Below are positions 1 through 64,000 of a stretch of DNA of 64,000 nt, piece by piece (position 1 is the stretch's first letter; each line of letters opens with the position of its first letter). Under the pieces are notes generated by a model. The model was not told where the DNA came from. It saw nothing but the letters and a program-made list of their open reading frames with translations, and made no database searches. This stretch comes from JAZDEY01 sp043808325 [NCBI: Candidatus Eiseniibacteriota bacterium] (GTDB lineage Bacteria; Arandabacterota; Arandabacteria; Arandabacterales): assembly GCA_043808325.1 (NCBI GenBank), contig JAZDEY010000028.1, positions 1 through 64,000 on the forward strand, written 5' to 3'. The translations under genes and the position numbers were made by a program.

Positions 1-152
1 CTGGCAAAGCAGGGCAACCACATCCGTATCACCCACATCATCCGCCACACCAATAACGTCGCAAGGCGTCCACGGCCCCACGCGCCATCATCCCCGTAAC
101 GAACCCCTGCCCCCACCCGCGAAAACTGACAGAGGGCAAGCGCTAAAATGCC
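1..152. other. Gene-free left edge of the window
   Basis: No coding region can be supported. Plus-strand frame 1 is open from the edge to a TAA at 100-102 (about 33 codons) and could be the tail of an upstream gene, but the peptide has no recognisable motif. The stretch is cytosine-rich on the plus strand. Confidence 0.3.
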
Positions 153-181
153 TTGACAAGGGGGGCCTAGCTATCTATGAT
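153..181 (+). promoter_or_regulatory. Sigma70-type promoter of the WecA-like gene
   Basis: A consensus TTGACA (153-158) is separated by 17 bp from TATGAT (176-181). It lies about 40 bp before the start codon of the glycosyltransferase gene, so the leader would be about 30 nt. Confidence 0.75.
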
Positions 182-219
182 TCCCCCGCAGGGAATACGC
201 CCCGCAAGGAGTGCGTCTA

Positions 220-1404
220 TTGGACAACATACTCTTGTTCTCAGGGATAGGCCTCCTGGGTTTCAGCCTTTCCCTGGTGTGTGTGCCCTTTAGCCGGCGG
301 ATTTCGGCCCTCCTTAAGGCGGTCGATGTCCCGGTTCCCCACAAAGTCCACAGTACCCCGATGCCCAGGCTGGGTGGGCTTGCCATCTACGGCGGCTTCT
401 GGCTGAGCATTCTCGTGCTTCGGCTTGTCTACCCCGAAGTGCTCGCTGGCTTTGGGCAGCGCCTCACGGGGCTTCTGGTCGGGAGTTCGCTTATCCTGTG
501 TGTAGGGGTGGCTGACGACATATTCGGCCTCGGAGCCTTTGTGAAGCTGGTGGTCGAGTCTGTGGCCGCGGTGCTGGTTGTGAGCTTCGGCTTCCGGGTT
601 ATGCCCCATGGCAGTCTGGCCTTTCTCGGCGGTTTCGGAGAGGTTCTGGTGCTGGTGGGCAGTGTGGTATGGGTGATCTGGGTGACCAACGTCTTTAATC
701 TGGCCGACGGTCTGGATGGGCTTGCCGCGGGAATCGGCGGAATAGTGAGTCTGAGCGTATTCGTGATCGGCATGAGTCTGGGGATGGTGTGGGTCGGCAT
801 CCTGAGCATTGTACTTTTCGGCGTGTGCAGCGGGTTCCTGGTCCACAATTTTCCTCCGGCCCGGATCTTCATGGGCGATAGCGGCAGCCTCTTCCTCGGC
901 TTTATGTTTGCTTCGGTCATCATGGGCTTCAGCGGCCTCGACGGCAGGCACGGGCTCTCCATGATCGGGGTGCTCCTCCTGGGCGTGCCTATGATCGACG
1001 GCGTGAGTGCGGTCTTGCGCAGGCTCGTGAACGGCAAGAACATCTTGCAGGGCGACCGCGATCACCTTCACTACAAGCTCTTGCTCCGTAACGGGAGCCG
1101 GCGTAAGGTGGCCCTGATAATTTACTTGATGACCGTAGGCTTCAGCGGCCTCGCGCTCTTGATATACTTCAAACTTAACGGCCAGGGGCCCCTGGTTGCT
1201 CTTGGGGGCACATGTGTGGCGGCGGTGCTCGTGGTCAAGCGCTTCCGGCTCCTGGAGCTCTATATAAGCAAGTATCACCTTCTGCCCGGAAGGAGTGTTT
1301 CGGGTTTTCTCTTGGACGACCAGGAGGGAGCCCAGGAACGCGAGGCATCCTGCTCTCCGCCCAGTCCCAAGGATGGGCAGCGAGAACTGACGCCCGTCTC
1401 TTGA
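220..1404 (+). CDS. WecA/MraY-family undecaprenyl-phosphate sugar-1-phosphate transferase
   Basis: An integral-membrane transferase that moves a HexNAc-1-phosphate (typically GlcNAc-1-P) from UDP-sugar to undecaprenyl phosphate, the first step of O-antigen or teichoic-type glycan synthesis on the cytoplasmic face. The 394-residue product is almost entirely hydrophobic helices. It carries the family signatures NLADGLDGL (D163, D166), MGDSGSLFLG (D220) and the cytoplasmic DHLHYKLL loop with H282 and H284. The short HxH loop fits WecA-type enzymes better than MraY. I chose TTG at 220: AAGGAG sits 8 nt upstream, whereas a GTG at 211 would have its Shine-Dalgarno touching the start. The hydrophilic C-terminal 40 residues extend past the usual core. 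It stands alone behind its own promoter, so the glycan it feeds cannot be told. Confidence 0.88.
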   Translation: MDNILLFSGIGLLGFSLSLVCVPFSRRISALLKAVDVPVPHKVHSTPMPRLGGLAIYGGFWLSILVLRLVYPEVLAGFGQRLTGLLVGSSLILCVGVADDIFGLGAFVKLVVESVAAVLVVSFGFRVMPHGSLAFLGGFGEVLVLVGSVVWVIWVTNVFNLADGLDGLAAGIGGIVSLSVFVIGMSLGMVWVGILSIVLFGVCSGFLVHNFPPARIFMGDSGSLFLGFMFASVIMGFSGLDGRHGLSMIGVLLLGVPMIDGVSAVLRRLVNGKNILQGDRDHLHYKLLLRNGSRRKVALIIYLMTVGFSGLALLIYFKLNGQGPLVALGGTCVAAVLVVKRFRLLELYISKYHLLPGRSVSGFLLDDQEGAQEREASCSPPSPKDGQRELTPVS

Positions 1405-1444
1405 TTATATCCCACTATCTGGAATCTTGATTGCAGCGAAGACC

Positions 1445-1461
1445 GGCTCATTTCCAGAGCC
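1445..1461. terminator. Weak hairpin between convergent genes
   Basis: GGCTC-7 nt-GAGCC inverted repeat in the gap between the convergent WecA-like gene and the broken secreted gene. It has no T-run on either side, so a role as bidirectional terminator is only suggested by position. Confidence 0.25.
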
Positions 1462-1464
1462 AGC

Positions 1465-2016
1465 TTACTTCCAGAGAGCTTTGATGTGGCCCCAGGTGGT
1501 ACTGCGTTCGACAACTCCCGCGCAGCTCTCGGACTGGTCGAACGAAATGTAGTCGAACCGCGTACGGGTTCCCTGGACGATTTCGATTCGGACGGTGTAG
1601 GTTCCCTGCGCTAGGATCTGTTGGCCGCTCCCGGCGACCTTGGTGTAGTTGACGTAGCTTCAACCAATCCCCAGGCCGACCAGGTGATAGGCCGAAATCA
1701 CGTCTCCACCACCCGGAGCAGCTCCGAAGACCGTCGAAGCGAGATCGGTCTGCTCGTTCAGATATCCGGCCGACCGGACCGAGTCGACATAGCCGTAAGC
1801 CTCAGGCACATTGAGAATGACTTCGATCCAGTCACCGGTGGTGTCGAAGCCCTCGACCGCCTTACCGCCGCTTGCGCCCGAGCAGTCGACCACATAGATC
1901 GGATCGCCCCCCGCATTGTAGGAGGCCACAAAGCTCTCGGCCTCGACCACAATCGCCGGTGCCGCCGAGGCCCAAACCAGAAGCACAAGACACGCAGCCA
2001 ATAGCACTTTATTCAA
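1465..2016 (-). pseudogene. Secreted CBM6/35-like protein interrupted by an in-frame TGA
   Basis: The minus-strand frame starts at TTG 2016 (GGAGGAGG 8 nt upstream) and encodes a signal peptide of about 22 residues followed by VVEAESF, typical of the start of a CBM6/35 beta-sandwich. The frame hits TGA at 1660-1662 (codon 119) but continues in the same frame for 64 codons to TAA at 1465. That second part contains GTYTVRIEIVQGTRTRFDYI, the normal last strands of such a domain, and ends STTWGHIKALWK. The upstream part alone would be a truncated sandwich. The residue before SYVNYT is plausibly Trp (TGG to TGA), so this is a nonsense mutation or a sequencing error. Selenocysteine is unlikely in a lectin-like fold, and I see no convincing hairpin after the TGA. 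The tail resembles that of the next two secreted proteins. A ligand cannot be named. Confidence 0.7.
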
Positions 2017-2378
2017 GTGGCCCACCTCCTCCGCTCGAAAGATACACACCACCCTGAATTTGAGAATGAGCGCCAACTGACGTAATGATACCACCGCAGG
2101 CCCTGAAATTCAAAGGGAATCTGCCGCCGATCTGGGTTTGGGAAGAGACATCATGATCCTGCAGTCATCGAGGTCCCTGCGGCAGATCCACGACTCCGGG
2201 TTCCAGGAGCTCCATTCCAGGGGCGAAACCTCACTGAGCATAGAATGGCACCCAAGTCGATATTATACGCAGCTCCATAGAAAGACGGGCGTATGTTGCC
2301 GGTTTTGGTTGACTTATCGGCCGCGCAGTGCTACGATAGCATCGACTCCTAAGGGAACGCTAATCGGAGGTTGACGCC
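2017..2378. other. Divergent intergenic region
   Basis: About 360 bp between the minus-strand CBM-like gene and the plus-strand beta-helix gene. It holds one clear plus-strand promoter (2309-2337). A 78-codon open frame at 2138-2374 has no ribosome binding site, no recognisable protein character and overlaps that promoter, so I do not call it. Confidence 0.5.
2309..2337 (+). promoter_or_regulatory. Promoter of the beta-helix gene
   Basis: TTGACT (2309-2314), 17 bp spacer, TACGAT (2332-2337), about 40 bp before the ATG at 2379. Confidence 0.6.
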
Positions 2379-3461
2379 ATGAGAATCTTGGCTATGCTGG
2401 TCATACTCTCGGCCGTTTTGTCTGGCCATTCGGTCTTAGGACGAACTTGGCATATCGAGCCAGATGGTACGGGTGATGCGCCGACGATCCAGGCGGGGAT
2501 AGATTCGGCCAGTGCCGGAGATACCGTTCTTGTCGCGTGCGGCACTTACTACGAATCTGGCCTACGCAACTTAAGGCGAGGAATTGTGCTCATGAGTGAA
2601 ACCGGCGAATATGGGTGCGCTACGATCGATGCCCAGCGGCAGTGGAACGTAATCGCAGGCTGCTGGGACTGTGATAGCACGACCATCATACAAGGCTTCA
2701 CGATCACTGGGGGTCTGACGACCGAGGAGCAGGGTCCTCCTGGGGCGGGTGCTGGAATGGTATGCAATGGTTCGGTGCGAGTGGCGAATTGTCTTTTCCT
2801 GGACAATCTCACCTACGGGTACGGCGGTGGGGTCTTTGTGAATATGGGTACGCCGAGGTTCGAGAACTGCGTCTTCATAGGGAACACAGCAGCCCAGGGC
2901 GGCGCAATATATAGCGCTGCGCATAGCGCTGCGCCGAGCTGCATCATCATAGGTTGCACCTTTGTGGGCAACTATAGCGACAATGCAGGGACGGTCTACT
3001 GCCTGGGCGGTTCCCCAGTGATAAGCCAGTGCACCTTCTATGGGAATTCTGCCCGGGATGGAGGTAGCGGGATAGCCATTGCAGCCACTGTGAGTTTCAC
3101 GGCACCTAGGATTGACTGCACCATCATCGCGAGCGGCAGCTCGGGCAGGGGGGCGGTTGACTGCGACGAATGGAGCCATCCGGTGTTCACTTGTTGCGAC
3201 ATCTACGGTAATGTTGGCGGCGACTGGAACGGATATATCGCCGACCAAAACGGAGTAAATGGCAATTTCTCGGCGGACCCGCGGTTCTGTAATGCGCCAC
3301 ATGGCAACCTGACACTGCAGTCATGTTCGCCGTGCCTTCCAGGCAATCATCCAGATGGATATGCTTGCAATGGAGTAGTAGGGGCCTATGATTTGGGATG
3401 TGAGTGCGGCGCCGCAGTCAAGCAGAGCTCGTGGGGAAGCATCAAGGCAATGTACAAGTAG
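2379..3461 (+). CDS. Secreted right-handed parallel beta-helix protein
   Basis: A 360-residue exported protein with a signal peptide (about residues 1-21, ending VLG) and then the pectate-lyase-like pattern GDAPTIQAGIDSASAGDTV, common to secreted PbH1 repeat proteins of the DUF1565 type. Successive coils repeat short G-N-x-A/S-x-x-G-G-x-I/V units (for example GNTAAQGGAIY and GNSARDGGSGIAI). The protein is cysteine-rich (CDCD, CCDIYG, CECG), suggesting disulphides. No catalytic lyase residues can be identified, so an adhesin or surface role is as likely as a glycan-degrading one. The last 11 residues, SSWGSIKAMYK, match the tail of its two neighbours. A good Shine-Dalgarno (GGAGG) precedes ATG 2379. 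Codon use here is less GC-biased than in the housekeeping genes. Confidence 0.8.
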   Translation: MRILAMLVILSAVLSGHSVLGRTWHIEPDGTGDAPTIQAGIDSASAGDTVLVACGTYYESGLRNLRRGIVLMSETGEYGCATIDAQRQWNVIAGCWDCDSTTIIQGFTITGGLTTEEQGPPGAGAGMVCNGSVRVANCLFLDNLTYGYGGGVFVNMGTPRFENCVFIGNTAAQGGAIYSAAHSAAPSCIIIGCTFVGNYSDNAGTVYCLGGSPVISQCTFYGNSARDGGSGIAIAATVSFTAPRIDCTIIASGSSGRGAVDCDEWSHPVFTCCDIYGNVGGDWNGYIADQNGVNGNFSADPRFCNAPHGNLTLQSCSPCLPGNHPDGYACNGVVGAYDLGCECGAAVKQSSWGSIKAMYK

Positions 3462-3540
3462 GGGTGCGACGCGGCGATGGTCGTTGTGGGAATGTTAGCT
3501 GAGAAAGTGGGCGAGACTTCCAAGGAGGGGGTAATCAGGT

Positions 3541-6366
3541 ATGCGAAGAGTATGCTCGTTCGGCACGGTGCTACTTGTTTGCGCCAGCCTGATCGGCACT
3601 GCATCTGCCGGCGTGACCCTATCAATTGACATCCAGGAATCCCCCATTCCAGACTTGTCGAGGATCAGCAACGTCTATCTTGGAGACGCTTCGTGTGTAT
3701 ATGCCTTTCTAGTCGCCACCCGGGACAAGGGCACGGAAGAAGACGTAGGGATAGCGGCCTACGACCTTGGATATAATCTTGTCTGCCCAGACGGGAGCGT
3801 GGTCAATCGAGGATTCCATAGGCTGGAGGGCTGGCAGAGACTGGATGATAAGGCAATCTTGCCGACCGGGCAGCGCGTGGTCGGGCCGGCGCTGCCAGCA
3901 GCGATAGGCTACTGGAAGCTCGATCTCGAGAAGGGCCGCCAGTCCCGCGCAGAGTTCCAGATAGTTCCAAACCCGCGAAGGGAGCGAGGAGGGATCGATC
4001 TGGTTGACGGAAACGGAGGTTTAGTCGAGATATCGTATAACGCGCTTTCTCAAAATCGCCGCTGCTTTGGTCTGATAAATCGGACGTTCTACTTGAATCA
4101 GCCGTATGCTTGGACGGGAAAAGAGCCGAGGGATGGTCAGATCGTTGCTGCGTTCATGCCCGGCGTGATAGACATGCCTGGCAGAGTGGGCACATCTTCT
4201 GACATAATGGACCCGATGTTGCGAGAACTCGCAGAACGATTTGGGCTCATCAGCATAAAGAGTCGTTGTGGAATAAGCAGTTCGAATAACGGAACAGTAT
4301 ACTCAAGAACGGGGCAAACCCTCAGACTCCGGAAGTGCAATACCTACGGACTGAGCTTCCCTTTGGATACGGACATGCCTGCGTTGCTGGATTCGATACG
4401 TGCTCTACCGAGATGCGAATTCGCGGAGCCGAATCCGGTTGGAGCGCCGACAACCTGCGAGTCACCAATTCATATACCTAATGATAGCCTTGCATCTCAG
4501 TCGTGGCACTTGGATCGTACAGGAGTCAAGTGTGCGTGGGATTGGGAAATTGGAGACGAAGACGTGACCATAGGACTAATAGATATGGGTGTCGACTTCC
4601 ACCTCGAGGATTTTGGTGGGGGAATCGGTCCTTCGAAGAAGATCATCGGCGGGTGGGATTACGACCCAGGGAGCGACACGCTTCCAGATATAAAATGGGG
4701 GGATGACTCAGATGCTCTCGCGGCGAACCATGGAAATTGGATGAACAGTGTATTGGGCGGGATCACGAATAACGAACTTCAGGTTGCCGGGGTCGTGGGA
4801 GGGTGGAGCGGTACAGCGGGCGTTCCTGGCCCCCTAGGAGGATTGCCGTGCGGAATGGGCCCATCGATCGTAGCTCTGAAGATACGACGCGACTTTGGCC
4901 TCTGGATGCCCGAGTCACTCTTCGCTGCGATTCGCGACGCAAGTTTCAAGTATGGGTGCGATATCATCAGCCTTTCCTTCTTCGTTGACCCGCCGTCACT
5001 AGATCTGAAGCGACATGTGAGCGATTGCTATGTGCGCGGGACGCTGCTCGTTTCCAATACCAAGAATATCCATGATTCTGATCATCTGGATTGGTTCTAT
5101 CCGTCATGTTTCAGAAATGATTGGGTGCTATGCGCACAGGGGTCGAGTCGGCACCCACTGTCGGAAACAGACCCGGTTCCGGAGCGGCGAGCGAGCATGC
5201 TTGACTCCCTTTATGGCTCGCCGCCACTTGCGGCGCCCTGGAGCGCAGCGTGGCCAGACACGTTCTGGCCAGCGCCAGTTCTCGCAGTAGATGTATCAGC
5301 CCCGGCCAGCCATATGTGCATCATCTACGCGGATGATTTGCAGGGACAGAAGCCTTACTTCAAATGCAAGGCCGGTTATAATGGGGTTTCCTACGCCACT
5401 CCCCAAGTCGCGGGGATTGCTGCCCTCATGCTATCTGAGAACCCGGATCTGACGGTCGACGATCTGCAGGGGCTCATAAGCGCGTCCTGTACGGACATAA
5501 CGAGTGATTATCATGAGCCTGGCGTAGATCTGTCGGGCTGGGACAAGTACACGGGTTGGGGGAGGATCAATTCGGATAGCTGCCTGATATTTGTCGATCC
5601 TCTGCATCCACTGTGTTTCCAGATAGAACATTACGAGGTATCTGGTGGAGGAACGGTTTTCGCTTCTACAGATACGATGGAGCTAATAACATTTGGGGAA
5701 GGGGCGATGTTGGTGGGCGACTATGATCTGGAGGGTAGCTTTCTTGTCCGCAGGTTCGAGGTTAGACGAAGCGTGACCCCGCCGTCAGGCTACAGATTCC
5801 TTTGGCCCATGCACTGCGATAATGCGGGGTACGAATGGAGCGGGGCGATACCGGGCTTTAGCGATACATATAATACTCAGGTTCGCTACACCGGGCTGGT
5901 GCCAAGCACTCAGCACGAGGCCACATGTGATCTATTCAGTTATACGTACAGGGTTTGGAACCCGATTGATAGCAGTTTCTTTTGCTATCCGGCGCCTCCG
6001 GAGTCGTTGGATTGGGCCTATGGAGTCCTGATACAGGGTAGTGCTTCGGGCGTGGGCGGCGAAGTCGCGGATACCGGAGGCGTGCTTAGAATAGTGGCCA
6101 CGATGCCTAATCCGGCGGCGGGCGAAATCACGGTTTCCTTTGCCGTCCCGAAGCCCGAGCGGGTCGACGTTGGCATATATGATGTCGCTGGACGCCGCGT
6201 CCGAGCGCTCGATAGCAGGAGACTCAAAGTGGGGACACACCGGCTGACGTGGAATGGGCTCAACGATGCCGGTGAGGAAGTGAGCCCGGGCATGTATTTT
6301 TGCCGAGTCAGTACAGGTGAGCAGACGGACGTCAAGAAGATTGTGCTTGTGAGAGGGGGAAACTAA
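3541..6366 (+). CDS. Secreted subtilisin-like (S8) serine protease with C-terminal FlgD-Ig-like domain
   Basis: A 941-residue secreted protease. After a signal peptide (about 1-23) comes a roughly 300-residue N-terminal prodomain-like region, then an S8 domain with the triad visible as D348 (GLIDMGVDFH), H397 (NHGNWMNSVL) and S617 (GVSYATPQVAGIAALML). The His motif departs from the usual HGTHVAG, and the oxyanion Asn region (VSNTKN) is also divergent, so substrate range may be narrow or activity weak. A beta-rich linker leads to a FlgD-Ig-like domain (about 845-941) containing VDVGIYDVAGRRVRAL, WNGLNDAGEEV and PGMYFCRV. This is the type of module used as a T9SS-like sorting domain in FCB bacteria. 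It lacks the short WG-IK tail of its neighbours. Codon use is AT-richer than in the housekeeping genes, like the rest of the island. Confidence 0.87.
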   Translation: MRRVCSFGTVLLVCASLIGTASAGVTLSIDIQESPIPDLSRISNVYLGDASCVYAFLVATRDKGTEEDVGIAAYDLGYNLVCPDGSVVNRGFHRLEGWQRLDDKAILPTGQRVVGPALPAAIGYWKLDLEKGRQSRAEFQIVPNPRRERGGIDLVDGNGGLVEISYNALSQNRRCFGLINRTFYLNQPYAWTGKEPRDGQIVAAFMPGVIDMPGRVGTSSDIMDPMLRELAERFGLISIKSRCGISSSNNGTVYSRTGQTLRLRKCNTYGLSFPLDTDMPALLDSIRALPRCEFAEPNPVGAPTTCESPIHIPNDSLASQSWHLDRTGVKCAWDWEIGDEDVTIGLIDMGVDFHLEDFGGGIGPSKKIIGGWDYDPGSDTLPDIKWGDDSDALAANHGNWMNSVLGGITNNELQVAGVVGGWSGTAGVPGPLGGLPCGMGPSIVALKIRRDFGLWMPESLFAAIRDASFKYGCDIISLSFFVDPPSLDLKRHVSDCYVRGTLLVSNTKNIHDSDHLDWFYPSCFRNDWVLCAQGSSRHPLSETDPVPERRASMLDSLYGSPPLAAPWSAAWPDTFWPAPVLAVDVSAPASHMCIIYADDLQGQKPYFKCKAGYNGVSYATPQVAGIAALMLSENPDLTVDDLQGLISASCTDITSDYHEPGVDLSGWDKYTGWGRINSDSCLIFVDPLHPLCFQIEHYEVSGGGTVFASTDTMELITFGEGAMLVGDYDLEGSFLVRRFEVRRSVTPPSGYRFLWPMHCDNAGYEWSGAIPGFSDTYNTQVRYTGLVPSTQHEATCDLFSYTYRVWNPIDSSFFCYPAPPESLDWAYGVLIQGSASGVGGEVADTGGVLRIVATMPNPAAGEITVSFAVPKPERVDVGIYDVAGRRVRALDSRRLKVGTHRLTWNGLNDAGEEVSPGMYFCRVSTGEQTDVKKIVLVRGGN

Positions 6367-6367
6367 C

Positions 6368-7006
6368 ATGAGATGGCTGTCGATATCCTGGCTCGTGCTG
6401 TGTGCAGTAACTGCCATCCTCATCATTACGCCCGCGGCAACTTTGGCCGGCGGCAACTCCGGCCACAAGATCGCCGTTCACGTCCTGCCCCATGGCGGGC
6501 ACAGCTGCAAGAGCCTCCCGACGTTCACAGAGTGTGATAGCATCGTTACGACCTATCCTGACTCAGGGGACGTTGACGTGTTCCCGGTTTTCTATGGACT
6601 GACAGAGTACACAGCGGTGGAGTTTGCCCTCAGCTGGCCTGCGGAGTGGGGCACGTGCTCCTACGCCACATGTACGCAGACGCTGAATATAGGGAGCATC
6701 GCGAATCCTGGGGACGGTATCGCCAGTGCCTGGACCACCTGTCAAACCGGCTGGTCGGTTGTTCCTGGTTTTGGCTGGCTCTACGCAACAGGCCCCGGTA
6801 TGGTTTCGATAGTCCCGAACCCTGCCACCGACGACTATGGCACGGTCGACTGTGCGTCTTCGCCGGGGCCATACCACGACCCGCCGGACAGCGTGTACAG
6901 TGCTGGGGTGGGTGGCATGGAGGGGGATGATCCTTGTGCTGAACCTGACCGCGGCGAGCAGGAAGGCGCAGGAGAATCGGGGGGAATCCGGGGTTATTAC
7001 AGATAA
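6368..7006 (+). CDS. Small secreted protein of unknown function
   Basis: A 212-residue exported protein starting 1 nt after the protease stop codon, with GAGGGGGA as ribosome binding site, so it is probably cotranscribed with the protease. It has a signal peptide (about 1-27, ending TLA), then an aromatic and cysteine-rich region (ECDSIV, WPAEWGTCSYATC, TTCQTGWSVVPGFGWLYATGPG, PNPATDDYGTVDC). The layout recalls small secreted proteins seen in FCB candidate phyla, but I know no function. The C-terminus, ESGGIRGYYR, aligns without gaps to the WGxIKxx(W/Y)K tail of the two preceding secreted proteins if the Trp is changed to Ser (one base, TGG to TCG). Confidence 0.65.
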   Translation: MRWLSISWLVLCAVTAILIITPAATLAGGNSGHKIAVHVLPHGGHSCKSLPTFTECDSIVTTYPDSGDVDVFPVFYGLTEYTAVEFALSWPAEWGTCSYATCTQTLNIGSIANPGDGIASAWTTCQTGWSVVPGFGWLYATGPGMVSIVPNPATDDYGTVDCASSPGPYHDPPDSVYSAGVGGMEGDDPCAEPDRGEQEGAGESGGIRGYYR

Positions 7007-7233
7007 GACACTGACAATGAAACGAGAGTGACCGGTTGCTTGCCTTCTCACTAGGCCCCTCGGTCCTTATCTGGGGACCACCGACGAGCCGCACCTCTTA
7101 GCATGTTCGCGCTGTCTGTATGTTTGTCCGATAGATTCGGGGCGGGTTGAGAAAGGCCACGTCCAGTTTGATCCCCTTCCGCACCTATCCCAAACGTTGT
7201 GCTTCCTTGCCGCATGACCCAGTTCGGGGTTGC

Positions 7234-7262
7234 TTGACTGGCACCGCGGCCTGTGTTACCTT
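7234..7262 (+). promoter_or_regulatory. Promoter of serS
   Basis: TTGACT (7234-7239), 17 bp, TACCTT (7257-7262), 42 bp before the serS ATG. No T-box-like leader is present. Confidence 0.6.
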
Positions 7263-7304
7263 GACACCAAAACCGGCGCCGCGAATGCCGCGAAAGGGGA
7301 AACG

Positions 7305-8576
7305 ATGTTAGATCCCAAATTCATCCGGACCAATCTCGATCGTGTGAGAGCCGCCATCGAAGCCAAGGGCGAGAAAGTCGATATCGAAGAGTACATCGCG
7401 CTTGACAAAGAGAGGCTGGCGATGCTGGTCGAGGTGGACTCGCTTAAGGCCGAGCGCAACCGGGTCTCCGAGGAGATCGCCGGTGAGATAAGGTCAGGCA
7501 AGGACCCCGCCGAGAAGAAAGATGCGATGCGTGCAGTCTCCAAGCGCATCAAGGAATACGACGATAAACTCAAGACCGTCGAGGAGAAGCTCGGTCGGCT
7601 GATCCTGTGGTTCCCCAATGTCCCTCATCAGTCGGTTCCTATCGGGCACGGCGAGGACGATAACAAGATCATCCGGGCGTGGGGCCGGAAGCCCGAATTC
7701 GATTTCAAGCCGGTGGCGCACTGGGACATCGCTGAGGCCTTGGACATCGTAGACTTCAAGCGCGGCACCACGATTGCCGCCAGCAATTTCGTGGTCTTTA
7801 AGGGGCTGGGCGCGAAGCTTGCGCGCGCGATAATCAATTTCATGCTCGACTTTCACACCACGCGGCACGGCTACAAGGAGATCTCGCCGCCGGTGCTTGT
7901 GAACCGTGATTCGATGACCGGCACGGGGCAACTCCCCAAACTCGAAGAGGACATGTATCACTGCGGCGTCGACGATCTGTTTCTTATACCGACTGCCGAG
8001 GTGCCGCTCACCAATCTGCATCGCGACGAGATCCTGGACGGCGCCGCGCTCCCGCTCTACTACACCGCCTACACTCCGTGCTTCAGGCGGGAAGCGGGCT
8101 CCTACGGCAAGGATACGCGGGGGCTCAACCGGGTGCACCAGTTCGACAAGGTGGAACTTGTGAAGTTCGTCGAGCCCGAGAAGAGTTACGACGAGCTCGA
8201 GAAACTGGTCGGCGATGCCGAGGAAATCCTCCAAGCCTTCGGCCTCCACTATCGCGTAAATCTCCTGTGTACGGGAGAGTTGAGTTTCTCCGCCTCCAAG
8301 TGCTACGACCTCGAGGTGTGGAGTCCGGGGCAGGAGAAGTGGCTCGAGGTCTCATCGTGCAGCAATTTTGAGGATTTCCAGGCGCGGAGAATCGGCGTCA
8401 GATACCGGCCGGCGCCCGGCGAGAAGGCACGCTTGGTCCACACGCTCAACGGCTCGGGGGTGGCGCTGCCCAGGACGATCATTGCCATCCTGGAGACCTA
8501 CCAGACCAAGGACGGCCGGGTCAGAGTGCCCGAGGTTCTGGTGCCCTATATGGGCGGTGTGGAAGTGATTGAATGA
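7305..8576 (+). CDS. serS: Seryl-tRNA synthetase
   Basis: Class II synthetase that charges tRNA(Ser) (and tRNA(Sec), if present) with serine in the cytoplasm. The 423-residue product has the expected length, with an N-terminal antiparallel coiled-coil arm (about 30-110, rich in K/E/R), motif 2 (PCFRREAGSYGKDTRG) and motif 3 (NGSGVALPRTIIAILE). An upstream in-frame GTG at 7230 would put the start inside the promoter, so ATG 7305 (AAAGGGG upstream) is used. In an organism that encodes selenoproteins, this enzyme also supplies Ser-tRNA(Sec) for SelA, which is relevant to the cluster at 24924-26467. Confidence 0.96.
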   Translation: MLDPKFIRTNLDRVRAAIEAKGEKVDIEEYIALDKERLAMLVEVDSLKAERNRVSEEIAGEIRSGKDPAEKKDAMRAVSKRIKEYDDKLKTVEEKLGRLILWFPNVPHQSVPIGHGEDDNKIIRAWGRKPEFDFKPVAHWDIAEALDIVDFKRGTTIAASNFVVFKGLGAKLARAIINFMLDFHTTRHGYKEISPPVLVNRDSMTGTGQLPKLEEDMYHCGVDDLFLIPTAEVPLTNLHRDEILDGAALPLYYTAYTPCFRREAGSYGKDTRGLNRVHQFDKVELVKFVEPEKSYDELEKLVGDAEEILQAFGLHYRVNLLCTGELSFSASKCYDLEVWSPGQEKWLEVSSCSNFEDFQARRIGVRYRPAPGEKARLVHTLNGSGVALPRTIIAILETYQTKDGRVRVPEVLVPYMGGVEVIE

Positions 8577-8586
8577 AGGTCCCCGA

Positions 8587-9066
8587 ATGGAAGCGGACCC
8601 GAACCCTAGACTTCTGGTAGACCGAACCGCCGGCAAACTTGCCCGGTGGCTCAGGGTTCTTGGGCTCGATGTCGAATATGCCGCCACCTGTGAGCCCGCA
8701 ATTATAACGCGGCTGGCGCGGCAATCCGGCAGGCGGGTGGTCACACGGAACCTGGTGCTTGCCGAGCGGCTTGGGCCGGGCGCGCTCTTGCTTAAGAGCG
8801 AGCACCTCGCTCGCCAGCTGAGACAGGTTGTCGCCCAAGTGGGCGCGGATAAGTGCGCGACCTTCTCCCGGTGTAATGCTTGCAACGTTCGGCTGGTCGG
8901 GGTGCCGAAGGCCAGCGTCAAGGGCCGGGTCCCGGCGTATGTCTATGTGAATCACAAGGTGTTCTCTGCCTGTCCGGTGTGCGGCAGATACTACTGGCAA
9001 GGAACTCACTGGCAGCATATGCTTACGGTTGTCAAGGCGGCAATGGAGGATAAGGGCGATGGGTGA
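8587..9066 (+). CDS. Mut7-C RNAse-domain protein with zinc ribbon
   Basis: A 159-residue soluble protein of the Mut7-C family, a PIN-like fold predicted to be an RNase. The N-terminus has LLVDRTAGKLARWLRVLGLD, the family hallmark, and RRVVTRNLVLAERL. The C-terminal half carries a zinc ribbon formed by CNAC and CPVC and the usual tail YYWQGTHWQHM. It starts 10 nt after serS and its stop overlaps the next start (ATGGGTGA), so it belongs to the same operon. The ATG at 8587 is preferred over a TTG at 8569 that overlaps serS. The biological substrate of this family is not established. Confidence 0.85.
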   Translation: MEADPNPRLLVDRTAGKLARWLRVLGLDVEYAATCEPAIITRLARQSGRRVVTRNLVLAERLGPGALLLKSEHLARQLRQVVAQVGADKCATFSRCNACNVRLVGVPKASVKGRVPAYVYVNHKVFSACPVCGRYYWQGTHWQHMLTVVKAAMEDKGDG

Positions 9067-9859
9067 TGTTCCGGTTCTCAAGGTGGACGGCGATACGATT
9101 CCTGAGGTCTGGGAACGCGCGGTCATTGCTTGCTGGGAGAGCGGCGTCAGCGTCAGGACCGAATACGATAAGCCGGATGATCCGCCGAGCAAGGACTGCT
9201 CGATGGTGATGGTGATCCGCGATCCGCTCGGGGAGCCGAGGATTCACAGGGCGTTTCCCGGGGGCCTCGAGGATCTCGAGGTCTACAGGCTCGAGGTGGT
9301 GGACGGCATCCACGATCACTGGATCAATCCCGAGGAAGGCAAGTGGAGCTATACCTACCACCAGCGGCTCTTCTCCTATGACTACGCGGGCGAGCGCTTG
9401 AACCAGATCGATTACGCGATCGACAAGCTTGCCGAGGCCGCTCATTCGCGGCGAGCGCAGGCTATCACCTGGAACGTCAAGACCGATCGGCTGGTGAGCG
9501 ATCCGCCCTGCCTTCAGCGGATGTGGTTCAGGCTGACCGAAGGCAACGGCGGGCTTGTCCTCAGCGTCAATACTCACTGGCGCTCGCGCGATGCCTATAA
9601 GGCGGCCTTCATGAATCTCTTTGCCCTGACCGATCTCGCGCGAGTCGTCTCAGAGAGGCTCGCGGAGCGGCTGGCGCGGCCGGTCTCCTTGGGTAGGTAT
9701 GCCGAGTTCGTGGACAGCTTCCACATCTACGGTTCGTACTTCACGGAGTTCGAGGGTTTCCTTAAGACCGTGAAGTCCAGGCGATTTGAAGACCGGGTGT
9801 GGAACTCGAGTTTCGCCGAGCCCTATTTCGCCGATGCCCGCAAGAAGATGAAGGTCTGA
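9059..9859 (+). CDS. Thymidylate synthase-like protein (methanogen-type relative)
   Basis: A 266-residue cytoplasmic protein with the layout of the ThyA/dCMP-hydroxymethylase superfamily: PPCLQRMWFRL with candidate nucleophile C151, then WRSRDAYKAAFMNLFALTDL (the phosphate/asparagine region) and DSFHIYGSY (the late His-Tyr motif). Sequence is closer to archaeal-type TS-like proteins than to bacterial ThyA, which would have a YPxH/PPCH pattern. It could make dTMP or modify dUMP/dCMP differently. A folate-pathway gene (folC) lies 6 kb downstream, in keeping with a folate-linked role. The start at ATG 9059 overlaps the preceding stop. Family assignment is fairly sure; the exact reaction is not. 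Confidence 0.72.
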   Translation: MGDVPVLKVDGDTIPEVWERAVIACWESGVSVRTEYDKPDDPPSKDCSMVMVIRDPLGEPRIHRAFPGGLEDLEVYRLEVVDGIHDHWINPEEGKWSYTYHQRLFSYDYAGERLNQIDYAIDKLAEAAHSRRAQAITWNVKTDRLVSDPPCLQRMWFRLTEGNGGLVLSVNTHWRSRDAYKAAFMNLFALTDLARVVSERLAERLARPVSLGRYAEFVDSFHIYGSYFTEFEGFLKTVKSRRFEDRVWNSSFAEPYFADARKKMKV

Positions 9860-9884
9860 TTAGATTGGGAATAGGAGCGTAAGC

Positions 9885-11129
9885 ATGAGTGCTTTTGCGA
9901 TAGGCGGTCCGGCGCGCATACGAACCTATGCGTTCGTTGCGGCGATGGTCCTGATCGTCGCCATATTCGGCTACACCTACTCGCTCGTGAGGAGCTTCGA
10001 GAAGCAAACCGATGTCCTTACCCGGGTCTTTGCCAAGTTCTGCGCGGCGGCCACCTATCCGGCGACCAAGCACGAGGAAGTCCGGCGCATCTTCAACGAG
10101 GTCGTCAAGGACATCAACTTCCCGATCGTGATCACCGATCCCAGAGGGGTTCCCTACACCTGGAAGAACATCGGACAGCACCTGAATCCTGACGTCATAA
10201 GCTGGGAAGTCTTCATATTGACCGATGCCAACAACCCGCGGCCGGGGATCATGGCTGAGGTGCTGGCAATCGTCAAGGAAATGGATGCGAAGAATCAGGT
10301 TGTGATGATGCTCGACCCTGCAACCGGGAGTTTTCTGGGCAAGGTGCATTATGGGCTCCCGGCGATCACGCGCGGCCTGAGGTGGCTGCCCGTTGCGGGA
10401 GTGGTGCTGCTGGGCGTATTCGTGCTCATGGGCTACGTGGGCTTAAGGAGCATCATAGTCGGCGAGCGGAGATCGATCTGGATCGGGATGGCCAAAGAGA
10501 CCGCCCACCAGCTGGGCACGCCGCTCTCATCGCTGATGGGATGGCTGCAGCTCTTGAAGGAGAGATGTGCCGACGAGCGCACCCGGGACACCGTCCGCGA
10601 AATGGAGAAAGATATTCTGCGGTTGAGCAAGATCTCCTCCCGGTTCGGAAAGGTCGGATCGCCGCCCAGGCTCGACAAGGAGGACGTCGTCGAAATCGTC
10701 AGGAGCGCGGTCGACTACCAAAAGCGGAGACTCCCATCCCTGGGCAAGGAGATCGAGATCAGGGAGCACTTCGGAAACGTCCCCAAGACACTTGTGAATC
10801 CCGACCTGCTGGAGTGGGCGGTGGAGAATCTCTTGAAGAATGCGCTCGACGCCCTGGACAAGTCCAAGGGCGTGATCGAGGTCAGGACCACCTACGTCCC
10901 TCGCAAGGGTATAGTCTCGATCGAGGTCGAAGACAACGGCAAGGGTGTTGGGGCCAAAGCCTTGAAGAAGATCTTCGAACCCGGTTACACCACGCGCAAG
11001 GGGGGATGGGGCCTCGGGCTGCCCCTGACAAGGCGTGTCGTGGAAGAATATCACCACGGCAAGCTCCGGCTGGTGAGGACCGGGCCGGACGGATCGCTCT
11101 TTGTGATGGAAATCCCGGCCGTGGGTTGA
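9885..11129 (+). CDS. Membrane sensor histidine kinase, PorY-like
   Basis: A 414-residue kinase with two membrane segments (about 15-35 and 165-188) that flank a periplasmic sensor of about 130 residues. Its dimerisation/phosphoacceptor box is GMAKETAHQLGTPLSSLMGW, with H208. The ATPase has the N box (ENLLKNALDAL), G1 (VEDNGKGVG) and G2 (GGWGLGLPLTRRVVEEYH). H-boxes of the form ETAHQLGTPLSSL are typical of the FCB kinases that partner PorX. It is followed 12 nt later by the PorX-like regulator, which is the evident cognate. By analogy to PorXY in Bacteroidota it may control secretion or envelope genes; that is inference. Confidence 0.88.
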   Translation: MSAFAIGGPARIRTYAFVAAMVLIVAIFGYTYSLVRSFEKQTDVLTRVFAKFCAAATYPATKHEEVRRIFNEVVKDINFPIVITDPRGVPYTWKNIGQHLNPDVISWEVFILTDANNPRPGIMAEVLAIVKEMDAKNQVVMMLDPATGSFLGKVHYGLPAITRGLRWLPVAGVVLLGVFVLMGYVGLRSIIVGERRSIWIGMAKETAHQLGTPLSSLMGWLQLLKERCADERTRDTVREMEKDILRLSKISSRFGKVGSPPRLDKEDVVEIVRSAVDYQKRRLPSLGKEIEIREHFGNVPKTLVNPDLLEWAVENLLKNALDALDKSKGVIEVRTTYVPRKGIVSIEVEDNGKGVGAKALKKIFEPGYTTRKGGWGLGLPLTRRVVEEYHHGKLRLVRTGPDGSLFVMEIPAVG

Positions 11130-11141
11130 GAGGTGCCGAGC

Positions 11142-12704
11142 ATGGAGGAGAAGAAGGCGTCGATCCTCTGGGTCGACGATGAGGTGGATCTACTCAAGTC
11201 GCACATCGTGTTTCTCGAGGAGAAGGGCTACCATGTCACGCCGGTTGCCAACGGTGAGGATGCGATCGGGCTGATCGGGCGAGAGGCCTTTGATATCGTG
11301 CTCCTGGACCAGATGATGCCTGGAATGGACGGACTTACCACATTCATGCGCATCAAGGATGCCAACCCGTCCATGCCCGTGGTGATGATCACCAAGATCG
11401 AGGAAGACGAGCTGATCGACGAAGCCCTGAGAAAACGGATCGATGATTTTCTGCTGAAGCCCGTGAACCCGGTGCAGATCCTCTCCGCCGTGCGAAGGAT
11501 TCTCGAGAGCCGGGAGATTCGACAAAGGGAGCTGTCGCGGGAATACGTCGAGAATTTCAACGCGATCGAGAGCCTGCGCTCGCGTGCTGCGGATTGGCGC
11601 GACTGGATAGGGATTCACTCCAGGCTCAGCGAATGGGATCTCATACTTGACGGCTTTCCCGACACCGGATTGATGCAAAGTCATCTCGATCAGCGGCGGC
11701 AGTGCAACGTCGAGTTCGGCATGTTCATCGAGAGGTCTTACAAGGGCTGGGTCTCCAACGGGGACAGGCCGGTGCTGTCGGTGGACTTGATTGCCGACTT
11801 CGTTGCGCCTCATCTGTCGGCCGGCAAGAGGGTTTACTTGATCGTGGTCGACTGTCTCAGGCTGGACCAGTGGCTCACCATAGAACCGATGTTGGAACCC
11901 TACTTCTCGATCAAACGGGACTACTATTATTCGATTCTCCCCACCGCTACCCCGTACTCCCGGAACGCCATATTCGGCGGCCTGTTCCCGGGCGAGATCG
12001 CCGCCAACTATCCGGAGTTCTGGAGCGAGATGGGAAGCGACGAAACCGGCAAGAACAGATACGAGCGGCAGCTGCTTGACAGTCAACTGAAGAGGATGGG
12101 TCTCAAGGTCGCCCCTCACCTCAAGTATCTCAAGATCTATAGCGCCGATGAAGCGATCCAGGCCAGAAAGCAAATCCCCACGCTTCAGGGCGTCCCCCTG
12201 GTGGCACTGGTTTTCAACTTCGTCGATATCGTGGCCCACAGCCGGTCGGAATCGCGGGTGCTTCAGGAGATGCTTCCCAACGAATCGGCCTACCGCAGTT
12301 TCACCCGCTCGTGGTTCATGCACTCGCCCCTTAACGACATCCTCAAGGCCATATCGCTCCAGGATGCCGTCGCTGTGCTCACCACCGACCATGGCTCGGT
12401 GCTTGCCCGGCGGTCCGCAGTGACGCTCGGCGACCGTGAGACATCGACCAATGTCAGATACAAATTCGGGACCAATCTCAACTGCGATCCCAGGTATGCT
12501 CTGCACGTCAAGAACCCGGCCGAATATAAGCTGCCGGTGGTGGGGATCAACAAGAACTACATAATCGCCAAGGAAGACTACTATTTCGTTTATCCCACGA
12601 ATTTCCATGAGTACGAGCGCCAGTATAGGGACAGTTTCCAGCATGGTGGCGTCTCCATGGAGGAGATGATACTGCCTTGCGTCACCATGAAACCCAAGAG
12701 ATAA
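11142..12704 (+). CDS. porX: PorX-like response regulator with PglZ (alkaline-phosphatase-like) effector domain
   Basis: A 520-residue protein: receiver domain (1-125) with phospho-acceptor D56 in VLLDQMMPGMDGL, the acidic pair in WVDDEVD and the Lys in FLLKPVNP. A helical linker follows, and then a PglZ domain with VYLIVVDCLRLDQW, TATPYSRNAIFGGLFPGEI and LTTDHGSV, which hold the metal-binding residues of the alkaline phosphatase superfamily. This architecture is PorX, which in Bacteroidota regulates the type IX secretion system and has phosphodiesterase activity on oligonucleotides. The start at ATG 11142 follows GAGAGGTG. It forms a pair with the upstream kinase. No DNA-binding domain is present, so control is likely through partner proteins or a nucleotide messenger. 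Confidence 0.9.
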   Translation: MEEKKASILWVDDEVDLLKSHIVFLEEKGYHVTPVANGEDAIGLIGREAFDIVLLDQMMPGMDGLTTFMRIKDANPSMPVVMITKIEEDELIDEALRKRIDDFLLKPVNPVQILSAVRRILESREIRQRELSREYVENFNAIESLRSRAADWRDWIGIHSRLSEWDLILDGFPDTGLMQSHLDQRRQCNVEFGMFIERSYKGWVSNGDRPVLSVDLIADFVAPHLSAGKRVYLIVVDCLRLDQWLTIEPMLEPYFSIKRDYYYSILPTATPYSRNAIFGGLFPGEIAANYPEFWSEMGSDETGKNRYERQLLDSQLKRMGLKVAPHLKYLKIYSADEAIQARKQIPTLQGVPLVALVFNFVDIVAHSRSESRVLQEMLPNESAYRSFTRSWFMHSPLNDILKAISLQDAVAVLTTDHGSVLARRSAVTLGDRETSTNVRYKFGTNLNCDPRYALHVKNPAEYKLPVVGINKNYIIAKEDYYFVYPTNFHEYERQYRDSFQHGGVSMEEMILPCVTMKPKR

Positions 12705-12708
12705 GCCC

Positions 12709-13179
12709 GTGGTCAGACTCGTGAAACTGCTCTCCGTATCCCCGGACCACACGGCCGCAATCGGCGAGAGGCTGGGGAAGCTGCTGGCGGCAGGCGACGT
12801 CGTGGCCATACGGGGTGTCCTGGGATCGGGCAAGAGCGTGCTGGCAAGGGGGATAATGGCTGGGCTGGGAGTGGTCTCGAAGATGCCGAGCCCCAGTTTC
12901 GTGATAGTGGCGAGCTACGTGGGCAGCTCGCCCGTGAATCATATCGATCTTTATCGGCTGGAGACTCCGGAGGAGGCACTCTCACTCGGCATCGAGGACA
13001 TGCTCTATTCGGATGCCGTAAACGTGATCGAGTGGCCGGAGAAGATCACGGAGATCCTTCCGCCTTCCAGGATCGACGTGCTGGTGGAGCTCCGAGACCT
13101 GCCCGAAGAGCGCCTGGTCACGATTGTGCCCTCGGACGAGCGGGTCGGCGCGAGGCTCGTGCCGCTCGCTGCCGAATAA
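12709..13179 (+). CDS. tsaE: tRNA threonylcarbamoyladenosine biosynthesis ATPase TsaE
   Basis: The small P-loop ATPase that works with TsaB and TsaD to make t6A37 of ANN-decoding tRNAs. It has 156 residues, the usual length. The Walker A is GVLGSGKSV, slightly unlike the common GDLGAGKT. It also carries SPSFVIV, the HIDLYRLE motif and NVIEWPEK near the expected positions. It lies 4 nt after porX and directly before tsaB and rimI; tsaD is not in the window. The GTG at 12709 is used, but an in-frame GTG at 12721 is possible. Confidence 0.92.
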   Translation: MVRLVKLLSVSPDHTAAIGERLGKLLAAGDVVAIRGVLGSGKSVLARGIMAGLGVVSKMPSPSFVIVASYVGSSPVNHIDLYRLETPEEALSLGIEDMLYSDAVNVIEWPEKITEILPPSRIDVLVELRDLPEERLVTIVPSDERVGARLVPLAAE

Positions 13180-13190
13180 GCTGGAACCCC

Positions 13191-13949
13191 ATGAAACCTA
13201 GAATACTTGGGATCGAGACCTCGGGCACGATAGGCGGCTTTGCGTTAGTGGAGGGTGAGCGCGTGCTCGCCGAGGTCATATCCGACATCACAGGACGCCA
13301 CGTCGAGAAAGGTGCGGCGATGATCGAGTATGTCCTGGAGAGTGGGCAGATGACGCCTGACGACCTTGCAGGTGTTGCGGTCTCCCTTGGGCCGGGATCG
13401 TTCACGGGCTTACGTGTCGGGCTGGCCCTGGCCAAGGGCATCTGCTTCGGGCGGGGCTTGCCGCTCCTGGGAGTGCCGACTCTGGATTGCATGGCGGAGG
13501 CCTTCGCCCTAAGCGAAGGGCTGGTGGCCCCGGTCAAAGATGCCCGCAGAGGCGAGATATACTTCGGCCTTTACCGGGCTTCGCACGGACAGGTGACCAG
13601 GCTCGCCGAGTACCGGGCACTGTCCCCGGATCTTGCGATCGACGAGATCGAAGAGAAGATCCCAAGCGGCGGCCGTGTCTTACTGGTGGGGGACGCTATT
13701 TCGAAGTACGGCGACATGTTTCACTCACGGCTCGGGCCGAGGGCGCTCGCGGCTCCGGAGCTGGCGTGGCCGGTAAGACCGGGCATAGTGGCGGCTCTTG
13801 GCTCACGAATGCTTGCTGAGGGCAAGATAGCGCAGTTGGACACCGTGGAACCGATATACGTGCGTTCCTCCGAGGCTGAGCGCAAAGCGACGAGGTTCGT
13901 GGCTCGTGGCAGAGATAGAGATAGAGATAAGAAGGATGAGGGAAAGTGA
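13191..13949 (+). CDS. tsaB: tRNA threonylcarbamoyladenosine biosynthesis protein TsaB
   Basis: An ASKHA-fold, catalytically inactive paralogue of TsaD that forms the TsaBDE complex for t6A37 synthesis. It is 252 residues long. It begins RILGIETSGTIGGFALVE and contains VSLGPGSFTGLRVGLALAKG, the most conserved TsaB motif. DARRGEIYFGLY and PIYVRSSEAERK follow. An upstream open frame exists but ATG 13191 is the natural start. The 3' end overlaps rimI by 44 nt. The overlap contains a triple GAGATA hexamer that gives the C-terminus its RDRDRDK and the RimI N-terminus its EIEIEI. Confidence 0.95.
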   Translation: MKPRILGIETSGTIGGFALVEGERVLAEVISDITGRHVEKGAAMIEYVLESGQMTPDDLAGVAVSLGPGSFTGLRVGLALAKGICFGRGLPLLGVPTLDCMAEAFALSEGLVAPVKDARRGEIYFGLYRASHGQVTRLAEYRALSPDLAIDEIEEKIPSGGRVLLVGDAISKYGDMFHSRLGPRALAAPELAWPVRPGIVAALGSRMLAEGKIAQLDTVEPIYVRSSEAERKATRFVARGRDRDRDKKDEGK

Positions 13950-14403
13950 CCTGGACCGGGTCTACGAGATAGAGCGAGATCTTTTCAGCATGCCCTGGTC
14001 GCGGACCAGTTTCCTGTTTGAGATCAATGATAGCCGAACCAGCTATCCGGTCACGGTCTTGGAAGACGGAGAGGTAGCCGGCTACGCCGTCGGCTGGTTT
14101 GTGGTGGACGAGCTCCATATCGGCAATATTGCCGTCGCGAGACCCAGGCAGGGAAACGGAATCGGCAAGTTCCTGGTGACGCACCTTCTCCGGCAGGCGG
14201 CCGACAGAGGTTCTGCCTATGCCACCCTGGAGGTCAGGGTGAGTAACGTCCGTGCGATCAAGCTCTACAGGAGGTATGGCTTCAAAGGCATTGCCATCCG
14301 TACCCGTTACTACACCGATGACGGTGAAGATGCCCTGGTAATGATGGCGGAAATCGGCCGCCCGAGCGAGCCGGCGGCGGACGGCGGGGAGGGCCCCGAA
14401 TGA
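13906..14403 (+). CDS. rimI: Ribosomal protein S18 alanine N-acetyltransferase RimI-like
   Basis: A 165-residue GNAT acetyltransferase. The N-terminal SDLDRVYEIERDLFSMPWS is characteristic of RimI, and the acetyl-CoA loop is IAVARPRQGNGIGKFLVTHLL (R/Q-x-x-G-x-G/A). ALKLYRRYGF-type residues appear as AIKLYRRYGFKGIAIRTRYY. Its place directly after tsaB is the standard tsaE-tsaB-rimI arrangement. The GTG start at 13906 lies within tsaB. The last 20 residues are a low-complexity, acidic Gly/Ala extension. Confidence 0.93.
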   Translation: MAEIEIEIRRMRESDLDRVYEIERDLFSMPWSRTSFLFEINDSRTSYPVTVLEDGEVAGYAVGWFVVDELHIGNIAVARPRQGNGIGKFLVTHLLRQAADRGSAYATLEVRVSNVRAIKLYRRYGFKGIAIRTRYYTDDGEDALVMMAEIGRPSEPAADGGEGPE

Positions 14404-14434
14404 GGATCCGCATCAGGGTGTGAGAGGCTGAGGG

Positions 14435-15253
14435 ATGGACCAACGCTCTACGCTGGACGATAAGGTCGAGGAGGCCCGGAGTTACCTGGCGAGGGCCGCG
14501 CCTTTCCGAGCGAAAACGGCAGTCGTGCTCGGCTCGGGCTTGGGGCCGGTGCGAGATGCATTCGAGACAATCCGGGCATTTCCCTACAAGGAGATCCCTC
14601 ATTTCCCGGTATCCACGGTCCAGGGTCACCGAGGGGAGCTGGTGTTTGCCAGGTGGGGCAAGAGAAAGGTGGCGATCCTGGACGGCAGAGTACACCGCTA
14701 TGAAGGGTATTCATGGAGCCAGGTGACGTTCCCCACGAGGGTGCTGGCCGCCATTGGCGTAACCACGGTTATCGTCACCAATGCCTCGGGCGCGGTGAGC
14801 AATCGGTTCCGGCCCGGGGACATAATGTTGATCGACGACCACATAGATCTTATCTGGAAAGGTGTGGCCGAGGTCAAGCGCGGTCCCGAGGCTCTGCACC
14901 GACCTTACTATTCGCGGCGCATTCTGGAGGTCGCATGCGACCTTGCGATCGCCAAGGGCATACCGGCGAGGAAGGGCGTACTGCTCGGCACGACAGGTCC
15001 GACCTACGAGACCCGCCACGATGTGGAATTCGCTCGCAAAATGGGCGCCGATGCTGTTACAATGTCCACCGTGCCCGAGGTCACGGTGTGCCATGAGCTC
15101 GGCATATCGGTCCTGGGCATGTCGCTCGTTACAAACGTCGCGGCTTCCCACGCTGGTGGCCATGCCACGGTCGTCAGCTTCGCGGCGAGGGCAAGCCGGA
15201 ACCTCAAGGAAATGATTCTCGGGGTGCTGGAAAGGCTCGCGCCCACCGGCTGA
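14435..15253 (+). CDS. punA: Purine-nucleoside phosphorylase (type I, PunA family)
   Basis: A trimeric-type PNP that cleaves inosine or guanosine with phosphate to base and ribose-1-phosphate. The 272-residue product shows the phosphate loop VVLGSGLG, the VQGHRGELV His loop, VTNASGAVS, GTTGPTYETRHDVEF with the base-site Glu, and MSTVPEVTVCHELGISVLGMSLVTN with the specificity Asn. All key residues are present. It is probably part of the same transcription unit as rimI (31 nt gap) and accD. Confidence 0.94.
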   Translation: MDQRSTLDDKVEEARSYLARAAPFRAKTAVVLGSGLGPVRDAFETIRAFPYKEIPHFPVSTVQGHRGELVFARWGKRKVAILDGRVHRYEGYSWSQVTFPTRVLAAIGVTTVIVTNASGAVSNRFRPGDIMLIDDHIDLIWKGVAEVKRGPEALHRPYYSRRILEVACDLAIAKGIPARKGVLLGTTGPTYETRHDVEFARKMGADAVTMSTVPEVTVCHELGISVLGMSLVTNVAASHAGGHATVVSFAARASRNLKEMILGVLERLAPTG

Positions 15254-15313
15254 AGATGGGCGGACGACGGATCGGGATAGGGATCGAGAGGCCGGTCGAT
15301 CTCGGAGGCTAGT

Positions 15314-16243
15314 ATGAGCTGGTTCAGGAGAATAGAGAAGGGCGTAGCCTCGGACGTCAGGCGGGACATGCCCGACGGCCTGTGGAGGAAGTGCGACAAG
15401 TGCGGGGAGATCGTCTACGAGCGAGTGATAAAGCGTAACTACTGGACCTGCATCAAGTGCGGCTATCACTTCATGGTCTCGAGCCTGGAGTACATCGCCA
15501 TGATAGCCGACGAAAACACCTTCGTCGAAATCGACCCGGGCCTGAGGTCTTGCGATCCTCTCGGTTTCCGCGACTCCAAGCGCTACGCCGATCGACTCCG
15601 CATCGCCATCAAGAAGACCGGGCTCAACGAAGCCGTGGTGACCGGAACCTGCCGCATCGGGGAACACAAGGCCGTAATCGGCGTTCTTGACTTCAGGTTT
15701 ATGGGCGGCAGCATGGCATCGGTCGTGGGGGAGAAGATCTCCCGGGCCGCCAGACGGGCGATCGACGACAGGTCGGTCCTGGTGATGGTATCCAGCTCGG
15801 GTGGAGCCAGGATGCAAGAGGGCATACTCTCGCTGATGCAAATGGCCAAGACCAGTGCCTGGCTGGGGCGGGTGTCCGAGGCCGGGCTTCTATATGTCTC
15901 GGTACTTACCAATCCCACCACGGGTGGAGTGACCGCGAGCTTCGGGATGCTCGGCGATGTGATTATCGCCGAGCCCGGAGCACTGGTGGGTTTCGCCGGA
16001 CCCCGGGTGATCGAGCAGACCATCAACCAGGAATTGCCGCCGGGCTTTCAGAGTTCGGAATTCCTGCTGGAGCATGGGATGGTCGATATGGTCGTCGCCA
16101 GGGCGCAGATGAAGAAAACCCTGGTTGGCATCTTCGACTTCTTCAGTGCGGTCGAGCGCCCGGTGGAGGAGAAGCAGAGACCCGCGATCTTGAAGACCCC
16201 GCCTCACATCGAAGTCAAGGCCGACATCGAGGGTGAGGACTAA
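15314..16243 (+). CDS. accD: Acetyl-CoA carboxylase carboxyltransferase subunit beta
   Basis: The beta half of the carboxyltransferase that makes malonyl-CoA for fatty-acid synthesis. The 309-residue product has the N-terminal zinc finger (CDKCGEIV then CIKCGYHF) and the crotonase-fold core with VMVSSSGGARMQEGILSLMQM and TNPTTGGVTASFGMLGD, followed by EPGALVGFAGPRVIEQT. Length and motifs are standard. accD directly upstream of folC (8 nt gap) is an arrangement found in several phyla. accA is not in the window. Confidence 0.96.
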   Translation: MSWFRRIEKGVASDVRRDMPDGLWRKCDKCGEIVYERVIKRNYWTCIKCGYHFMVSSLEYIAMIADENTFVEIDPGLRSCDPLGFRDSKRYADRLRIAIKKTGLNEAVVTGTCRIGEHKAVIGVLDFRFMGGSMASVVGEKISRAARRAIDDRSVLVMVSSSGGARMQEGILSLMQMAKTSAWLGRVSEAGLLYVSVLTNPTTGGVTASFGMLGDVIIAEPGALVGFAGPRVIEQTINQELPPGFQSSEFLLEHGMVDMVVARAQMKKTLVGIFDFFSAVERPVEEKQRPAILKTPPHIEVKADIEGED

Positions 16244-16251
16244 ACCTCCGA

Positions 16252-17547
16252 ATGAGCCAGCTCTCCTACCGTGCGGCAATCGATTTCCTTTTCAAGCTGG
16301 AAACCTCGGCCATAAAACTCGGGCTTGACAATACTACGAGCCTCCTGGGCGCAATTGGGAATCCCCAGGACAGCTTCGGGAGTGTTCACATCGCCGGCAC
16401 CAACGGCAAGGGCTCGGTGGCCTCGTTCCTCAATTCAATTCTTTTCCACAACGGCCTAACTACCGGGCTCTTCACTTCTCCTCACCTCGTGGACTATCGC
16501 GAGAGGATTAGAAAGGACGGCGTGGCGATCCCTGCCGGGTCGGTCCGCGAGATCGTCTCAATGGTCGCCCCCCACGTCAGACGAATAGGCGCAAGCTACT
16601 TCGAGGCTACCACCGCGGTGGGCTTTGAGTATTTCAAGCGCGAGAAGATCGACCTCGCCGTGGTCGAGGTCGGGATGGGCGGAAGGCTTGACTCCACCAA
16701 CGTGATACGGCCGCTGGCAGCATGCATAACCACGATCGATTACGACCATGAGAAATACCTTGGGAGGACGCTCGCCAGGATCGCAGCCGAGAAGGCGGGC
16801 ATAATAAAGGCGGGTGTCCCGGTCGTCTGCGGCCGCATGCCTCGAAGCGCCTCCCGTACGATACGAAACGTAGCGGCTCGGCGCGGCGCCCGGGTCTTTG
16901 ACGCGGCCGAGTGCACCACCATCAGGCCGCTTGAGGTCGGCCGCAGCGGGTCGACCTTTGAATATCGCGGGCTTGCCGGCAGGCGCACCCTCAGGATCGG
17001 GCTCGGCGGATCGTATCAAATAGCCAATGCCGCGATTGCGGTCCTCGTCGCGGAGGTCCTCAGCGAGACCGGTACGCGGATCACCGCCCGGGCGATTGAG
17101 GAAGGCCTCGAGCACGCCCTCTGGCCCGGAAGACTTCAGGTCCTTAAGCGGAGGCCGCTCGTCATCTGTGACGGCGCGCACAACGTATCGGGCGCACGCG
17201 CGCTAGTCCGATCCCTCGGCGAGATGGGGATCGATCGGACCCTGACCGTGTTCGGCGTCCTCCGCGATAAGAACTGCCGCAACATGCTCGCTGTTCTATC
17301 AAGACCGACAGACCGGTTCGTTTTCACCAAGCCGGATTACCACCGAGCACTCCCCCTGAGCGCGCTGCGTGGCGCCGCCAGGACCCTCGGGCTGCCCTTC
17401 AAGGGTTTTTCCCGGGTCGGCGGTGCTCTTGACTATGCGCTCCAACACTGCGAGGGCCGCCCGGTGGTCGTGTGCGGCTCGCTCTACGTGATTGGTGAGG
17501 CCATGCAGTTTTTCGGTTTCAAACCTCACAATGTTAAGTTATGTTAA
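16252..17547 (+). CDS. folC: Folylpolyglutamate synthase / dihydrofolate synthase
   Basis: A Mur-ligase-family enzyme adding glutamate to dihydropteroate and/or folates. The 431-residue product contains the P-loop HIAGTNGKGSVASF, SPHLVDYRERI, VVEVGMGGRLDSTNV, the DYDHEKYLG motif (usually DHxxxLG) and CDGAHNVSGARALV, where family members have DGAHN. The C-terminal ligase domain is complete. The gene ends 14 nt before the -35 region of the ABC ATPase promoter, so it closes the serS-folC run. Confidence 0.94.
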   Translation: MSQLSYRAAIDFLFKLETSAIKLGLDNTTSLLGAIGNPQDSFGSVHIAGTNGKGSVASFLNSILFHNGLTTGLFTSPHLVDYRERIRKDGVAIPAGSVREIVSMVAPHVRRIGASYFEATTAVGFEYFKREKIDLAVVEVGMGGRLDSTNVIRPLAACITTIDYDHEKYLGRTLARIAAEKAGIIKAGVPVVCGRMPRSASRTIRNVAARRGARVFDAAECTTIRPLEVGRSGSTFEYRGLAGRRTLRIGLGGSYQIANAAIAVLVAEVLSETGTRITARAIEEGLEHALWPGRLQVLKRRPLVICDGAHNVSGARALVRSLGEMGIDRTLTVFGVLRDKNCRNMLAVLSRPTDRFVFTKPDYHRALPLSALRGAARTLGLPFKGFSRVGGALDYALQHCEGRPVVVCGSLYVIGEAMQFFGFKPHNVKLC

Positions 17548-17560
17548 TTCCAATAACGGC

Positions 17561-17589
17561 TTGACACCTCACGGGTCGAAATCTATACT
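17561..17589 (+). promoter_or_regulatory. Promoter of the sugar ABC ATPase
   Basis: TTGACA (17561-17566), 17 bp, TATACT (17584-17589), 20 bp before the ATG. This near-consensus promoter implies a very short leader and strong basal expression. Confidence 0.75.
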
Positions 17590-17609
17590 CGGCTTGCTCG
17601 GAGGCGCAT

Positions 17610-18710
17610 ATGGCTGAAGTGGTTCTCAAGAAAATAAACAAGGAGTTCTCGGGAGGCGTCGTCGCAGTGAAGGATGCCGACCTTGTGGTGGCGGACCGCG
17701 AGTTTGTCGTGCTGGTCGGCCCATCGGGCTGCGGCAAGTCGACCTTCCTGAGGATGATCGCGGGTCTGGAAGAGCCGACTTCGGGTGAGATCTATATCGC
17801 CGGCAGGTTGGTTAACGACGTGCCGCCGAAGGACCGGGACATCGCGATGGTCTTTCAGAACTACGCCCTGTATCCCCACATGACGGTGTTCGACAACATG
17901 GCCTTCGGGCTCAAGCTGCGGAAGTACCCCAAGGAGGAGATCAAGACCCGGGTCAACGAGGCCGCCCAGATCCTTGGGATCGAGACCCTGCTTGACCGCA
18001 AGCCCAAGGCCCTCTCTGGAGGTCAGCGCCAGCGGGTGGCGGTGGGCCGCGCGATCGTGAGGAAACCTAAGGTCTTTCTCTTCGACGAACCTCTTTCCAA
18101 TCTGGACGCCAAGCTTCGGGTACAGATGAGGGCGGAGATATCCAAGCTCCATAATCGGCTCAATGCGACTATCGTATACGTGACTCACGACCAGATCGAA
18201 GCGATGACCATGGGAACCCGTATAGTGGTCCTCAAGGACGGGGCAATTCAACAGGTGGCCGATCCCATGACTCTCTACGATACCCCGGTAAACAAGTTCG
18301 TTGCCGGCTTCATCGGCAGCCCCGCCATGAACTTCATGGAGGGCAGAATCACAAGGGACGGTGGACTTCATTTCGATGAAGGGACCTTCAAGGCGAGGAT
18401 TCCCGCCCAGTTCGAGAAGTCTCTCGCTCCTTATGCGGACAAGCCGATCATCTTCGGTGTCCGGCCGGAGGCGATCCATGAGAGCTCGCCCGGTGAGTCT
18501 CCGGGCGATAAGGTGATGTTCAAGGCCACCGTTGAGGTCGTGGAGCCGATGGGCAACGAGACGATCGTCTATGTTACAACCGGGAAGAGCCCGGCCGTCA
18601 CCCGGCTCACTACCAGGCGAGAGATAAAGCCGAGTTCCGAGATCGCCCTTTTCATAGACATGAGAAGGATTCACTTTTTCGATCCCACGGATGAGAAGAC
18701 TGTGGTTTGA
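17610..18710 (+). CDS. Sugar ABC transporter ATP-binding protein (MsmX/UgpC/MalK type)
   Basis: A 366-residue ATPase that energises carbohydrate importers from the cytoplasmic side. It has Walker A GPSGCGKST, the Q-loop AMVFQNYALYPHMTVFDN, the signature LSGGQRQRVAVGRA, Walker B VFLFDEPLSNLDAKLRV and the switch His in VTHDQ. A C-terminal TOBE/MalK regulatory region (about 240-366) is complete. No permease or binding protein is adjacent. The two MalF/MalG-like permeases and the MalE-like protein at 38258-41390 lack an ATPase of their own, so this gene is their likely motor, as MsmX is in Bacillus. That link is inference. Confidence 0.93.
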   Translation: MAEVVLKKINKEFSGGVVAVKDADLVVADREFVVLVGPSGCGKSTFLRMIAGLEEPTSGEIYIAGRLVNDVPPKDRDIAMVFQNYALYPHMTVFDNMAFGLKLRKYPKEEIKTRVNEAAQILGIETLLDRKPKALSGGQRQRVAVGRAIVRKPKVFLFDEPLSNLDAKLRVQMRAEISKLHNRLNATIVYVTHDQIEAMTMGTRIVVLKDGAIQQVADPMTLYDTPVNKFVAGFIGSPAMNFMEGRITRDGGLHFDEGTFKARIPAQFEKSLAPYADKPIIFGVRPEAIHESSPGESPGDKVMFKATVEVVEPMGNETIVYVTTGKSPAVTRLTTRREIKPSSEIALFIDMRRIHFFDPTDEKTVV

Positions 18711-18772
18711 AGCCGGCCCTTGATAGCAAAGCCTGCCGTCGGTCCCGCCCGGAAAGGATCGTTTCGTTTGCT

Positions 18773-21700
18773 ATGAGGAAAGGCATCGCAGATGTGCTGG
18801 TGAGACTTCTCCCGCTCCTGGCGTTTTTCACCCTGACAGTCCTTCCACTGAGTTCGTCCGGATTCCAGCCGGTCACGGCGGCACTTGCCGGCCCGTTGGC
18901 GGCCCCGATCGCCGATCTGCCTCTCCTATCCCCTGCCGATCCTTCGCCGGCCGCTCCGGAGAAGGAGCGATCCGGGCGGGAGGAATCTGCTCGAGAGCAG
19001 TTTGATATTTCTGCCGACAGGCTTCAGGGAAGCCGGCAAGGCGAAGAGGAGATCGTGGTCCTGGAAGGCAACGTGAGGATAGTCCATGGAACGACTACGG
19101 CAACTGCCGATACCGGGTTCTATTACAAGCAACGAGAGAGGATAAATCTCGCCGGAAGGGTGAGCCTCAGAGAGCAAGATGTCGAGGTGAGGGGCAGCCG
19201 CGCCGAATACCTCAAGCTCGAAAGAACGGTGATTTTCCCAAGCGGCGTCGAATTCCTGGAAGCCGCCTCCCGGCTTACGGCCGATCGGGGTACTTATGAC
19301 ATCGCGGCCGACAGCCTCAATGTGGACGGCAACGTCACCTACTCCGAGGGTATGAGGTCGATTGCCGCCGACAAGATCACCTACGTCCGGCCCAGGGGCC
19401 TGGTCTCCGCCTGGGGCAACGTTGTAATTGAGGACAGGAATGCCGGCGCCGTCGTGAGGGCGGGTGAAGCTACCTACCTGCGCGACACCGGATTCGGCAT
19501 GGCGCGCAAGAACCCGGTGCTGGAGATACTTGCCCGTGAAGGACGCCAGCCCCTCTCTGTGAGTGCGGATTCCATGGAGCTCTACGCCGACGAGAAGAAG
19601 GCCATCGCTCTGGGCGATGTCGGAATCGTGAGAGGCAAGGCCAGCGGCCACGGTGGGCGCGCGGTTTTCCTCGATCTTGAAGACCAATCGATCCTCACTG
19701 AGAAGCCGACGATGGTCCAGGGTGAGAGCTCGCTCTCGGGGGACAGCATCACGATCTATAGCAAGGACCAGGAAATCTCCCAAGTGGTCGTCTCCGGCGC
19801 CGCGAAGTGCATCTACCAGCCCGACAAGGGGGAACGCAGCGAACTCGCCGGCCGCGGGATCGTCCTCGACTTCGGCCAAGGCGAGATCTCGGAGATGCAC
19901 ATAATCGGCGATGCGAGTGGCATCTTCCTGCCGTCGCGCGAGGATACCGCCTCCTCGAGGAATGAAGTACGCGGCAGTTCGATGGTGCTGGATTTCAAGA
20001 ACGGCCGGGCCATAAGTGCTAAGGTGGCGGGCGGAGTCCACGGACTTTACACGATAGCGGCAGCGGATACCGGAGAGGCCGTCACTGGCTTGACCGGCCA
20101 GGCACCGCGCCCGGGGGCCGTCGAGGGGGCATCGACGGGCGACGTGGTCTATGAATCGGATAGCCTCCGTTATGACGTTCCTCAAGCCCTCATGTATCTC
20201 GAGGGCAAAGCGAGCATAAGCTACCTCGGCATGAAGCTCTACTCCGAGGCGATAGAGTACAACTCGAGAACCTACAACCTTTACGCCGCTGTGGACCCCG
20301 TGCTCTGGGAGGGTGAGGACAAGATAACCGGAAGCGCGATGTCATATAACCTCAAGACCAAGCGTGGGGCGGTCGTCGCCGGCAGAACCCGCTTTGAGAA
20401 GGGCCTCTATACGGGCAGACTGATACGTAAGACCGGCGCGACCACCTTGAACGTCACGGACGGCACGTACACCACCTGTAATTACCTGGATCCGCATTAT
20501 TCGTTCACTAGCTCGAGGATGAAGCTTTACCTTGACGACAAAGTGGTAGCCAAGCCGGTCGTCTTGAGAGTGCGCAACGTTCCGATATTCGCTCTGCCCT
20601 TCTATATGTTTCCGATAAAGCGAGGACGCCATTCTGGCATACTGATCCCCCGGATCGAGCTCGGTTTCGACCAGGCCAAGGGAAGGTTCATTAGAAACGC
20701 GGGCTATTACTGGGCGCCCAATGATTACTTCGATGTGACAGCGTGGGGAGATTACTACGAGAAATCGCGGTGGGTCGGTCACGCGGAGACCCGTTACAAC
20801 GTTCGCTACCTCCTCGGCGGCTCCTTCGAGGGCTCGTTCACCCGGAACGTTGAGGCCGATAACTCGCGGTGGGACCTTTCCGGCAGGCACAGCCAGACGG
20901 TCGGCGAAAACGGCAGGCTGGCGGTGCACGCCGATTTCGTCAGCGACAAGGGCTACCGCCGGGATACCAGCGATGATCTTGAGAAAGCTCTGAGGAGGGT
21001 TCTCGAATCCGATCTGTCGTATTCTCGCAGCTGGCAAGGGGCGAGCCTGAATCTTGCTGCCGAACGGCGGCAGAATCTTGATACCGACGAGACCGCCATG
21101 AAGCTGCCCACCGTAAGCTTCCTGCTTACTCGCAAGACCCTGTTCGCGCCCACCGAGGGCACAGGGGGCTGGCACAAGGGCACTTATATCTCGACCAGCT
21201 CCAATTACTCAAGCTCCGTCAACGAGACTTCGACCGACCGGAAAACCAGGCAGGCGGGCAGCGTCAATGTCAACCTGGACTCGGACCTGAGTCTCAAGGG
21301 AATGTCCCAGAGCGTAAGGTCCCGTCTGGTCTTGACCGGTGAGCGCAAGGACATGAGCGAGTGGTGTAGCGGCTGCGTTGGGGGGAGGAATATCAACGCC
21401 GCCGCCGACTGGAAGACCGACCTGGTGGCCAAACTCAATCCGTTTGGATTCCTCAATCTGAATCCCTCAATTACGGCCTCGGCCACGCTTTATAACCAGG
21501 ACAAGGCCGGGAAAAAGTATCCTGTGAGACTGCTCTATTGGGGCGGCTTCGATTCGCGGGTGACCCTCTACAGGACCTACTTCCCGAGAATAGGCCCGCT
21601 GGCGGCCCTCCGACACGTTATCACGCCTGCCGTAGGCTTTACGCATCGCCCCGATTTTTCTAGATACAGCGGCAAATTCTATCCGCTCGCCGGAGTCTCA

Positions 21701-22414
21701 ACCGAGGTGGGCAAGTCCACGGTCATGAGCCTCGCTCTGAGTAACCGGTTTCAGGCCAAGCTGGGAAGCGGCGCCGACGTCAGGAAGGTAGACGATCTCT
21801 TCTCCCTCAATACCTCGACCACCTATGACTTCCTCTACAAGGACAAGGGTCAGCCGACGCCGCTCTCGATGATAAGGAGCAACCTGAGATTCTACCCTTC
21901 CAGGTACGCCACTTTCGACGTCGACGTCTCACACGAACCGGTGCATCTCTCGCTCAAGTCCCTGGATCTCCAAACCACTTTCTCCTACGACGGAAAGACT
22001 CCGCTTCCGCCGGGTTTCATCGAGCCGCCGCCTCCGGACGAACCCAGGGTTCTTGAGGAAGGGGTTGGGGCGCCCGATCCCTCATCGCCGACAGCCGGTC
22101 CGTGGCGGGTCAACGTGGCCTATCGGTATACCAAGGCCTTCGACGGCGGCAAGGACAGCTACTGGATTGAGTTTATGACCGGTTTTTGCCTCACGCGGAA
22201 CTGGCGGATCGAATATAGCGGGCGCTTCGATCTTTCCGGCAAGCAAACAGTCTACCAGGAATACTCGATCTATCGGGACCTTCACTGCTGGGAAGCCCGG
22301 TTCGTTCGCAGATACTCGGACGGCGACTGGGAATACTACTTCCGACTCAACATAAAGGCTCACCCCGACATCTATGCCGAGAGGGGCCTGAGAGCTCTCT
22401 ACCGGGCATACTGA
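18773..22414 (+). CDS. lptD: LPS-assembly protein LptD (OstA/LptA-domain plus barrel)
   Basis: The outer-membrane LPS translocon. The 1213-residue protein has a signal peptide (about 1-32), a Pro/Ala-rich linker, and then a very long series of LptA/OstA-type beta-jellyroll segments (about 75-550). These show repeated D-x-x-x-Y motifs such as VVLEGNVRIVHGTTTATAD and AIALGDVGIVRG. The LptD barrel follows with the conserved start VLRVRNVPIFALPFYMFPI then RHSGILIPRIELG, and many aromatic beta strands to the C-terminus. It is longer than E. coli LptD (about 780), mostly in the periplasmic jellyroll, so an LptA function may be fused in. The start at ATG 18773 is preferred over 18707, which lacks a signal peptide at its N-terminus. 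Confidence 0.87.
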   Translation: MRKGIADVLVRLLPLLAFFTLTVLPLSSSGFQPVTAALAGPLAAPIADLPLLSPADPSPAAPEKERSGREESAREQFDISADRLQGSRQGEEEIVVLEGNVRIVHGTTTATADTGFYYKQRERINLAGRVSLREQDVEVRGSRAEYLKLERTVIFPSGVEFLEAASRLTADRGTYDIAADSLNVDGNVTYSEGMRSIAADKITYVRPRGLVSAWGNVVIEDRNAGAVVRAGEATYLRDTGFGMARKNPVLEILAREGRQPLSVSADSMELYADEKKAIALGDVGIVRGKASGHGGRAVFLDLEDQSILTEKPTMVQGESSLSGDSITIYSKDQEISQVVVSGAAKCIYQPDKGERSELAGRGIVLDFGQGEISEMHIIGDASGIFLPSREDTASSRNEVRGSSMVLDFKNGRAISAKVAGGVHGLYTIAAADTGEAVTGLTGQAPRPGAVEGASTGDVVYESDSLRYDVPQALMYLEGKASISYLGMKLYSEAIEYNSRTYNLYAAVDPVLWEGEDKITGSAMSYNLKTKRGAVVAGRTRFEKGLYTGRLIRKTGATTLNVTDGTYTTCNYLDPHYSFTSSRMKLYLDDKVVAKPVVLRVRNVPIFALPFYMFPIKRGRHSGILIPRIELGFDQAKGRFIRNAGYYWAPNDYFDVTAWGDYYEKSRWVGHAETRYNVRYLLGGSFEGSFTRNVEADNSRWDLSGRHSQTVGENGRLAVHADFVSDKGYRRDTSDDLEKALRRVLESDLSYSRSWQGASLNLAAERRQNLDTDETAMKLPTVSFLLTRKTLFAPTEGTGGWHKGTYISTSSNYSSSVNETSTDRKTRQAGSVNVNLDSDLSLKGMSQSVRSRLVLTGERKDMSEWCSGCVGGRNINAAADWKTDLVAKLNPFGFLNLNPSITASATLYNQDKAGKKYPVRLLYWGGFDSRVTLYRTYFPRIGPLAALRHVITPAVGFTHRPDFSRYSGKFYPLAGVSTEVGKSTVMSLALSNRFQAKLGSGADVRKVDDLFSLNTSTTYDFLYKDKGQPTPLSMIRSNLRFYPSRYATFDVDVSHEPVHLSLKSLDLQTTFSYDGKTPLPPGFIEPPPPDEPRVLEEGVGAPDPSSPTAGPWRVNVAYRYTKAFDGGKDSYWIEFMTGFCLTRNWRIEYSGRFDLSGKQTVYQEYSIYRDLHCWEARFVRRYSDGDWEYYFRLNIKAHPDIYAERGLRALYRAY

Positions 22415-22428
22415 TCGTCCTTTATCGA

Positions 22429-22458
22429 TTGACAGCTGGGCCTCCTTGACCATAGGCT
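22429..22458 (+). promoter_or_regulatory. Promoter of the HU gene at 22507
   Basis: TTGACA (22429-22434), 18 bp, TAGGCT (22453-22458), followed by a leader of about 45 nt and the ribosome binding site AAGGAGG. Confidence 0.6.
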
Positions 22459-22506
22459 CCCATTGGTAGGCTTTCGCAGTGGGAGCCGAGGTAAGGAGGT
22501 GGCAAG

Positions 22507-22800
22507 ATGAACAAACAGGAGCTCGTCGATGCTGTTGCCCAGAAGGCGAAGCTCACTCCAGCTCAGGCCAGGAAGGCTGTGGACGCAATCTTCAGTCCTG
22601 ATCCCGCAAAAGGTTTGATAGCCTCCACATTGAGCTCAGGCGGTAAGGTCTCGATCGCCAGATTCGGCACCTTCGAGGTCCGGCAGCGCAAGGCCCGGAC
22701 CGGACGGAATCCCAAGACCGGCGAGATGATCCAGATCCAGGCACGCAAGCACCCCGGATTTCATCCCGGCAAAACCCTCAAAGAAAGGGTTAACCGATAG
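22507..22800 (+). CDS. HU-family DNA-binding protein
   Basis: A 97-residue histone-like protein that bends DNA as a dimer. It shows the HU layout: MNKQELVDAVAQKAKL, then GGKVSIARFGTFEVRQRKARTGRNPKTGE with the DNA-intercalating Pro, and a basic C-terminus. An insertion (SPDPAKGL) lengthens the helical body compared with the usual 90 residues. It is one of three HU/IHF genes in the window. Confidence 0.93.
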   Translation: MNKQELVDAVAQKAKLTPAQARKAVDAIFSPDPAKGLIASTLSSGGKVSIARFGTFEVRQRKARTGRNPKTGEMIQIQARKHPGFHPGKTLKERVNR

Positions 22801-22896
22801 GGCCTGGGTTCGTTATATTTGGCTGGAACAAAGCCCCTTGGGGGGTGTTGCATACTCTAAGAGATCGTTCTGAGGCATTCTTTTTTGGGGTGGACT

Positions 22897-23895
22897 ATGT
22901 CGCGACTGATTCTTTTAATTCTTGCGCCGTGTCTGGCTGTTGCGGCAGGCGCGAACGGGGCGATCCTCGTCGATAGGTCAGAGGTCGATCTGGGATTCGT
23001 CTACCGCGACCAGCCCCAGCGGATGACCTTCAACATGGAGAACACGTCCGGCGACAGCCTCCACGTCGTCTCCATTGAGCCTTCCTGTGACTGCACGACC
23101 GCTCAGGTTGTGCCCGAGGTGATCCCCCCTCGTGGTAAGGGGGAAGTGGTTGTCTTTTTTGATCCCATGGGCTATGAGGGCCGGGGCAAGGTGAAGGAAA
23201 GCGTACGGCTCTTCACCACCGACAAGAAGAATCCCGAGATCCTGCTCACTTTCGCCATTGAGGTAGGGATCGGTCCTGAGCCGGAGCCGCGGTCTCTCGC
23301 CTTTGGGCAAGTTGCCAAGGGGGAGGCGGATACTCTCAAGCTTCTCATTCGCCCTGGAAAGGCTGTGGGTGCAGCCGGGGCTGACCCCATGCGCGTGCTG
23401 GGCGTCCGTAGCGACAACGAGCGCGTTGCCGTAAAGGAGATCGGAAGGACCGGCGACCTCGCCGACCAGTTCGAGGTGGTCGTCACCAACAAGGCAGGAG
23501 GCGGACATCTCTCCGGTTTTGTGACCCTGGAGACCTCGGATAATCTTAAAAGGGAGATCCGCATCCCTGTGACGGCGAGCCTTTTGGGCAGCATTGCAGC
23601 CCAACCTGATGCGATCGCCTTTGGCCCCACGTTGCCGGGAGACTATATTGCACAGACCGTCAGGGTCTTTGCCGCCGGGAATCTCAAGTTCAAGATTGAG
23701 AGCGTGACCTCCTCGATTGGCCATCTTGCCTTTGAGGTGAGTCCCTCGGCCCAGGGCGGCTACGAAATCAAAACCAAGATCAAGCAAGGCGCTCCTTCGG
23801 GGCGGGTGATGGGAAACATCAGGATAGAGACCGACCGGCCCGATGAACCTCCGCTTGACATAAGGGTCACGGGGCACGTGAGGAGCGTTAGGTGA
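22897..23895 (+). CDS. Exported DUF1573-domain protein
   Basis: A 332-residue secreted or periplasmic protein with a signal peptide (about 1-22). The DUF1573 domain (about 28-120) contains the family hallmark CDCT (C64, C66) in IEPSCDCTTAQVVPEVIPPRG. Two further Ig-like sandwich domains follow. DUF1573 proteins have no settled biochemical function but sit beside thiol-redox or cytochrome genes in many genomes. The gene overlaps the rhodanese-like gene by 4 nt (stop TGA within GTGA), so they are translationally coupled. It opens the redox cluster that ends at 27310. ATG 22897 is preferred to the upstream TTG. Confidence 0.82.
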   Translation: MSRLILLILAPCLAVAAGANGAILVDRSEVDLGFVYRDQPQRMTFNMENTSGDSLHVVSIEPSCDCTTAQVVPEVIPPRGKGEVVVFFDPMGYEGRGKVKESVRLFTTDKKNPEILLTFAIEVGIGPEPEPRSLAFGQVAKGEADTLKLLIRPGKAVGAAGADPMRVLGVRSDNERVAVKEIGRTGDLADQFEVVVTNKAGGGHLSGFVTLETSDNLKREIRIPVTASLLGSIAAQPDAIAFGPTLPGDYIAQTVRVFAAGNLKFKIESVTSSIGHLAFEVSPSAQGGYEIKTKIKQGAPSGRVMGNIRIETDRPDEPPLDIRVTGHVRSVR

Positions 23896-24365
23896 GAAGC
23901 ATCCTCGTCAGGGCCGCAAAGGAGGCCGTCGTTGTCCTCGTTGTCTCATCTGTGGTCGGCGTGGCCGTGAACTACGTGAGAAAAGACGGGATCGCTTTTG
24001 TTGCAGGGGCCGAGACTTTCAGGTGCAAGACCAAGGCTGAATTCATAGCGCCTGAAGATGCCGCGAAGCTTTATGGCGAGGGTAAGGCCTTCTTTATTGA
24101 CGCCAGGGATGCCGGCCTATTTGAGAGAGAGCGCATCGAGGGGGCGATCAATGCTTCTCCATCCGAGAGCGCTGTCGACAGCCTCTTCTGGATGGCCGCC
24201 GCCGATCCCAATGTGATAGCCTACGCGTCCCGGGAGAGCCAGAGGCAGGCATGCACGCTCGCCGATCTGTTGCTCGGGGCCGGATTCAGGAAGGTGTTCG
24301 TTCTGGTGGGCGGCCTGGACGTCTGGAAAGCCAAGGGGTTCCCGGTGGAGGGCCGAGCGGAGTGA
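23892..24365 (+). CDS. Membrane-anchored rhodanese-like protein lacking the catalytic cysteine
   Basis: A 157-residue protein with an N-terminal membrane anchor (about 8-26) and a rhodanese domain (about 48-155): FFIDARDAGLFERERIEGAIN is the classical start and GFRKVFVLVGGLDVWKAKGFPVE the classical end. Where active rhodaneses have a Cys after the central strand (YC...), this protein has YASRESQRQACTLA, so only a displaced Cys remains. It may bind or present sulfur or selenium species, or be purely structural. The start GTG overlaps the upstream stop, and MauE/DoxX-like follows 6 nt later. Confidence 0.83.
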   Translation: MRSILVRAAKEAVVVLVVSSVVGVAVNYVRKDGIAFVAGAETFRCKTKAEFIAPEDAAKLYGEGKAFFIDARDAGLFERERIEGAINASPSESAVDSLFWMAAADPNVIAYASRESQRQACTLADLLLGAGFRKVFVLVGGLDVWKAKGFPVEGRAE

Positions 24366-24371
24366 CCGAGC

Positions 24372-24815
24372 ATGTTTAGCAGGGTTCTCTCAAATCGATA
24401 CCTGATCCTCGGGTTGAGGCTCGTGCTTGGGGGGCTTTTCATATGGGCTTCGCTCTATAAGATTTCCCATCCTGCGGAATTCGCCGAGAACATATACAAC
24501 TACCGGATGCTGCCCGCCGAGCTCGTGAATCTGATGGCTATCGTGATGCCGTGGCTTGAACTGATCTGCGGGACTCTGATAATCCTCGGCCCGATGATCC
24601 GGGGGAGTGCGCTGCTGGTGAGTCTTATGCTGGGGATATTCATCATAGCATTGTCAGGTGCGATCGCCCGGGGACTGGACATTACGTGCGGTTGCTTTGG
24701 GGGAGGTGGGCGTCCCGTCGCCCTAGAGACTCTGCTTGAAGATATTCCGATGCTGATTGCTGCCGTGATAATCGTTGTGTTGGGGCGTCCGTCGCCGGCA
24801 ACCGGGCGGTGGTGA
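24372..24815 (+). CDS. MauE/DoxX-family membrane protein
   Basis: A 147-residue protein with four transmembrane helices and the MauE/DoxX pattern: RLVLGGLFIWASLYKI, AENIYNYRMLP, and a conserved cysteine pair in ITCGCFGGGG. MauE-type proteins are thought to relay electrons or disulphides across the membrane (known for methylamine dehydrogenase maturation). Position inside a cluster of periplasmic redox proteins supports a role as the membrane thiol or electron shuttle here. Homologues fused to rhodanese-like partners are common. The role is inference. Confidence 0.8.
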   Translation: MFSRVLSNRYLILGLRLVLGGLFIWASLYKISHPAEFAENIYNYRMLPAELVNLMAIVMPWLELICGTLIILGPMIRGSALLVSLMLGIFIIALSGAIARGLDITCGCFGGGGRPVALETLLEDIPMLIAAVIIVVLGRPSPATGRW

Positions 24816-24858
24816 GCGCGGCGTGGATGTGGCAGGCTATAGCGGTGGTCAGCCCGGA

Positions 24859-24887
24859 TTGACATGGGGTCGGGGTTTTGTTAGAAT
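24859..24887 (+). promoter_or_regulatory. Promoter of the selenoprotein pair
   Basis: TTGACA (24859-24864), 17 bp, TAGAAT (24882-24887), 37 bp before the start codon. It allows the cytochrome, CXXC peptide and NapH-like genes to be expressed apart from the DUF1573-rhodanese-MauE genes. Confidence 0.7.
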
Positions 24888-24923
24888 TCAGGGTGTCAGA
24901 CTAACCATCTATGGAGGATGAGG

Positions 24924-26333
24924 ATGACCGTGAAGAAAGCCAACCTGCACGCTTTCGTCTTCCTGAGTTTTCTCCTCATGATTCTGGGCGGGGCAGCGTT
25001 CGCTCAGGAAGGCAAGCAGTTGATGATCGTAGTCACAACCGATGACAACGGTGAAGTCAATCCCTGTGGTTGACACGCCGGAGATAAGGGTGGCCTGGCC
25101 CGGCGGGCCGGGTACGTTGACTCGCTCCGTGAAGTCTACAACGACGTCGTGGTGGTGGATGTCGGTGACTTCTTCGGCAACCGCATACCTGCGCCGGAAA
25201 AAAGGCGCACCACCGCCGTCATAGACGCGATGAGGATGATCAAGACCGATGTTGTAGCCATTGGCGAGCGCGAGCTGAATTACGGTCTAGATTATCTCAG
25301 GGATTCCATAGACCGTGGGAGATTTGAGGCAGTTTGCGCCAACCTCATGAGCAAGAGGGACAGTAGTCTGGTCTTCCAGCCCTACGTAGTCAAAGCGATC
25401 GGCGGTGTTAGAGTGGGCTTTCTCGGGCTGCTTGACGATGATCCGCGCAGGGTCGGGGTCTTCGAGCAGCTGGAGGACGTTTATGTTTCAAGCTACCAGG
25501 AAGCTGCCCAGAGATATCTCCCCGAGCTCAGGGCAAAATCCGATCTCGTGGTGGCTCTCGCCCACATAGGGCTCGGCAATTCGCGTAAGCTTGCCGAGAC
25601 CCTGCCGGATTTCGACGTGATCCTGGTGGGACACGGCAACGATAGAACCCCGCTGGCTGAGAAGGTCGGGGAGACGATAGTGCTCAAGCCTGAAAGCAAG
25701 AGCAGCTCGATCGGCACACTGCTTCTGGGACTTGATGCCGATGGCAGGATCAGCGGCTTTGACGGCAATACCCTCACGATCACTAAGCAAGGCAGGATGA
25801 ATCCTGACGTCGACCGGCTTGTCAAGACCTGTGAGACCCAGGAGAAACAGCGCGAGCAGCTCCTGTCCAGGAGAAAGATGGAGCTGCCGAACATTCCGAG
25901 GCGGCCTGAAGTGGTCGCTGCGGACGGCTATCTGGGTTGGGAGACCTGCAAGACGTGTCACGGAGCGATTTACGACAGATGGTCGGCCGATCCCCATTCG
26001 CAGGCCTTTGCCACTCTTGCTAAGGACGACAAATGGAACGATCCCAAGTGTCTGGCTTGTCACACCACCGGCTACGAGGTAGCTGCCCAGAAAGACTCGC
26101 TGGATGTAAGGCCCGAGATGTGGAACGTCCAATGTGAAGCCTGTCACGGTATGGGGACCAAGCATCAGCGGGGCATGGTCGCGGCGGTCGGCGAAGATGT
26201 ATGCAGGCGATGCCACACGCCGGAGTGGAGCCCCGACTTTGACTACAGGGCCGCTCTCGCCAAGATCGATCACGGCAGAGACCAGATGGTGCCGAGACAG
26301 GCGGCGGCAACCAAGACCGAGGAGCAGCAGTGA
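24924..26333 (+). CDS. Predicted selenoprotein: UshA-like domain fused to tetraheme cytochrome c
   Basis: The frame from ATG 24924 (GGAGG 6 nt upstream) to TAA-equivalent stop TGA 26331-26333 encodes 469 residues if TGA at 25071-25073 (codon 50) is read through. A signal peptide (about 1-27, ending AFA) precedes VTTDDNGEVNPCG-U-HAGDKGGLARRAG. In the related cytochrome/UshA-like family this position is a Cys (PCGC...GGLARR), so selenocysteine at residue 50 is the simplest reading. The UshA/metallophosphatase-like part (30-300) retains GDFFG, GERELNYG, AHIG and GHGNDR. Four c-type heme sites follow: CKTCH, CLACH, CEACH and CRRCH. Without readthrough the N-terminal signal peptide would be lost from the heme domain, which needs export. 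Location: periplasm. The enzymatic reaction is unknown. Confidence 0.82.
25071..25073 (+). other. In-frame UGA, predicted selenocysteine codon (residue 50)
   Basis: TGA lies in frame between an intact signal peptide and an intact GGLARR motif, with coding character continuing unchanged on both sides. It replaces the second Cys of a PCGC motif. Elsewhere in the window Trp is TGG and TGA ends genes, so a reassigned code is unlikely. Confidence 0.8.
25094..25112 (+). promoter_or_regulatory. Candidate bacterial SECIS hairpin (cytochrome selenoprotein)
   Basis: An 8-bp stem (25094-25101 with 25105-25112, one G-U pair) closes a 3-nt loop GGC. The loop begins 28 nt after the UGA and starts with G, matching the general spacing and loop rule known for bacterial SECIS elements. 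Confidence 0.65.
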
Positions 26334-26467
26334 GACACCGCCCGTTCTTCTTTATGCTTGCGGCCGTTTTTCTGGGGCTGGTTGTAGCGGGGCTTGTTCG
26401 AGGTGAGCTCGGCGACATCGCCTTCAACGGCAGTATGCTCTGAATGTCCTGCATAGGGATCGGGTGA
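26330..26467 (+). CDS. Predicted 45-residue selenoprotein with UXXC motif (CD1871A-like CXXC peptide)
   Basis: The GTG at 26330 overlaps the stop of the cytochrome gene. The frame encodes an N-terminal hydrophobic anchor (about 5-24), a short linker, then SML-U-MSCIGIG and stop. TGA at 26441-26443 is codon 38. Small membrane peptides that end in CxxCIG(I/L)(G/E) are known as the CD1871A-type CXXC-motif family, and the TGA falls exactly on the first Cys. The product would therefore have a Sec38-x-x-Cys41 redox pair at its extreme C-terminus. Without readthrough the peptide would lose the only conserved part. The NapH-like gene begins 12 nt after the stop, so the three genes form one unit. The recollection of the family name is from memory and should be confirmed. 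Confidence 0.78.
26441..26443 (+). other. In-frame UGA, predicted selenocysteine codon (residue 38)
   Basis: TGA replaces the first Cys of a C-terminal CxxCIGIG motif. Seven more sense codons follow before the true stop TGA at 26465-26467. Confidence 0.78.
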
Positions 26468-26471
26468 TCCC
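26456..26471 (+). promoter_or_regulatory. Candidate bacterial SECIS hairpin (UXXC peptide)
   Basis: A perfect 6-bp stem, GGGATC (26456-26461) with GATCCC (26466-26471), closes the loop GGGT. The loop starts 18 nt after the UGA with a G. The true stop codon lies within the 3' side of the hairpin and the next start codon is about 6-9 nt beyond it, so the same structure could also couple translation of the NapH-like gene. Confidence 0.72.
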
Positions 26472-26479
26472 TTACCGTG

Positions 26480-27310
26480 ATGCTCTCGAAGCGGCGTATC
26501 TGGCAGATCGTATCCGCGGTAATCCATAACGGGTATTTCCCTGCTTATTTCGGGACCTTCCTCTATCAGGGATTCCTGAAAGGCGGGTGTACGCCGACCC
26601 TTAACTGCTACGCCTGCCCGTCAGCGCTTTTCTCATGCCCCATCGGGGCCCTTCAGAATTTCGCCCGGCGGCGGCAGTTTCCGTTTTTCCTTGTCGGTTT
26701 CTTTGGGGTTGTGGGAATGGGTGTGGGCAGAATGGCGTGCGGCTGGCTGTGTCCTTTCGGTTTCCTGCAGGACGGCATGAAGAAGATCTCCAAACGGGTC
26801 GTGCGCCTCCCCGCCTGGATGGGCAACCTCAAGTATGCCTCGCTGGTGGTGCTTGCAATAGCCTTACCGTTCCTGCTTGATGAATCTTGGTTCTCGCGGC
26901 TCTGCCCTGCGGGCGCGGTTGAGGGGGCGCTACCGTGGGTGGCGGGCGTGGCCCTGAAGGTGCCCGGCTCACGAGGCATGAGCCTTGAGACCATGATGGG
27001 CACTTCCTTCTGGATCAAGATGGCCATCCTTGTCTTTTTCCTTGTCACCATGGTCTACGTGAAACGGCCCTTCTGCCGGACGTCCTGCCCGATGGGCGCG
27101 GTCTTCTCCCTGTTCAACAAAATGAGCCTGGTCCGGCTCAAGGTCGATCCCGAGGTTTGCGGCCAGTGCAACTTCTGCAGAGATGTCTGCCCGGTCGATC
27201 TCGTAGCCTACAGGCAAGTGGACTCCCCCGAGTGCATCAAGTGTCTTGAGTGCACCAAGTGCCCCAAGGGCGCAATCAAGGTGACCCTGACGCCGGGCGG
27301 CAGGCTGTAA
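26480..27310 (+). CDS. NapH/CcoG-like membrane 4Fe-4S ferredoxin protein
   Basis: A 276-residue inner-membrane protein with four or five helices and cysteine clusters facing the cytoplasm: CTPTLNCYACPSALFSCPIGAL, ACGWLCPFG, CPAGA, CRTSCPMGA. The C-terminal bacterioferredoxin part has CGQCNFCRDVCP and CIKCLECTKCP, enough for two [4Fe-4S] clusters. NapH-type proteins pass electrons from quinol or ferredoxin to periplasmic acceptors. Here it would feed the periplasmic cytochrome and the UXXC peptide upstream. ATG 26480 is used; a GTG directly before it is equally possible. This is the last gene of the redox cluster. Confidence 0.87.
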   Translation: MLSKRRIWQIVSAVIHNGYFPAYFGTFLYQGFLKGGCTPTLNCYACPSALFSCPIGALQNFARRRQFPFFLVGFFGVVGMGVGRMACGWLCPFGFLQDGMKKISKRVVRLPAWMGNLKYASLVVLAIALPFLLDESWFSRLCPAGAVEGALPWVAGVALKVPGSRGMSLETMMGTSFWIKMAILVFFLVTMVYVKRPFCRTSCPMGAVFSLFNKMSLVRLKVDPEVCGQCNFCRDVCPVDLVAYRQVDSPECIKCLECTKCPKGAIKVTLTPGGRL

Positions 27311-27373
27311 CCCAAAGGACACGTCGCCCGCGTGTTCGCGGCCCTGACGGGAGCGATCGCGGCCACATTCAGA

Positions 27374-27402
27374 TTGACTCCGTCTCGAGACCCTGCTAAC
27401 CT
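27374..27402 (+). promoter_or_regulatory. Promoter of the glucan locus
   Basis: TTGACT (27374-27379), 17 bp, TAACCT (27397-27402), 27 bp before the ATG at 27430. Confidence 0.55.
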
Positions 27403-27429
27403 CTGACGCACATCCGCGGGGACGATGGC

Positions 27430-30400
27430 ATGAGACTCAGATACTATTTGGTTCTGCCGGTTCTGGCGGCCTCACTGGCCGGGGCTCCGCTTAGGGCCAC
27501 GGCCACGACCCACAATACACCTTTGATCGATGGTGTGATCGGCGTCGCAGCCGCTGACTGGGATGAGAATGAGCAGTTGCTTGCGGACCCGACCACCGAC
27601 TCACGCTACCACGAAGCCGACCTCGATAAGATATATGTGACCTGGGATGCCGAGAACCTTTATATCGGTATCCAGACCAGGTATCCACCCGGCGGCTTTG
27701 GCAACGGCTATCTCGTTTTCATCGACAAGGATGCCCAAGCCAGTTCGATGACCGGCGCCACGGATTTCACGCGGGCAAACTTCTATCCGCGGCACATAAC
27801 CTTTACGGGGATGGGAGCCGATGTGGTGGTGACCACGTGGTCTCTGACCCCGCCGGTCGAGATCAAGGATTGCACCGATCCGACTAAAGCCAGGGAGAAA
27901 CCTATCCCGGGCGCAGCGGGGGCCGCCAACTCGGGCCTATTCAGCTTCGAAGTGAAGATACCCTGGTCGGGCATGTATCCTGGTTCGGCAACGACTATCC
28001 CGCGAGGATCCAAACTCAGGATCGTTGCGGCGACGGTCGGCGGTGACAACTCCGGCGCCTATGACGCTGCACCCAGCTCCGGCCATGATTCGAATGGCAA
28101 TGGGATACCTGATGAAAGCGACCCGGCGACAGCCTGGGATGGCTACACCGATTTAGATAGGTTCCTGGAGATACCCCTTGATGCAAACCTGGATGGCTTG
28201 CCCGACCAGGGTTATCCGCCCTCGGGTGGAATCTCGGGCGCTGTCACCTTAAGTGACGCCTCCGATAGACAGACGGTCACCACGATTGATGCCTATCTGG
28301 GCTCGACCCTCTACGCGACAGCCAAGAGTCCGCGCGGCGGCGGAGCGTACCAGCTGGTACGCATGCCTGACGGCGCTTACATGCTCGAGGCTTATGCGGA
28401 CTCCTATAGAAAGGCCAGAGTCACCAATGTCGTGGTGATGGGCGGTGGCGCCGTTGATGGTATCAACTTCAGTCTCATCAAGGTCACCGGCGCCGTTATC
28501 GGCTCGGTGAGAGTGGAAGGGCCGCCCTCCGAGGTAACCATATTCGTCGAGGATCCGGCCACAGGCGCAGTCGGCGGCGACGGCAAGAAGATGATCCCCA
28601 CTGGAACCGGCAATTTCAGCATCCTCACGGTGGACGACGGCACATTTAACCTTGTCGCTGAGGCCCGGGGCTACGTCCGTCAGACTCGCAGCGTCACCAT
28701 CTCGGGGGGCGATACGGCCAGGATCGATGTGGTGCTCGCGCAGGCGGCGGCGACCCGATACGCTTTTGTCGATCAGCAGGGCAACGAGATACGCTCTCGA
28801 TCGATCTCGCGGAGCCTCCCTGCCGGCGGCATCTTCGATTTTGCGGATCTCGTGTTTGAGCCGCGTGACGACGCAGGCAACATCGCCATATTCGACGTGG
28901 CAGCGACCGACAGCGTAAGGCTCGCCGCGACGCTGCTCGATAGAACCGTCAATCCGCGCGGTCGCGTGATATTCGCCGACACTCTGGGCAATCCCCTGCT
29001 CCAGCAGATCCTGGATAGGACCATGTTCAATAAGGGCGTGGGACGTTTCCTGGTAAGCGATGACAGCGTCGAGGTTCTGAGGGTCGATGTCGAAAGGAAC
29101 TCGATCCGCGGAGCGATCGAGGTCGGTGTTGGGGAACTGAAGCCCGCGAGCGTAAGCCTTACTCGGGCACAGAGCGAGGTCGCGGTGGGTGAGCGAGTCG
29201 ATATCGGCGTCCAGCTGCTGGACGCAAGCGGTAACCCGACGCCGACTTCCGATGTTGCGGTACGGATGAAGGCGATTCGAGGATCCCCGGTCTTCGAGCC
29301 CGATGTCGGCATCACCGATGCCAACGGCTTTTTTGCTACATCGGTTCTGGCTTTCAAGGCCGACACCGTCCAGGTGACGTCCGAGGTCGAGCCAGGGGCT
29401 CTTGCCGGTCTACCGTCGGACACCGTGTCAGTGGTCTTCATACCTGGCCTGGCCTACGAGGTGACCTCGCGAGTCGAGCCCAGGGCAGTCAAGGCAGGCG
29501 GCGAGAGCCAGCTCAAGTTTCAGGTCGTCGATCAGTACGGCAATAATGTTAGCGCAAGCAACCTAAGAATCGATGTGGCGGCGTCACCTGATGATCTTCT
29601 GGATCTCGTGGAGACACCAGTCACCACCGACGCCGCCGGAGCAGCCGCAAGCCATCTGCGGGCGGGCCATCGTTATGGGCTGGTCGCCCTTGAAGCGACT
29701 TCAAGCTATCCGGTCGCAGGTGCCAAGCTCTTGATTGACTCCAAACTTGTGGCCGTGGACGAGGCGGCGCCCGAGACCCAGCCGTCCCACAGCAATCCCA
29801 ATGTCGACCTCACCACGATGTTCGCCTTGCTGGTTCCCGACACCCTCAAAGTGGTGCTTGACTTTGTGAGCTCGTGGGAAGGCGTCCACGCGATGCTGGC
29901 GCTCAAGACCACCAGCAACCCGGCGGGAGGCGATGGGGATCCCTTTGGCTTCCCCGTCAACTACGGGCATACCCTTCGACCCGATTTCGTTTTTACCTAT
30001 AAGTACAGCGCCAATGACTACGCCGATCTACGCAGATGGACCGGGAGTGGCTGGGAATACTGGCATCTCGCTGAGGCCGCCTGGATAACTGACGGCAACA
30101 ACGCCGGCAAGAACGCCTTGCCGATAGTTACGAAGACCGAGACCCAAGTGGTGTTTGCGTTTCCCCTTGCTGCGGTCGGGAATCTCGCGCCGGGCGATAC
30201 CATAAGACTCGAGGCCTACGTGACCCAGCAGGTCGGCGACAACAAATACACTGCCCTGGATTCGGATCCGCCGGACAACACGCACGACATGTTGCCTGCG
30301 CAGGGCAACTGGTATGACACAGCCACTAATGACCGAACTCTCTCAAACTGGGCCCTGTACGTTTTCCCTACCCCCGGGGCGGCGCCTTCCCTGAGCAGTG

Positions 30401-32745
30401 CCCAGGCAGTCCCCCAGACCGCCTCGCCGGGCGATCGTGTCAACTTGAGTGTGACCGTCGTCGACCAGGGTGGGGGAATCGGGGATGTTCTGGCCGATAT
30501 CTCCGTGATCGGGGGTGATGCCAGCACACGGCTCTATGACAATGGGGCCGGTGGGGACGTCGAGGCCGGCGACAACATCTACTCCTTGCGCTTTACGATC
30601 CCCGAGGTCGTTCCTCAGGGAGTCCAGACCGTATGGTTCATGGCTCGCGACAGCCTCAACATCTCCGAGACCGGAGCATCGGCCCCAGTTACGATCGTAA
30701 ATCCGCCCGATGTGATCGTTGCTGCTCCGGACTCTGTCGGCGACGATCACGGGCCCAACCTGACCGATACCTCCGGGAGGCCGATCGAAGGGCTTTACTA
30801 TCTCTATCCCACTAACGGTGTCTTCGCTCCGGGGCTTTTCGATATCACCAAGGTCGATTTTATGATCGACGGTCCCTTCCTGGTGATCAGGGTCTATCTC
30901 GGCGAACTGCCCTCTTCAGAGGCGGTCGGATGGAACGCACCCTATCCCGGTGAGACCTGCGCCAATCCCAACAAGGCGGATCTCAACCTTCAGAAGATCG
31001 ACGTCTACATCGATACCAAGGAAGGTTCAGGCGCCACCGCAGGCTTACCTTTCCGCTACGTCGACATATCGAGGAGTGATGCCTGGGAATTTGCCGCCGT
31101 CAGCGAGGGCTGGTGGAAGGGGCTCGTTGAGTCCAACGGCCAGAACTCGATCGCTTTCTGGACTATCAAGAGGCAATCAAATCAGATCGATTTCTGCGAC
31201 GATCATGTCGCCAACCTGGTCGACGTAAAGATTGCGCTGGCTGTCTTAGGGAACCCCATCCCTGACGACATCAAGAAATGGGATTTCATAATCACCGTGT
31301 CTGGGCATGACGGCGACAGCAATGATCAGAATCTGGGAGCCACACGATGGGTGAACCGCGCCAGCGGCGAGTGGCAGTTCGGGGGTGGTGCGGACAGCGA
31401 AGCCGGCAGGGAGCGCGACGCCAACATAATAGATGTGGTAATGGTGCCCGGCCTTGGGAAGAAGCCCGGCAGGACTCAGGAGGAGCTGCTCGACTATCTG
31501 CTGCCCGATGCCCTGCGAAGATTCGACCAGGGTCGGACCGCGTGTGTGCTTGAGGCAACCTCATCTTTGGACATATCGCCGCCCTCGATCAGCCCCTTCC
31601 CGACGGACGGTTACGCCCACGCGGTCTGGAACGTGCTGGATCATGCACCTGCTTCCTTCTGGACCAAGATCGAAGACGAAAGCGATATAGACCGTGCGGA
31701 ATTCCAATGGCGGCCGCTGGGCGATTCTCGCTGGCGGGTGTCGCAGATGGTCAACATCGTCGATGCTTACTGGATCGCCGATATCGATCCGGACTCGTTA
31801 CGCCAGGACGTCGACGTGATCGAACTCGTGGACGGCACCCCGGCCAGACCCTTTGAGGCCAGGATAACGGCCCGCGACCAATACGGCAATGAAGCCGAGA
31901 CATCGCTCCTCACTTTCGCCGTGCCTGAAGCCGGCATTCCCTACGAGGTCGCGCTGGGAGCGGTGCCCGGCACCAGCATCATTCTTTCCGACGGTACAAT
32001 AGTGATCGTTCCTGCGCCGAAGGGCGCGCCGGAGTTCGACAGTTACGACATAAAGGTCACGCCGCTTGGAGAATCCGGGGATGGGGCCGTCGATCTCACG
32101 GCCATAAAGTCCTCGATGACCTACCTCGGGGTGGCGAGGAAGCTTGAGATCGTCGGACACAAAGGCGGCGACTCCGAACCCGTTTCGACACTCACCAGTC
32201 CCATGACTCTTGCTCTGCACTATCCGACCTACCTCGCTGCCGAGATCGGCGATGAGCAGAAGATCGGGCTTTTCGAATACAACTATCTGACGAGAAGATG
32301 GCTCGGGATGTTCGGCGCTGCCAATGCGGAAGGCAACGCGGTTGCCGCCGACATAGGCAGAACGGGTAGCTACGGCCTTTTTGCAGATGCCAGGCTGTCG
32401 TACGACGCAAGCAAGGGTCTATCCGGTGTTCGGGCCGAACCCAATCCTTTCTCGCCCAACGGGGACGGCCTTTACGACGAGACCCGCATATCCTTCTTCC
32501 TTGCGCGGGAAGCGGACTGGGTGACCGCCGAGATCTTTGACATCGCGGGCGAAGCCGTCCGAACCATAAAATGGCAACTTGGCCTGACGACCACGGGCAG
32601 GAACGCTTTCGAGATCATCTGGGACGGCAGGGACGATCGCGGCCACACCGTGCCTTACGGCATATACGTGGTCAGGGTTGAGGTGAGGTTCAAGGTCGCT
32701 CCTTATAACGAGCGCGAGAACATCGGCATCGCGGTGATCAAATAG
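27430..32745 (+). CDS. Giant secreted multidomain glucan-associated protein with glucodextranase-like C-domain and FlgD-Ig tail
   Basis: A 1771-residue exported protein (signal peptide about 1-26). Modules in order: a CBM9/DOMON-like sandwich (about 35-250, IDGVIGVAAADWDENEQLL and FSFEVKIPWSGMYPG); carboxypeptidase-regulatory-like repeats (about 265-435); Ig-like invasin-type domains (about 570-770); a second DOMON-like block (about 785-990); a region (about 1100-1350) resembling the C-terminal polysaccharide-binding domain of glucodextranase, with VGDDHG and GLFDITKVDFMIDGPFLVIRV; fibronectin-like segments; and a FlgD-Ig domain (about 1670-1771, NPFSPNGDGLYDETRISF) that may be a sorting signal. 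No glycoside hydrolase catalytic domain is visible. Neighbouring CBM48 proteins and maltose-type ABC genes suggest a surface starch/glycogen-binding scaffold. Confidence 0.75.
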   Translation: MRLRYYLVLPVLAASLAGAPLRATATTHNTPLIDGVIGVAAADWDENEQLLADPTTDSRYHEADLDKIYVTWDAENLYIGIQTRYPPGGFGNGYLVFIDKDAQASSMTGATDFTRANFYPRHITFTGMGADVVVTTWSLTPPVEIKDCTDPTKAREKPIPGAAGAANSGLFSFEVKIPWSGMYPGSATTIPRGSKLRIVAATVGGDNSGAYDAAPSSGHDSNGNGIPDESDPATAWDGYTDLDRFLEIPLDANLDGLPDQGYPPSGGISGAVTLSDASDRQTVTTIDAYLGSTLYATAKSPRGGGAYQLVRMPDGAYMLEAYADSYRKARVTNVVVMGGGAVDGINFSLIKVTGAVIGSVRVEGPPSEVTIFVEDPATGAVGGDGKKMIPTGTGNFSILTVDDGTFNLVAEARGYVRQTRSVTISGGDTARIDVVLAQAAATRYAFVDQQGNEIRSRSISRSLPAGGIFDFADLVFEPRDDAGNIAIFDVAATDSVRLAATLLDRTVNPRGRVIFADTLGNPLLQQILDRTMFNKGVGRFLVSDDSVEVLRVDVERNSIRGAIEVGVGELKPASVSLTRAQSEVAVGERVDIGVQLLDASGNPTPTSDVAVRMKAIRGSPVFEPDVGITDANGFFATSVLAFKADTVQVTSEVEPGALAGLPSDTVSVVFIPGLAYEVTSRVEPRAVKAGGESQLKFQVVDQYGNNVSASNLRIDVAASPDDLLDLVETPVTTDAAGAAASHLRAGHRYGLVALEATSSYPVAGAKLLIDSKLVAVDEAAPETQPSHSNPNVDLTTMFALLVPDTLKVVLDFVSSWEGVHAMLALKTTSNPAGGDGDPFGFPVNYGHTLRPDFVFTYKYSANDYADLRRWTGSGWEYWHLAEAAWITDGNNAGKNALPIVTKTETQVVFAFPLAAVGNLAPGDTIRLEAYVTQQVGDNKYTALDSDPPDNTHDMLPAQGNWYDTATNDRTLSNWALYVFPTPGAAPSLSSAQAVPQTASPGDRVNLSVTVVDQGGGIGDVLADISVIGGDASTRLYDNGAGGDVEAGDNIYSLRFTIPEVVPQGVQTVWFMARDSLNISETGASAPVTIVNPPDVIVAAPDSVGDDHGPNLTDTSGRPIEGLYYLYPTNGVFAPGLFDITKVDFMIDGPFLVIRVYLGELPSSEAVGWNAPYPGETCANPNKADLNLQKIDVYIDTKEGSGATAGLPFRYVDISRSDAWEFAAVSEGWWKGLVESNGQNSIAFWTIKRQSNQIDFCDDHVANLVDVKIALAVLGNPIPDDIKKWDFIITVSGHDGDSNDQNLGATRWVNRASGEWQFGGGADSEAGRERDANIIDVVMVPGLGKKPGRTQEELLDYLLPDALRRFDQGRTACVLEATSSLDISPPSISPFPTDGYAHAVWNVLDHAPASFWTKIEDESDIDRAEFQWRPLGDSRWRVSQMVNIVDAYWIADIDPDSLRQDVDVIELVDGTPARPFEARITARDQYGNEAETSLLTFAVPEAGIPYEVALGAVPGTSIILSDGTIVIVPAPKGAPEFDSYDIKVTPLGESGDGAVDLTAIKSSMTYLGVARKLEIVGHKGGDSEPVSTLTSPMTLALHYPTYLAAEIGDEQKIGLFEYNYLTRRWLGMFGAANAEGNAVAADIGRTGSYGLFADARLSYDASKGLSGVRAEPNPFSPNGDGLYDETRISFFLAREADWVTAEIFDIAGEAVRTIKWQLGLTTTGRNAFEIIWDGRDDRGHTVPYGIYVVRVEVRFKVAPYNERENIGIAVIK

Positions 32746-32824
32746 GAGCCGGAGCGACAGAAATGAGTACGTCTTCGCCTCCGGCCATCGCGGTCCGAGG
32801 ATCAGAGGGATCAGGTAAGGCGAA

Positions 32825-33712
32825 ATGAAACGCGGAAGCTGGATCGGAGGGACGCTCGGAGTTGTGGCCGTCTTGGCAGCGGCGTCATGTGCCCTTGCCG
32901 GTTTCTTGAGCATGGAGGAGGGCGCACGCGCAACTGCGATGGGCGGAGCCTTTATCGGTGTGGCGGATGACGCGACCGCGGTCTTCTGGAATCCCGCCGG
33001 TTACGGGCTGATGCACGGGCTTCGACTAACGGGCATGGGTTCGCGGCTCTTCGCGGTTGGGGATCTCTCGGAAGACTGCGTGGCCTTGAGCTATAGCGGC
33101 TGGAAGAGGGGAGGTATCGGGTTCGGTTGGGCGAGGCGTGCTCTCGGGGATATCTACAGCGAAAACACCTTTGTCCTGGGAGTTGGCAAACGGCTTCTAT
33201 TGGACGGTTTCGCGGTGGGAGGGGCTCTGCGCATCTATCGTGTCGGTGCCCCCGGATACGAATACTATAACGACCCCAACTTCGAGAACGGTGACACGGG
33301 CTATGCGGGAGACCTGGGACTGCTCTATAAGGGTCGCAACTGGTCGGTGGCATGCGTGGTCCGCAATTTGGGCGAGCCCGAGCTCCAGATGATCAAGACG
33401 ACTGAGGCCGCCGACCCCATCTCTTCGGAGCTGAGGCTGGGCGGCACCTATACCTTTCGGGAAGTGGTGCTCCTCACCGGGGAGATAAGGCGTCCCCGCA
33501 ATGCTCCCGCTTACTACGAGGGCAAGACAAGTTACTGTCTCGGCACGGAGATATGGTTCTTTGACGCCTTCGCTCTGAGGACCGGCCTTCATCGGGACCG
33601 AGCTACGGCGGGGTTGGGCCTCAGGATCCAGAACCTGGCCGTGGATGCGGCGCTCCTGTCCGATCGGCGTCCAGGCAACAAATACAGGTTGTCCCTATCA
33701 TATGATTTCTGA
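32825..33712 (+). CDS. PorV/PorQ-family outer membrane protein
   Basis: A 295-residue protein with a signal peptide (about 1-25) and the family-defining start EEGARATAMGGAFIGVADDATAVFWNPAG. The rest alternates aromatic beta strands and ends YRLSLSYDF, a typical outer-membrane C-terminal Phe strand. PorV and PorQ are T9SS shuttle components in Bacteroidota; related UPF0164 proteins occur in other diderms. Its place after a protein with a FlgD-Ig tail and the presence of a PorX homologue in the window make an export role plausible, though a general FadL-like barrel cannot be excluded. Confidence 0.78.
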   Translation: MKRGSWIGGTLGVVAVLAAASCALAGFLSMEEGARATAMGGAFIGVADDATAVFWNPAGYGLMHGLRLTGMGSRLFAVGDLSEDCVALSYSGWKRGGIGFGWARRALGDIYSENTFVLGVGKRLLLDGFAVGGALRIYRVGAPGYEYYNDPNFENGDTGYAGDLGLLYKGRNWSVACVVRNLGEPELQMIKTTEAADPISSELRLGGTYTFREVVLLTGEIRRPRNAPAYYEGKTSYCLGTEIWFFDAFALRTGLHRDRATAGLGLRIQNLAVDAALLSDRRPGNKYRLSLSYDF

Positions 33713-33740
33713 CAAGTCGCGATAGTGGGGAGGATGGAGT

Positions 33741-35234
33741 TTGAAGAAACAGTCGGCCGTTAGGACTTTCTTGATCCTTGGCGTTCTGGTCCTGGCGTGG
33801 TGCGGGCTCGCCGCTGCCGTGACGAGCCTGGAGGGTTACACCGAGGCCTTTGCCCAGCTCAACGGCGACTCGCGCGTCTGGCGGCTGGATAACCCGCAGT
33901 TCCTGGGCGAGCTCCGGATCAAGTCCAGCCCCTGGCAAAACACCGAGGGTTTCCTCAAGTTCCAGGGCCTTTCCAACAAGTGGGACAACGAGCGCTGGGA
34001 AAACTTCTTCTTCCTGAAGGAAGGTCACCTCAAGTTCCGCGGCAACCGCGTCGAGGCCTATCTCTTTACGGGTCAGGACAGGTTCTGGCTCAACGAGCCG
34101 CTGCTCAACCTGGTAAGCCAGGACGTGATCAAGGACGATGACTATGGACCCAAGGCTCAAGGCGTGAGACTGGACGTCTGGGACATCTGGGGCTTCACTT
34201 TCACGGCGTTCTACAGCGATAAGAGCACTCCGTATCCCGGCATCATTCTGCCCGACGTGCCTTCGGGAAACACCAGCTACCTTGCCGACATCGTCAGCAC
34301 CGATGACTATCGGGCGAGCCGCTTGAGACGCCCGCTGCTTCGCGACCGGCTGGTCGTGGGGGCCACATACGCCCGCAAGGACTACGGTCGGGGCAAGCGC
34401 GAATACGATGAGATCGCGGGCGGCGACTTCGAGGTTGCCCTGGGCGATCTCGCCCGGCCGATCTCGCGTTTCGGCAGGGTGACGCTTTTCGGCGAAGCCG
34501 GCCGGAACCTATCGGGCTGGCTGGCAGAGGAGCATCCCAAAGGGTGGAAGCTTGAGATGCGAGACTTCGGCTACGGGCCGCTCACTATGATCGGATCGCT
34601 CTATGACTACGACGACAACTTCTATACGCAGGGCCTCGCCAGGGGCGACATCTGGGACGATAACGATTATCACGGCCACTACGTGCAGTTGGACTGCAGA
34701 TTGCCCCGGAAGGCGATAAATCTCAAGGGTTGGAGGTTCAGGAACAAACCCCACACCTTCACCAGCGCCCGCAAGCCTTTCGAGGAGACCGGCGGTGAGG
34801 TCTACGTCGAGTTCGTCCGTGGTTTCAAGGGCAGGGTGGAGTACAAGCGCCATATCAACAAGGACGGCACCTGGCCCAATCTGCTCTTTGAGGTCAGCGG
34901 CGAGAACCGTCTGGTGAGGATTCGCACCCAGTTCAGAATGAAGGATATGGGCACCGATTACCGGGTGCGCGTCTATGGTTTTGAGGCCAACGCCAACCTG
35001 ACGGACACCTGGAAGCTCTATACCAGGCTTTTGACGGTGGACGAGAAGACCGAAGCCCGTGAGACGGTCTTCGCACAGCTGCAATACAAAGGTTGGAACA
35101 GCGCTGAGTTCTTTGTGGAATTCGGTGATGGAGGCCAGAGCAACGACCTGGCCAACACCGAAGGCTTCATAAGCCATGACAGTAGCGACATCACACGACG
35201 CGTATTCAAGGCTTTTCTGAGGCTGAATTACTGA
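33741..35234 (+). CDS. Outer-membrane beta-barrel protein of unknown function
   Basis: A 497-residue exported protein (TTG start, signal peptide about 1-27) dense in alternating aromatic strands such as RVEAYLFTGQDRFWL and FKGRVEYKRHINKDG, ending VFKAFLRLNY. This fits an outer-membrane porin or alginate-export-like barrel. It lies directly before the CBM48-barrel gene (start codons nearly overlap its stop), so it is probably the pore for glucan oligomers in the same locus. No close family can be named. Confidence 0.65.
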   Translation: MKKQSAVRTFLILGVLVLAWCGLAAAVTSLEGYTEAFAQLNGDSRVWRLDNPQFLGELRIKSSPWQNTEGFLKFQGLSNKWDNERWENFFFLKEGHLKFRGNRVEAYLFTGQDRFWLNEPLLNLVSQDVIKDDDYGPKAQGVRLDVWDIWGFTFTAFYSDKSTPYPGIILPDVPSGNTSYLADIVSTDDYRASRLRRPLLRDRLVVGATYARKDYGRGKREYDEIAGGDFEVALGDLARPISRFGRVTLFGEAGRNLSGWLAEEHPKGWKLEMRDFGYGPLTMIGSLYDYDDNFYTQGLARGDIWDDNDYHGHYVQLDCRLPRKAINLKGWRFRNKPHTFTSARKPFEETGGEVYVEFVRGFKGRVEYKRHINKDGTWPNLLFEVSGENRLVRIRTQFRMKDMGTDYRVRVYGFEANANLTDTWKLYTRLLTVDEKTEARETVFAQLQYKGWNSAEFFVEFGDGGQSNDLANTEGFISHDSSDITRRVFKAFLRLNY

Positions 35235-35248
35235 TGGAGGAAATGAGA

Positions 35249-37462
35249 ATGAAGAGCCGAGTGGCATTGCTTGCATTGGCGCTCTTGACTGCTGCCGCAA
35301 CGTCCTACGGGGGTACTGCGAAAGCACCCGGCGGTATGGAGTTCACCTACTACGATCCTTCGGCCTATTCGGTATCGCTTGCCGGCTCCTTCAACAACTG
35401 GGATGCCCAGAAGACCCCGATGACTAAGGATAAGGAAGGCGCCTGGAGGGTTGTGGTCCCACTCGCCTCCGGAAAGTACGAGTACAAGTTTGTGGTAAAC
35501 GGCAGCGCCTGGATGGCCGATCCGGACAATCCCAGGACCGTCGGCGACTACGGCAACTCCGCGCTTGAGATCGACACGGACGGCAAGCCGGTGGTAACCG
35601 GAGTTGCCAGCGCGATCTCCAACACCGCCGCCAATGCCCGGGTGATGCTGAACGGCTGGTTCCGCGGCACCTACACCACCAGGAAGAACGCACGGCCGGT
35701 CTACGGCACGGGCACGGCTGCCTTGGGCGACGCAAGATGGAGGCTCTCACGACCGGCGCACGAGATGTATGTGAGCATCAATCCCACGATCGGCTCGGAT
35801 GTCAAGGGATCGGTCACCTTGCGGATCGATAGCGGCATCGGTGACATCAGGGAGATAAGGACCGACCTCTATGCCGGCAGGCTCGCCTTCCAGAAGAGCA
35901 CCTTCGACGTCGTTGCCTATCACAATGAAGAAGCTTTAAGCCTCGACGATCCCATGCACATTCTGGGCGGCCAGGACCTTGCGGGCAGCCTCAGGGACGA
36001 TCGAATCGCTTTCGGCAGAGGCACCCAGGGCATGATCGGCAACCTCCGCCTCGCCGGTGCGGAGCTCCAGGCTCTGTATTCCAACACCTATGACTACGAC
36101 ATATACAATAGCCCGATCCGCTGGAGATGGAACACTTCGGTCGAACCGGCGCGCTTCGACAGCACGCCGAGATACGACAATGTGGGCACCGATATGCTCG
36201 CGCTGCGCGGCAAGAGGACCTTGGCCGGAGTGACTCTGGGCACCACCTATCTCTCTAAGCGCAACGGCTGGTGGACCCCCTTCGAGGGCCGAAACTCCAG
36301 CCCCGCGATCGACCGCTATCGCGCCGAGACTAAAGATAGCGCGAGCTTCTGGTTTGAGCTTGGGACTACGGAATGGCTGTGGTCGGGTGACGCGAGTTTT
36401 AGCCCCGTCGAGCCGGTCAGGGTCTTCGGTGAGATTGGCAGGACCTCCTATGATGCCAGGTGGGACGGCGGCAATCGGGTGCGCAAACAGGGTGACCAGT
36501 TTGTGGACGGCAAGATCGATGTCCCGATCGCGGACTTCAAGGGGAGCCGCAGCAAGGCCGGCCTGGAGGCAGCGCAGGGCAACCATTCGGTCATCGTTAC
36601 CTACGAGAGAATCCACAATGATGGAATGAAACCCGACCAGGGATTTATCACCGTGGACGCTTTGCCGTTTGAGGATCCCGACAACGATCTCGTCTCTTAC
36701 TACGGGCTGCCGATTCTCGGTGTGACCGAGTACCGCAATACCTACATCGGAGTCCAGAATCTGGACCGGTTCATCCTCTACGAGCAGCGGCCGCTTCCCG
36801 AGCGGACCTTGTCCACCACTGAAGTCGACGCGTCAACCAGACTCAAGGGCGTGGATGTCGGCTTGAGAGTGGACGTTGCCAAGCGCAGATGGGATTACCC
36901 TGAGGGCGACCTCGCCGATTATGACGTCACGTGGGTTAGGTTCCTGCCCTCCATGGCCGGCAGTCTGCTCGGGGAGAGATTCACCTACAGTCTGGCATAC
37001 GACCGCACCACCGACAACCTGAGCGGCAGGATGCCCCGAGAGTTCGATAGGGGTGAGTTCATCTTGAAGGGCGGCCTTAAGATCAAGGGCAACTGGAGCC
37101 TGTACTACAATTTCCGCCGCGTCAGCTACGATTGGCCGCAGGTATTCTATCCTGCAGGAATGCGGAATCAGGAGGCCGAGTCCGCGTCGTCGGCTCTTCA
37201 AGAGCCGTCTGGGAGCGACAAGAGCTTCTTGAACCCGCACGTCGCTCTGGTGTGGTCGCCGATACCCAAGGTCGAGATCAGATTGGGCTACGGCTTGAGT
37301 CCGCTGTATTACCGGGACACCCCGGTCGAGGGCCGGGAGATCGGTCGAGAGAGGTGGCTCTCCAGCTATCTCTGGCTCGATCCCGAGGCCAATCTGATTG
37401 AGGCCGAGAGAGCGCTTGAGGATCTTAAGATAATCTCGCTGATGGGCGTGATCGCTTTCTAG
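35249..37462 (+). CDS. Outer-membrane barrel with N-terminal CBM48 glycogen-binding domain
   Basis: A 737-residue exported protein with a signal peptide (about 1-22). Residues 25-105 are a CBM48/AMPK-type glycogen-binding domain: SVSLAGSFNNWDAQKTPMTKD, WRVVVPLASGKYEYKFVVNG and WMADPDNPRT contain the family's Trp and Lys contacts. The remaining 600 residues are rich in amphipathic beta strands and end in IISLMGVIAF, a barrel terminus. The combination of a starch-binding module with a barrel suggests a surface receptor or a porin that captures alpha-glucans. Start ATG 35249 has GGAGG 8 nt upstream. The next gene is a lipoprotein with two more CBM48 domains. Confidence 0.75.
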   Translation: MKSRVALLALALLTAAATSYGGTAKAPGGMEFTYYDPSAYSVSLAGSFNNWDAQKTPMTKDKEGAWRVVVPLASGKYEYKFVVNGSAWMADPDNPRTVGDYGNSALEIDTDGKPVVTGVASAISNTAANARVMLNGWFRGTYTTRKNARPVYGTGTAALGDARWRLSRPAHEMYVSINPTIGSDVKGSVTLRIDSGIGDIREIRTDLYAGRLAFQKSTFDVVAYHNEEALSLDDPMHILGGQDLAGSLRDDRIAFGRGTQGMIGNLRLAGAELQALYSNTYDYDIYNSPIRWRWNTSVEPARFDSTPRYDNVGTDMLALRGKRTLAGVTLGTTYLSKRNGWWTPFEGRNSSPAIDRYRAETKDSASFWFELGTTEWLWSGDASFSPVEPVRVFGEIGRTSYDARWDGGNRVRKQGDQFVDGKIDVPIADFKGSRSKAGLEAAQGNHSVIVTYERIHNDGMKPDQGFITVDALPFEDPDNDLVSYYGLPILGVTEYRNTYIGVQNLDRFILYEQRPLPERTLSTTEVDASTRLKGVDVGLRVDVAKRRWDYPEGDLADYDVTWVRFLPSMAGSLLGERFTYSLAYDRTTDNLSGRMPREFDRGEFILKGGLKIKGNWSLYYNFRRVSYDWPQVFYPAGMRNQEAESASSALQEPSGSDKSFLNPHVALVWSPIPKVEIRLGYGLSPLYYRDTPVEGREIGRERWLSSYLWLDPEANLIEAERALEDLKIISLMGVIAF

Positions 37463-37493
37463 GAGGATTACTCTGAGTCGGGAGGTTTTGGGG

Positions 37494-38249
37494 ATGAGGA
37501 ACCAAGGCTTAATCCTAACCATCGCCGCTTGCTTCGTGGCGAGCCTTCTTGTGGCCGGCTGTGCAACGATCTCGGGAAGCATCAGAAACAGACTCCCAGC
37601 GCCCCATGAGGTCCAGGGCGGGATCCTCTTTGCGTACGAGGCTCCGGCGGCCCGGATGGTGACCCTGGGGGGAAGTTTCAACAACTGGGCGGGCACCAAG
37701 GGAGGCGGCCGCTATGATTCCTCAATCGACCCCATGAGCGATGAGGACGGCGACGGCGTATGGACCATCGTTAAGCCTCTGCCTCCCGGCAGGTATCAAT
37801 ACAAGTTCGTGATCGACAACGGCGTGCGCTGGGAGACCGATCCCAGCAATCCCAATACCGGAAGCGAGTCAGGCATCACCAACTCCCTGGTGATAGTGCC
37901 CGAGGACGTCAAGTACGCCCATGAGGTCGTCACGGGTACGGTTGTTTCGGGGGAGAAGCCGATCCTCGAGCAGGCGCCCGCAAGCGGCAAGGAGCAGGAG
38001 GTCAAGCTGGAGCTGGATCTCCCTGCGGCGAGCCAGGTCTTCGCTGTGGGCCAGTTCAACGACTGGTCGCCGACCAAGACCAGAATGCAGAAGGATGAAG
38101 ACGGCATCTGGCGGGTGACGCTTAAGCTCAAGCCGGGCAGATATGAGTACAAGTTCTACGCGGACGGCCAGTGGCTCGAAGATCCAAAGAACCCCGACAA
38201 GGCGCCCGACCCTTACGGTGGCAATAACTCCGTGCTTACCGTCCAGTAG
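37494..38249 (+). CDS. Double-CBM48 glycogen-binding lipoprotein
   Basis: A 251-residue lipoprotein with a lipobox LLVAGC near residue 20. Two CBM48 modules follow: residues 40-130 (VTLGGSFNNWAGTKGG, GRYQYKFVID, ETDPSNPNTG) and 165-251 (VFAVGQFNDWSPTKTRMQKD, GRYEYKFYADG, EDPKNPDKAPD). No catalytic domain is attached. It probably coats the membrane to hold starch or glycogen chains next to the barrel. It ends 8 nt before the first permease gene, so the binding proteins and the ABC importer are one operon. Confidence 0.85.
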   Translation: MRNQGLILTIAACFVASLLVAGCATISGSIRNRLPAPHEVQGGILFAYEAPAARMVTLGGSFNNWAGTKGGGRYDSSIDPMSDEDGDGVWTIVKPLPPGRYQYKFVIDNGVRWETDPSNPNTGSESGITNSLVIVPEDVKYAHEVVTGTVVSGEKPILEQAPASGKEQEVKLELDLPAASQVFAVGQFNDWSPTKTRMQKDEDGIWRVTLKLKPGRYEYKFYADGQWLEDPKNPDKAPDPYGGNNSVLTVQ

Positions 38250-38257
38250 GTGTGCCA

Positions 38258-39178
38258 ATGAAGCGGGCCGCCTTGCGAGAGAATGCCTCGGCTCTTGTCT
38301 TTCTTTCACCCTTCGTTGCGATCTTCCTGGTGTTTCTGGCATACCCCTTATTCTATTCCTTCTATCTGAGCCTGAACAAGGTTACCACTCCCGTCGACGT
38401 CTTTCGGCATCTTCGCTTCGTGGGGCTAGAGAACTTCGTTGCGCTCGCCAAGGACGGTCTCTTTCGATGGTCGCTCCTGATGACTCTCTACTATGCCGCC
38501 CTGATCGTGCCGCTGGGGATCGCCGCCTCGCTGGTGCTGGCGGTGCTGCTCCACAACAAGCTCAGGTTTCACGGCCTCTTCAGGACGGCGTTCTTCCTGC
38601 CCTACGTGCTCGATCTCTTCGTCGTGGGGATTGTCTGGACCTTCATCTATAGTCCTCACTACGGCGTCCTCAACCGGATTCTCGAATCTGTCGGGATTCA
38701 CTACTTCTCGGAACAGGGCTTTCTGGGAAGGGCCGGCACAGCGATGCCGGCGGTGGTTCTTGTCAACGTGCTGAAGGGCGCAGGCTTCGGGATGATTCTG
38801 TATCTCGCCGCGCTTCAGAACATACCGGAGTCGGTTTACGAAGCGGCCGAGGTCGACGGGGCAACGTGGTGGCAGAAACTTCGCCTGATCACGATTCCGC
38901 TCCTGAATCCGATCACGCTGTTCATGGTCATAGTGGGGGCGGTGGCGGCCCTCAACGCTTTTGTCGAGGTATATGCGATGACCGCAGGCGGCCCCAGCGT
39001 CGACGTCGCCGGTAAAGCCTATGGCTCCACGTGGGTCACCGGCTACTATCTCTTCGATACTTTCTACGTGAAGTTCAAGCTGGGCTATGCTGCGGCAATG
39101 TCCTGCGTCCTGTTTGCGATCGCGGTGGTTGTGTCCCTCGTGAATATCCGTGTGCTGAAACCCAAGGCCGAATACTGA
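38258..39178 (+). CDS. Carbohydrate ABC transporter permease (MalF/UgpA type)
   Basis: A 306-residue inner-membrane permease with six helices and the EAA loop YEAAEVDGATWWQKLRLITIPLLNP that docks the ATPase. Start ATG 38258 is used rather than GTG 38252. It pairs with the next permease, and with the binding protein at 40137. By context the substrate is a malto-oligosaccharide, but sequence alone only says carbohydrate uptake family 1. Confidence 0.92.
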   Translation: MKRAALRENASALVFLSPFVAIFLVFLAYPLFYSFYLSLNKVTTPVDVFRHLRFVGLENFVALAKDGLFRWSLLMTLYYAALIVPLGIAASLVLAVLLHNKLRFHGLFRTAFFLPYVLDLFVVGIVWTFIYSPHYGVLNRILESVGIHYFSEQGFLGRAGTAMPAVVLVNVLKGAGFGMILYLAALQNIPESVYEAAEVDGATWWQKLRLITIPLLNPITLFMVIVGAVAALNAFVEVYAMTAGGPSVDVAGKAYGSTWVTGYYLFDTFYVKFKLGYAAAMSCVLFAIAVVVSLVNIRVLKPKAEY

Positions 39179-39183
39179 GGACT

Positions 39184-40041
39184 ATGAAGGAGCGGAGATT
39201 GGATAGTGCAGTGTGGCGGCCGCGCCGCGTGAAGCTCCTGAAGACCCTTGGCCTGTATGCAGTTCTGGTGTTTGCCGCCCTGGTGGTGCTCTTCCCCTTA
39301 GTATGGATGCTCCTGACCGCGTTTAAGCAGCCCGGCCACGAATTCGATCCCGAGATCATACCGCGCAGTCCCACGCTCCAGAACTTCAGGCGGGTGTTTG
39401 CCGAGTTTGGTTTCTTGAGGTACTTCGGGAACAGCACGATTGTTGCGGTTGCGGCCGGCGTCCTCGCCACACTGATCGCAACCCTGGCCGCCTATGCCTT
39501 CTCTTTCAAGAGTTTTGTCCTCAAGAACAAGATCTTTGCCGTCCTGGTGGCATCGATGATGGTCCCCGGCCTGATGTACGTGGTACCTCAGTTTGCGATC
39601 GTCCAGAAGCTGGGCTGGATGAACACCTACCGGGCGATGATTGTGCCGCACCTCGCCAACGTTTTCGGTCTCTTTCTGCTGAAGCAATACATGGACACGG
39701 TCCCGAGAAGCCTCGTGGATGCGGCCAAGATTGACGGCGCCAACGATTTCCAGATCTACGGTCGGATCATTGTGCCGCTCGCGCTGCCCGTGATTGCCAC
39801 GCTCTTCCTCTTGACCTTCCAGTTTCACTGGAGCAACTTCCTGTGGCAGCTTATCGTGACCAATAAGGAGAGCCTTTATACCGTGCCCGTAGGCCTGGCC
39901 ATGTTCAAGCAGGCCCACGAGGAGCTCTATACTCTCAAGATGGCGGCGTCCGCAGTATCAATCGTGCCGATCTCGGTTATCTTTGTGCTTGCCCAGCGCT
40001 ACTTCATCGAAGGCATGACCAGGGGTGCGGTCAAGGAATAG
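39184..40041 (+). CDS. Carbohydrate ABC transporter permease (MalG/UgpE type)
   Basis: A 285-residue permease, the usual partner of a MalF-type protein, with EAA loop VDAAKIDGANDFQIYGRIIVPLALP. It starts 5 nt after the first permease. A longer upstream frame exists, but it overlaps the preceding gene and lacks the membrane character, so ATG 39184 is chosen. It ends MTRGAVKE, typical of MalG-like proteins. Confidence 0.92.
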   Translation: MKERRLDSAVWRPRRVKLLKTLGLYAVLVFAALVVLFPLVWMLLTAFKQPGHEFDPEIIPRSPTLQNFRRVFAEFGFLRYFGNSTIVAVAAGVLATLIATLAAYAFSFKSFVLKNKIFAVLVASMMVPGLMYVVPQFAIVQKLGWMNTYRAMIVPHLANVFGLFLLKQYMDTVPRSLVDAAKIDGANDFQIYGRIIVPLALPVIATLFLLTFQFHWSNFLWQLIVTNKESLYTVPVGLAMFKQAHEELYTLKMAASAVSIVPISVIFVLAQRYFIEGMTRGAVKE

Positions 40042-40136
40042 CGCCTCGGAAGCCGGATCACCGGGGACCGAACCGGCGGCGGGCGTTTGAGCGAGGGCAG
40101 AATCACAGGGGCCATATAGCCTGAGGAGGATCTGAG

Positions 40137-41390
40137 ATGAAGAAACTCGTCGTGCTTCTTTGTGCGGTGTCACTGTTGGCCTGTGGCGGATGCGCCAGGG
40201 AGAAGGCTAAGCAAGGCGTGGTCCTCACCGTCTGGGAGACCTATAACACCGAGGAGAGAGCTCTTTTCCTTTCGCTGGTTCAGGAATTCCAGCAGGCTAA
40301 CCCCGGCATCGCGGTCGAAGCGGTCAGCATTCCCTTCGACGGCCTCGAGCCCAAGATTCTTACCGCCCTTGCCACCAACACCGCGCCCGACATAGGGCGG
40401 GTTGACGTGGGCTTCCTTCCCAAGGTCGCGATCAGGGGCGCCCTCATGGCTCTTGACCAGTATGGCGTCGAAGCTGCAAAACCCAACCTGAGGCCGGTCG
40501 CCCTGAGCTCGTGCATGATCGAAGGCAGAACATATGGGCTTCCCGACCAGGTCAACGGGCTTTGTCTCTTCTACAACAAGGAGATGTTCGCGAAGGCGGG
40601 ACTCGACCCCGCCAAGCCCCCTGCTACCTGGGAGGAGTTCGTCGCTTGTGCGAGGAAACTAACCGACAAGCAAGCCGGCGTCTACGGTTTCGGCATGCGT
40701 AATTCACTGTGGTGGTCGTTGCCCTTCATATATTCCTTCGGCGGCGATATCTTGACCCGAGACAAGAAGTGCGCGCTTGCCGACGACGGCTCCGTCGCAG
40801 GGTTCCAGTTCAAGGCGGACCTCTACTCCAAGTACGGGATCGAGGGCGGTGCATGGCGCGCGGGTGGAGTTCGTGACGACATGGGTTTTCAGAGCCGGAA
40901 GTATGCGATGGTCTTTAACGGGCCCTGGGCGGTCAAGGGGCTTGAGCAGGGCGGCATAGATTTCGGCGTAGCGCTCGTGCCCAGCGGCCCGGCCGGCTAT
41001 GCCACCAACGTCGGAGGCAACAATCTTGTGGTCTTCAGCACCTGCAAGCATCCGGCGGAGGCCTCGAGATTCCTGATGTTCCTCACCTCGAAGGAGGCAC
41101 AGGCAAGGTGGGCCAACGAACTCGGTCAGATTCCGGTCAATATGCTTGCCGAGGATCTGATCGATTTCACCAAGCATCCCTATCTCAAGACGTTCATGCA
41201 GCAGATGAAATACGCCAAGCCCCGGCCGCAGACCGGCAGTTACCCGGAGATTGAGAATGCGCTCAATCCCGAGATGCAGGCGGCACTTGACGGCAAGAAG
41301 TCGGTTAAAGAAGCTATGGAATCCGGGTGTAAACTGGTCACCGAAATTCTCGGTGAGGAGAAAGATCTCGAAGCCAGTCTCAAGCGGTAG
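40137..41390 (+). CDS. Carbohydrate ABC transporter substrate-binding lipoprotein
   Basis: A 417-residue extracellular solute-binding protein, family 1 (MalE-like), with lipobox LLACGGC (lipidated Cys at about residue 19). The core includes WETYNTEERALFLSLVQEFQQ, YGLPDQVNGLCLFYNKEMF, VFNGPWAVKGL and FLTSKEAQARWANELGQIPV. It delivers substrate to the two preceding permeases. Unlike the common order the binding protein comes last. GAGGAGG gives a good ribosome binding site. Confidence 0.92.
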   Translation: MKKLVVLLCAVSLLACGGCAREKAKQGVVLTVWETYNTEERALFLSLVQEFQQANPGIAVEAVSIPFDGLEPKILTALATNTAPDIGRVDVGFLPKVAIRGALMALDQYGVEAAKPNLRPVALSSCMIEGRTYGLPDQVNGLCLFYNKEMFAKAGLDPAKPPATWEEFVACARKLTDKQAGVYGFGMRNSLWWSLPFIYSFGGDILTRDKKCALADDGSVAGFQFKADLYSKYGIEGGAWRAGGVRDDMGFQSRKYAMVFNGPWAVKGLEQGGIDFGVALVPSGPAGYATNVGGNNLVVFSTCKHPAEASRFLMFLTSKEAQARWANELGQIPVNMLAEDLIDFTKHPYLKTFMQQMKYAKPRPQTGSYPEIENALNPEMQAALDGKKSVKEAMESGCKLVTEILGEEKDLEASLKR

Positions 41391-41470
41391 GTGACGGCCG
41401 GGACAGGCACGAGATGAGGACTTAGCCAGATGGAGCTTCCCCGAAGGTTCACGCGTGAGTATCTTCAGGT

Positions 41471-43633
41471 ATGATTGAGATGGAACCCAGAGGCATTCTC
41501 GCGCTTGTGTTGGCCCTCCTTGGCGCCACGCTTGTGGCATTTGTGCTGTATCGCAGAACAAGTCCGACTTTGCCGCCGAGACAGCGCGTGCTTCTCGGGA
41601 TTCTGCGGTGGCTTGCGACCTTTCTGGTTCTTGTTCTTGTGATGGATCCGGGGCTGCGCCTCGCGCGGACCAAGTCAGCCCCGCCGGTGGTCTGCGTGCT
41701 TGTGGATGATTCCAGGAGCATGGTGTATCCCGATCCGGCGAGCAAACTGGACCGGGCGAGATCGGTCCTATCAGATGCCTTCCTCGAGAGCTTGAGCCGC
41801 AAAGCCGAGGTCAGGTTTTTCACCTTCTCGGATACCTCCGGACAAGCCACCCCCGAGCAGATCAGGAATCTGGCGGCCCGGGGCTCACGGACCGATCTCG
41901 TACACGGCATCACAACAGCACTGGGTGCCCTCGATGCCAAACCTTCTGCCTTGGTCTTGCTCAGCGATGGGGGAGAGAATTTCGGCGAGGACGCCCTGCA
42001 CTTCTCATCGGCGCTCAAGATCCCCGTATACGCGATATCGGCCGCGCGATCCGAGCCTACCCCCGACATATCGATCGACCGGGTTGAAACCGGTGAGACG
42101 GTTTACGCCGGAAGCGAGATGGGGCTGGCGATCTATGTCAGCGGACGCCACCCAAGTCCTGTGGAGACCAGACTCGCTATAAGGGATTCGACAGGGGAGG
42201 TCTTCTCCACACGCGTTACGATCGCGGGCGGCGGAGCGCGCCAACGGATCGCTGCGACGCTGCCCGCCGGCGACGTTGGGATTCATGGGTTCGAAGCGGT
42301 GCTCGCACCGTTCGGCGGCGAGAAGGTCCTATCCAACAACTCGATGGACTTCTCGGTCAAGGTGATCAAGGGGAAGATCCGAGTCACGCTGGTCGCGCCT
42401 CATCCATCGTGGGATTTCGCATTCGCAAGAAGGAATCTCGAGGCTGACTCCAATGTCGATCTTTCCGTGGTATTCAGGCCGGGCAGCGCAATGGCGATCA
42501 AGTCGCCGATCGTCACCAACGATCTCAAACGAGCGATTGCCGACCGCGATGTGGTCGTTGTCCTGAGGGGTGCGGTCCTTGGCCCGGAAGCGCGTGATCT
42601 GGAGCAGTTCGTCTGGAAGGGTGGGGCGGTGCTCGTGACTTCACCCGACAGGTCGGGGGACATTGTTGAAGCCGTGAACCCATTTGTGATATCGCCACAG
42701 CCCCTGTCTCGCCAGGGCCCACCGCGGCTTTATGGCCCGGTCGTTGCGGAGGCGGGGGTGGACCATGAGATCATGGATATCGAGGCAGCTCGTGGCGGGC
42801 GGCTGTGGGCGAGCCTTCCTCCGATCCCGGTTGACGGCTCGATCTTGGGAGTCAAGAAGGAAGCGAGCCTTCTACTTTCCGGTCGACCGGGGTCGCGGGA
42901 GGGGGAGAGCGCGGGTGGAGACGTTCCGCTGGTGGCCGTGATGAGATATGGAATGGGACGGGTGGTCGGCATTGCCGGGTACGACCTGTGGCGCTGGGAT
43001 CTTGTGCCTAAGGGGTTCGGAGTCGACGTGTCGGTGTTCTCAGAGTTGACCACCAGCTGCATACGATGGCTGGCCCAGAGCGAGGAGACCAAGCGGCTTG
43101 CGCTCGCCACCAGTAAGAATGACTACCTGTGGGGAGAGCCGATAGCGCTGCTTGGCCGAGTTACCGACGAGAACTTAAGGGCTCTTGCGCACGCAACGGT
43201 TGAAACGCATATCTACGACCGATCCTCGGGCAAGATGATCTTGGCATCATCGATGGCCGAGAAGAGCGCGGGGAATCACTCTCAGGTACTCGATCTGCTT
43301 CCGCCGGCAGCCTATATGGTGAAGGGCACAGCTAGACTTGACGGACAGGTCTACGCGGACGCCACGATCTACTTCACGGTGAACCGGCGTGGCCTCGAAG
43401 ACTCCGGCTTCGACGGTGATGCGGCACTGCTGGATGAAATCGCGCGCGCTACGGGCGGGCGAGCCTATTCAATCGAAGAGGCCGGGAGCCTTCCCGGCGA
43501 TCTCAGTCTGGGCAGGGTGATCGTCAAGAGCTACAAGGATGTAAGATTCCGCCTGACCCTGGTATCCTTCATTGTACTGGTAGGCCTCCTTGCGGCCGAG
43601 TGGTTCCTGCGCCGTCGGAAAATGCTGGCTTAG
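41471..43633 (+). CDS. Membrane protein with VWA and glutamine-amidotransferase-like domains
   Basis: A 720-residue protein with two N-terminal helices (about 10-27 and 41-60), a von Willebrand A domain with MIDAS-type DDSRSM and LVLLSDGGE, a beta-rich middle, a GATase1-like Rossmann region (about 300-500, RVTLVAPHPSWDFAFARRNL), and a C-terminal helix (about 695-713). This BatA-like architecture is common in FCB and Planctomycetes, usually beside MoxR and DUF58 genes; none are here. The function of such proteins is not established. Confidence 0.75.
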   Translation: MIEMEPRGILALVLALLGATLVAFVLYRRTSPTLPPRQRVLLGILRWLATFLVLVLVMDPGLRLARTKSAPPVVCVLVDDSRSMVYPDPASKLDRARSVLSDAFLESLSRKAEVRFFTFSDTSGQATPEQIRNLAARGSRTDLVHGITTALGALDAKPSALVLLSDGGENFGEDALHFSSALKIPVYAISAARSEPTPDISIDRVETGETVYAGSEMGLAIYVSGRHPSPVETRLAIRDSTGEVFSTRVTIAGGGARQRIAATLPAGDVGIHGFEAVLAPFGGEKVLSNNSMDFSVKVIKGKIRVTLVAPHPSWDFAFARRNLEADSNVDLSVVFRPGSAMAIKSPIVTNDLKRAIADRDVVVVLRGAVLGPEARDLEQFVWKGGAVLVTSPDRSGDIVEAVNPFVISPQPLSRQGPPRLYGPVVAEAGVDHEIMDIEAARGGRLWASLPPIPVDGSILGVKKEASLLLSGRPGSREGESAGGDVPLVAVMRYGMGRVVGIAGYDLWRWDLVPKGFGVDVSVFSELTTSCIRWLAQSEETKRLALATSKNDYLWGEPIALLGRVTDENLRALAHATVETHIYDRSSGKMILASSMAEKSAGNHSQVLDLLPPAAYMVKGTARLDGQVYADATIYFTVNRRGLEDSGFDGDAALLDEIARATGGRAYSIEEAGSLPGDLSLGRVIVKSYKDVRFRLTLVSFIVLVGLLAAEWFLRRRKMLA

Positions 43634-43675
43634 CTGAGTATCCTTGCTCAAGCGCTCGAAAACCTACGTTTTTGC

Positions 43676-43705
43676 TTGACACGCTTAAGGCATCTGGGAT
43701 AGAGT
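43676..43705 (+). promoter_or_regulatory. Promoter of the IHF/HU gene at 43742
   Basis: TTGACA (43676-43681), 18 bp, TAGAGT (43700-43705), followed by GGGGGGA as ribosome binding site before the GTG start. Confidence 0.55.
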
Positions 43706-43741
43706 GCGCTGTTGTGACGGCAAGCGGAGCAAGGGGGGATT

Positions 43742-44020
43742 GTGACCAAAGCGGACATCGTCGAGGAGATTGCCTCCAAGACGGGACTGACGAGGAAAGA
43801 GACTGCGGAGATCGTCGAGCATTTCATAGCTGCGGTCAAGGGCGCTCTAAAGGAAGGTAACCATATTGAAATGAGGGGTTTCGGGACTTTCAAGGTAGCG
43901 GTGCGCAAGCAGCGAGCGGCCAGAAATCCGCGTACCGGAGAGGTCGTCCCACTTCCTGAGCGCAAAGTACCTGTCTTCAAGGTGTCAAGGGAGCTGAAGG
44001 AGAGAGTAGCAGGCCTATAG
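43742..44020 (+). CDS. HU/IHF-family DNA-binding protein
   Basis: A 92-residue protein starting at GTG (MTKADIVEEIASKTGL). It has the IHF-like body KEGNHIEMRGFGTFKVAVRKQRAARNPRTGE and a short basic tail. The arm (RNPRTGEVVPLPERKVPVFK) is more IHF-like than the other two HU genes here. Confidence 0.93.
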   Translation: MTKADIVEEIASKTGLTRKETAEIVEHFIAAVKGALKEGNHIEMRGFGTFKVAVRKQRAARNPRTGEVVPLPERKVPVFKVSRELKERVAGL

Positions 44021-44033
44021 ACGCATGCCTGCT
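44008..44033 (+). terminator. Inverted repeat over the IHF stop codon
   Basis: AGCAGGC (44008-44014) and GCCTGCT (44027-44033) form a 7-bp stem that can extend by AGAG/CTCT with one bulged base. It overlaps the stop codon and has no T-run, so attenuation or stabilisation is as likely as termination. Confidence 0.35.
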
Positions 44034-44110
44034 CTCTGGCCCCGAAACAGGTCTGCACGACTTCTTGCACGCCTTAAGAAGGGGCACGGCTGGCACGCAA
44101 GGAGGAAGCT

Positions 44111-44674
44111 ATGCCAAGCAAGGTGGAGTTAGGTAAAAGGGTGAGGGAAGAACGCCTCAAGCAGACCCTGACCCTGAAAGCTGTTGAAAACCTATCGGGG
44201 GTTTCAGCCACACACATCTCCCAGATTGAGCGCGGGATCACCTGGCCGACGGTCAATGCCCTCGATAAGGTCGCAAGGGGATTGAAAAGGACCACAAGCT
44301 TCTTTCTCGAGGATGTCGAGCTTCCGGATATCTGCAAGCTTTCCGGCGGCGCAAACGGGATGATCATCAGCGAAAGCCCCAGGGTTGTGCTCAAACCTCT
44401 CTCGATCGGCATCCCTGGCGGAAAGCTCAAATTCTATATGCTGGTCGCTCACCCGGCAGGCAAAGACCGGGGCGAGATCGTCACTCATTGCCACGAGGGT
44501 GACGAGGCCGGCTTCGTCGTCAGCGGCAGGATTGAAGTCAAAGTGGGTGATGAGGTTGTAGCTCTGAAGTCGGGAGAGAGCGTCCACTTCAATGGAACCA
44601 AGCAGCACGGAATCCGGAACGTCGGCAGCGGGGTAAGCGAGTCTGTGTGGGCGGCCTGGAGCCTTGGTGTATAG
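44111..44674 (+). CDS. XRE-family regulator with cupin sensor domain
   Basis: A 187-residue transcription factor: an N-terminal helix-turn-helix (about 5-62, KRVREERLKQTLTLKAVENLSGVSATHISQIERG) and a C-terminal cupin_2 barrel (about 105-187) with HCHEGDEAGFVVSGRIEVKVGDE and HFNGTKQHGIRN, which would hold a metal or small ligand. Members typically repress or activate amino-acid, polyamine or antibiotic-response genes. No obvious target lies adjacent, and a candidate operator could not be picked out. Strong ribosome binding site AAGGAGG. Confidence 0.9.
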   Translation: MPSKVELGKRVREERLKQTLTLKAVENLSGVSATHISQIERGITWPTVNALDKVARGLKRTTSFFLEDVELPDICKLSGGANGMIISESPRVVLKPLSIGIPGGKLKFYMLVAHPAGKDRGEIVTHCHEGDEAGFVVSGRIEVKVGDEVVALKSGESVHFNGTKQHGIRNVGSGVSESVWAAWSLGV

Positions 44675-44719
44675 GCATCGGCAGAATTTGCGGATCCGCC
44701 AGAAAAGTGTAGAAAACTG

Positions 44720-44748
44720 TTGACAAGTTTGGGGACCGGTGATAGGGT
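44720..44748 (+). promoter_or_regulatory. Promoter of the HU gene at 44793
   Basis: TTGACA (44720-44725), 17 bp, TAGGGT (44743-44748), 44 bp before the ATG. Confidence 0.6.
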
Positions 44749-44792
44749 TTCCACAACGCTGAAACTTAAAGCGAGGAAAGCGAGGTGAGTGT

Positions 44793-45059
44793 ATGAACAA
44801 GGCAGAACTCGTTGAGTATGTTGCTAAGACAGCAGAGCTCACTAAGAAGAGCGCAGAGGAAGCTGTCGATGCCATTCTCGACGGAATCAAGAAGGGTGTT
44901 AAGAAGGGTGGCGTTCAGTTGGTCGGTTTTGGCAGCTTCACGGTAGCGACCAGGAAGGCAAGACTGGGAAGGAACCCGAAGACTGGCGAGCAGATCAAGA
45001 TCAAGGCCAGCAAGACGGTGAAATTCCGCCCGGGCAAGGAGTTCAAGACCAGTCTCTAA
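44793..45059 (+). CDS. HU-family DNA-binding protein
   Basis: An 88-residue HU with standard length and motifs: MNKAELVEYVAKTAELTKK, GGVQLVGFGSFTVATRKARLGRNPKTGE and the basic end KFRPGKEFK. It is probably the major housekeeping HU, with its own promoter and a strong terminator. Confidence 0.95.
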   Translation: MNKAELVEYVAKTAELTKKSAEEAVDAILDGIKKGVKKGGVQLVGFGSFTVATRKARLGRNPKTGEQIKIKASKTVKFRPGKEFKTSL

Positions 45060-45078
45060 TTTGTGCTTGGAGCTTGAT

Positions 45079-45117
45079 AGCAGAATATGGCTGCCCGCCG
45101 TATTCTGCTTTTTATTT
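45079..45117 (+). terminator. Intrinsic terminator after HU
   Basis: A 13-bp stem (45079-45091 with 45097-45109, one U-G pair) with a 5-nt loop is followed by TTTTATTT. This is the clearest rho-independent terminator in the window. Confidence 0.88.
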
Positions 45118-45132
45118 GGGTGAATCAAATTG

Positions 45133-45543
45133 GTGTACTCTCGTCGAGTGGAAGTCGCAACAACCGCAGCCAAGCAGGCCCTTGACATTACCTCGAAGGT
45201 TGCAAAGGTGGTCTCCGATTCGAGCGTCCGGAGCGGGCTGGCTCTGATTTTCACGATGCACACGACCACCGGGCTCTTTGTCAACGAGCGCGAGAGCGGG
45301 CTACAGGCGGATGTGGAAAGTGCCCTCTCGAAACTGGTGCCGGCCAATTCAGGGTACCTCCACGATCGTGTCGACGACAATGCGGCAAGTCACATACAAT
45401 CGGTTCTCTTGGGGCCCTCGCTGGTCGTCCCTGTGACTGACGGCCGGCTCGACCTGGGGACTTGGCAGAGCCTGTTCCTGGCAGAGCGCGACGGGCCGCG
45501 GCAACGGACGCTTGTGATCAAGGTGATCGGGGAGAACCGATGA
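45133..45543 (+). CDS. YjbQ/UPF0047 family protein
   Basis: A 136-residue protein of the YjbQ family, a small trimeric fold reported to have thiamin-phosphate-synthase-like activity in some bacteria. Motifs IFTMHTTTGLFVNE, HDRVDDNAASHIQSVLLGPS and TWQSLFLAERDGPRQRTL are diagnostic. It overlaps the UDG gene by 4 nt. The start is uncertain between TTG 45130 and GTG 45133. The true physiological role of the family is unresolved. Confidence 0.9.
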   Translation: MYSRRVEVATTAAKQALDITSKVAKVVSDSSVRSGLALIFTMHTTTGLFVNERESGLQADVESALSKLVPANSGYLHDRVDDNAASHIQSVLLGPSLVVPVTDGRLDLGTWQSLFLAERDGPRQRTLVIKVIGENR

Positions 45544-46157
45544 CGGAGAAGGCTGGGCAACTTGCCGATCTGGCTCGAGGCCTTGAAGGCTGCGAGAGGT
45601 GCAGCCTCGCTGAGACCAGGATCAACATAGTTGTCGGGTCGGGCTCTCCCGACGCCGAGATCATGTTTGTAGGTGAAGCACCCGGCTATCATGAGGACCT
45701 TCAGGGGCAGCCCTTCGTCGGGGCTGCGGGGAAACTCTTGGATGAGCTCTTGAAGGAAATACTCTGCATTCGCCGGGACGACGTATATATCGCCAACGTC
45801 CTGAAGTGCAGGCCTCCTGAGAATCGGGACCCGACCGCGATCGAAGTGGAGACCTGCAAGCCATTCCTCATGCGCCAGGTAGAGATCATCGCACCCAGGA
45901 TCGTCTGCACCCTTGGGAATTTCGCCACACGAACCCTGACCGATAGGCGTGAAGGCATAACCAAGCTGAGAAGGATGGTGATCCGGGCGGGCAAGAGGTG
46001 CGTCTTCCCCATGTTTCATCCAGCCGCTGCCCTTCACCGGGGGAATCTCTACGATGACGTGAGACTCGACTTCAGCGCTTTGAAGGAGTACCTATCGTCG
46101 CCGCAGCCGAGCGATGATGGAAGCGATGCCGAAACGTCCCAGATGGAGCTCTTCTGA
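45540..46157 (+). CDS. Family 4 uracil-DNA glycosylase with iron-sulfur cluster
   Basis: A 205-residue UDG that removes uracil from DNA. CxxC at residues 18-21 and later Cys in VLKCRPPENRDP and CKPFL supply the [4Fe-4S] ligands; FVGEAPGYHEDLQGQPFVG is the catalytic motif and MFHPAAALH the C-terminal His motif. The last residues, SQMELF, resemble the beta-clamp-binding motif QL(S/D)LF, which would place the enzyme at the replication fork. Start ATG 45540 overlaps the upstream stop. A longer frame from 45462 overlaps yjbQ and is not used. Confidence 0.92.
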   Translation: MTEKAGQLADLARGLEGCERCSLAETRINIVVGSGSPDAEIMFVGEAPGYHEDLQGQPFVGAAGKLLDELLKEILCIRRDDVYIANVLKCRPPENRDPTAIEVETCKPFLMRQVEIIAPRIVCTLGNFATRTLTDRREGITKLRRMVIRAGKRCVFPMFHPAAALHRGNLYDDVRLDFSALKEYLSSPQPSDDGSDAETSQMELF

Positions 46158-46160
46158 ACC

Positions 46161-46946
46161 ATGCCTAGAATCCTCTTGGGCCTTCTGGTCCTGGCAATCG
46201 GGTGCGCGGTCGGCAGCTTCTTGAATGTGGTGCGGTACCGGCTCCCCCGGAAGATCACTATGGTCTCCGGCAGATCGAAGTGTCCCAATTGCGGCCGGAC
46301 GATTGCCTGGTATGACAACATCCCCGTGGCAAGCCTCCCGGCCTTGAGGGGCAAGTGCCGATCGTGCGGATGGCGGATTCCCCGGATCTATCTCGTAGTC
46401 GAGCTGGCAACCGGGCTTGCCTTCCTCCTCGTCTGGCTGACCTTCCCCGTCAAGGAAGTGCCTGCTTATCTGGTGCTCGCCTCGCTCCTCGTCGTGACCG
46501 CCGGCATCGACTATGACCTGCGCATAATCCCCGACAGGCTGACGTTGCCCGGCATAATGCTGGGCGTGGTCTTCTCTCTCACGTTGCTCAGGCGGACCTC
46601 TTTGGGCGGCGCGCTGGTTCACTCGGGCCTGGGAATGCTTGTCGGAGGCGGGTCGCTGCTGGTGATTGCCCGTGGCTACAAATACTTCCGCAAGATTGAG
46701 GGAATGGGGGATGGGGACATCAAACTGATGGCGATGGTCGGCGCCTTCCTGGGGTGGCAGCTGTCACTGGTGACGATTTTCCTGGCCTCGCTTGTGGGAG
46801 CGATAGTAGGGATCTTTGTTGGAAGCCGGTCCGGGCAGGGCCTCAAAGCGAGCGTTCCCTACGGCGTGTTTCTGTCCCCCGCGGCGGTGGTGTCCATGCT
46901 CTGGGGGCCCGCGCTGGTCCACGTGTATCTCGGCCTGGTGAGATAA
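46161..46946 (+). CDS. pilD: Prepilin peptidase (PilD/ComC type)
   Basis: A 261-residue aspartic membrane protease and methylase for type IV pilins and type II secretion pseudopilins. The N-terminal methylase region has GSFLNVVRYRLPR and a zinc site CPNC...CRSC. The protease Asp residues are in GIDYDLRIIPD and GMGDGDIKLM. It starts 3 nt after the UDG stop. No pilin gene is in the window. Confidence 0.95.
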   Translation: MPRILLGLLVLAIGCAVGSFLNVVRYRLPRKITMVSGRSKCPNCGRTIAWYDNIPVASLPALRGKCRSCGWRIPRIYLVVELATGLAFLLVWLTFPVKEVPAYLVLASLLVVTAGIDYDLRIIPDRLTLPGIMLGVVFSLTLLRRTSLGGALVHSGLGMLVGGGSLLVIARGYKYFRKIEGMGDGDIKLMAMVGAFLGWQLSLVTIFLASLVGAIVGIFVGSRSGQGLKASVPYGVFLSPAAVVSMLWGPALVHVYLGLVR

Positions 46947-46950
46947 AACA

Positions 46951-47060
46951 GATTCCCTGGGGTGGGTTCTGGTTTGCGGTTTCGCTTTGCCCTCGCCGAT
47001 CTCCCGGCAACCTTAACCGAATTTGCCAGAGTTTTGATTTCGCCCCACCACCAGGGAATC
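46951..47060 (+). ncRNA. Candidate structured RNA of unknown class
   Basis: Directly after the prepilin peptidase gene, GATTCCCTGG (46951-46960) pairs perfectly with CCAGGGAATC (47051-47060). The stem continues for six more base pairs (GGTGGG with CCCACC) across a single bulged A, giving about 16 bp that closes a 75-nt interior. A further TCTGG/CCAGA pairing lies inside. It matches none of the tmRNA, RNase P, SRP or 6S signatures I could check by eye. Strand is not determined by sequence; plus is assumed from the neighbours. Confidence 0.4.
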
Positions 47061-47318
47061 CCTCGAAAGGAGGACCCTGTCTCTGGGCCTGCCCTGGAAA
47101 GTAGCAATGCGTGTGCCACACGCGCAGAAGAACTTCGGCCACCGCTGTGGCTTGCGATAGAATAAGATAGCGGAGGCAGCGGTGTCCGCTGGCCCGAGAT
47201 GCCCTTGAGGAAGGTTGCAGTTTGGATTCGGCGGGTGCAATGTGCAATCCCGCGGGCCCGGTTGCGCCGGCGCGAGCCCCTGCAAATGCGGCTCGGGCCC
47301 GAGCGGTCCGATTCGCAG

Positions 47319-47347
47319 TTGCGGATTTTGGCGGAATCGATTACAAT
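47319..47347 (+). promoter_or_regulatory. Upstream promoter-like element of groESL
   Basis: TTGCGG (47319-47324), 17 bp, TACAAT (47342-47347). It could drive groESL with a long leader or an unrecognised small RNA. Confidence 0.45.
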
Positions 47348-47501
47348 CTGACTGGTTCTCTGGCCAGTCCTGAGGATGGTGTGGAGACCCTGGAGTTCAA
47401 TCGTGGTCGCAATCAGCCTGAGAGAGGTTTATCCGGAAGGTACCGAGTAGGATGGAGGAGGTTCTGTTCCGTGACCTGAGCCGCTTTTTTAAGAAACTCA
47501 G

Positions 47502-47529
47502 TTGACAAGTTGCGGAACAGGCATATAAT
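47502..47529 (+). promoter_or_regulatory. Proximal groESL promoter
   Basis: Consensus TTGACA (47502-47507), 16 bp, TATAAT (47524-47529). The transcript would have a leader of about 120 nt. I see no CIRCE (HrcA) inverted repeat. Confidence 0.85.
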
Positions 47530-47657
47530 TACACGTTTGGGTGAATCTATTGCAGGAGCCCTTTGAAAGGAGGGATGCGGGGGGTCGTGTTCTGATGTCT
47601 CTCATCTGATATATTTGGCGACTCTAAGAGATAAGGTGCTGTGAAGGAGGGATTGCA

Positions 47658-47960
47658 ATGCCTGTTAAGAAGTCCAAGATACAGCCTCTCGGTGACAGGG
47701 TGGTTGTGAGGCGACTTGAAGAGGAGCAGAAGACCAAGGGCGGGATCATAGTCCCGGATACCGCAAAGGAGAAACCTCAGCAGGCCGAGGTTGTGGCCGT
47801 CGGCCCGGGCAGAGTCAGCGACGACGGCAAGCGCATACCGCCTGAGGTCAAGAAGGGCGACAAGGTACTCTTCGGCAAGTACTCAGGGTCGGAAATCACG
47901 ATGGGCGATGAAGAGTATTTGATACTTCGTGAAGATGACATTCTCGCGATCATCGCGTAA
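47658..47960 (+). CDS. groES: Co-chaperonin GroES
   Basis: A 100-residue heptameric lid of the GroEL chamber. It has the typical [34 protein letters not shown] and the mobile loop, with [14 protein letters not shown] at the end. A short Lys-rich N-terminal extension (MPVKKSK) precedes the usual start. Strong ribosome binding site AAGGAGG. groEL follows after 44 nt. Confidence 0.97.
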
Positions 47961-48004
47961 CCGGAAGATGATCAGTTCCTGATGGAAGGATGGAGGTGTT
48001 GTGC

Positions 48005-49636
48005 ATGGCTGCTAAGCAACTGCTTTTCGACGAAAGGGCGAGGCGCTCTCTCGAGAGAGGCGTCGATGTCCTCGCAAACGCCGTCCGCGTGACGCTTGGT
48101 CCGAGGGGCCGTACAGTGGTCCTGGAGAAGAAGTGGGGATCCCCCACGGTCACTACCGACGGCGTCACGATCGCCAAAGAAATCGAGCTTGAGGACCCAT
48201 TTGAGAACATGGGTGCCCAGATGGTTAAGGAAGTGGCCACCAAGACCAGCGATGTCGCCGGCGACGGAACCACAACGGCGACAATACTGGCGCAGCTGAT
48301 GCTGCGAGAGGGACTGAAGACCATAGCGGCGGGCGCCAATCCTATGGAAGTCAAGCGCGGCATTGAGAAGGCCGTGGAAGTCGTCCTTAACGAGATCAAG
48401 AAGATCTCAAAGCCGGTCAAGGGAAGGAAAGAGATTGCTCAGGTCGGCACCATATCCGCGCACGGTGACAAAGCGGTGGGCGATCTGATCGCCGATGCGA
48501 TGGATAAGGTGGGGCGTGAAGGCGTGATCACGGTGGAAGAAGCCAAGGGGATGGAGACCACCCTGGACGTTGTCGAGGGCATGCAGTTCGACCGAGGATA
48601 TCTGTCGCCGTACTTCATCACCGAGGCCGAGAACATGACCGTGGAGCTGGAGGAGCCTTACATCCTGATCCACGAGAAGAAGATCAGCATCATGAAAGAC
48701 CTCCTGCCGCTCCTGGAGAAGATATCGCACGCGGGCAAGTCACTCCTGATTATTGCCGAGGACGTCGAGGGGGAAGCCCTTGCGACGCTGGTGGTCAACA
48801 AGCTACGAGGGGTCCTGAAGGTTGCCGCCGTCAAGGCGCCCGGCTACGGTGACCGCCGCAAGGCGATGCTCGAGGATATAGCAGTCCTCACGGCCGGTAG
48901 AATGATTGCCGAAGAGGTCGGAATCAAGTTGGAGAACGTGGGTCCTGAGGACCTGGGCAAGGCCAAGCGTGTGACGATCGACAAGGAGAACACCACGATC
49001 GTTGGCGGCAGGGGCCTTAAGAAGGACATCGACGGCCGGATAGCTCAGATCAAGAAATCGATCGAGGAGACCACTTCCGACTACGACAAGGAGAAGCTCC
49101 AGGAAAGGCTTGCAAAGCTGGCGGGTGGGGTCGCGGTGATCAAGGTCGGCGCTGCTACCGAAGTCGAGATGAAGGAGCGGAAATCCCGTGTGGAAGATGC
49201 TCTTCATGCGACCAGGGCGGCTGTCGAGGAAGGGATCGTCCCCGGGGGTGGGGTTGCTCTGATAAGAGCTATCCCGGCGCTGGATAAGATGAAGCTGCAA
49301 GGCGATGAAGCAATAGGTGTCAGGATCGTCAAGCGTGCTATCGAGGAGCCCGCCAGGCAGATAGTTGAAAATGCTGGACTCGAAGGCTCGGTGATTGTAG
49401 ACGAGATGAAGAAGCGGACGACCTATGAAGGCTTCGATGCCGCCAAGGAGGAGTTCTCCAACATGATGGAGGCCGGCATCATAGACCCGACCAAGGTCAC
49501 CCGATCAGCGCTCCTGAACGCGGCCTCCGTGGCAGCACTGATGATAACGACCGAGGCCCTTATCACCGAGCTCCCTGAAAAGAAGAAGCCGACGCCCCCG
49601 GCTCCCGGCGGAGGTTATGGCGAGGATATGTACTAA
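48005..49636 (+). CDS. groEL: Chaperonin GroEL
   Basis: The 543-residue chaperonin with all signature blocks: [46 protein letters not shown] (ATP site) and [15 protein letters not shown]. The C-terminus, [11 protein letters not shown], lacks the GGM repeats of E. coli GroEL. ATG 48005 with GGAGG is preferred to GTG-like starts upstream. Confidence 0.98.
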
Positions 49637-49710
49637 ACCTCTGAACCTTTCGCCGAGGAAGGGTGCGTTTCTTTACGGTCTGATAGCCTGATACATGGAG
49701 GTGAGACCTG

Positions 49711-49788
49711 ATGGCGAAGAAGCCAGCAAAGAAGGCTACGAAGAAGATCGCGAATAAGAAAACTACGAAGAAGGGATGCTGCAAGTAG
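49711..49788 (+). CDS. 25-residue lysine-rich peptide ending in GCCK
   Basis: The sequence is ATG-led with GGAGGTGA 7-14 nt upstream, an excellent ribosome binding site. Of 25 residues, 13 are Lys, arranged as K-K-x-A-K-K-A-T-K-K repeats, and the end is GCCK. Codons and spacing after groEL argue for real translation. It recalls histone H1-like and Lys-rich tails, and the CC pair could bind metal or form a disulphide. I know no named family. It is too short for ordinary gene callers. Confidence 0.6.
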   Translation: MAKKPAKKATKKIANKKTTKKGCCK

Positions 49789-49801
49789 TTGACTTTTTCG
49801 T

Positions 49802-49826
49802 GGAGCTAAGTGCTCCGTGGTTTTGT
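49802..49826 (+). terminator. Candidate terminator of the groESL unit
   Basis: GGAGC-5 nt-GCTCC stem (49802-49816) is followed within 4 nt by TTTT. It sits 14 bp after the small Lys-rich gene. Confidence 0.55.
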
Positions 49827-49832
49827 ATTAGG

Positions 49833-49854
49833 CCGGGGGCCTCGAGGCCCCCGG
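49833..49854. repeat. Perfect 22-bp GC-rich palindrome
   Basis: The 22 bases at 49833-49854 equal their own reverse complement (9-bp arms flanking TCGA). The sequence makes a very stable hairpin on either strand. It could be a second terminator or a protein-binding site; no T-run follows. Confidence 0.5.
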
Positions 49855-50064
49855 TGAACCGATTCGGCGCTCACCGTGGCTTTTGCCGCCTGTGTGTACC
49901 TTGTGGTAGCAGTGAGTCAGCGAAAGATGTTCGGCCAGGCGGAGTGTATGTGCGGGCAGGTCGGCGGCGGACCGTCGCCGTAACGAGAAGAGCGGTCCTC
50001 TCGGGGGATGCTGGGCTGGGGAGTAAGCGCAAGCGATCGGTATCCGCAGATCGGACTGAGCAGC

Positions 50065-50973
50065 ATGAGTGAGATGGAATGTCCGGGTAAGAGAAACTTC
50101 TTGGGGCTTTCCGACCAATATAGCTCTATCGACAAGAGCCTCTTCGACATAATCCCCGTCCCCTACGATGCCACATCGACTTATCTGCCCGGCTCCCGGA
50201 GGGGTCCCAGGGCCATAATCGACGCGTCTGCCAACCTGGAGCTCTACGACCACCAGCTGGATATGGAGCCGGTGAGGGCCGGTTTTGCCACGCTGGAGGA
50301 CGTGCCTTTGTGCCTCGGCGACCCTGCGATGATGGTCAAGGCGGTCGAAGACGTCGTGGCCGGTGTTGTGGCGAGGGACCGGTTTCCCATTGTGCTGGGT
50401 GGTGAGCATACGGTCAGCCTCGGGGCCGTAAGCGCCCTGGCGCGCAAAGAGAGATTCTGTGTGGTCAGCCTGGATGCCCACGCGGACTTGAGGGACACCT
50501 ACCAGGGAACGAGGTTCAGTCATGCCTGTTTCCTGCGGCGCGCGTCGGAACTTGCCGATTGGTGCGTCCTTGGAGTTCGGAGCATTTCCAGGGAAGAGGT
50601 CGACTTTGCGGCGAGCGCCGGGCCAAGGATATTCTATGCCGACTCCCTGGTAAAGGGTGGCGTTGGTGCGGTTGATCTTGACTTTATTCCCGGGACTGTT
50701 TACTTGAGTATTGACGTGGACGTGCTTGATCCGTCGATTATGCCGGCTACGGGTACGCCTGAGCCGGGCGGACTCGAGTGGTACGACTTGCTGGAGCTCT
50801 TGAAGCGTATCGTCAGCGGCAGAAGAGTTCTCGGCTTTGATGTGGTTGAGCTTTGCCCGCTCGCGGGAAATCCCGCTCCGGATTTCACTGCGGCCAAGCT
50901 CATATACAGACTGGTAGGCACGATCATGAAGTTTTCGTCAAACCGGGAGGACGACAGGACTCGCCATGGCTAA
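50065..50973 (+). CDS. speB: Agmatinase/arginase-family ureohydrolase
   Basis: A 302-residue ureohydrolase that uses a binuclear Mn centre to cleave a guanidino group and release urea. Metal ligands are visible in GGEHTVSLG, SLDAHADLRDTYQG and SIDVDVLDPSIMPATGTPEPGG. Family members hydrolyse agmatine to putrescine. The N-terminal 20 residues of a longer frame from 50008 are not typical, so ATG 50065 is chosen. Formiminoglutamase or guanidinobutyrase activity cannot be excluded. Its stop overlaps the rpoZ start by 8 nt. Confidence 0.85.
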   Translation: MSEMECPGKRNFLGLSDQYSSIDKSLFDIIPVPYDATSTYLPGSRRGPRAIIDASANLELYDHQLDMEPVRAGFATLEDVPLCLGDPAMMVKAVEDVVAGVVARDRFPIVLGGEHTVSLGAVSALARKERFCVVSLDAHADLRDTYQGTRFSHACFLRRASELADWCVLGVRSISREEVDFAASAGPRIFYADSLVKGGVGAVDLDFIPGTVYLSIDVDVLDPSIMPATGTPEPGGLEWYDLLELLKRIVSGRRVLGFDVVELCPLAGNPAPDFTAAKLIYRLVGTIMKFSSNREDDRTRHG

Positions 50974-51310
50974 GAGAAAATCCAAGAAGAAGCAGCCGGC
51001 AAAAGAAGCGCCTAAACCGCAGCAGCGCACCATAGCTCTCAATCCCGACCTCGACGTCGAAGATCAGATTCCGCTCAATGAACTACCCACGATTTTCCCC
51101 AATTCTTATGAGGCGGTGGTAGCGGCAGCGCGCAGAGCCAGGCAGCTAAATCTTGGATTGAAGCCTCTGGTCAAGACCAAAATGCTGAGGCCCGTTGATG
51201 TGGCCCTCGCAGAGCTTGCAGCCAAAAAGATCGAGTATGCTATAGACAGTGACGAATCGCTGCGAGAAGATCCGACTGTCAAGCGCAAATCTCGGTCCAA
51301 GAAGTCCTGA
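50966..51310 (+). CDS. rpoZ: RNA polymerase omega subunit
   Basis: A 114-residue omega subunit that stabilises the beta' subunit. The core from about residue 30 has IFPNSYEAVVAAARRARQLN and RPVDVALAELAAKKIEY, matching the conserved omega fold. Both ends are unusually Lys-rich (KRKSKKKQPAK and KRKSRSKKS), giving basic tails. The start ATG lies inside speB. Confidence 0.87.
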   Translation: MAKRKSKKKQPAKEAPKPQQRTIALNPDLDVEDQIPLNELPTIFPNSYEAVVAAARRARQLNLGLKPLVKTKMLRPVDVALAELAAKKIEYAIDSDESLREDPTVKRKSRSKKS

Positions 51311-51348
51311 TTTCGGTTTTTCGATCGGTGCCGCAGCCGGGCACCCGG

Positions 51349-51774
51349 GTGAAGTCAGCCGTGTTCTATAAGACCATCGAGCACACCGCGGATATCGGCA
51401 TCGAAGTTGACGCACCCGACGCGGCCGGAGTCTTCACCAATGGCGCGTTGGCGATGTTTGATCTGATGTACGGCCTTCGGTCGATCCGAACCAAAGAGAA
51501 GCGGCGGATCACTGTCACGGGCGAGAATCTGAGCGAGCTTCTGGTCGCGTGGCTCAACGAGGTTCTGTACGTTTATGCCGTGGAGAAGCTGCTGCTGGCT
51601 GGTTTCAGTGAGGCGACTCTTTCGGGGGATTGCTTCTCGGCCTGGGGCGTCGGTGAGAAGCTGGATCCTGGCGTTCACAGGTGCGACATGGAGATCAAGG
51701 CTGCGACCTATCATAACCTCTCCTTCAAGCAAACCGGCGACAGATGGACGGCGCGGATAATCCTCGACGTCTGA
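51349..51774 (+). CDS. Archease, RtcB activator
   Basis: A 141-residue archease that speeds guanylylation of the RNA ligase RtcB. Family signatures are IEHTADIGIEVDAPD, LSELLVAWLNEVLYVY and a C-terminal IKAATYHNLSFKQTGDRWTARIILDV, with a metal-binding Asp near each end. It precedes rtcB by about 40 nt. The start is uncertain (GTG 51349 or GTG 51328). Confidence 0.93.
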   Translation: MKSAVFYKTIEHTADIGIEVDAPDAAGVFTNGALAMFDLMYGLRSIRTKEKRRITVTGENLSELLVAWLNEVLYVYAVEKLLLAGFSEATLSGDCFSAWGVGEKLDPGVHRCDMEIKAATYHNLSFKQTGDRWTARIILDV

Positions 51775-51815
51775 TGCCGCCCGGCATTCGATGCGATCGG
51801 CAGCCGAGGTGATCT

Positions 51816-53261
51816 GTGAGCGGGGCCGTGAAACTCGAGAAGATCGATGATTACCACTGGCGCATAGCCAAGACCGGTGGAATGCGTGTGCCCGGCATGA
51901 TTTACGCCGACGAGCGCCTGCTCCAGGATATCAACATGGATGAGAGCCCCAAGCAGGTGATGAACGTTGCCTGCCTGCCAGGCATCATCAAATACTCTCT
52001 CGCGATGCCCGACATGCACTGGGGTTATGGATTTCCCATAGGCGGGGTGGCTGCCACCGACCTTGAGAGCGGAGTCATATCGCCGGGCGGCGTCGGCTAC
52101 GACATAAATTGCGGCTGCCGCCTCCTCCGGAGCGATCTCACCATCGATGATGTCAAAAGCAAGTTGGGTAGACTTGTAAGGGATCTCTTCAATAATATTC
52201 CCAGCGGTGTGGGTTCAACCGGAGTGATCAAGCTCTCGGCGGGCGAAGAGCGCCGCGTGCTGACCCGGGGCGCGGAGTGGGCCGTGAAGAACGGCTACGG
52301 AGACAGCGATGATCTTGAACGGACCGAAGATCGCGGGGCGATGGAGGGAGCCGATCCCGATGCAGTCAGTGACCGTGCGATCACGCGGGGCAAAGAACAA
52401 CTCGGCACCTTAGGGTCGGGCAATCACTTCCTGGAGGTGGACCTGGTCGACGAGATTTACGACCACCAGGTAGCGACTTCCTTCGGCCTTGCCCCAGGGA
52501 TGATTGCGGTCTTGATCCATTCCGGCTCAAGGGGCCTGGGCTACCAGGTCTGCGACGACTACCTTCGTGAGATGGGCAAGGCAGTCCAGAAATACAAGAT
52601 AGATCTGCCGGACAGGCAACTGGCGAGCGCCCCCATCACATCCCCGGAAGGAGAGGCTTACTTCGCCGCTATGGCCTGTGCGGCAAACTATGCCTGGGCC
52701 AACAGGCAATGCCTGATGCACTGGACCAGGGAGACCTTTCAAAAGACCCTGGGGATCTCGCCCGCGGCTCTCAACATGAGACTGGTCTATGACGTGTGCC
52801 ACAATATTGCAAAGAAAGAGACTCATACCGTGGACGGCGAGAAGAAACGGGTCTGCGTTCATCGGAAGGGCGCCACCCGGGCCTTTCCTCGAGGGCATCC
52901 CGAGGTGCCCGCCTGCTATAGAGAGTCTGGCCAACCGGTCCTGATACCCGGCGACATGGGTACCAACTCCTACGTGCTCGTAGGGACCGACTCTGCAATG
53001 GAGGAAACCTTCGGCAGCACTTGCCATGGGGCCGGCCGAGTCCGCAGTCGCACACAATCCAGGCGGTTGACGGATGGCGCGCAGCTCTTGAGGGAACTGG
53101 AGGAGAAGGGTATTCTGGTGATGGCGAGAGGGAAAAAAACGATTGCCGAGGAGGCTCCGGAGGCATATAAAGATATTGATCGGGTTGTCGACGTAGTCCA
53201 CAAGGCCGGGATATCGCGGAAGGTCGCAAAGCTGAGACCGCTTTGCGTGATCAAAGGATAG
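51816..53261 (+). CDS. rtcB: tRNA-splicing/repair RNA ligase RtcB
   Basis: A 481-residue Mn- and GTP-dependent ligase that joins 2',3'-cyclic phosphate to 5'-OH RNA ends. It has the metal Cys in YDINCGCRLLRSDL, GSGNHFLEVD, HSGSRGLGYQV, and the guanylate-acceptor region GDMGTNSYVLVG...CHGAGRVRSR. With archease it forms a complete RNA-repair pair. No rtcA or rtcR regulator is in the window, so expression is likely constitutive. Confidence 0.96.
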   Translation: MSGAVKLEKIDDYHWRIAKTGGMRVPGMIYADERLLQDINMDESPKQVMNVACLPGIIKYSLAMPDMHWGYGFPIGGVAATDLESGVISPGGVGYDINCGCRLLRSDLTIDDVKSKLGRLVRDLFNNIPSGVGSTGVIKLSAGEERRVLTRGAEWAVKNGYGDSDDLERTEDRGAMEGADPDAVSDRAITRGKEQLGTLGSGNHFLEVDLVDEIYDHQVATSFGLAPGMIAVLIHSGSRGLGYQVCDDYLREMGKAVQKYKIDLPDRQLASAPITSPEGEAYFAAMACAANYAWANRQCLMHWTRETFQKTLGISPAALNMRLVYDVCHNIAKKETHTVDGEKKRVCVHRKGATRAFPRGHPEVPACYRESGQPVLIPGDMGTNSYVLVGTDSAMEETFGSTCHGAGRVRSRTQSRRLTDGAQLLRELEEKGILVMARGKKTIAEEAPEAYKDIDRVVDVVHKAGISRKVAKLRPLCVIKG

Positions 53262-53271
53262 GGGTGCGGCA

Positions 53272-55659
53272 TTGCCGAAAATCGCCAAGATCGCGAGCAA
53301 GGGCAAGAAGAAAAAGCTCAACAAGAAGAAGTCCCAAGAAGAACCCGAGCAGCCGAAGATCCCCTCCGAGCTCGGCATAATCCCTTTGCGGGACACGGTG
53401 ATCTTTCCTTACATGATTGCACCTCTGGTGATTGGCAGGACCAGATCACTTCGCCTGGTGGATGAAGCATCGAATTCCGATCGCATGGTCGGTCTTGCAA
53501 CCCAGACCAGGCCTGATACTGAGAATCCTGCGCCGTGCGATCTCCATACGATCGGTATCGCGGCGACCATCCTGAAAATGCTCAAGTTTCCGGACGGGAG
53601 CACGCGGATTCTGGTTCAGGGGGTGTCCCGGGTCAAGATCAAGGCCTATGCCCAGGAAGAGCCTTATCTCAAGGCCAGGGTTGAACCCGTGCCGGAGACT
53701 CAGGAGAGCACCGTCGAGATACAGGCGCTTCTCCGGACTATCTCCGAGATTTTCGGCAAGATCGTGTCGCTTTCACCGCACCTGCCCGACGAGCTGCAGG
53801 TAGCCGTAATGAACATCGACAACCCAAGCCGTGCGGCCGATCTGATCGCCTCCAACATCAACCTGTCAACCCAGGAGAAACAGGAGATCCTGGAGATCTT
53901 CGATACCAAAGAGCGTCTGGCCAAGCTGGTGAATTATCTCAATCGCGAGCATCAGGTTCTCGAGCTGGGCAGCAAGATACAATCGCAGGTAAAGACCGAG
54001 CTGGATAAGACTCAGCGGGAGTATTACCTCAGGGAACAGCTCAAGGCCATAAAGCGCGAACTGGGCGAGGTCGACGAACGGACGGTTGAAATCGAAGAGC
54101 TCAAGCAGAAGATCGATGCCGCAAGTATGCCCCAGGAGGCCAAGCAGGTGGCCGAGAAGGAGCTCGATAGGCTCTCCAAGATGCCGCCTCAGGCCGCCGA
54201 GTATACGGTGTCGCGCACCTATATCGACTGGTTGATCACCTTGCCCTGGTCGGTGGCCACCGAGGATGTGGTCGATGTCCGGGCCGCGAAGCAAATCCTC
54301 GATGAGGACCATTATGACTTGGACAAGGTCAAGGAAAGGATTCTCGAATTCCTTGCTGTGAGGAAGCTAAGGAAGGAAGCCAAGGGACCGATTCTATGCT
54401 TCGTGGGGCCCCCGGGTGTCGGCAAGACCTCTCTGGGACGCTCCATCGCCAGGGCCCTGGGCAGGAAGTTCACGAGGATTTCCCTGGGCGGCATAAGGGA
54501 TGAGGCCGAGATCCGCGGTCACCGGAGAACCTATGTGGGCGCGCTGCCCGGCCGGATCATACAGGGGGTGAGGAAGGCCGGCTCCAATAATCCCCTGTTC
54601 ATGCTCGATGAGATCGACAAGATCGGCGCCGATTTCAGAGGAGATCCCGCCGCCGCTCTTCTGGAGGTGCTTGATCACGAGCAGAACCTTTACTTTTCGG
54701 ATCACTATCTGGAGGTCGCCTTCGATCTGTCCAGAGTGATGTTCATAACCACGGCCAACGTGCTCCACACGATACCCGCGGCGCTGCTCGACCGGATGGA
54801 GGTGATCGAGCTGCCCGGCTACACCGATGAAGAGAAGGTCTTGATCGCTAACTCCTATCTTATCGCGCGCCAGATGCAGGCCCATGGCCTTACGGCGGAC
54901 AACGTTGTGTTCCAGGATGACGCCCTGCGGCTGTTGGTCTCTTCATACACTCGGGAAGCTGGCTTACGGAATCTCGAGCGGGAGATCGCCAACATCGCCC
55001 GCAAGGTCGCAAGGCGGGTTGCCGAAGGCGAGACCGCGAAGACCGTTGTTACGCCCGATAGCGTCGCCGAGTTTCTCGGGCCCCCCAAGTATTACCGCGA
55101 TATCGCCGAGCGCACCATGCTGCCCGGGGTTGCGACGGGGCTCGCCTGGACCGAAGCCGGTGGGGACATAATCTTTGTCGAGACCAGCCTTATGAAGGGG
55201 GGCAAATCGCTGACCCTTACCGGGCGGCTTGGAGAGGTGATGAGGGAATCCGCCCAGGCCGGGCTGACCTATATAAGATCCAAGGCCAAGGAGCTGGGTA
55301 TCGATGAGTCCTTCTATGAGAACAACGACCTTCACGTTCACGTCCCGCATGGCGGCGTACCCAAGGATGGTCCCTCCGCCGGTGTCACGATAGCTTCCAG
55401 CATGGTCTCGCTCCTCACGGACAGGCCCGTCAGGGCGGATATCGCGATGACCGGCGAGATCACGCTCAAGGGCAAGGTTCTACCGGTCGGCGGCATCAAA
55501 GAAAAGATCCTTGCGGCGCGGCGCGCCGGCATCAAGAAAGTCATACTGCCCAAGGACAACGAAAAGGATTTGAGCGAGGTTCCGGAAGTCGTGAAGAACG
55601 GGATGGAATTCGTTTTTGTCAGCAACCTTCGCGACGTCTTCCTGAACGCCCTCAGCTAG
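53272..55659 (+). CDS. lon: ATP-dependent protease La (Lon)
   Basis: A 795-residue AAA+ protease. An N-terminal Lys-rich extension (about 1-30) precedes the substrate-binding LON domain. The ATPase has [19 protein letters not shown], sensor and arginine elements, and the protease dyad is S702 (PKDGPSAGV) with K743 ([11 protein letters not shown]). TTG start at 53272 with GGGGTG upstream. Starts 10 nt after rtcB, suggesting coordinate stress expression. Confidence 0.97.
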
Positions 55660-55664
55660 ACTCT

Positions 55665-55700
55665 CTTAAGGGGAGGGACTTGCTTAAGGGGAGGGACTTG
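55665..55700 (+). repeat. Exact 18-bp tandem duplication before the sensor kinase
   Basis: CTTAAGGGGAGGGACTTG occurs twice in a row (55665-55682 and 55683-55700). Each unit carries a GGGAGGG ribosome-binding-like core, and the second lies 8 nt before the TTG start. Confidence 0.9.
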
Positions 55701-55702
55701 CT

Positions 55703-57367
55703 TTGCATGATTCTCCGAACGTTGCCCCCATTCGATGTTGGGAGTGGCTTGGTTGCAGTCGGAGCGAATGCGAAGCCTATAGGTCGGAAGATCTAAACTG
55801 CTGGCTGATTCCCCGCGCTTGCTGCTCGAATGGTTCCGCCGAAGTCTCCGAGAGACTGGTCTCAAGATGCGTCTCCTGTCCTGTCTACGCTGCCAATCGG
55901 GATCGGGCGGCGGGCAAGCGGTATGCGGACCGCGTTATTCTGGAGACCGTTGAGGTCCTGGTCGGCGAGTCGCGCGGGAAATCTCTGAGGCTGGAAAGAA
56001 CAGAGGTGGAATCCCGGGGCAAGTCCGCCCAGGTAACTCTCTTGAGCGAGGTCGGTCGGGCGCTTCAGCGCACCATGGAAATCGATCGGATCCTGCTTGT
56101 GATTCTGACCGCGGTGACCGCCGGCGACGGCCTGGGCTTCAACAGAGCTTTTCTGCTGCTTGTCGATGAAGACGGTCGAGCCGTGAGGGGACGGATGGCG
56201 GTCGGACCTTCCCACCCCGACGAGGCCGAGCTGATATGGAAAGCGATGCAACATGAGGGAAGAAGCCTCGGAGAGATACTGGCGCAGCTCTCGGACAGAG
56301 AGGGAACCAGAAACGACGGCATAATGACGCTCGCCTCGAAACTGGTGGTCCCGCTTGGCGGCAGCGACAACGTGGTATCAAGATGCCTTGAAGAAGGGGC
56401 ATCCTGCGTGATAGAGCGAGCCTATGACGTTCCCGAAGCCCGGGATATTGCCGACGTTCTGTCCAACCAGCATTTCCTGGTGGTGCCTCTGGTAGCGGAG
56501 GAGCGGAAGCTCGGCGCCATCATAGCGGACAATTTCGTGACCGGTCGCAAGATACGCAATGAGGATGTGCGGCTCCTGGAGAGCTTCGCGAGCCAGGCGG
56601 CGCTGGCGATACTCAATGCTTCACTGCACAGGAAGCTCCAGGAGCGGGTGAAAGAACTGGAACAGGCTCACGAGGAACTGACCTACAACCAGATTCAGCT
56701 CTTGCGGGCCGAGGGCCTGGTTGCGGCAGGAGGGCTTGCTGCGACCCTGATCCACGACCTGAAGGCGCCGCTGGTATCCATAGGCTTGATGGCCAGGGCT
56801 GCATCTTCCGATCTTGCAGGCATCGGTCCCACAAAGGAGATTCTTGATAAGATCAGCGCGGAGATCGTAAGGATCGAGCAGTATCTGAAGAACTTCGCCA
56901 GATCGGCCGGCCGCGGCACCAAGACTGAGATTGTGGACATCTCGCGCCTCATCCTGGATTGTCTTGCGGTCGTGCGAGGTGTCGCGGCAAAGGGTGGCAT
57001 CGAGTGCTCGGTCGACCTCAACCACGGCGATGCCAGGGTCAGAGGCAGCAGGGTCGGACTCCGTCAGGTGATCGTGAACCTGCTCTATAACTCAATCGAG
57101 GCGATGCCCGAGGGCGGGAAACTCGCGGTCGCGACCGTGAGCGAGCAGGGTGTGCTCAAGGTCTCAGTTGAAGATACCGGCACAGGTATCCCGGAGGAGC
57201 TCAGGACGAGGGTCTTCTCTCCGTTCTTCACCACCAAACTGGAAGGCTCGGGACTGGGCCTGGTCATTGCGAAGCGAATTGTGACGGGTTATGGCGGCAG
57301 AATCGCTCTGGAGCTGAAGGAGGGTGCCGGGACCCGCTTTTCGATCTATCTTCCGGTTGTGAAGTAA
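55703..57367 (+). CDS. Soluble sensor histidine kinase with Cys-rich N-terminus and GAF domain
   Basis: A 554-residue protein. Residues 1-60 hold about 11 Cys in a pattern (CWEWLGC, C, CW, CC, CVSCPVY) like the two-CW type domains thought to bind a metal or iron-sulfur cluster. A GAF domain (about 110-310) and coiled coil follow. The HisKA box is ATLIHDLKAPLVSIG, with its phospho-His, and the ATPase has NLLYNSIEAMPEGG, VEDTGTGIPEE and GSGLGLVIAKRIVTGYGG. No response regulator is adjacent and no membrane segment is seen. A redox or metal signal is a reasonable guess. Start is TTG after the duplicated ribosome-binding region. Confidence 0.85.
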   Translation: MHDSPNVAPIRCWEWLGCSRSECEAYRSEDLNCWLIPRACCSNGSAEVSERLVSRCVSCPVYAANRDRAAGKRYADRVILETVEVLVGESRGKSLRLERTEVESRGKSAQVTLLSEVGRALQRTMEIDRILLVILTAVTAGDGLGFNRAFLLLVDEDGRAVRGRMAVGPSHPDEAELIWKAMQHEGRSLGEILAQLSDREGTRNDGIMTLASKLVVPLGGSDNVVSRCLEEGASCVIERAYDVPEARDIADVLSNQHFLVVPLVAEERKLGAIIADNFVTGRKIRNEDVRLLESFASQAALAILNASLHRKLQERVKELEQAHEELTYNQIQLLRAEGLVAAGGLAATLIHDLKAPLVSIGLMARAASSDLAGIGPTKEILDKISAEIVRIEQYLKNFARSAGRGTKTEIVDISRLILDCLAVVRGVAAKGGIECSVDLNHGDARVRGSRVGLRQVIVNLLYNSIEAMPEGGKLAVATVSEQGVLKVSVEDTGTGIPEELRTRVFSPFFTTKLEGSGLGLVIAKRIVTGYGGRIALELKEGAGTRFSIYLPVVK

Positions 57368-57370
57368 TTG

Positions 57371-58615
57371 ATGATAATAATAGTGTTTGAGATCCTGCTG
57401 ATAAGTTTGCTGCTTGCCTTGTCCTCCTGTTTCTCAGGCTCGGAGATGGCCCTCTTTTCCTTGAGGGCCCACGAAGTGCGGAGGCTCGAGCGGGAACCGT
57501 CGCCCAAGTCGATCAGGGTGGTCACACTGCTCAAGGATCCTCACCGCTTCCTTGTTGCCATACTTGTCGGCAACACGCTGGTAAATGTAGCGGCCTCGGG
57601 CTTGGGCACCAACCTGGTAAGCCGCTTTTTTCACCAGGATGAGATAGCCATAAGCGTGGCCGCAATGAGCGTGCTGGTTCTGGTCTTCGGAGAGGTCAGC
57701 CCCAAGACCTACGCGCTCAACAATCCCTTGCGGGTGTCCCTCGCTCTGTCCCGGTTCGTGTCGATTGCGGTCAGAGTCTTTGGGCCTCTCAAGGGGGCCC
57801 TGGAGTTCTTCCTCAGACTGACGATCAAACCCGGACTCTCGGCGATTCCAGGGAAGATGGCCTCAACCGGGGAACATGCCAGTGAGGCGATCGCGCTGGG
57901 GCATTCCCAGGGTGTGGTGGACAGGTTTGAGGAAGAGGTCCTACGAGGGCTCTTTAAAGTGACGCATCTTTCGGTCCAGAACGTGATGACTCCCCGAACC
58001 GAGGTTTTCATGCTGGGCGCCGACCTTTCTCTGGGCGAGGCCACCAGCCTTGTTAAGTCTTCAGGTTTTTCGCGGATTCCGATCTTTGCGAGCGAGAACC
58101 GCGACAGCATCGTCGGGGTGCTTTACGTCAAAGACGTGCTCTATAAGAGATGCGGACGGGAGGCGAAGCTCGGCGAGGCAGCCAGGAGGCCTGTCTTTGT
58201 ACCCGAATCCAAATCGGTGGTGGACCTGATGCGGGAGTTCATCGGCGGCGAAGCCCATTTCGCGGTTGTGATAGATGAATACGGCATGTTCACAGGCATC
58301 GTGACCATTGACGACATTCTTGCCGAGATAACGGGAAGGGAAGCGGGCAAGCACGCTGAGAAATATAGCTACCGGAAGCGGTCCAGATCCAGCTGGGAAG
58401 TGTCGGGACGGATGGATATCGATTACTTCAACGCCCTTGTGGGGTCCGCGGTGCCGGCCGAGGGCGCCGAGACGATCGCGGGTTTTGTTACCGCGAGGAT
58501 GGGCAAGATTCCGGTCCGGGGAGAGGAACTCACCGCCGGCAATCTTAAGCTCCGGGTGCTGGATGCGGACAGGTTGCGGATCAGGCGAATCCTGGTTGAA
58601 AGGCTAAAGAGGTAG
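57371..58615 (+). CDS. CNNM/HlyC-CorC family membrane protein
   Basis: A 414-residue protein with a CNNM (DUF21) transmembrane domain (SSCFSGSEMALFSL, FLVAILVGNTLVNVAASG, FGEVSPKTYALNNP), two CBS domains (about 205-330, VMTPRTEVFMLGAD and SIVGVLYVKDVL), and a CorC_HlyC domain that ends near residue 410. These proteins are linked to Mg or Co efflux. ATG 57371 directly follows the kinase gene. The next gene is a paralogue. Confidence 0.92.
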   Translation: MIIIVFEILLISLLLALSSCFSGSEMALFSLRAHEVRRLEREPSPKSIRVVTLLKDPHRFLVAILVGNTLVNVAASGLGTNLVSRFFHQDEIAISVAAMSVLVLVFGEVSPKTYALNNPLRVSLALSRFVSIAVRVFGPLKGALEFFLRLTIKPGLSAIPGKMASTGEHASEAIALGHSQGVVDRFEEEVLRGLFKVTHLSVQNVMTPRTEVFMLGADLSLGEATSLVKSSGFSRIPIFASENRDSIVGVLYVKDVLYKRCGREAKLGEAARRPVFVPESKSVVDLMREFIGGEAHFAVVIDEYGMFTGIVTIDDILAEITGREAGKHAEKYSYRKRSRSSWEVSGRMDIDYFNALVGSAVPAEGAETIAGFVTARMGKIPVRGEELTAGNLKLRVLDADRLRIRRILVERLKR

Positions 58616-58623
58616 AATCGGTC

Positions 58624-59853
58624 GTGGCCCACTACGTTGCTTATGTCGTTGCGATCGCGGCCTCGGTGCTGGGAGTGGCGTTCTTCTCGGGCAGCGAGAC
58701 GGCCTTCGTATCCTCAAACCGTTTCAGGATTCGGGGGATGGTCCGGCGGGGCTCGCGAGGGGCGGCGGCTGCGGCCTGGTTCCTGGAAAGACCGAACATG
58801 TTCGTCAGCGTCGCAGTCGTGGGTACCAATGTCTGCGTGGTGCTCGCGTCTTCGCTGGCGACCTATCTGCTGGCCGAGCCCCTCGGCAGGTATGCGATCG
58901 TCGTGTCGACCGTGATAATGACATCGGTGATACTCTTCCTTGGAGAGATAGTCCCTAAAGCCGTTGGCCGGGCCAACCCGGAGGTTTTCATGCTGATCGC
59001 ATCTCCGGCCCTGGCGGTTTTCTATTACGTTCTCTATGCCCCGGCCTGGGCGCTATCCGCGATCGCTCGCGTAGTGACGCGCGCATCGACGGCAACCCAA
59101 GCGTCCACCTTTGTCACCAGGGACGAGATAAGAACACTGGTCAAGGAAGCCGCTCAGACCGGCTTCGGACTTACGCCGAACGGTTACATCCACCGGGCGC
59201 TTGATCTCTCCAGAACCAAGGTGGCAAGTGCGATGAAGCCGATGGACGATGTCTGCTGTGTGGATGCGGAGGCCACCGTGGAGGAAGCCCTTCATATTGC
59301 CTCGAGGAGCGGGCACTCGCGATATCCGGTCTACAGGAGAGTGCCGGAAGATCTGGTCGGCGTGCTTCACATCAAAGATCTCCTTGGAGCCCCAGGGGAC
59401 GCCAAGGTCAAGGTTTTCGCGCGAAGTGGCTACTTCGTTCCCGAGACCCAGACCATAAAGCATGCGATTCTGGAGATGCGCGATGAACTGAAACATCTCG
59501 CGGTGGTGACCGATGAATACGGCCGGGCGATAGGGATACTGACCTTCGAGGACCTGATCGAAGAGATATTGGGCGAGATCAGCGATGAGTATGACCTACC
59601 GCGGGAGGCACAGGTGGAGCTTGGCGCGACCATAAGCGGCAGTATACCGGTGGCCGCTCTGAATGACAATCTGGACGCCGGCATCCCTGAGGGGGCCTAC
59701 AGCACCGTCGCCGGTTTCATTCTGTCGAGGACAGGTTCGATTCCTAAGGCGGGGGATCAGGTTCGGCATAAGGATTTGCTCTTTGACATCGTGGAAGTGA
59801 AGGGCAGACGAATACGAACCGTGCGCATCACCAGACAGGAAAAGGAGACATGA
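58624..59853 (+). CDS. CNNM/HlyC-CorC family membrane protein (paralogue)
   Basis: A 409-residue paralogue of the preceding gene: FFSGSETAFVSSNRFR, NMFVSVAVVGTNVCVVLAS, LFLGEIVPKAVGRANP, then CBS domains (SAMKPMDDVCCVDAEATVEEAL, DLVGVLHIKDLLG) and CorC_HlyC. The two may form a heteromer, as tandem CNNM pairs do in other bacteria. GTG start 8 nt after the first; it overlaps the ROK gene by 4 nt. Confidence 0.92.
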   Translation: MAHYVAYVVAIAASVLGVAFFSGSETAFVSSNRFRIRGMVRRGSRGAAAAAWFLERPNMFVSVAVVGTNVCVVLASSLATYLLAEPLGRYAIVVSTVIMTSVILFLGEIVPKAVGRANPEVFMLIASPALAVFYYVLYAPAWALSAIARVVTRASTATQASTFVTRDEIRTLVKEAAQTGFGLTPNGYIHRALDLSRTKVASAMKPMDDVCCVDAEATVEEALHIASRSGHSRYPVYRRVPEDLVGVLHIKDLLGAPGDAKVKVFARSGYFVPETQTIKHAILEMRDELKHLAVVTDEYGRAIGILTFEDLIEEILGEISDEYDLPREAQVELGATISGSIPVAALNDNLDAGIPEGAYSTVAGFILSRTGSIPKAGDQVRHKDLLFDIVEVKGRRIRTVRITRQEKET

Positions 59854-60788
59854 GACGCGGACACGTCGTATGCATGGATCTCGGCGGTACCAATGTCAGG
59901 CTGGGTATCGTCAATGCCAGGGGTGTGGTATTGAGGAGGAGGAGGCTCAGGATGGAAGCCTTCCGGCGCAAGGAGGATCTCCTCAAGTCGCTCGGGGAGA
60001 GCCTCGCGGCCTTCGTGGCTTCCAGCAAAGACCTGGGCAGACCCAGGGCCGCCGCGCTGAGCTTTGCCGGACCGACCAAATCAGGTGCCGGGCTGGTCTA
60101 CTATGCTCCCAACGTCGGGTGCTTCTCCAACATTGAAGTGGCTTCGTACCTGAAGCGGGTGCTCGCGCTGCCTGTTGTGGTAGAGAACGATGCAAACTGC
60201 GCTGCCTTGGGTGAGTTCTGGCATGGGGCCGGCCGGGGTGCCGGAAGCCTCTTTGTCTTTACGGTCGGCACGGGAATAGGCGGCAGCTTCATAGTTGGCG
60301 GCGATGTGTGGCGGGGAGAGGACGGCATAGCCGGCGAGGTGGGGCACACCGTTGTGGCGATGGGGGGCCCGAGGTGCAGTTGTGGCACCAGAGGCTGCCT
60401 CGAGGCGCTGGTCTCGGCCACCGCGATCGTGAGAGGCTACTGCGGGCCGGGAAGGCGCGGGGCGTGCAAGGCGGGGACTGGTCTTACCGCCAAGATGGTC
60501 TTCGATCGCGCGCGGCAAGGCGACCGGCGGGCACAGAGGGTGGTCACCGCAAGCGGCCGGGCGCTGGGCGTCGGGATCGCCAACGTCTTCCATCTGTTGA
60601 ATCCCGAACTGATCCTGATTGGAGGCGGCGTCAGCCGCGCAGGATCGATGCTGCTTGACCCCGCGATCGACGAGGCCCGCTCGATGATCTTTCCTCCACT
60701 GAGGGCACGGCTCAAGGTGAAGCGGACCGCCCTCGGCGACGACGCTGGGCTTCTCGGGGCGGCCTATCTCGGCTTCAAGCTGCCCTGA
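59850..60788 (+). CDS. ROK-family sugar kinase (glucokinase-like)
   Basis: A 312-residue cytoplasmic kinase. It has the N-terminal phosphate loop MDLGGTNVRLGIV, the ROK substrate motif VENDANCAALGEF, EVGHTVV, and the zinc site CSCGTRGCLEAL with H-x-C-x-C-x-x-x-x-C arrangement. Glucose is the likely substrate and would fit the glucan uptake locus 20 kb upstream. No HTH is present, so it is not a NagC-type regulator. Confidence 0.9.
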   Translation: MRRGHVVCMDLGGTNVRLGIVNARGVVLRRRRLRMEAFRRKEDLLKSLGESLAAFVASSKDLGRPRAAALSFAGPTKSGAGLVYYAPNVGCFSNIEVASYLKRVLALPVVVENDANCAALGEFWHGAGRGAGSLFVFTVGTGIGGSFIVGGDVWRGEDGIAGEVGHTVVAMGGPRCSCGTRGCLEALVSATAIVRGYCGPGRRGACKAGTGLTAKMVFDRARQGDRRAQRVVTASGRALGVGIANVFHLLNPELILIGGGVSRAGSMLLDPAIDEARSMIFPPLRARLKVKRTALGDDAGLLGAAYLGFKLP

Positions 60789-60802
60789 CGAACATATCCC
60801 GT

Positions 60803-60831
60803 TTGACAGATCGACGGGGTTGTGTTAGGTA
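60803..60831 (+). promoter_or_regulatory. Promoter of the leucine dehydrogenase homologue
   Basis: TTGACA (60803-60808), 17 bp, TAGGTA (60826-60831), about 55 bp before the GTG start. Confidence 0.6.
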
Positions 60832-60886
60832 ATGGCGCATAAACGGTGCTGCGACAGGGACTGGCGCCGAAGTGAGGTCGGGCGAA

Positions 60887-61957
60887 GTGGAACTCTTCCG
60901 GAGACTCAAAGAGGGCAGTCACGAGCAGGTGATATTCTTCAGGGATCAGCACGCCGGGCTCCGGGCGATCATTGCGATCCACAATACCACGCTGGGACCC
61001 GCAATAGGCGGGGTCAGGATGGGTGAGTATACCGGCGAGGATGCCGCGATAGACGATGCCCTCAAGCTTTCACGGGCCCTGACTTACAAGGCGGCCTGCG
61101 CACGGGTCAATTTCGGTGGCGGTCACACCGTGGTGGTGGGCGATCCCAAGTGCCACAAAAGCGAGGCTCTCTTCAGGGCGCTCGGACGCTTTATCGACAG
61201 TCTGAACGGCCGCTACGTCGCCGCCGAAGGCGTCGGCACGACGGTCGAGGACATGGATTACATCCGTATGGAAACCAAGTATGTGGTCGGCATCCCTAGC
61301 TCCAAGGGGGGGAGCGGTGATCCCTCTCCGGTTTGCGCCTTCGGAGTGTTCCGAGGGCTCGAGGCCTGTCGGATGTTCCTCTCTGGCAGTGACGACGTTA
61401 AGGGACTTAGGGTTGCGGTACAGGGCGTCGGGCGTGTCGGGAGCCGTTTAGTTGATATGCTCGCCGCAAGAGGGGCGGTCGTAACCGTGGCCGATCCGGA
61501 CCCCGAAGCCATAGCTCGCGTTACGTCGAAGCACGCGGTCAGCGTGGTTTCTCCCGAGGAGATCTACGGGGTCGACTGCGATTTCCTGAGCCCTTGCGCC
61601 ATGGGGGGCGTTATCAATGACGATACCGTAGGTAGGCTCAAGTGCAGGGTGGTCGCAGGTTCCGCCAACAACCAGCTTGCGGAGGAGCGCCACGGTGCGG
61701 AACTTCATAAGCGTGGGATCCTCTACGCTCCGGACTATATCATCAACGGCGGCGGCCTGATCAATGTCGCTGAAGAGATCCCGGGCTATGACAGGGAACG
61801 CGCGATGCGGAAGACGGCCAGCATAAGGGACGTACTCCTAAAGGTACTGGATTCCGCTCGCGAGAACGCCATCCCCACATACGAAGCTGCCGACAGATTT
61901 GCAGAAGCGCGCATCGAGAAGGTCGGCAGAGTGCGGAGGTCCTACCTGGCGCCTTAG
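60887..61957 (+). CDS. Leucine/branched-chain amino-acid dehydrogenase homologue with K80H
   Basis: A 356-residue Glu/Leu/Phe/Val dehydrogenase-family protein. GTG 60887 is chosen because GAGGT lies 8 nt upstream and the numbering then matches leucine dehydrogenase. The substrate-binding Lys68 (LTYKAACA) is present. The catalytic Lys80 of GGGKxVxxGDP is His (GGGHTVVVGDP, codon CAC at 61124-61126), a change needing two or more bases. NAD motif VAVQGVGRVGSRLVDML and substrate loop GSANNQLAEERHG are intact, so a folded, nucleotide-binding protein is expected but the reaction may be altered. A phosphate butyryltransferase lies downstream, as in Bacillus bcd-ptb operons. Confidence 0.85.
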   Translation: MELFRRLKEGSHEQVIFFRDQHAGLRAIIAIHNTTLGPAIGGVRMGEYTGEDAAIDDALKLSRALTYKAACARVNFGGGHTVVVGDPKCHKSEALFRALGRFIDSLNGRYVAAEGVGTTVEDMDYIRMETKYVVGIPSSKGGSGDPSPVCAFGVFRGLEACRMFLSGSDDVKGLRVAVQGVGRVGSRLVDMLAARGAVVTVADPDPEAIARVTSKHAVSVVSPEEIYGVDCDFLSPCAMGGVINDDTVGRLKCRVVAGSANNQLAEERHGAELHKRGILYAPDYIINGGGLINVAEEIPGYDRERAMRKTASIRDVLLKVLDSARENAIPTYEAADRFAEARIEKVGRVRRSYLAP

Positions 61958-62004
61958 GTCCTGCCCGGCCTGTCCGGCGCTTGGATCTGGGGGGCTCGAG
62001 CCGG

Positions 62005-62904
62005 CTAGCTCTCAGCCGTCACCGGATTTGAGAGCGTGCCGATCCCGTCGATCGTGATCTCGACCACATCACCTTTTTTCAAGTAGACCGGCGGCTTTCT
62101 GAATGTCCCGACACCGCTGGGTGTGCCCGTCGAAATCACGTCTCCGGGTTCGAGCGTAATATATCTGGTTATAAATGTAAGTATGTCCACGGGCGCGAAG
62201 ATAAGGTTCGCGGTCGAACCCGATTGCATCACTTGGCCGTTGAGTCTGGTCACCAGATTGAGACCCAGAGGATCGCGGATCTCGTCGCGGGTCACTATCC
62301 AAGGCCCGAACGGCGCGAAGGTATCGATGCTCTTGCTCCGGAAGTACACCCGCTCCCGCTGAATCGCTCTCTCGGTTACGTCATTTAGAATCGAGTAGCC
62401 GAAAATTGCCTGCTCTGCCTCCATCGGCTGTGCTCGCTTGAGCCTCCGGCCTATCACCAATGCCAGTTCACCCTCGTAATCCACTTGCTCGCAGCCATTG
62501 GGTAACACAACGGGTTGTCCGGGCGCTGCGACCGCGGTCGGTGCCTTAGCGAATATCAGCGGTACCTCAGGCAGCTTTGCTCCCTGTTCTTCGGCATGGT
62601 CCCTGTAGTTGAGACCGAGACAAATGATTTTGGGGGGCCTTGGGATCGGCGCCAGGATACGGATTTCTCCAAGTCCGGCCCAGCATCTCAAGGGCAGCTC
62701 GGTCCTCGCCAGCCTCGCGTCCGCGATCTTCGCCTGGAGGGCCCCCAGGACCGCGGTCTTGCCCGACTGGAGCACGCTCAGGACCGAGGGTGGCAGAACA
62801 TCGACCCCGAAGAACGACGAGCAGGTCTCTAGATCATACACGGTATCATCGACAAGGATGCCTGCGCGTTCTTCCTCACCGCGGGCGTAGGTCAAGAGTC
62901 TCAA
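62005..62904 (-). CDS. Fumarylacetoacetate hydrolase (FAH) family protein
   Basis: A 299-residue hydrolase or isomerase of the FAH family, acting on acylpyruvates or 2-hydroxyhepta-2,4-dienedioate-type compounds. The C-terminal domain has ICLGLNYRDHAEEQG, the metal ligands in QVDYEGELALVIGRR and FGYSILNDVTERAIQ, and PGDVISTGTPSGVG. TTG at 62904 is the start, preceded by AGGAGGT; a longer frame to 62955 lacks support. Convergent with the dehydrogenase and divergent from the thioesterase. Confidence 0.9.
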   Translation of the reverse strand: MRLLTYARGEEERAGILVDDTVYDLETCSSFFGVDVLPPSVLSVLQSGKTAVLGALQAKIADARLARTELPLRCWAGLGEIRILAPIPRPPKIICLGLNYRDHAEEQGAKLPEVPLIFAKAPTAVAAPGQPVVLPNGCEQVDYEGELALVIGRRLKRAQPMEAEQAIFGYSILNDVTERAIQRERVYFRSKSIDTFAPFGPWIVTRDEIRDPLGLNLVTRLNGQVMQSGSTANLIFAPVDILTFITRYITLEPGDVISTGTPSGVGTFRKPPVYLKKGDVVEITIDGIGTLSNPVTAES

Positions 62905-62927
62905 CTGGGCACCTCCTATTTTGGCAA

Positions 62928-62956
62928 TTGAATCGGGATAGGTTCTCGAGTACAAT
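62928..62956 (+). promoter_or_regulatory. Promoter of the thioesterase-ptb unit
   Basis: TTGAAT (62928-62933), 17 bp, TACAAT (62951-62956), 46 bp before the ATG. Confidence 0.55.
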
Positions 62957-63002
62957 ATCGGCTACCCAAAACAGTTTCAAGTGCAAACTCGGGGAAGCAG
63001 GT

Positions 63003-63422
63003 ATGGAACTCGTCGACGAGGGCATGTGCTTCATCTGCGGCAAGCGTAATCCGATCGGGCTCAAGGTGGAATTCGACGTAGACAAGCCCGCGCTCAGGAT
63101 CGCGGGCGTATTTGTCCCGAAGCGAGAGCACGAGGGGTACAAGGGCATAATGCACGGGGGCCTTGTCGGTGCGCTCTTGGACGAGGCGATGGTCAAGCTC
63201 CTGTGGGAAGCCGGAATTCCTGCGGTCAGCGCCTCGCTCGAGATAAGGTTGGCAAAGCCCGCCAAGGTCGGCGAGCCTTTGTACATAAAGGGCTGGGTGG
63301 ATTCTCAGAAAGGTCGAATCGTTTTCACGGCCGCGAAGATCGAAAACGCGCGAGGCGAGGTGCTGGCAGAGGCAAAGGCAAAGTGCGTGAAGGTGCAATC
63401 CAAGGAGGAAGAGAGTGCTTAG
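63003..63422 (+). CDS. PaaI-type hotdog thioesterase
   Basis: A 139-residue acyl-CoA thioesterase with the hotdog-fold motif MHGGLVGALLDEAMVKLL and FVPKREHEGYKGI. An N-terminal CFICGKRNPIGL pair of cysteines is typical of this subgroup. A longer open frame back to 62640 is antisense to the FAH gene and is discarded. It overlaps ptb by 8 nt. Confidence 0.88.
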   Translation: MELVDEGMCFICGKRNPIGLKVEFDVDKPALRIAGVFVPKREHEGYKGIMHGGLVGALLDEAMVKLLWEAGIPAVSASLEIRLAKPAKVGEPLYIKGWVDSQKGRIVFTAAKIENARGEVLAEAKAKCVKVQSKEEESA

Positions 63423-64000
63423 GGTACGTTTCCAGGACATTATGGTTCAGGCCAAGAAAGCGGCCCGAGGAAAGAAGCCCCGCATCGCGGTGGCCGGAGC
63501 CACTGACGCCATAGTGCTTGAAGTGGTCTGCGATGCCGCGGCACAGGGTCTTGCGGTACCGCTCCTTTTTGGGGATGAGGCGGGAATCCATGAGATCGCC
63601 AAGAGGGGCCGCCTGGCGCTCCGGGGATGCGAGATCATTGATACAAGTACCGCTACGGCCGCAGCGCGGCGAGCGGCGCAGGCCGCAAGTTCCGGCGATG
63701 CCGACGTGCTGATGAAAGGCAACGTCCTCACGGTCACGCTGATGAAGGCTGCGCTGGATGACCAGATTGGAATTAAAACCGACCGGCTCCTTACGCACGT
63801 TGCTCTTCTCGAGGTCGACGGCTACGACCGCATGATGTTCATGTCGGACGGCGGCATCGTGGTCGAGCCCGACCTCGCCCAGAAGGTAGAGATCGTGAGG
63901 AACGCGATCGGGGTCGCGCACGTCTTCGGTGTGAAACTGCCGAAGGTCGCCCTGCTTTCCTCGGTCGAGATCGTCAATCTCAAGATGAAATCGGCGATTG
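63415..64000 (+). CDS. ptb: Phosphate butyryltransferase / phosphate acetyltransferase family (partial)
   Basis: GTG at 63415 (GGAGGAAG upstream) opens a frame of 195 codons that runs off the window. It encodes a Ptb-type protein: RIAVAGATDAIVLEVV, LMKGNVLTVTLMKAAL, LLTHVALLEVDGYDRMMFMSDGGIVVEPDL. These enzymes convert acyl-CoA plus phosphate to acyl-phosphate, which an adjacent butyrate-type kinase would turn into ATP. With the Leu-dehydrogenase homologue and thioesterase it points to acyl-CoA or branched-chain amino-acid catabolism. Confidence 0.88.
   Translation, partial: MLRVRFQDIMVQAKKAARGKKPRIAVAGATDAIVLEVVCDAAAQGLAVPLLFGDEAGIHEIAKRGRLALRGCEIIDTSTATAAARRAAQAASSGDADVLMKGNVLTVTLMKAALDDQIGIKTDRLLTHVALLEVDGYDRMMFMSDGGIVVEPDLAQKVEIVRNAIGVAHVFGVKLPKVALLSSVEIVNLKMKSAI

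What the first reader, a model, noticed from the sequence alone, without database searches (positions are those of the whole stretch)
26330..26471. Unannotated 45-residue selenoprotein with a C-terminal UXXC pair
Frame 26330-26467 encodes a membrane-anchored peptide ending SML-U-MSCIGIG, with TGA at the first Cys of a known CxxC-IG(I/L)(G/E) tail. A perfect 6-bp stem with loop GGGU lies 18 nt after the UGA. The stop codon is inside the hairpin and the next gene starts within about 10 nt, so Sec insertion, termination and downstream initiation share one structure. A U-x-x-C pair at the extreme C-terminus of a tiny membrane peptide is unusual.
Basis: partly seen in the sequence, partly recalled or inferred. 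Interest (0 to 1): 0.92.

Follow-up and report, generated by a model that had tools for sequence, protein, structure and literature searches.

The report
Tiny membrane selenoprotein with UxxC tail
A 45-residue bacterial membrane peptide appears to carry the rare amino acid selenocysteine near its very end; relatives in several bacterial phyla carry either selenocysteine or cysteine at the same spot, mostly beside an iron-sulfur membrane protein, so this looks like a real and so far unlisted selenoprotein family, probably passing electrons across the membrane.

Summary
Frame 26330-26467 encodes a 45-residue peptide (one predicted membrane helix, then U-M-S-C-I-G-I-G-stop) with UGA at the first Cys of a C-terminal CxxC. 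Relatives support selenocysteine: of 154 distinct copies, 83 have TGA at that codon and 71 TGC/TGT, all with the same short tail. Two closely related copies have TGA at the second Cys instead, with the hairpin moved 3'. A stem of at least 5 bp at the SECIS position is in 78 of 82 UxxC genes against 11 of 69 CxxC genes. SelB passes its cut-off in 24 of 26 Sec-form genomes; the window's own genome is not held. The peptide is related to NCBIfam CD1871A and is absent from a 2026 table of 119 selenoprotein families. A NapH-like 4Fe-4S membrane protein follows within 2.5 kb in 132 of 154 copies; in one phylum it is fused to an NAD(P)H oxidoreductase, and in Desulfamplus it lies among magnetosome-like genes. 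Best guess: a periplasm-facing selenol/thiol relay for the Fe-S partner. The Sec assignment is strong; the function is inferred.

The parts
26330..26467 (+). CDS of the 45-residue U-peptide (GTG start overlapping the upstream stop; ATG 26354 is a less likely start, since it would remove the basic N-terminus)
26441..26443 (+). UGA read as selenocysteine (U38), first position of UxxC
   Evidence: aligned with TGC/TGT in relatives
26450..26452 (+). TGC, second Cys of the UxxC pair (C41); the matching codon is TGA in two WOR-3-phylum genomes
26455..26472 (+). SECIS-like hairpin, 7 bp stem, loop GGGU (26462-26465)
26465..26467 (+). UGA stop codon inside the hairpin; TAA or TAG at this place in many relatives
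26477..27310 (+). partner gene: NapH-like membrane 4Fe-4S protein (GTG 26477 or ATG 26480)
   Evidence: Pfam Fer4_5 51.7 bits, cut-off 22; NapH/MauN TIGR02163 64.1 bits, below its cut-off 213.05
24918..26333 (+). upstream gene (start 24918 or 24924): UshA-like PCGU selenoprotein followed by a c554-type cytochrome region; Sec TGA at 25071-25073
   Evidence: NF041198 280.9 bits, cut-off 275; same motif with an in-frame stop beside the peptide in 6 of 6 loci of the closest relatives' phylum
24372..24815 (+). MauE/DoxX membrane protein, same strand, upstream context
   Evidence: Pfam MauE 95.2 bits
23892..24365 (+). rhodanese-domain protein, upstream context
   Evidence: Pfam Rhodanese 43.2 bits
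22885..23895 (+). DUF1573 protein, upstream context
   Evidence: Pfam DUF1573 59.7 bits

Best explanation
The frame is a genuine selenoprotein gene. UGA 26441 is decoded as selenocysteine by the ordinary bacterial SelB/SECIS route, using a hairpin that spans the stop codon. The product is a single-pass inner-membrane peptide with its UxxC tail most likely on the periplasmic side. It works as a minimal selenol/thiol redox relay for the NapH-like 4Fe-4S membrane protein encoded just downstream: reducing equivalents pass from the cytoplasmic or quinone side through the partner's Fe-S centres to the peptide's U-C pair, and on to periplasmic redox proteins (in this operon perhaps the UshA-like CxU/cytochrome protein). 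Shown here, in sequence: the Sec/Cys exchange, the hairpin and its covariation, coding selection, the conserved partner, and fusion of the partner to a flavin oxidoreductase in one phylum. Inferred: selenium in the product, topology, the physical complex, the direction of electron flow and the final acceptor.
For: Sec assignment: 83 of 154 copies TGA at Cys1 and 71 TGC/TGT, with the same tail of 7-8 residues in all 154; hairpin in 78 of 82 UxxC against 11 of 69 CxxC; own 3' arms pair better than swapped ones, 6.13 against 5.46 of 7 pairs, best of 1000 swaps 5.66; two related CxxU copies with the hairpin shifted; tRNA-Sec in 8 of 8 and SelB in 24 of 26 Sec-form genomes; differences 168/134/555 on codon positions 1/2/3 among 52 Sec-form pairs of 80-90% identity. 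Across six phylum-wide searches 75 of 344 matching rows carry a stop, each time one TGA (row sums mine). Function: partner within 2.5 kb downstream in 132 of 154 copies; partner fused to Fer4_20 plus Pyr_redox_2 in L015, L178, L179; neighbours include an AhpC-TSA/TPR protein and multihaem cytochromes; more K/R before the helix than after it in 111 of 154.
Against: No protein, 75Se or reporter data. The window's genome is not held, so its own SelB is untested. The lack of TAA/TAG is weak evidence by itself, because one base change turns TGC/TGT into TGA but not into TAA/TAG. 4 of 82 UxxC genes (L141, L151, L152, L153) have a stem under 5 bp here, and only 47 of 82 meet all published SECIS rules on the isolated stem-loop, 8 of the others standing at -7.4 against the limit of -7.5. 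SelB is also over cut-off in 21 of 29 Cys-form genomes, so it discriminates poorly (Fisher p 0.08). No partner was seen downstream in 22 of 154 copies, 3 of them with under 1 kb of sequence. The AlphaFold model of the pair is poor (mean pLDDT 70, the UxxC region below 50) and shows no interpretable docking. The positive-inside signal fails in 43 of 154.
Confidence: 0.6

Rival explanations
1. Same selenoprotein, but the U/CxxC pair is a metal-binding or metal-trafficking site rather than an electron relay.
For: In Desulfamplus magnetovallimortis the pair lies among MamE-, MamM/B- and MamN-like genes, an iron-handling setting. The 2026 review reports predicted binding for about 20% of selenoprotein families, about 70% of those interactions involving metals.
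Against: The conserved partner is an electron-transfer type protein, fused in one phylum to an NAD(P)H oxidoreductase; other neighbours are redox proteins.
Confidence: 0.25
2. A leader peptide whose UGA senses selenium supply and sets expression of the downstream Fe-S gene; the peptide itself does nothing.
For: Very short ORF, hairpin over the stop codon and adjacent downstream start in the window.
Against: Cys versions with the same tail persist, also in genomes where no SelB over cut-off was found; amino-acid-level conservation; partner not adjacent in many Sec forms.
Confidence: 0.05
3. UGA 26441 is a real stop; a 37-residue peptide is made and the tail is chance or decay.
For: The single-sequence hairpin score is unremarkable, and TGA is the only stop one base change away from a Cys codon.
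Against: The same UGA followed by the same 7-residue tail in 83 distinct copies from several phyla, with a SECIS-place hairpin that most Cys forms lack; a decaying tail would not keep these.
Confidence: 0.02
4. Both UGAs are read through, giving one peptide-ferredoxin fusion, since the two frames are the same in the window.
For: No other stop between them in the window.
Against: The second stop is TAA or TAG in many relatives with the same tail.
Confidence: 0.02

Closest known systems
CD1871A family CXXC motif-containing protein (NCBIfam NF040920)
   Same: The peptide aligns to nearly the whole 38-position profile (positions 3-38); of ten relatives scanned singly, two Cys forms pass the cut-off (L018 62.7, L019 37.5 bits).
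   Different: The window peptide scores 14.3 bits against a cut-off of 32; the model's name does not mention a Sec form.
UshA-like (seleno)protein PCGU (NF041198)
   Same: Neighbouring selenoprotein gene in the same gene cluster; a listed family with CxU.
   Different: A different protein; it is context, not the finding.
TsoA, LULAXC motif selenoprotein (NF045695)
   Same: Similar short motif by name.
   Different: Model of 144 positions; no match in 10 of 11 genomes searched and one below cut-off on another contig in G014; not among the families hit by the 24 peptides.
Mad6 of magnetotactic Desulfobacterota
   Same: Described as mostly a NapH domain, mutant with limited magnetic response (PMC4287615, passages); the D. 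magnetovallimortis partner is NapH-like and lies among Mam-like genes.
   Different: I did not compare sequences with Mad6 itself; no small Sec peptide is mentioned in the passages seen.
DsbD/CcdA-type transmembrane thiol reductant systems (recalled)
   Same: Proposed job: moving reducing equivalents to periplasmic thiols.
   Different: Here the carrier would be an Fe-S protein plus a 45-residue peptide; sequence relation was not tested.

Membership tests
bacterial selenoprotein | in-frame UGA aligned with Cys of homologues | tested here: met
bacterial selenoprotein | UGA-bearing homologues in other organisms | tested here: met
   83 distinct UGA copies, the window's included
bacterial selenoprotein | bSECIS: loop 3-9 nt, stem 4-16 bp, G in the first two loop positions, spacing 16-37 nt, energy at most -7.5 kcal/mol (model from PMC13188914) | tested here: met
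   window: loop 4, stem 7, GGGU, spacing 18, -10.0; family 47 of 82 UxxC, 1 of 69 CxxC and 2 of 2 CxxU by all criteria
bacterial selenoprotein | SelB and tRNA-Sec in the organism | tested here: inconclusive
   own genome not held; relatives positive
bacterial selenoprotein | selenium in the product | not testable with these tools
   needs 75Se or mass spectrometry
CD1871A family NF040920 | score at or above 32 bits | tested here: not met
   14.3 bits; so called related, not filed as a member
UshA-like PCGU NF041198 (upstream gene) | score at or above 275 bits | tested here: met
   280.9 bits
NapH/MauN TIGR02163 (partner gene) | score at or above 213.05 bits | tested here: not met
   64.1 bits; NapH-like only
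TsoA NF045695 | profile match to the peptide | tested here: not met

The most novel reading that the evidence does not exclude
The peptide and its partner form an unrecognised transmembrane electron-export module: NAD(P)H or quinol to flavin to Fe-S membrane protein to a 45-residue selenol/thiol shuttle, feeding periplasmic selenoproteins and, in magnetotactic Desulfobacterota, the redox control of iron in magnetosomes. From recall, and from two searches that paired magnetosome terms with selenoprotein or selenocysteine (where the 12 and 2 papers listed held the Se term 0 times), it would be the first selenoprotein tied to a magnetosome gene cluster.
Probability: 0.35. Interest if true: 0.88.

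Novelty: new variant of a known kind. Interest (0 to 1): 0.76.

Why it matters
It adds a tiny, easily overlooked family to the bacterial selenoproteome: every genome with a match carries the Sec form in one phylum (13 matching of 39) and in the phylum of the window's closest relatives (6 matching of 8). It shows Sec at either position of one CxxC, with the RNA hairpin following the codon. It links selenium to a conserved Fe-S membrane partner whose role, including a possible one in magnetosome formation, can be tested genetically. It also shows how a standard ORF reading misses genes of about 45 codons that hold a UGA.

Tried and rejected
TsoA as the parent family: rejected by profile. Pfam: no family shared by the 24 peptides. 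True fusions of the peptide to long proteins: the long open frames in L113-L117, L121 and L122 appear to be unstopped upstream frames ahead of normal peptides, and L118-L120 are unrelated long proteins, dropped before counts. One regex hit with TAA (L013, minus strand) looks like an unrelated frame; it does not appear in the profile-based set. One UxxC copy with N in its downstream stretch was dropped from the hairpin counts. AlphaFold on the read-through tandem of peptide and partner: low confidence; Foldseek found nothing with E at or below 0.001. PDB sequence search with the partner: 5 matches, confined to its ferredoxin-type end. A first pattern missed the PCG-stop motif in one of six kin loci; a check found it.

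Literature. PMC13188914: sections 5, 6 and 7 read, passages. PMC9312934, PMC12013277, PMC4287615, PMC7951924, PMC7017999: passages only. PMC9145555 and PMC13200544: term look-ups that found nothing. Two papers by Haft and co-workers on new selenoproteins are not held, so I judged their families from the review's table. Novelty searches: CD1871A (0 papers), UshA-like with selenoprotein, OS_HP4, deep-Sep, small membrane protein and SECIS (0), NCBIfam, groundwater, NapH-like with selenoprotein (0), magnetosome and selenoprotein, Mad4/Mad6 with selenocysteine; beyond the papers named above I saw only listings. The library holds open-licence papers only, so absence there is not proof.

Full report
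What is there. The frame 26330-26467 reads, with TGA as U, VRHRPFFFMLAAVFLGLVVAGLVRGELGDIAFNGSMLUMSCIGIG and then stops. It starts on a GTG that overlaps the stop of the upstream gene and ends 9 nt before the GTG (26477) of the next gene. The upstream gene (24918 or 24924 to 26333) has its own in-frame TGA at 25071 in a PCG-U-H motif and passes the cut-off of the known UshA-like PCGU selenoprotein model (280.9 against 275 bits). The downstream gene is a membrane 4Fe-4S protein that resembles NapH but does not reach that model's cut-off. So two selenoprotein genes lie in tandem ahead of an Fe-S gene. In the phylum of the window's closest relatives the PCG-stop-H motif precedes the peptide in 6 of 6 loci; it is TGA in the 5 printed, while for the sixth one search shows a stop but not its codon. 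That the window belongs to this phylum is inferred from partner identity (62-63% to L001-L003).

Is UGA selenocysteine? A scan of genome contigs with the partner protein returned 26 loci. Around the partner, 15 sources including the window carry the peptide with TGA and 9 with TGC or TGT at the same codon (alignment A1). I then searched whole genomes by phylum with A1, stops being read through. Phylum labels are taken from the record titles, the genomes themselves being unnamed: closest relatives 6 of 8 genomes (6 rows, all with one TGA); phylum of Desulfamplus 124 of 395 (138 rows, 37 TGA); of Pelotomaculum 63 of 398 (64 rows, 0 TGA); WOR-3 114 of 147 (121 rows, 18 TGA); Hydrogenedentes 1 of 68 (2 rows, 1 TGA); LCP-89 13 of 39 (13 rows, all TGA). 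The row sums are mine: 344 rows, 75 with one TGA, none with TAA or TAG. A1 holds members of several of these genomes, which therefore match by construction. The loci of all 75 TGA rows were fetched. With the earlier loci this gives 157 distinct copies, 3 of them unrelated long proteins that I dropped; of the remaining 154, 83 are UxxC, 2 are CxxU and 69 are CxxC. The lack of TAA/TAG is not decisive, because a single base change turns a Cys codon into TGA only. What a decayed codon would not keep is the tail, 7 or 8 residues long in all 154 copies and nearly uniform in sequence, and the hairpin.

The hairpin. Counting an unbroken stem around positions +20 to +24 from the codon, 78 of 82 UxxC genes have at least 5 pairs and 11 of 69 CxxC genes do (mean 6.4 against 3.6; one UxxC copy with N dropped). 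Shuffling the part after the tail gives a mean of 4.3 for UxxC and 3.7 for CxxC, the latter about what is observed there. Exchanging 3' arms between loci lowers pairing from 6.13 to 5.46 of 7 (best of 1000 exchanges 5.66); relatedness between sequences inflates this test somewhat. By the published bacterial SECIS rules, with the energy of the isolated stem-loop, 47 of 82 UxxC (46 of them with spacing 16-22 nt), 1 of 69 CxxC and 2 of 2 CxxU pass; 8 further UxxC stand at -7.4. The four UxxC genes with fewer than 5 pairs are L141, L151, L152 and L153; L147 has 5 pairs in another register and fails the SECIS rules. L151 and L152 have a different hairpin further 3' (spacing 29, -5.0 kcal/mol). The two CxxU genes, from closely related sequences and so probably one event, are a natural control: the UGA sits 9 nt further 3' and the hairpin has moved 3' too, with a spacing of 21 nt between UGA and loop against 17-18 in nearly all UxxC genes.

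Machinery. tRNA-Sec scores 67-78 bits in 8 of 8 Sec-form genomes tested. Of 9 Cys-form genomes 4 score 65-79 bits, 1 has 57.5 bits at a contig start, and 4 have at most 49 bits, one of these (G017, 49.2) being just over the cut-off of 47; 5 of 14 control genomes also had matches over the cut-off. SelB is over its cut-off in 7 of 8 and 17 of 18 genomes with a Sec form, CxxU included (some matches cover only part of the model), and in 6 of 9 and 15 of 20 Cys-form genomes. The contrast, 24 of 26 against 21 of 29, is not significant (Fisher p 0.08). Many of these genomes are probably incomplete bins, so single absences mean little. The window's own genome is not held.

Is it a protein? Among 52 Sec-form pairs of 80-90% nucleotide identity, differences fall 168/134/555 on codon positions 1/2/3.

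How it may work. A NapH-like gene lies downstream within 150 nt in 98 of 154 copies and within 2.5 kb in 34 more; 22 show none, 3 of them with under 1 kb of sequence. Some of the 22 come from LCP-89-phylum stretches too short to show it: in that phylum the partner can be the C-terminal part of a protein of about 780-800 residues whose N-terminal part is a Fer4_20 plus Pyr_redox_2 NAD(P)H oxidoreductase. This was annotated for L015, L178 and L179 (L015 and L178) and is suggested by length and motifs for L175, L177 and L180. Other neighbours are a thiol-peroxidase-like AhpC-TSA/TPR protein and multihaem cytochromes. In Desulfamplus magnetovallimortis (L012) they are MamE-, MamM/B- and MamN-like genes, all below those models' cut-offs; L005, L008, L013 and L016 share the same neighbour clusters. 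A published screen describes Mad6 as mostly a NapH domain and as contributing to efficient magnetite formation (PMC4287615, passages); that the D. magnetovallimortis partner is Mad6 is my inference. The simplest reading is that the partner passes electrons to the peptide's U-C pair and on to periplasmic acceptors. Topology, contact and direction are inferred; the structure model of the pair was too poor to help.

What is known. The nearest model is NCBIfam CD1871A, a Cys family by name; 15 of 24 peptides match it at E up to 1, with 62.7 and 37.5 bits for L018 and L019 but 14.3 for the window against a cut-off of 32. I therefore call the peptide CD1871A-related, not a member. The 2026 review's table of 119 selenoprotein families (PMC13188914) lists no such family, and its text holds neither the name nor the accession. 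The papers behind some of its entries could not be read here. Verdict: a new Sec variant of a known small-protein family, well supported as a gene, with its function still to be tested.

Noticed in passing
window 25071-25073 (gene 24918-26333): In-frame TGA in a UshA-like PCGU selenoprotein with a c554-type cytochrome region; the plain ORF listing starts this gene only at 25149.
   Followed up: partly
L159 and L160 (genomes G942, G940): CxxU form: TGA at the second Cys of the same motif, with the hairpin shifted 3' with it.
   Followed up: yes
L012, also L005, L008, L013, L016: Sec-form peptide and its NapH-like partner lie among MamE-, MamM/B- and MamN-like genes (annotated for L012; shared clusters), i.e. 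probably a magnetosome gene cluster.
   Followed up: partly
L015:4486-6831, L178:5077-7464, L179:5209-7608: Partner fused to a glutamate-synthase-small-subunit-like NAD(P)H oxidoreductase.
   Followed up: yes
genomes G043, G198, G222, G225, G245, G266, G306, G326, G372; G916, G920; G008: By the search rows, both a TGA form and a plain Cys form of the peptide in one genome, suggesting specialised paralogues.
   Followed up: no
L151, L152, L147: UxxC genes without the usual SECIS-place hairpin; L151 and L152 have another hairpin after the stop codon at spacing 29.
   Followed up: no
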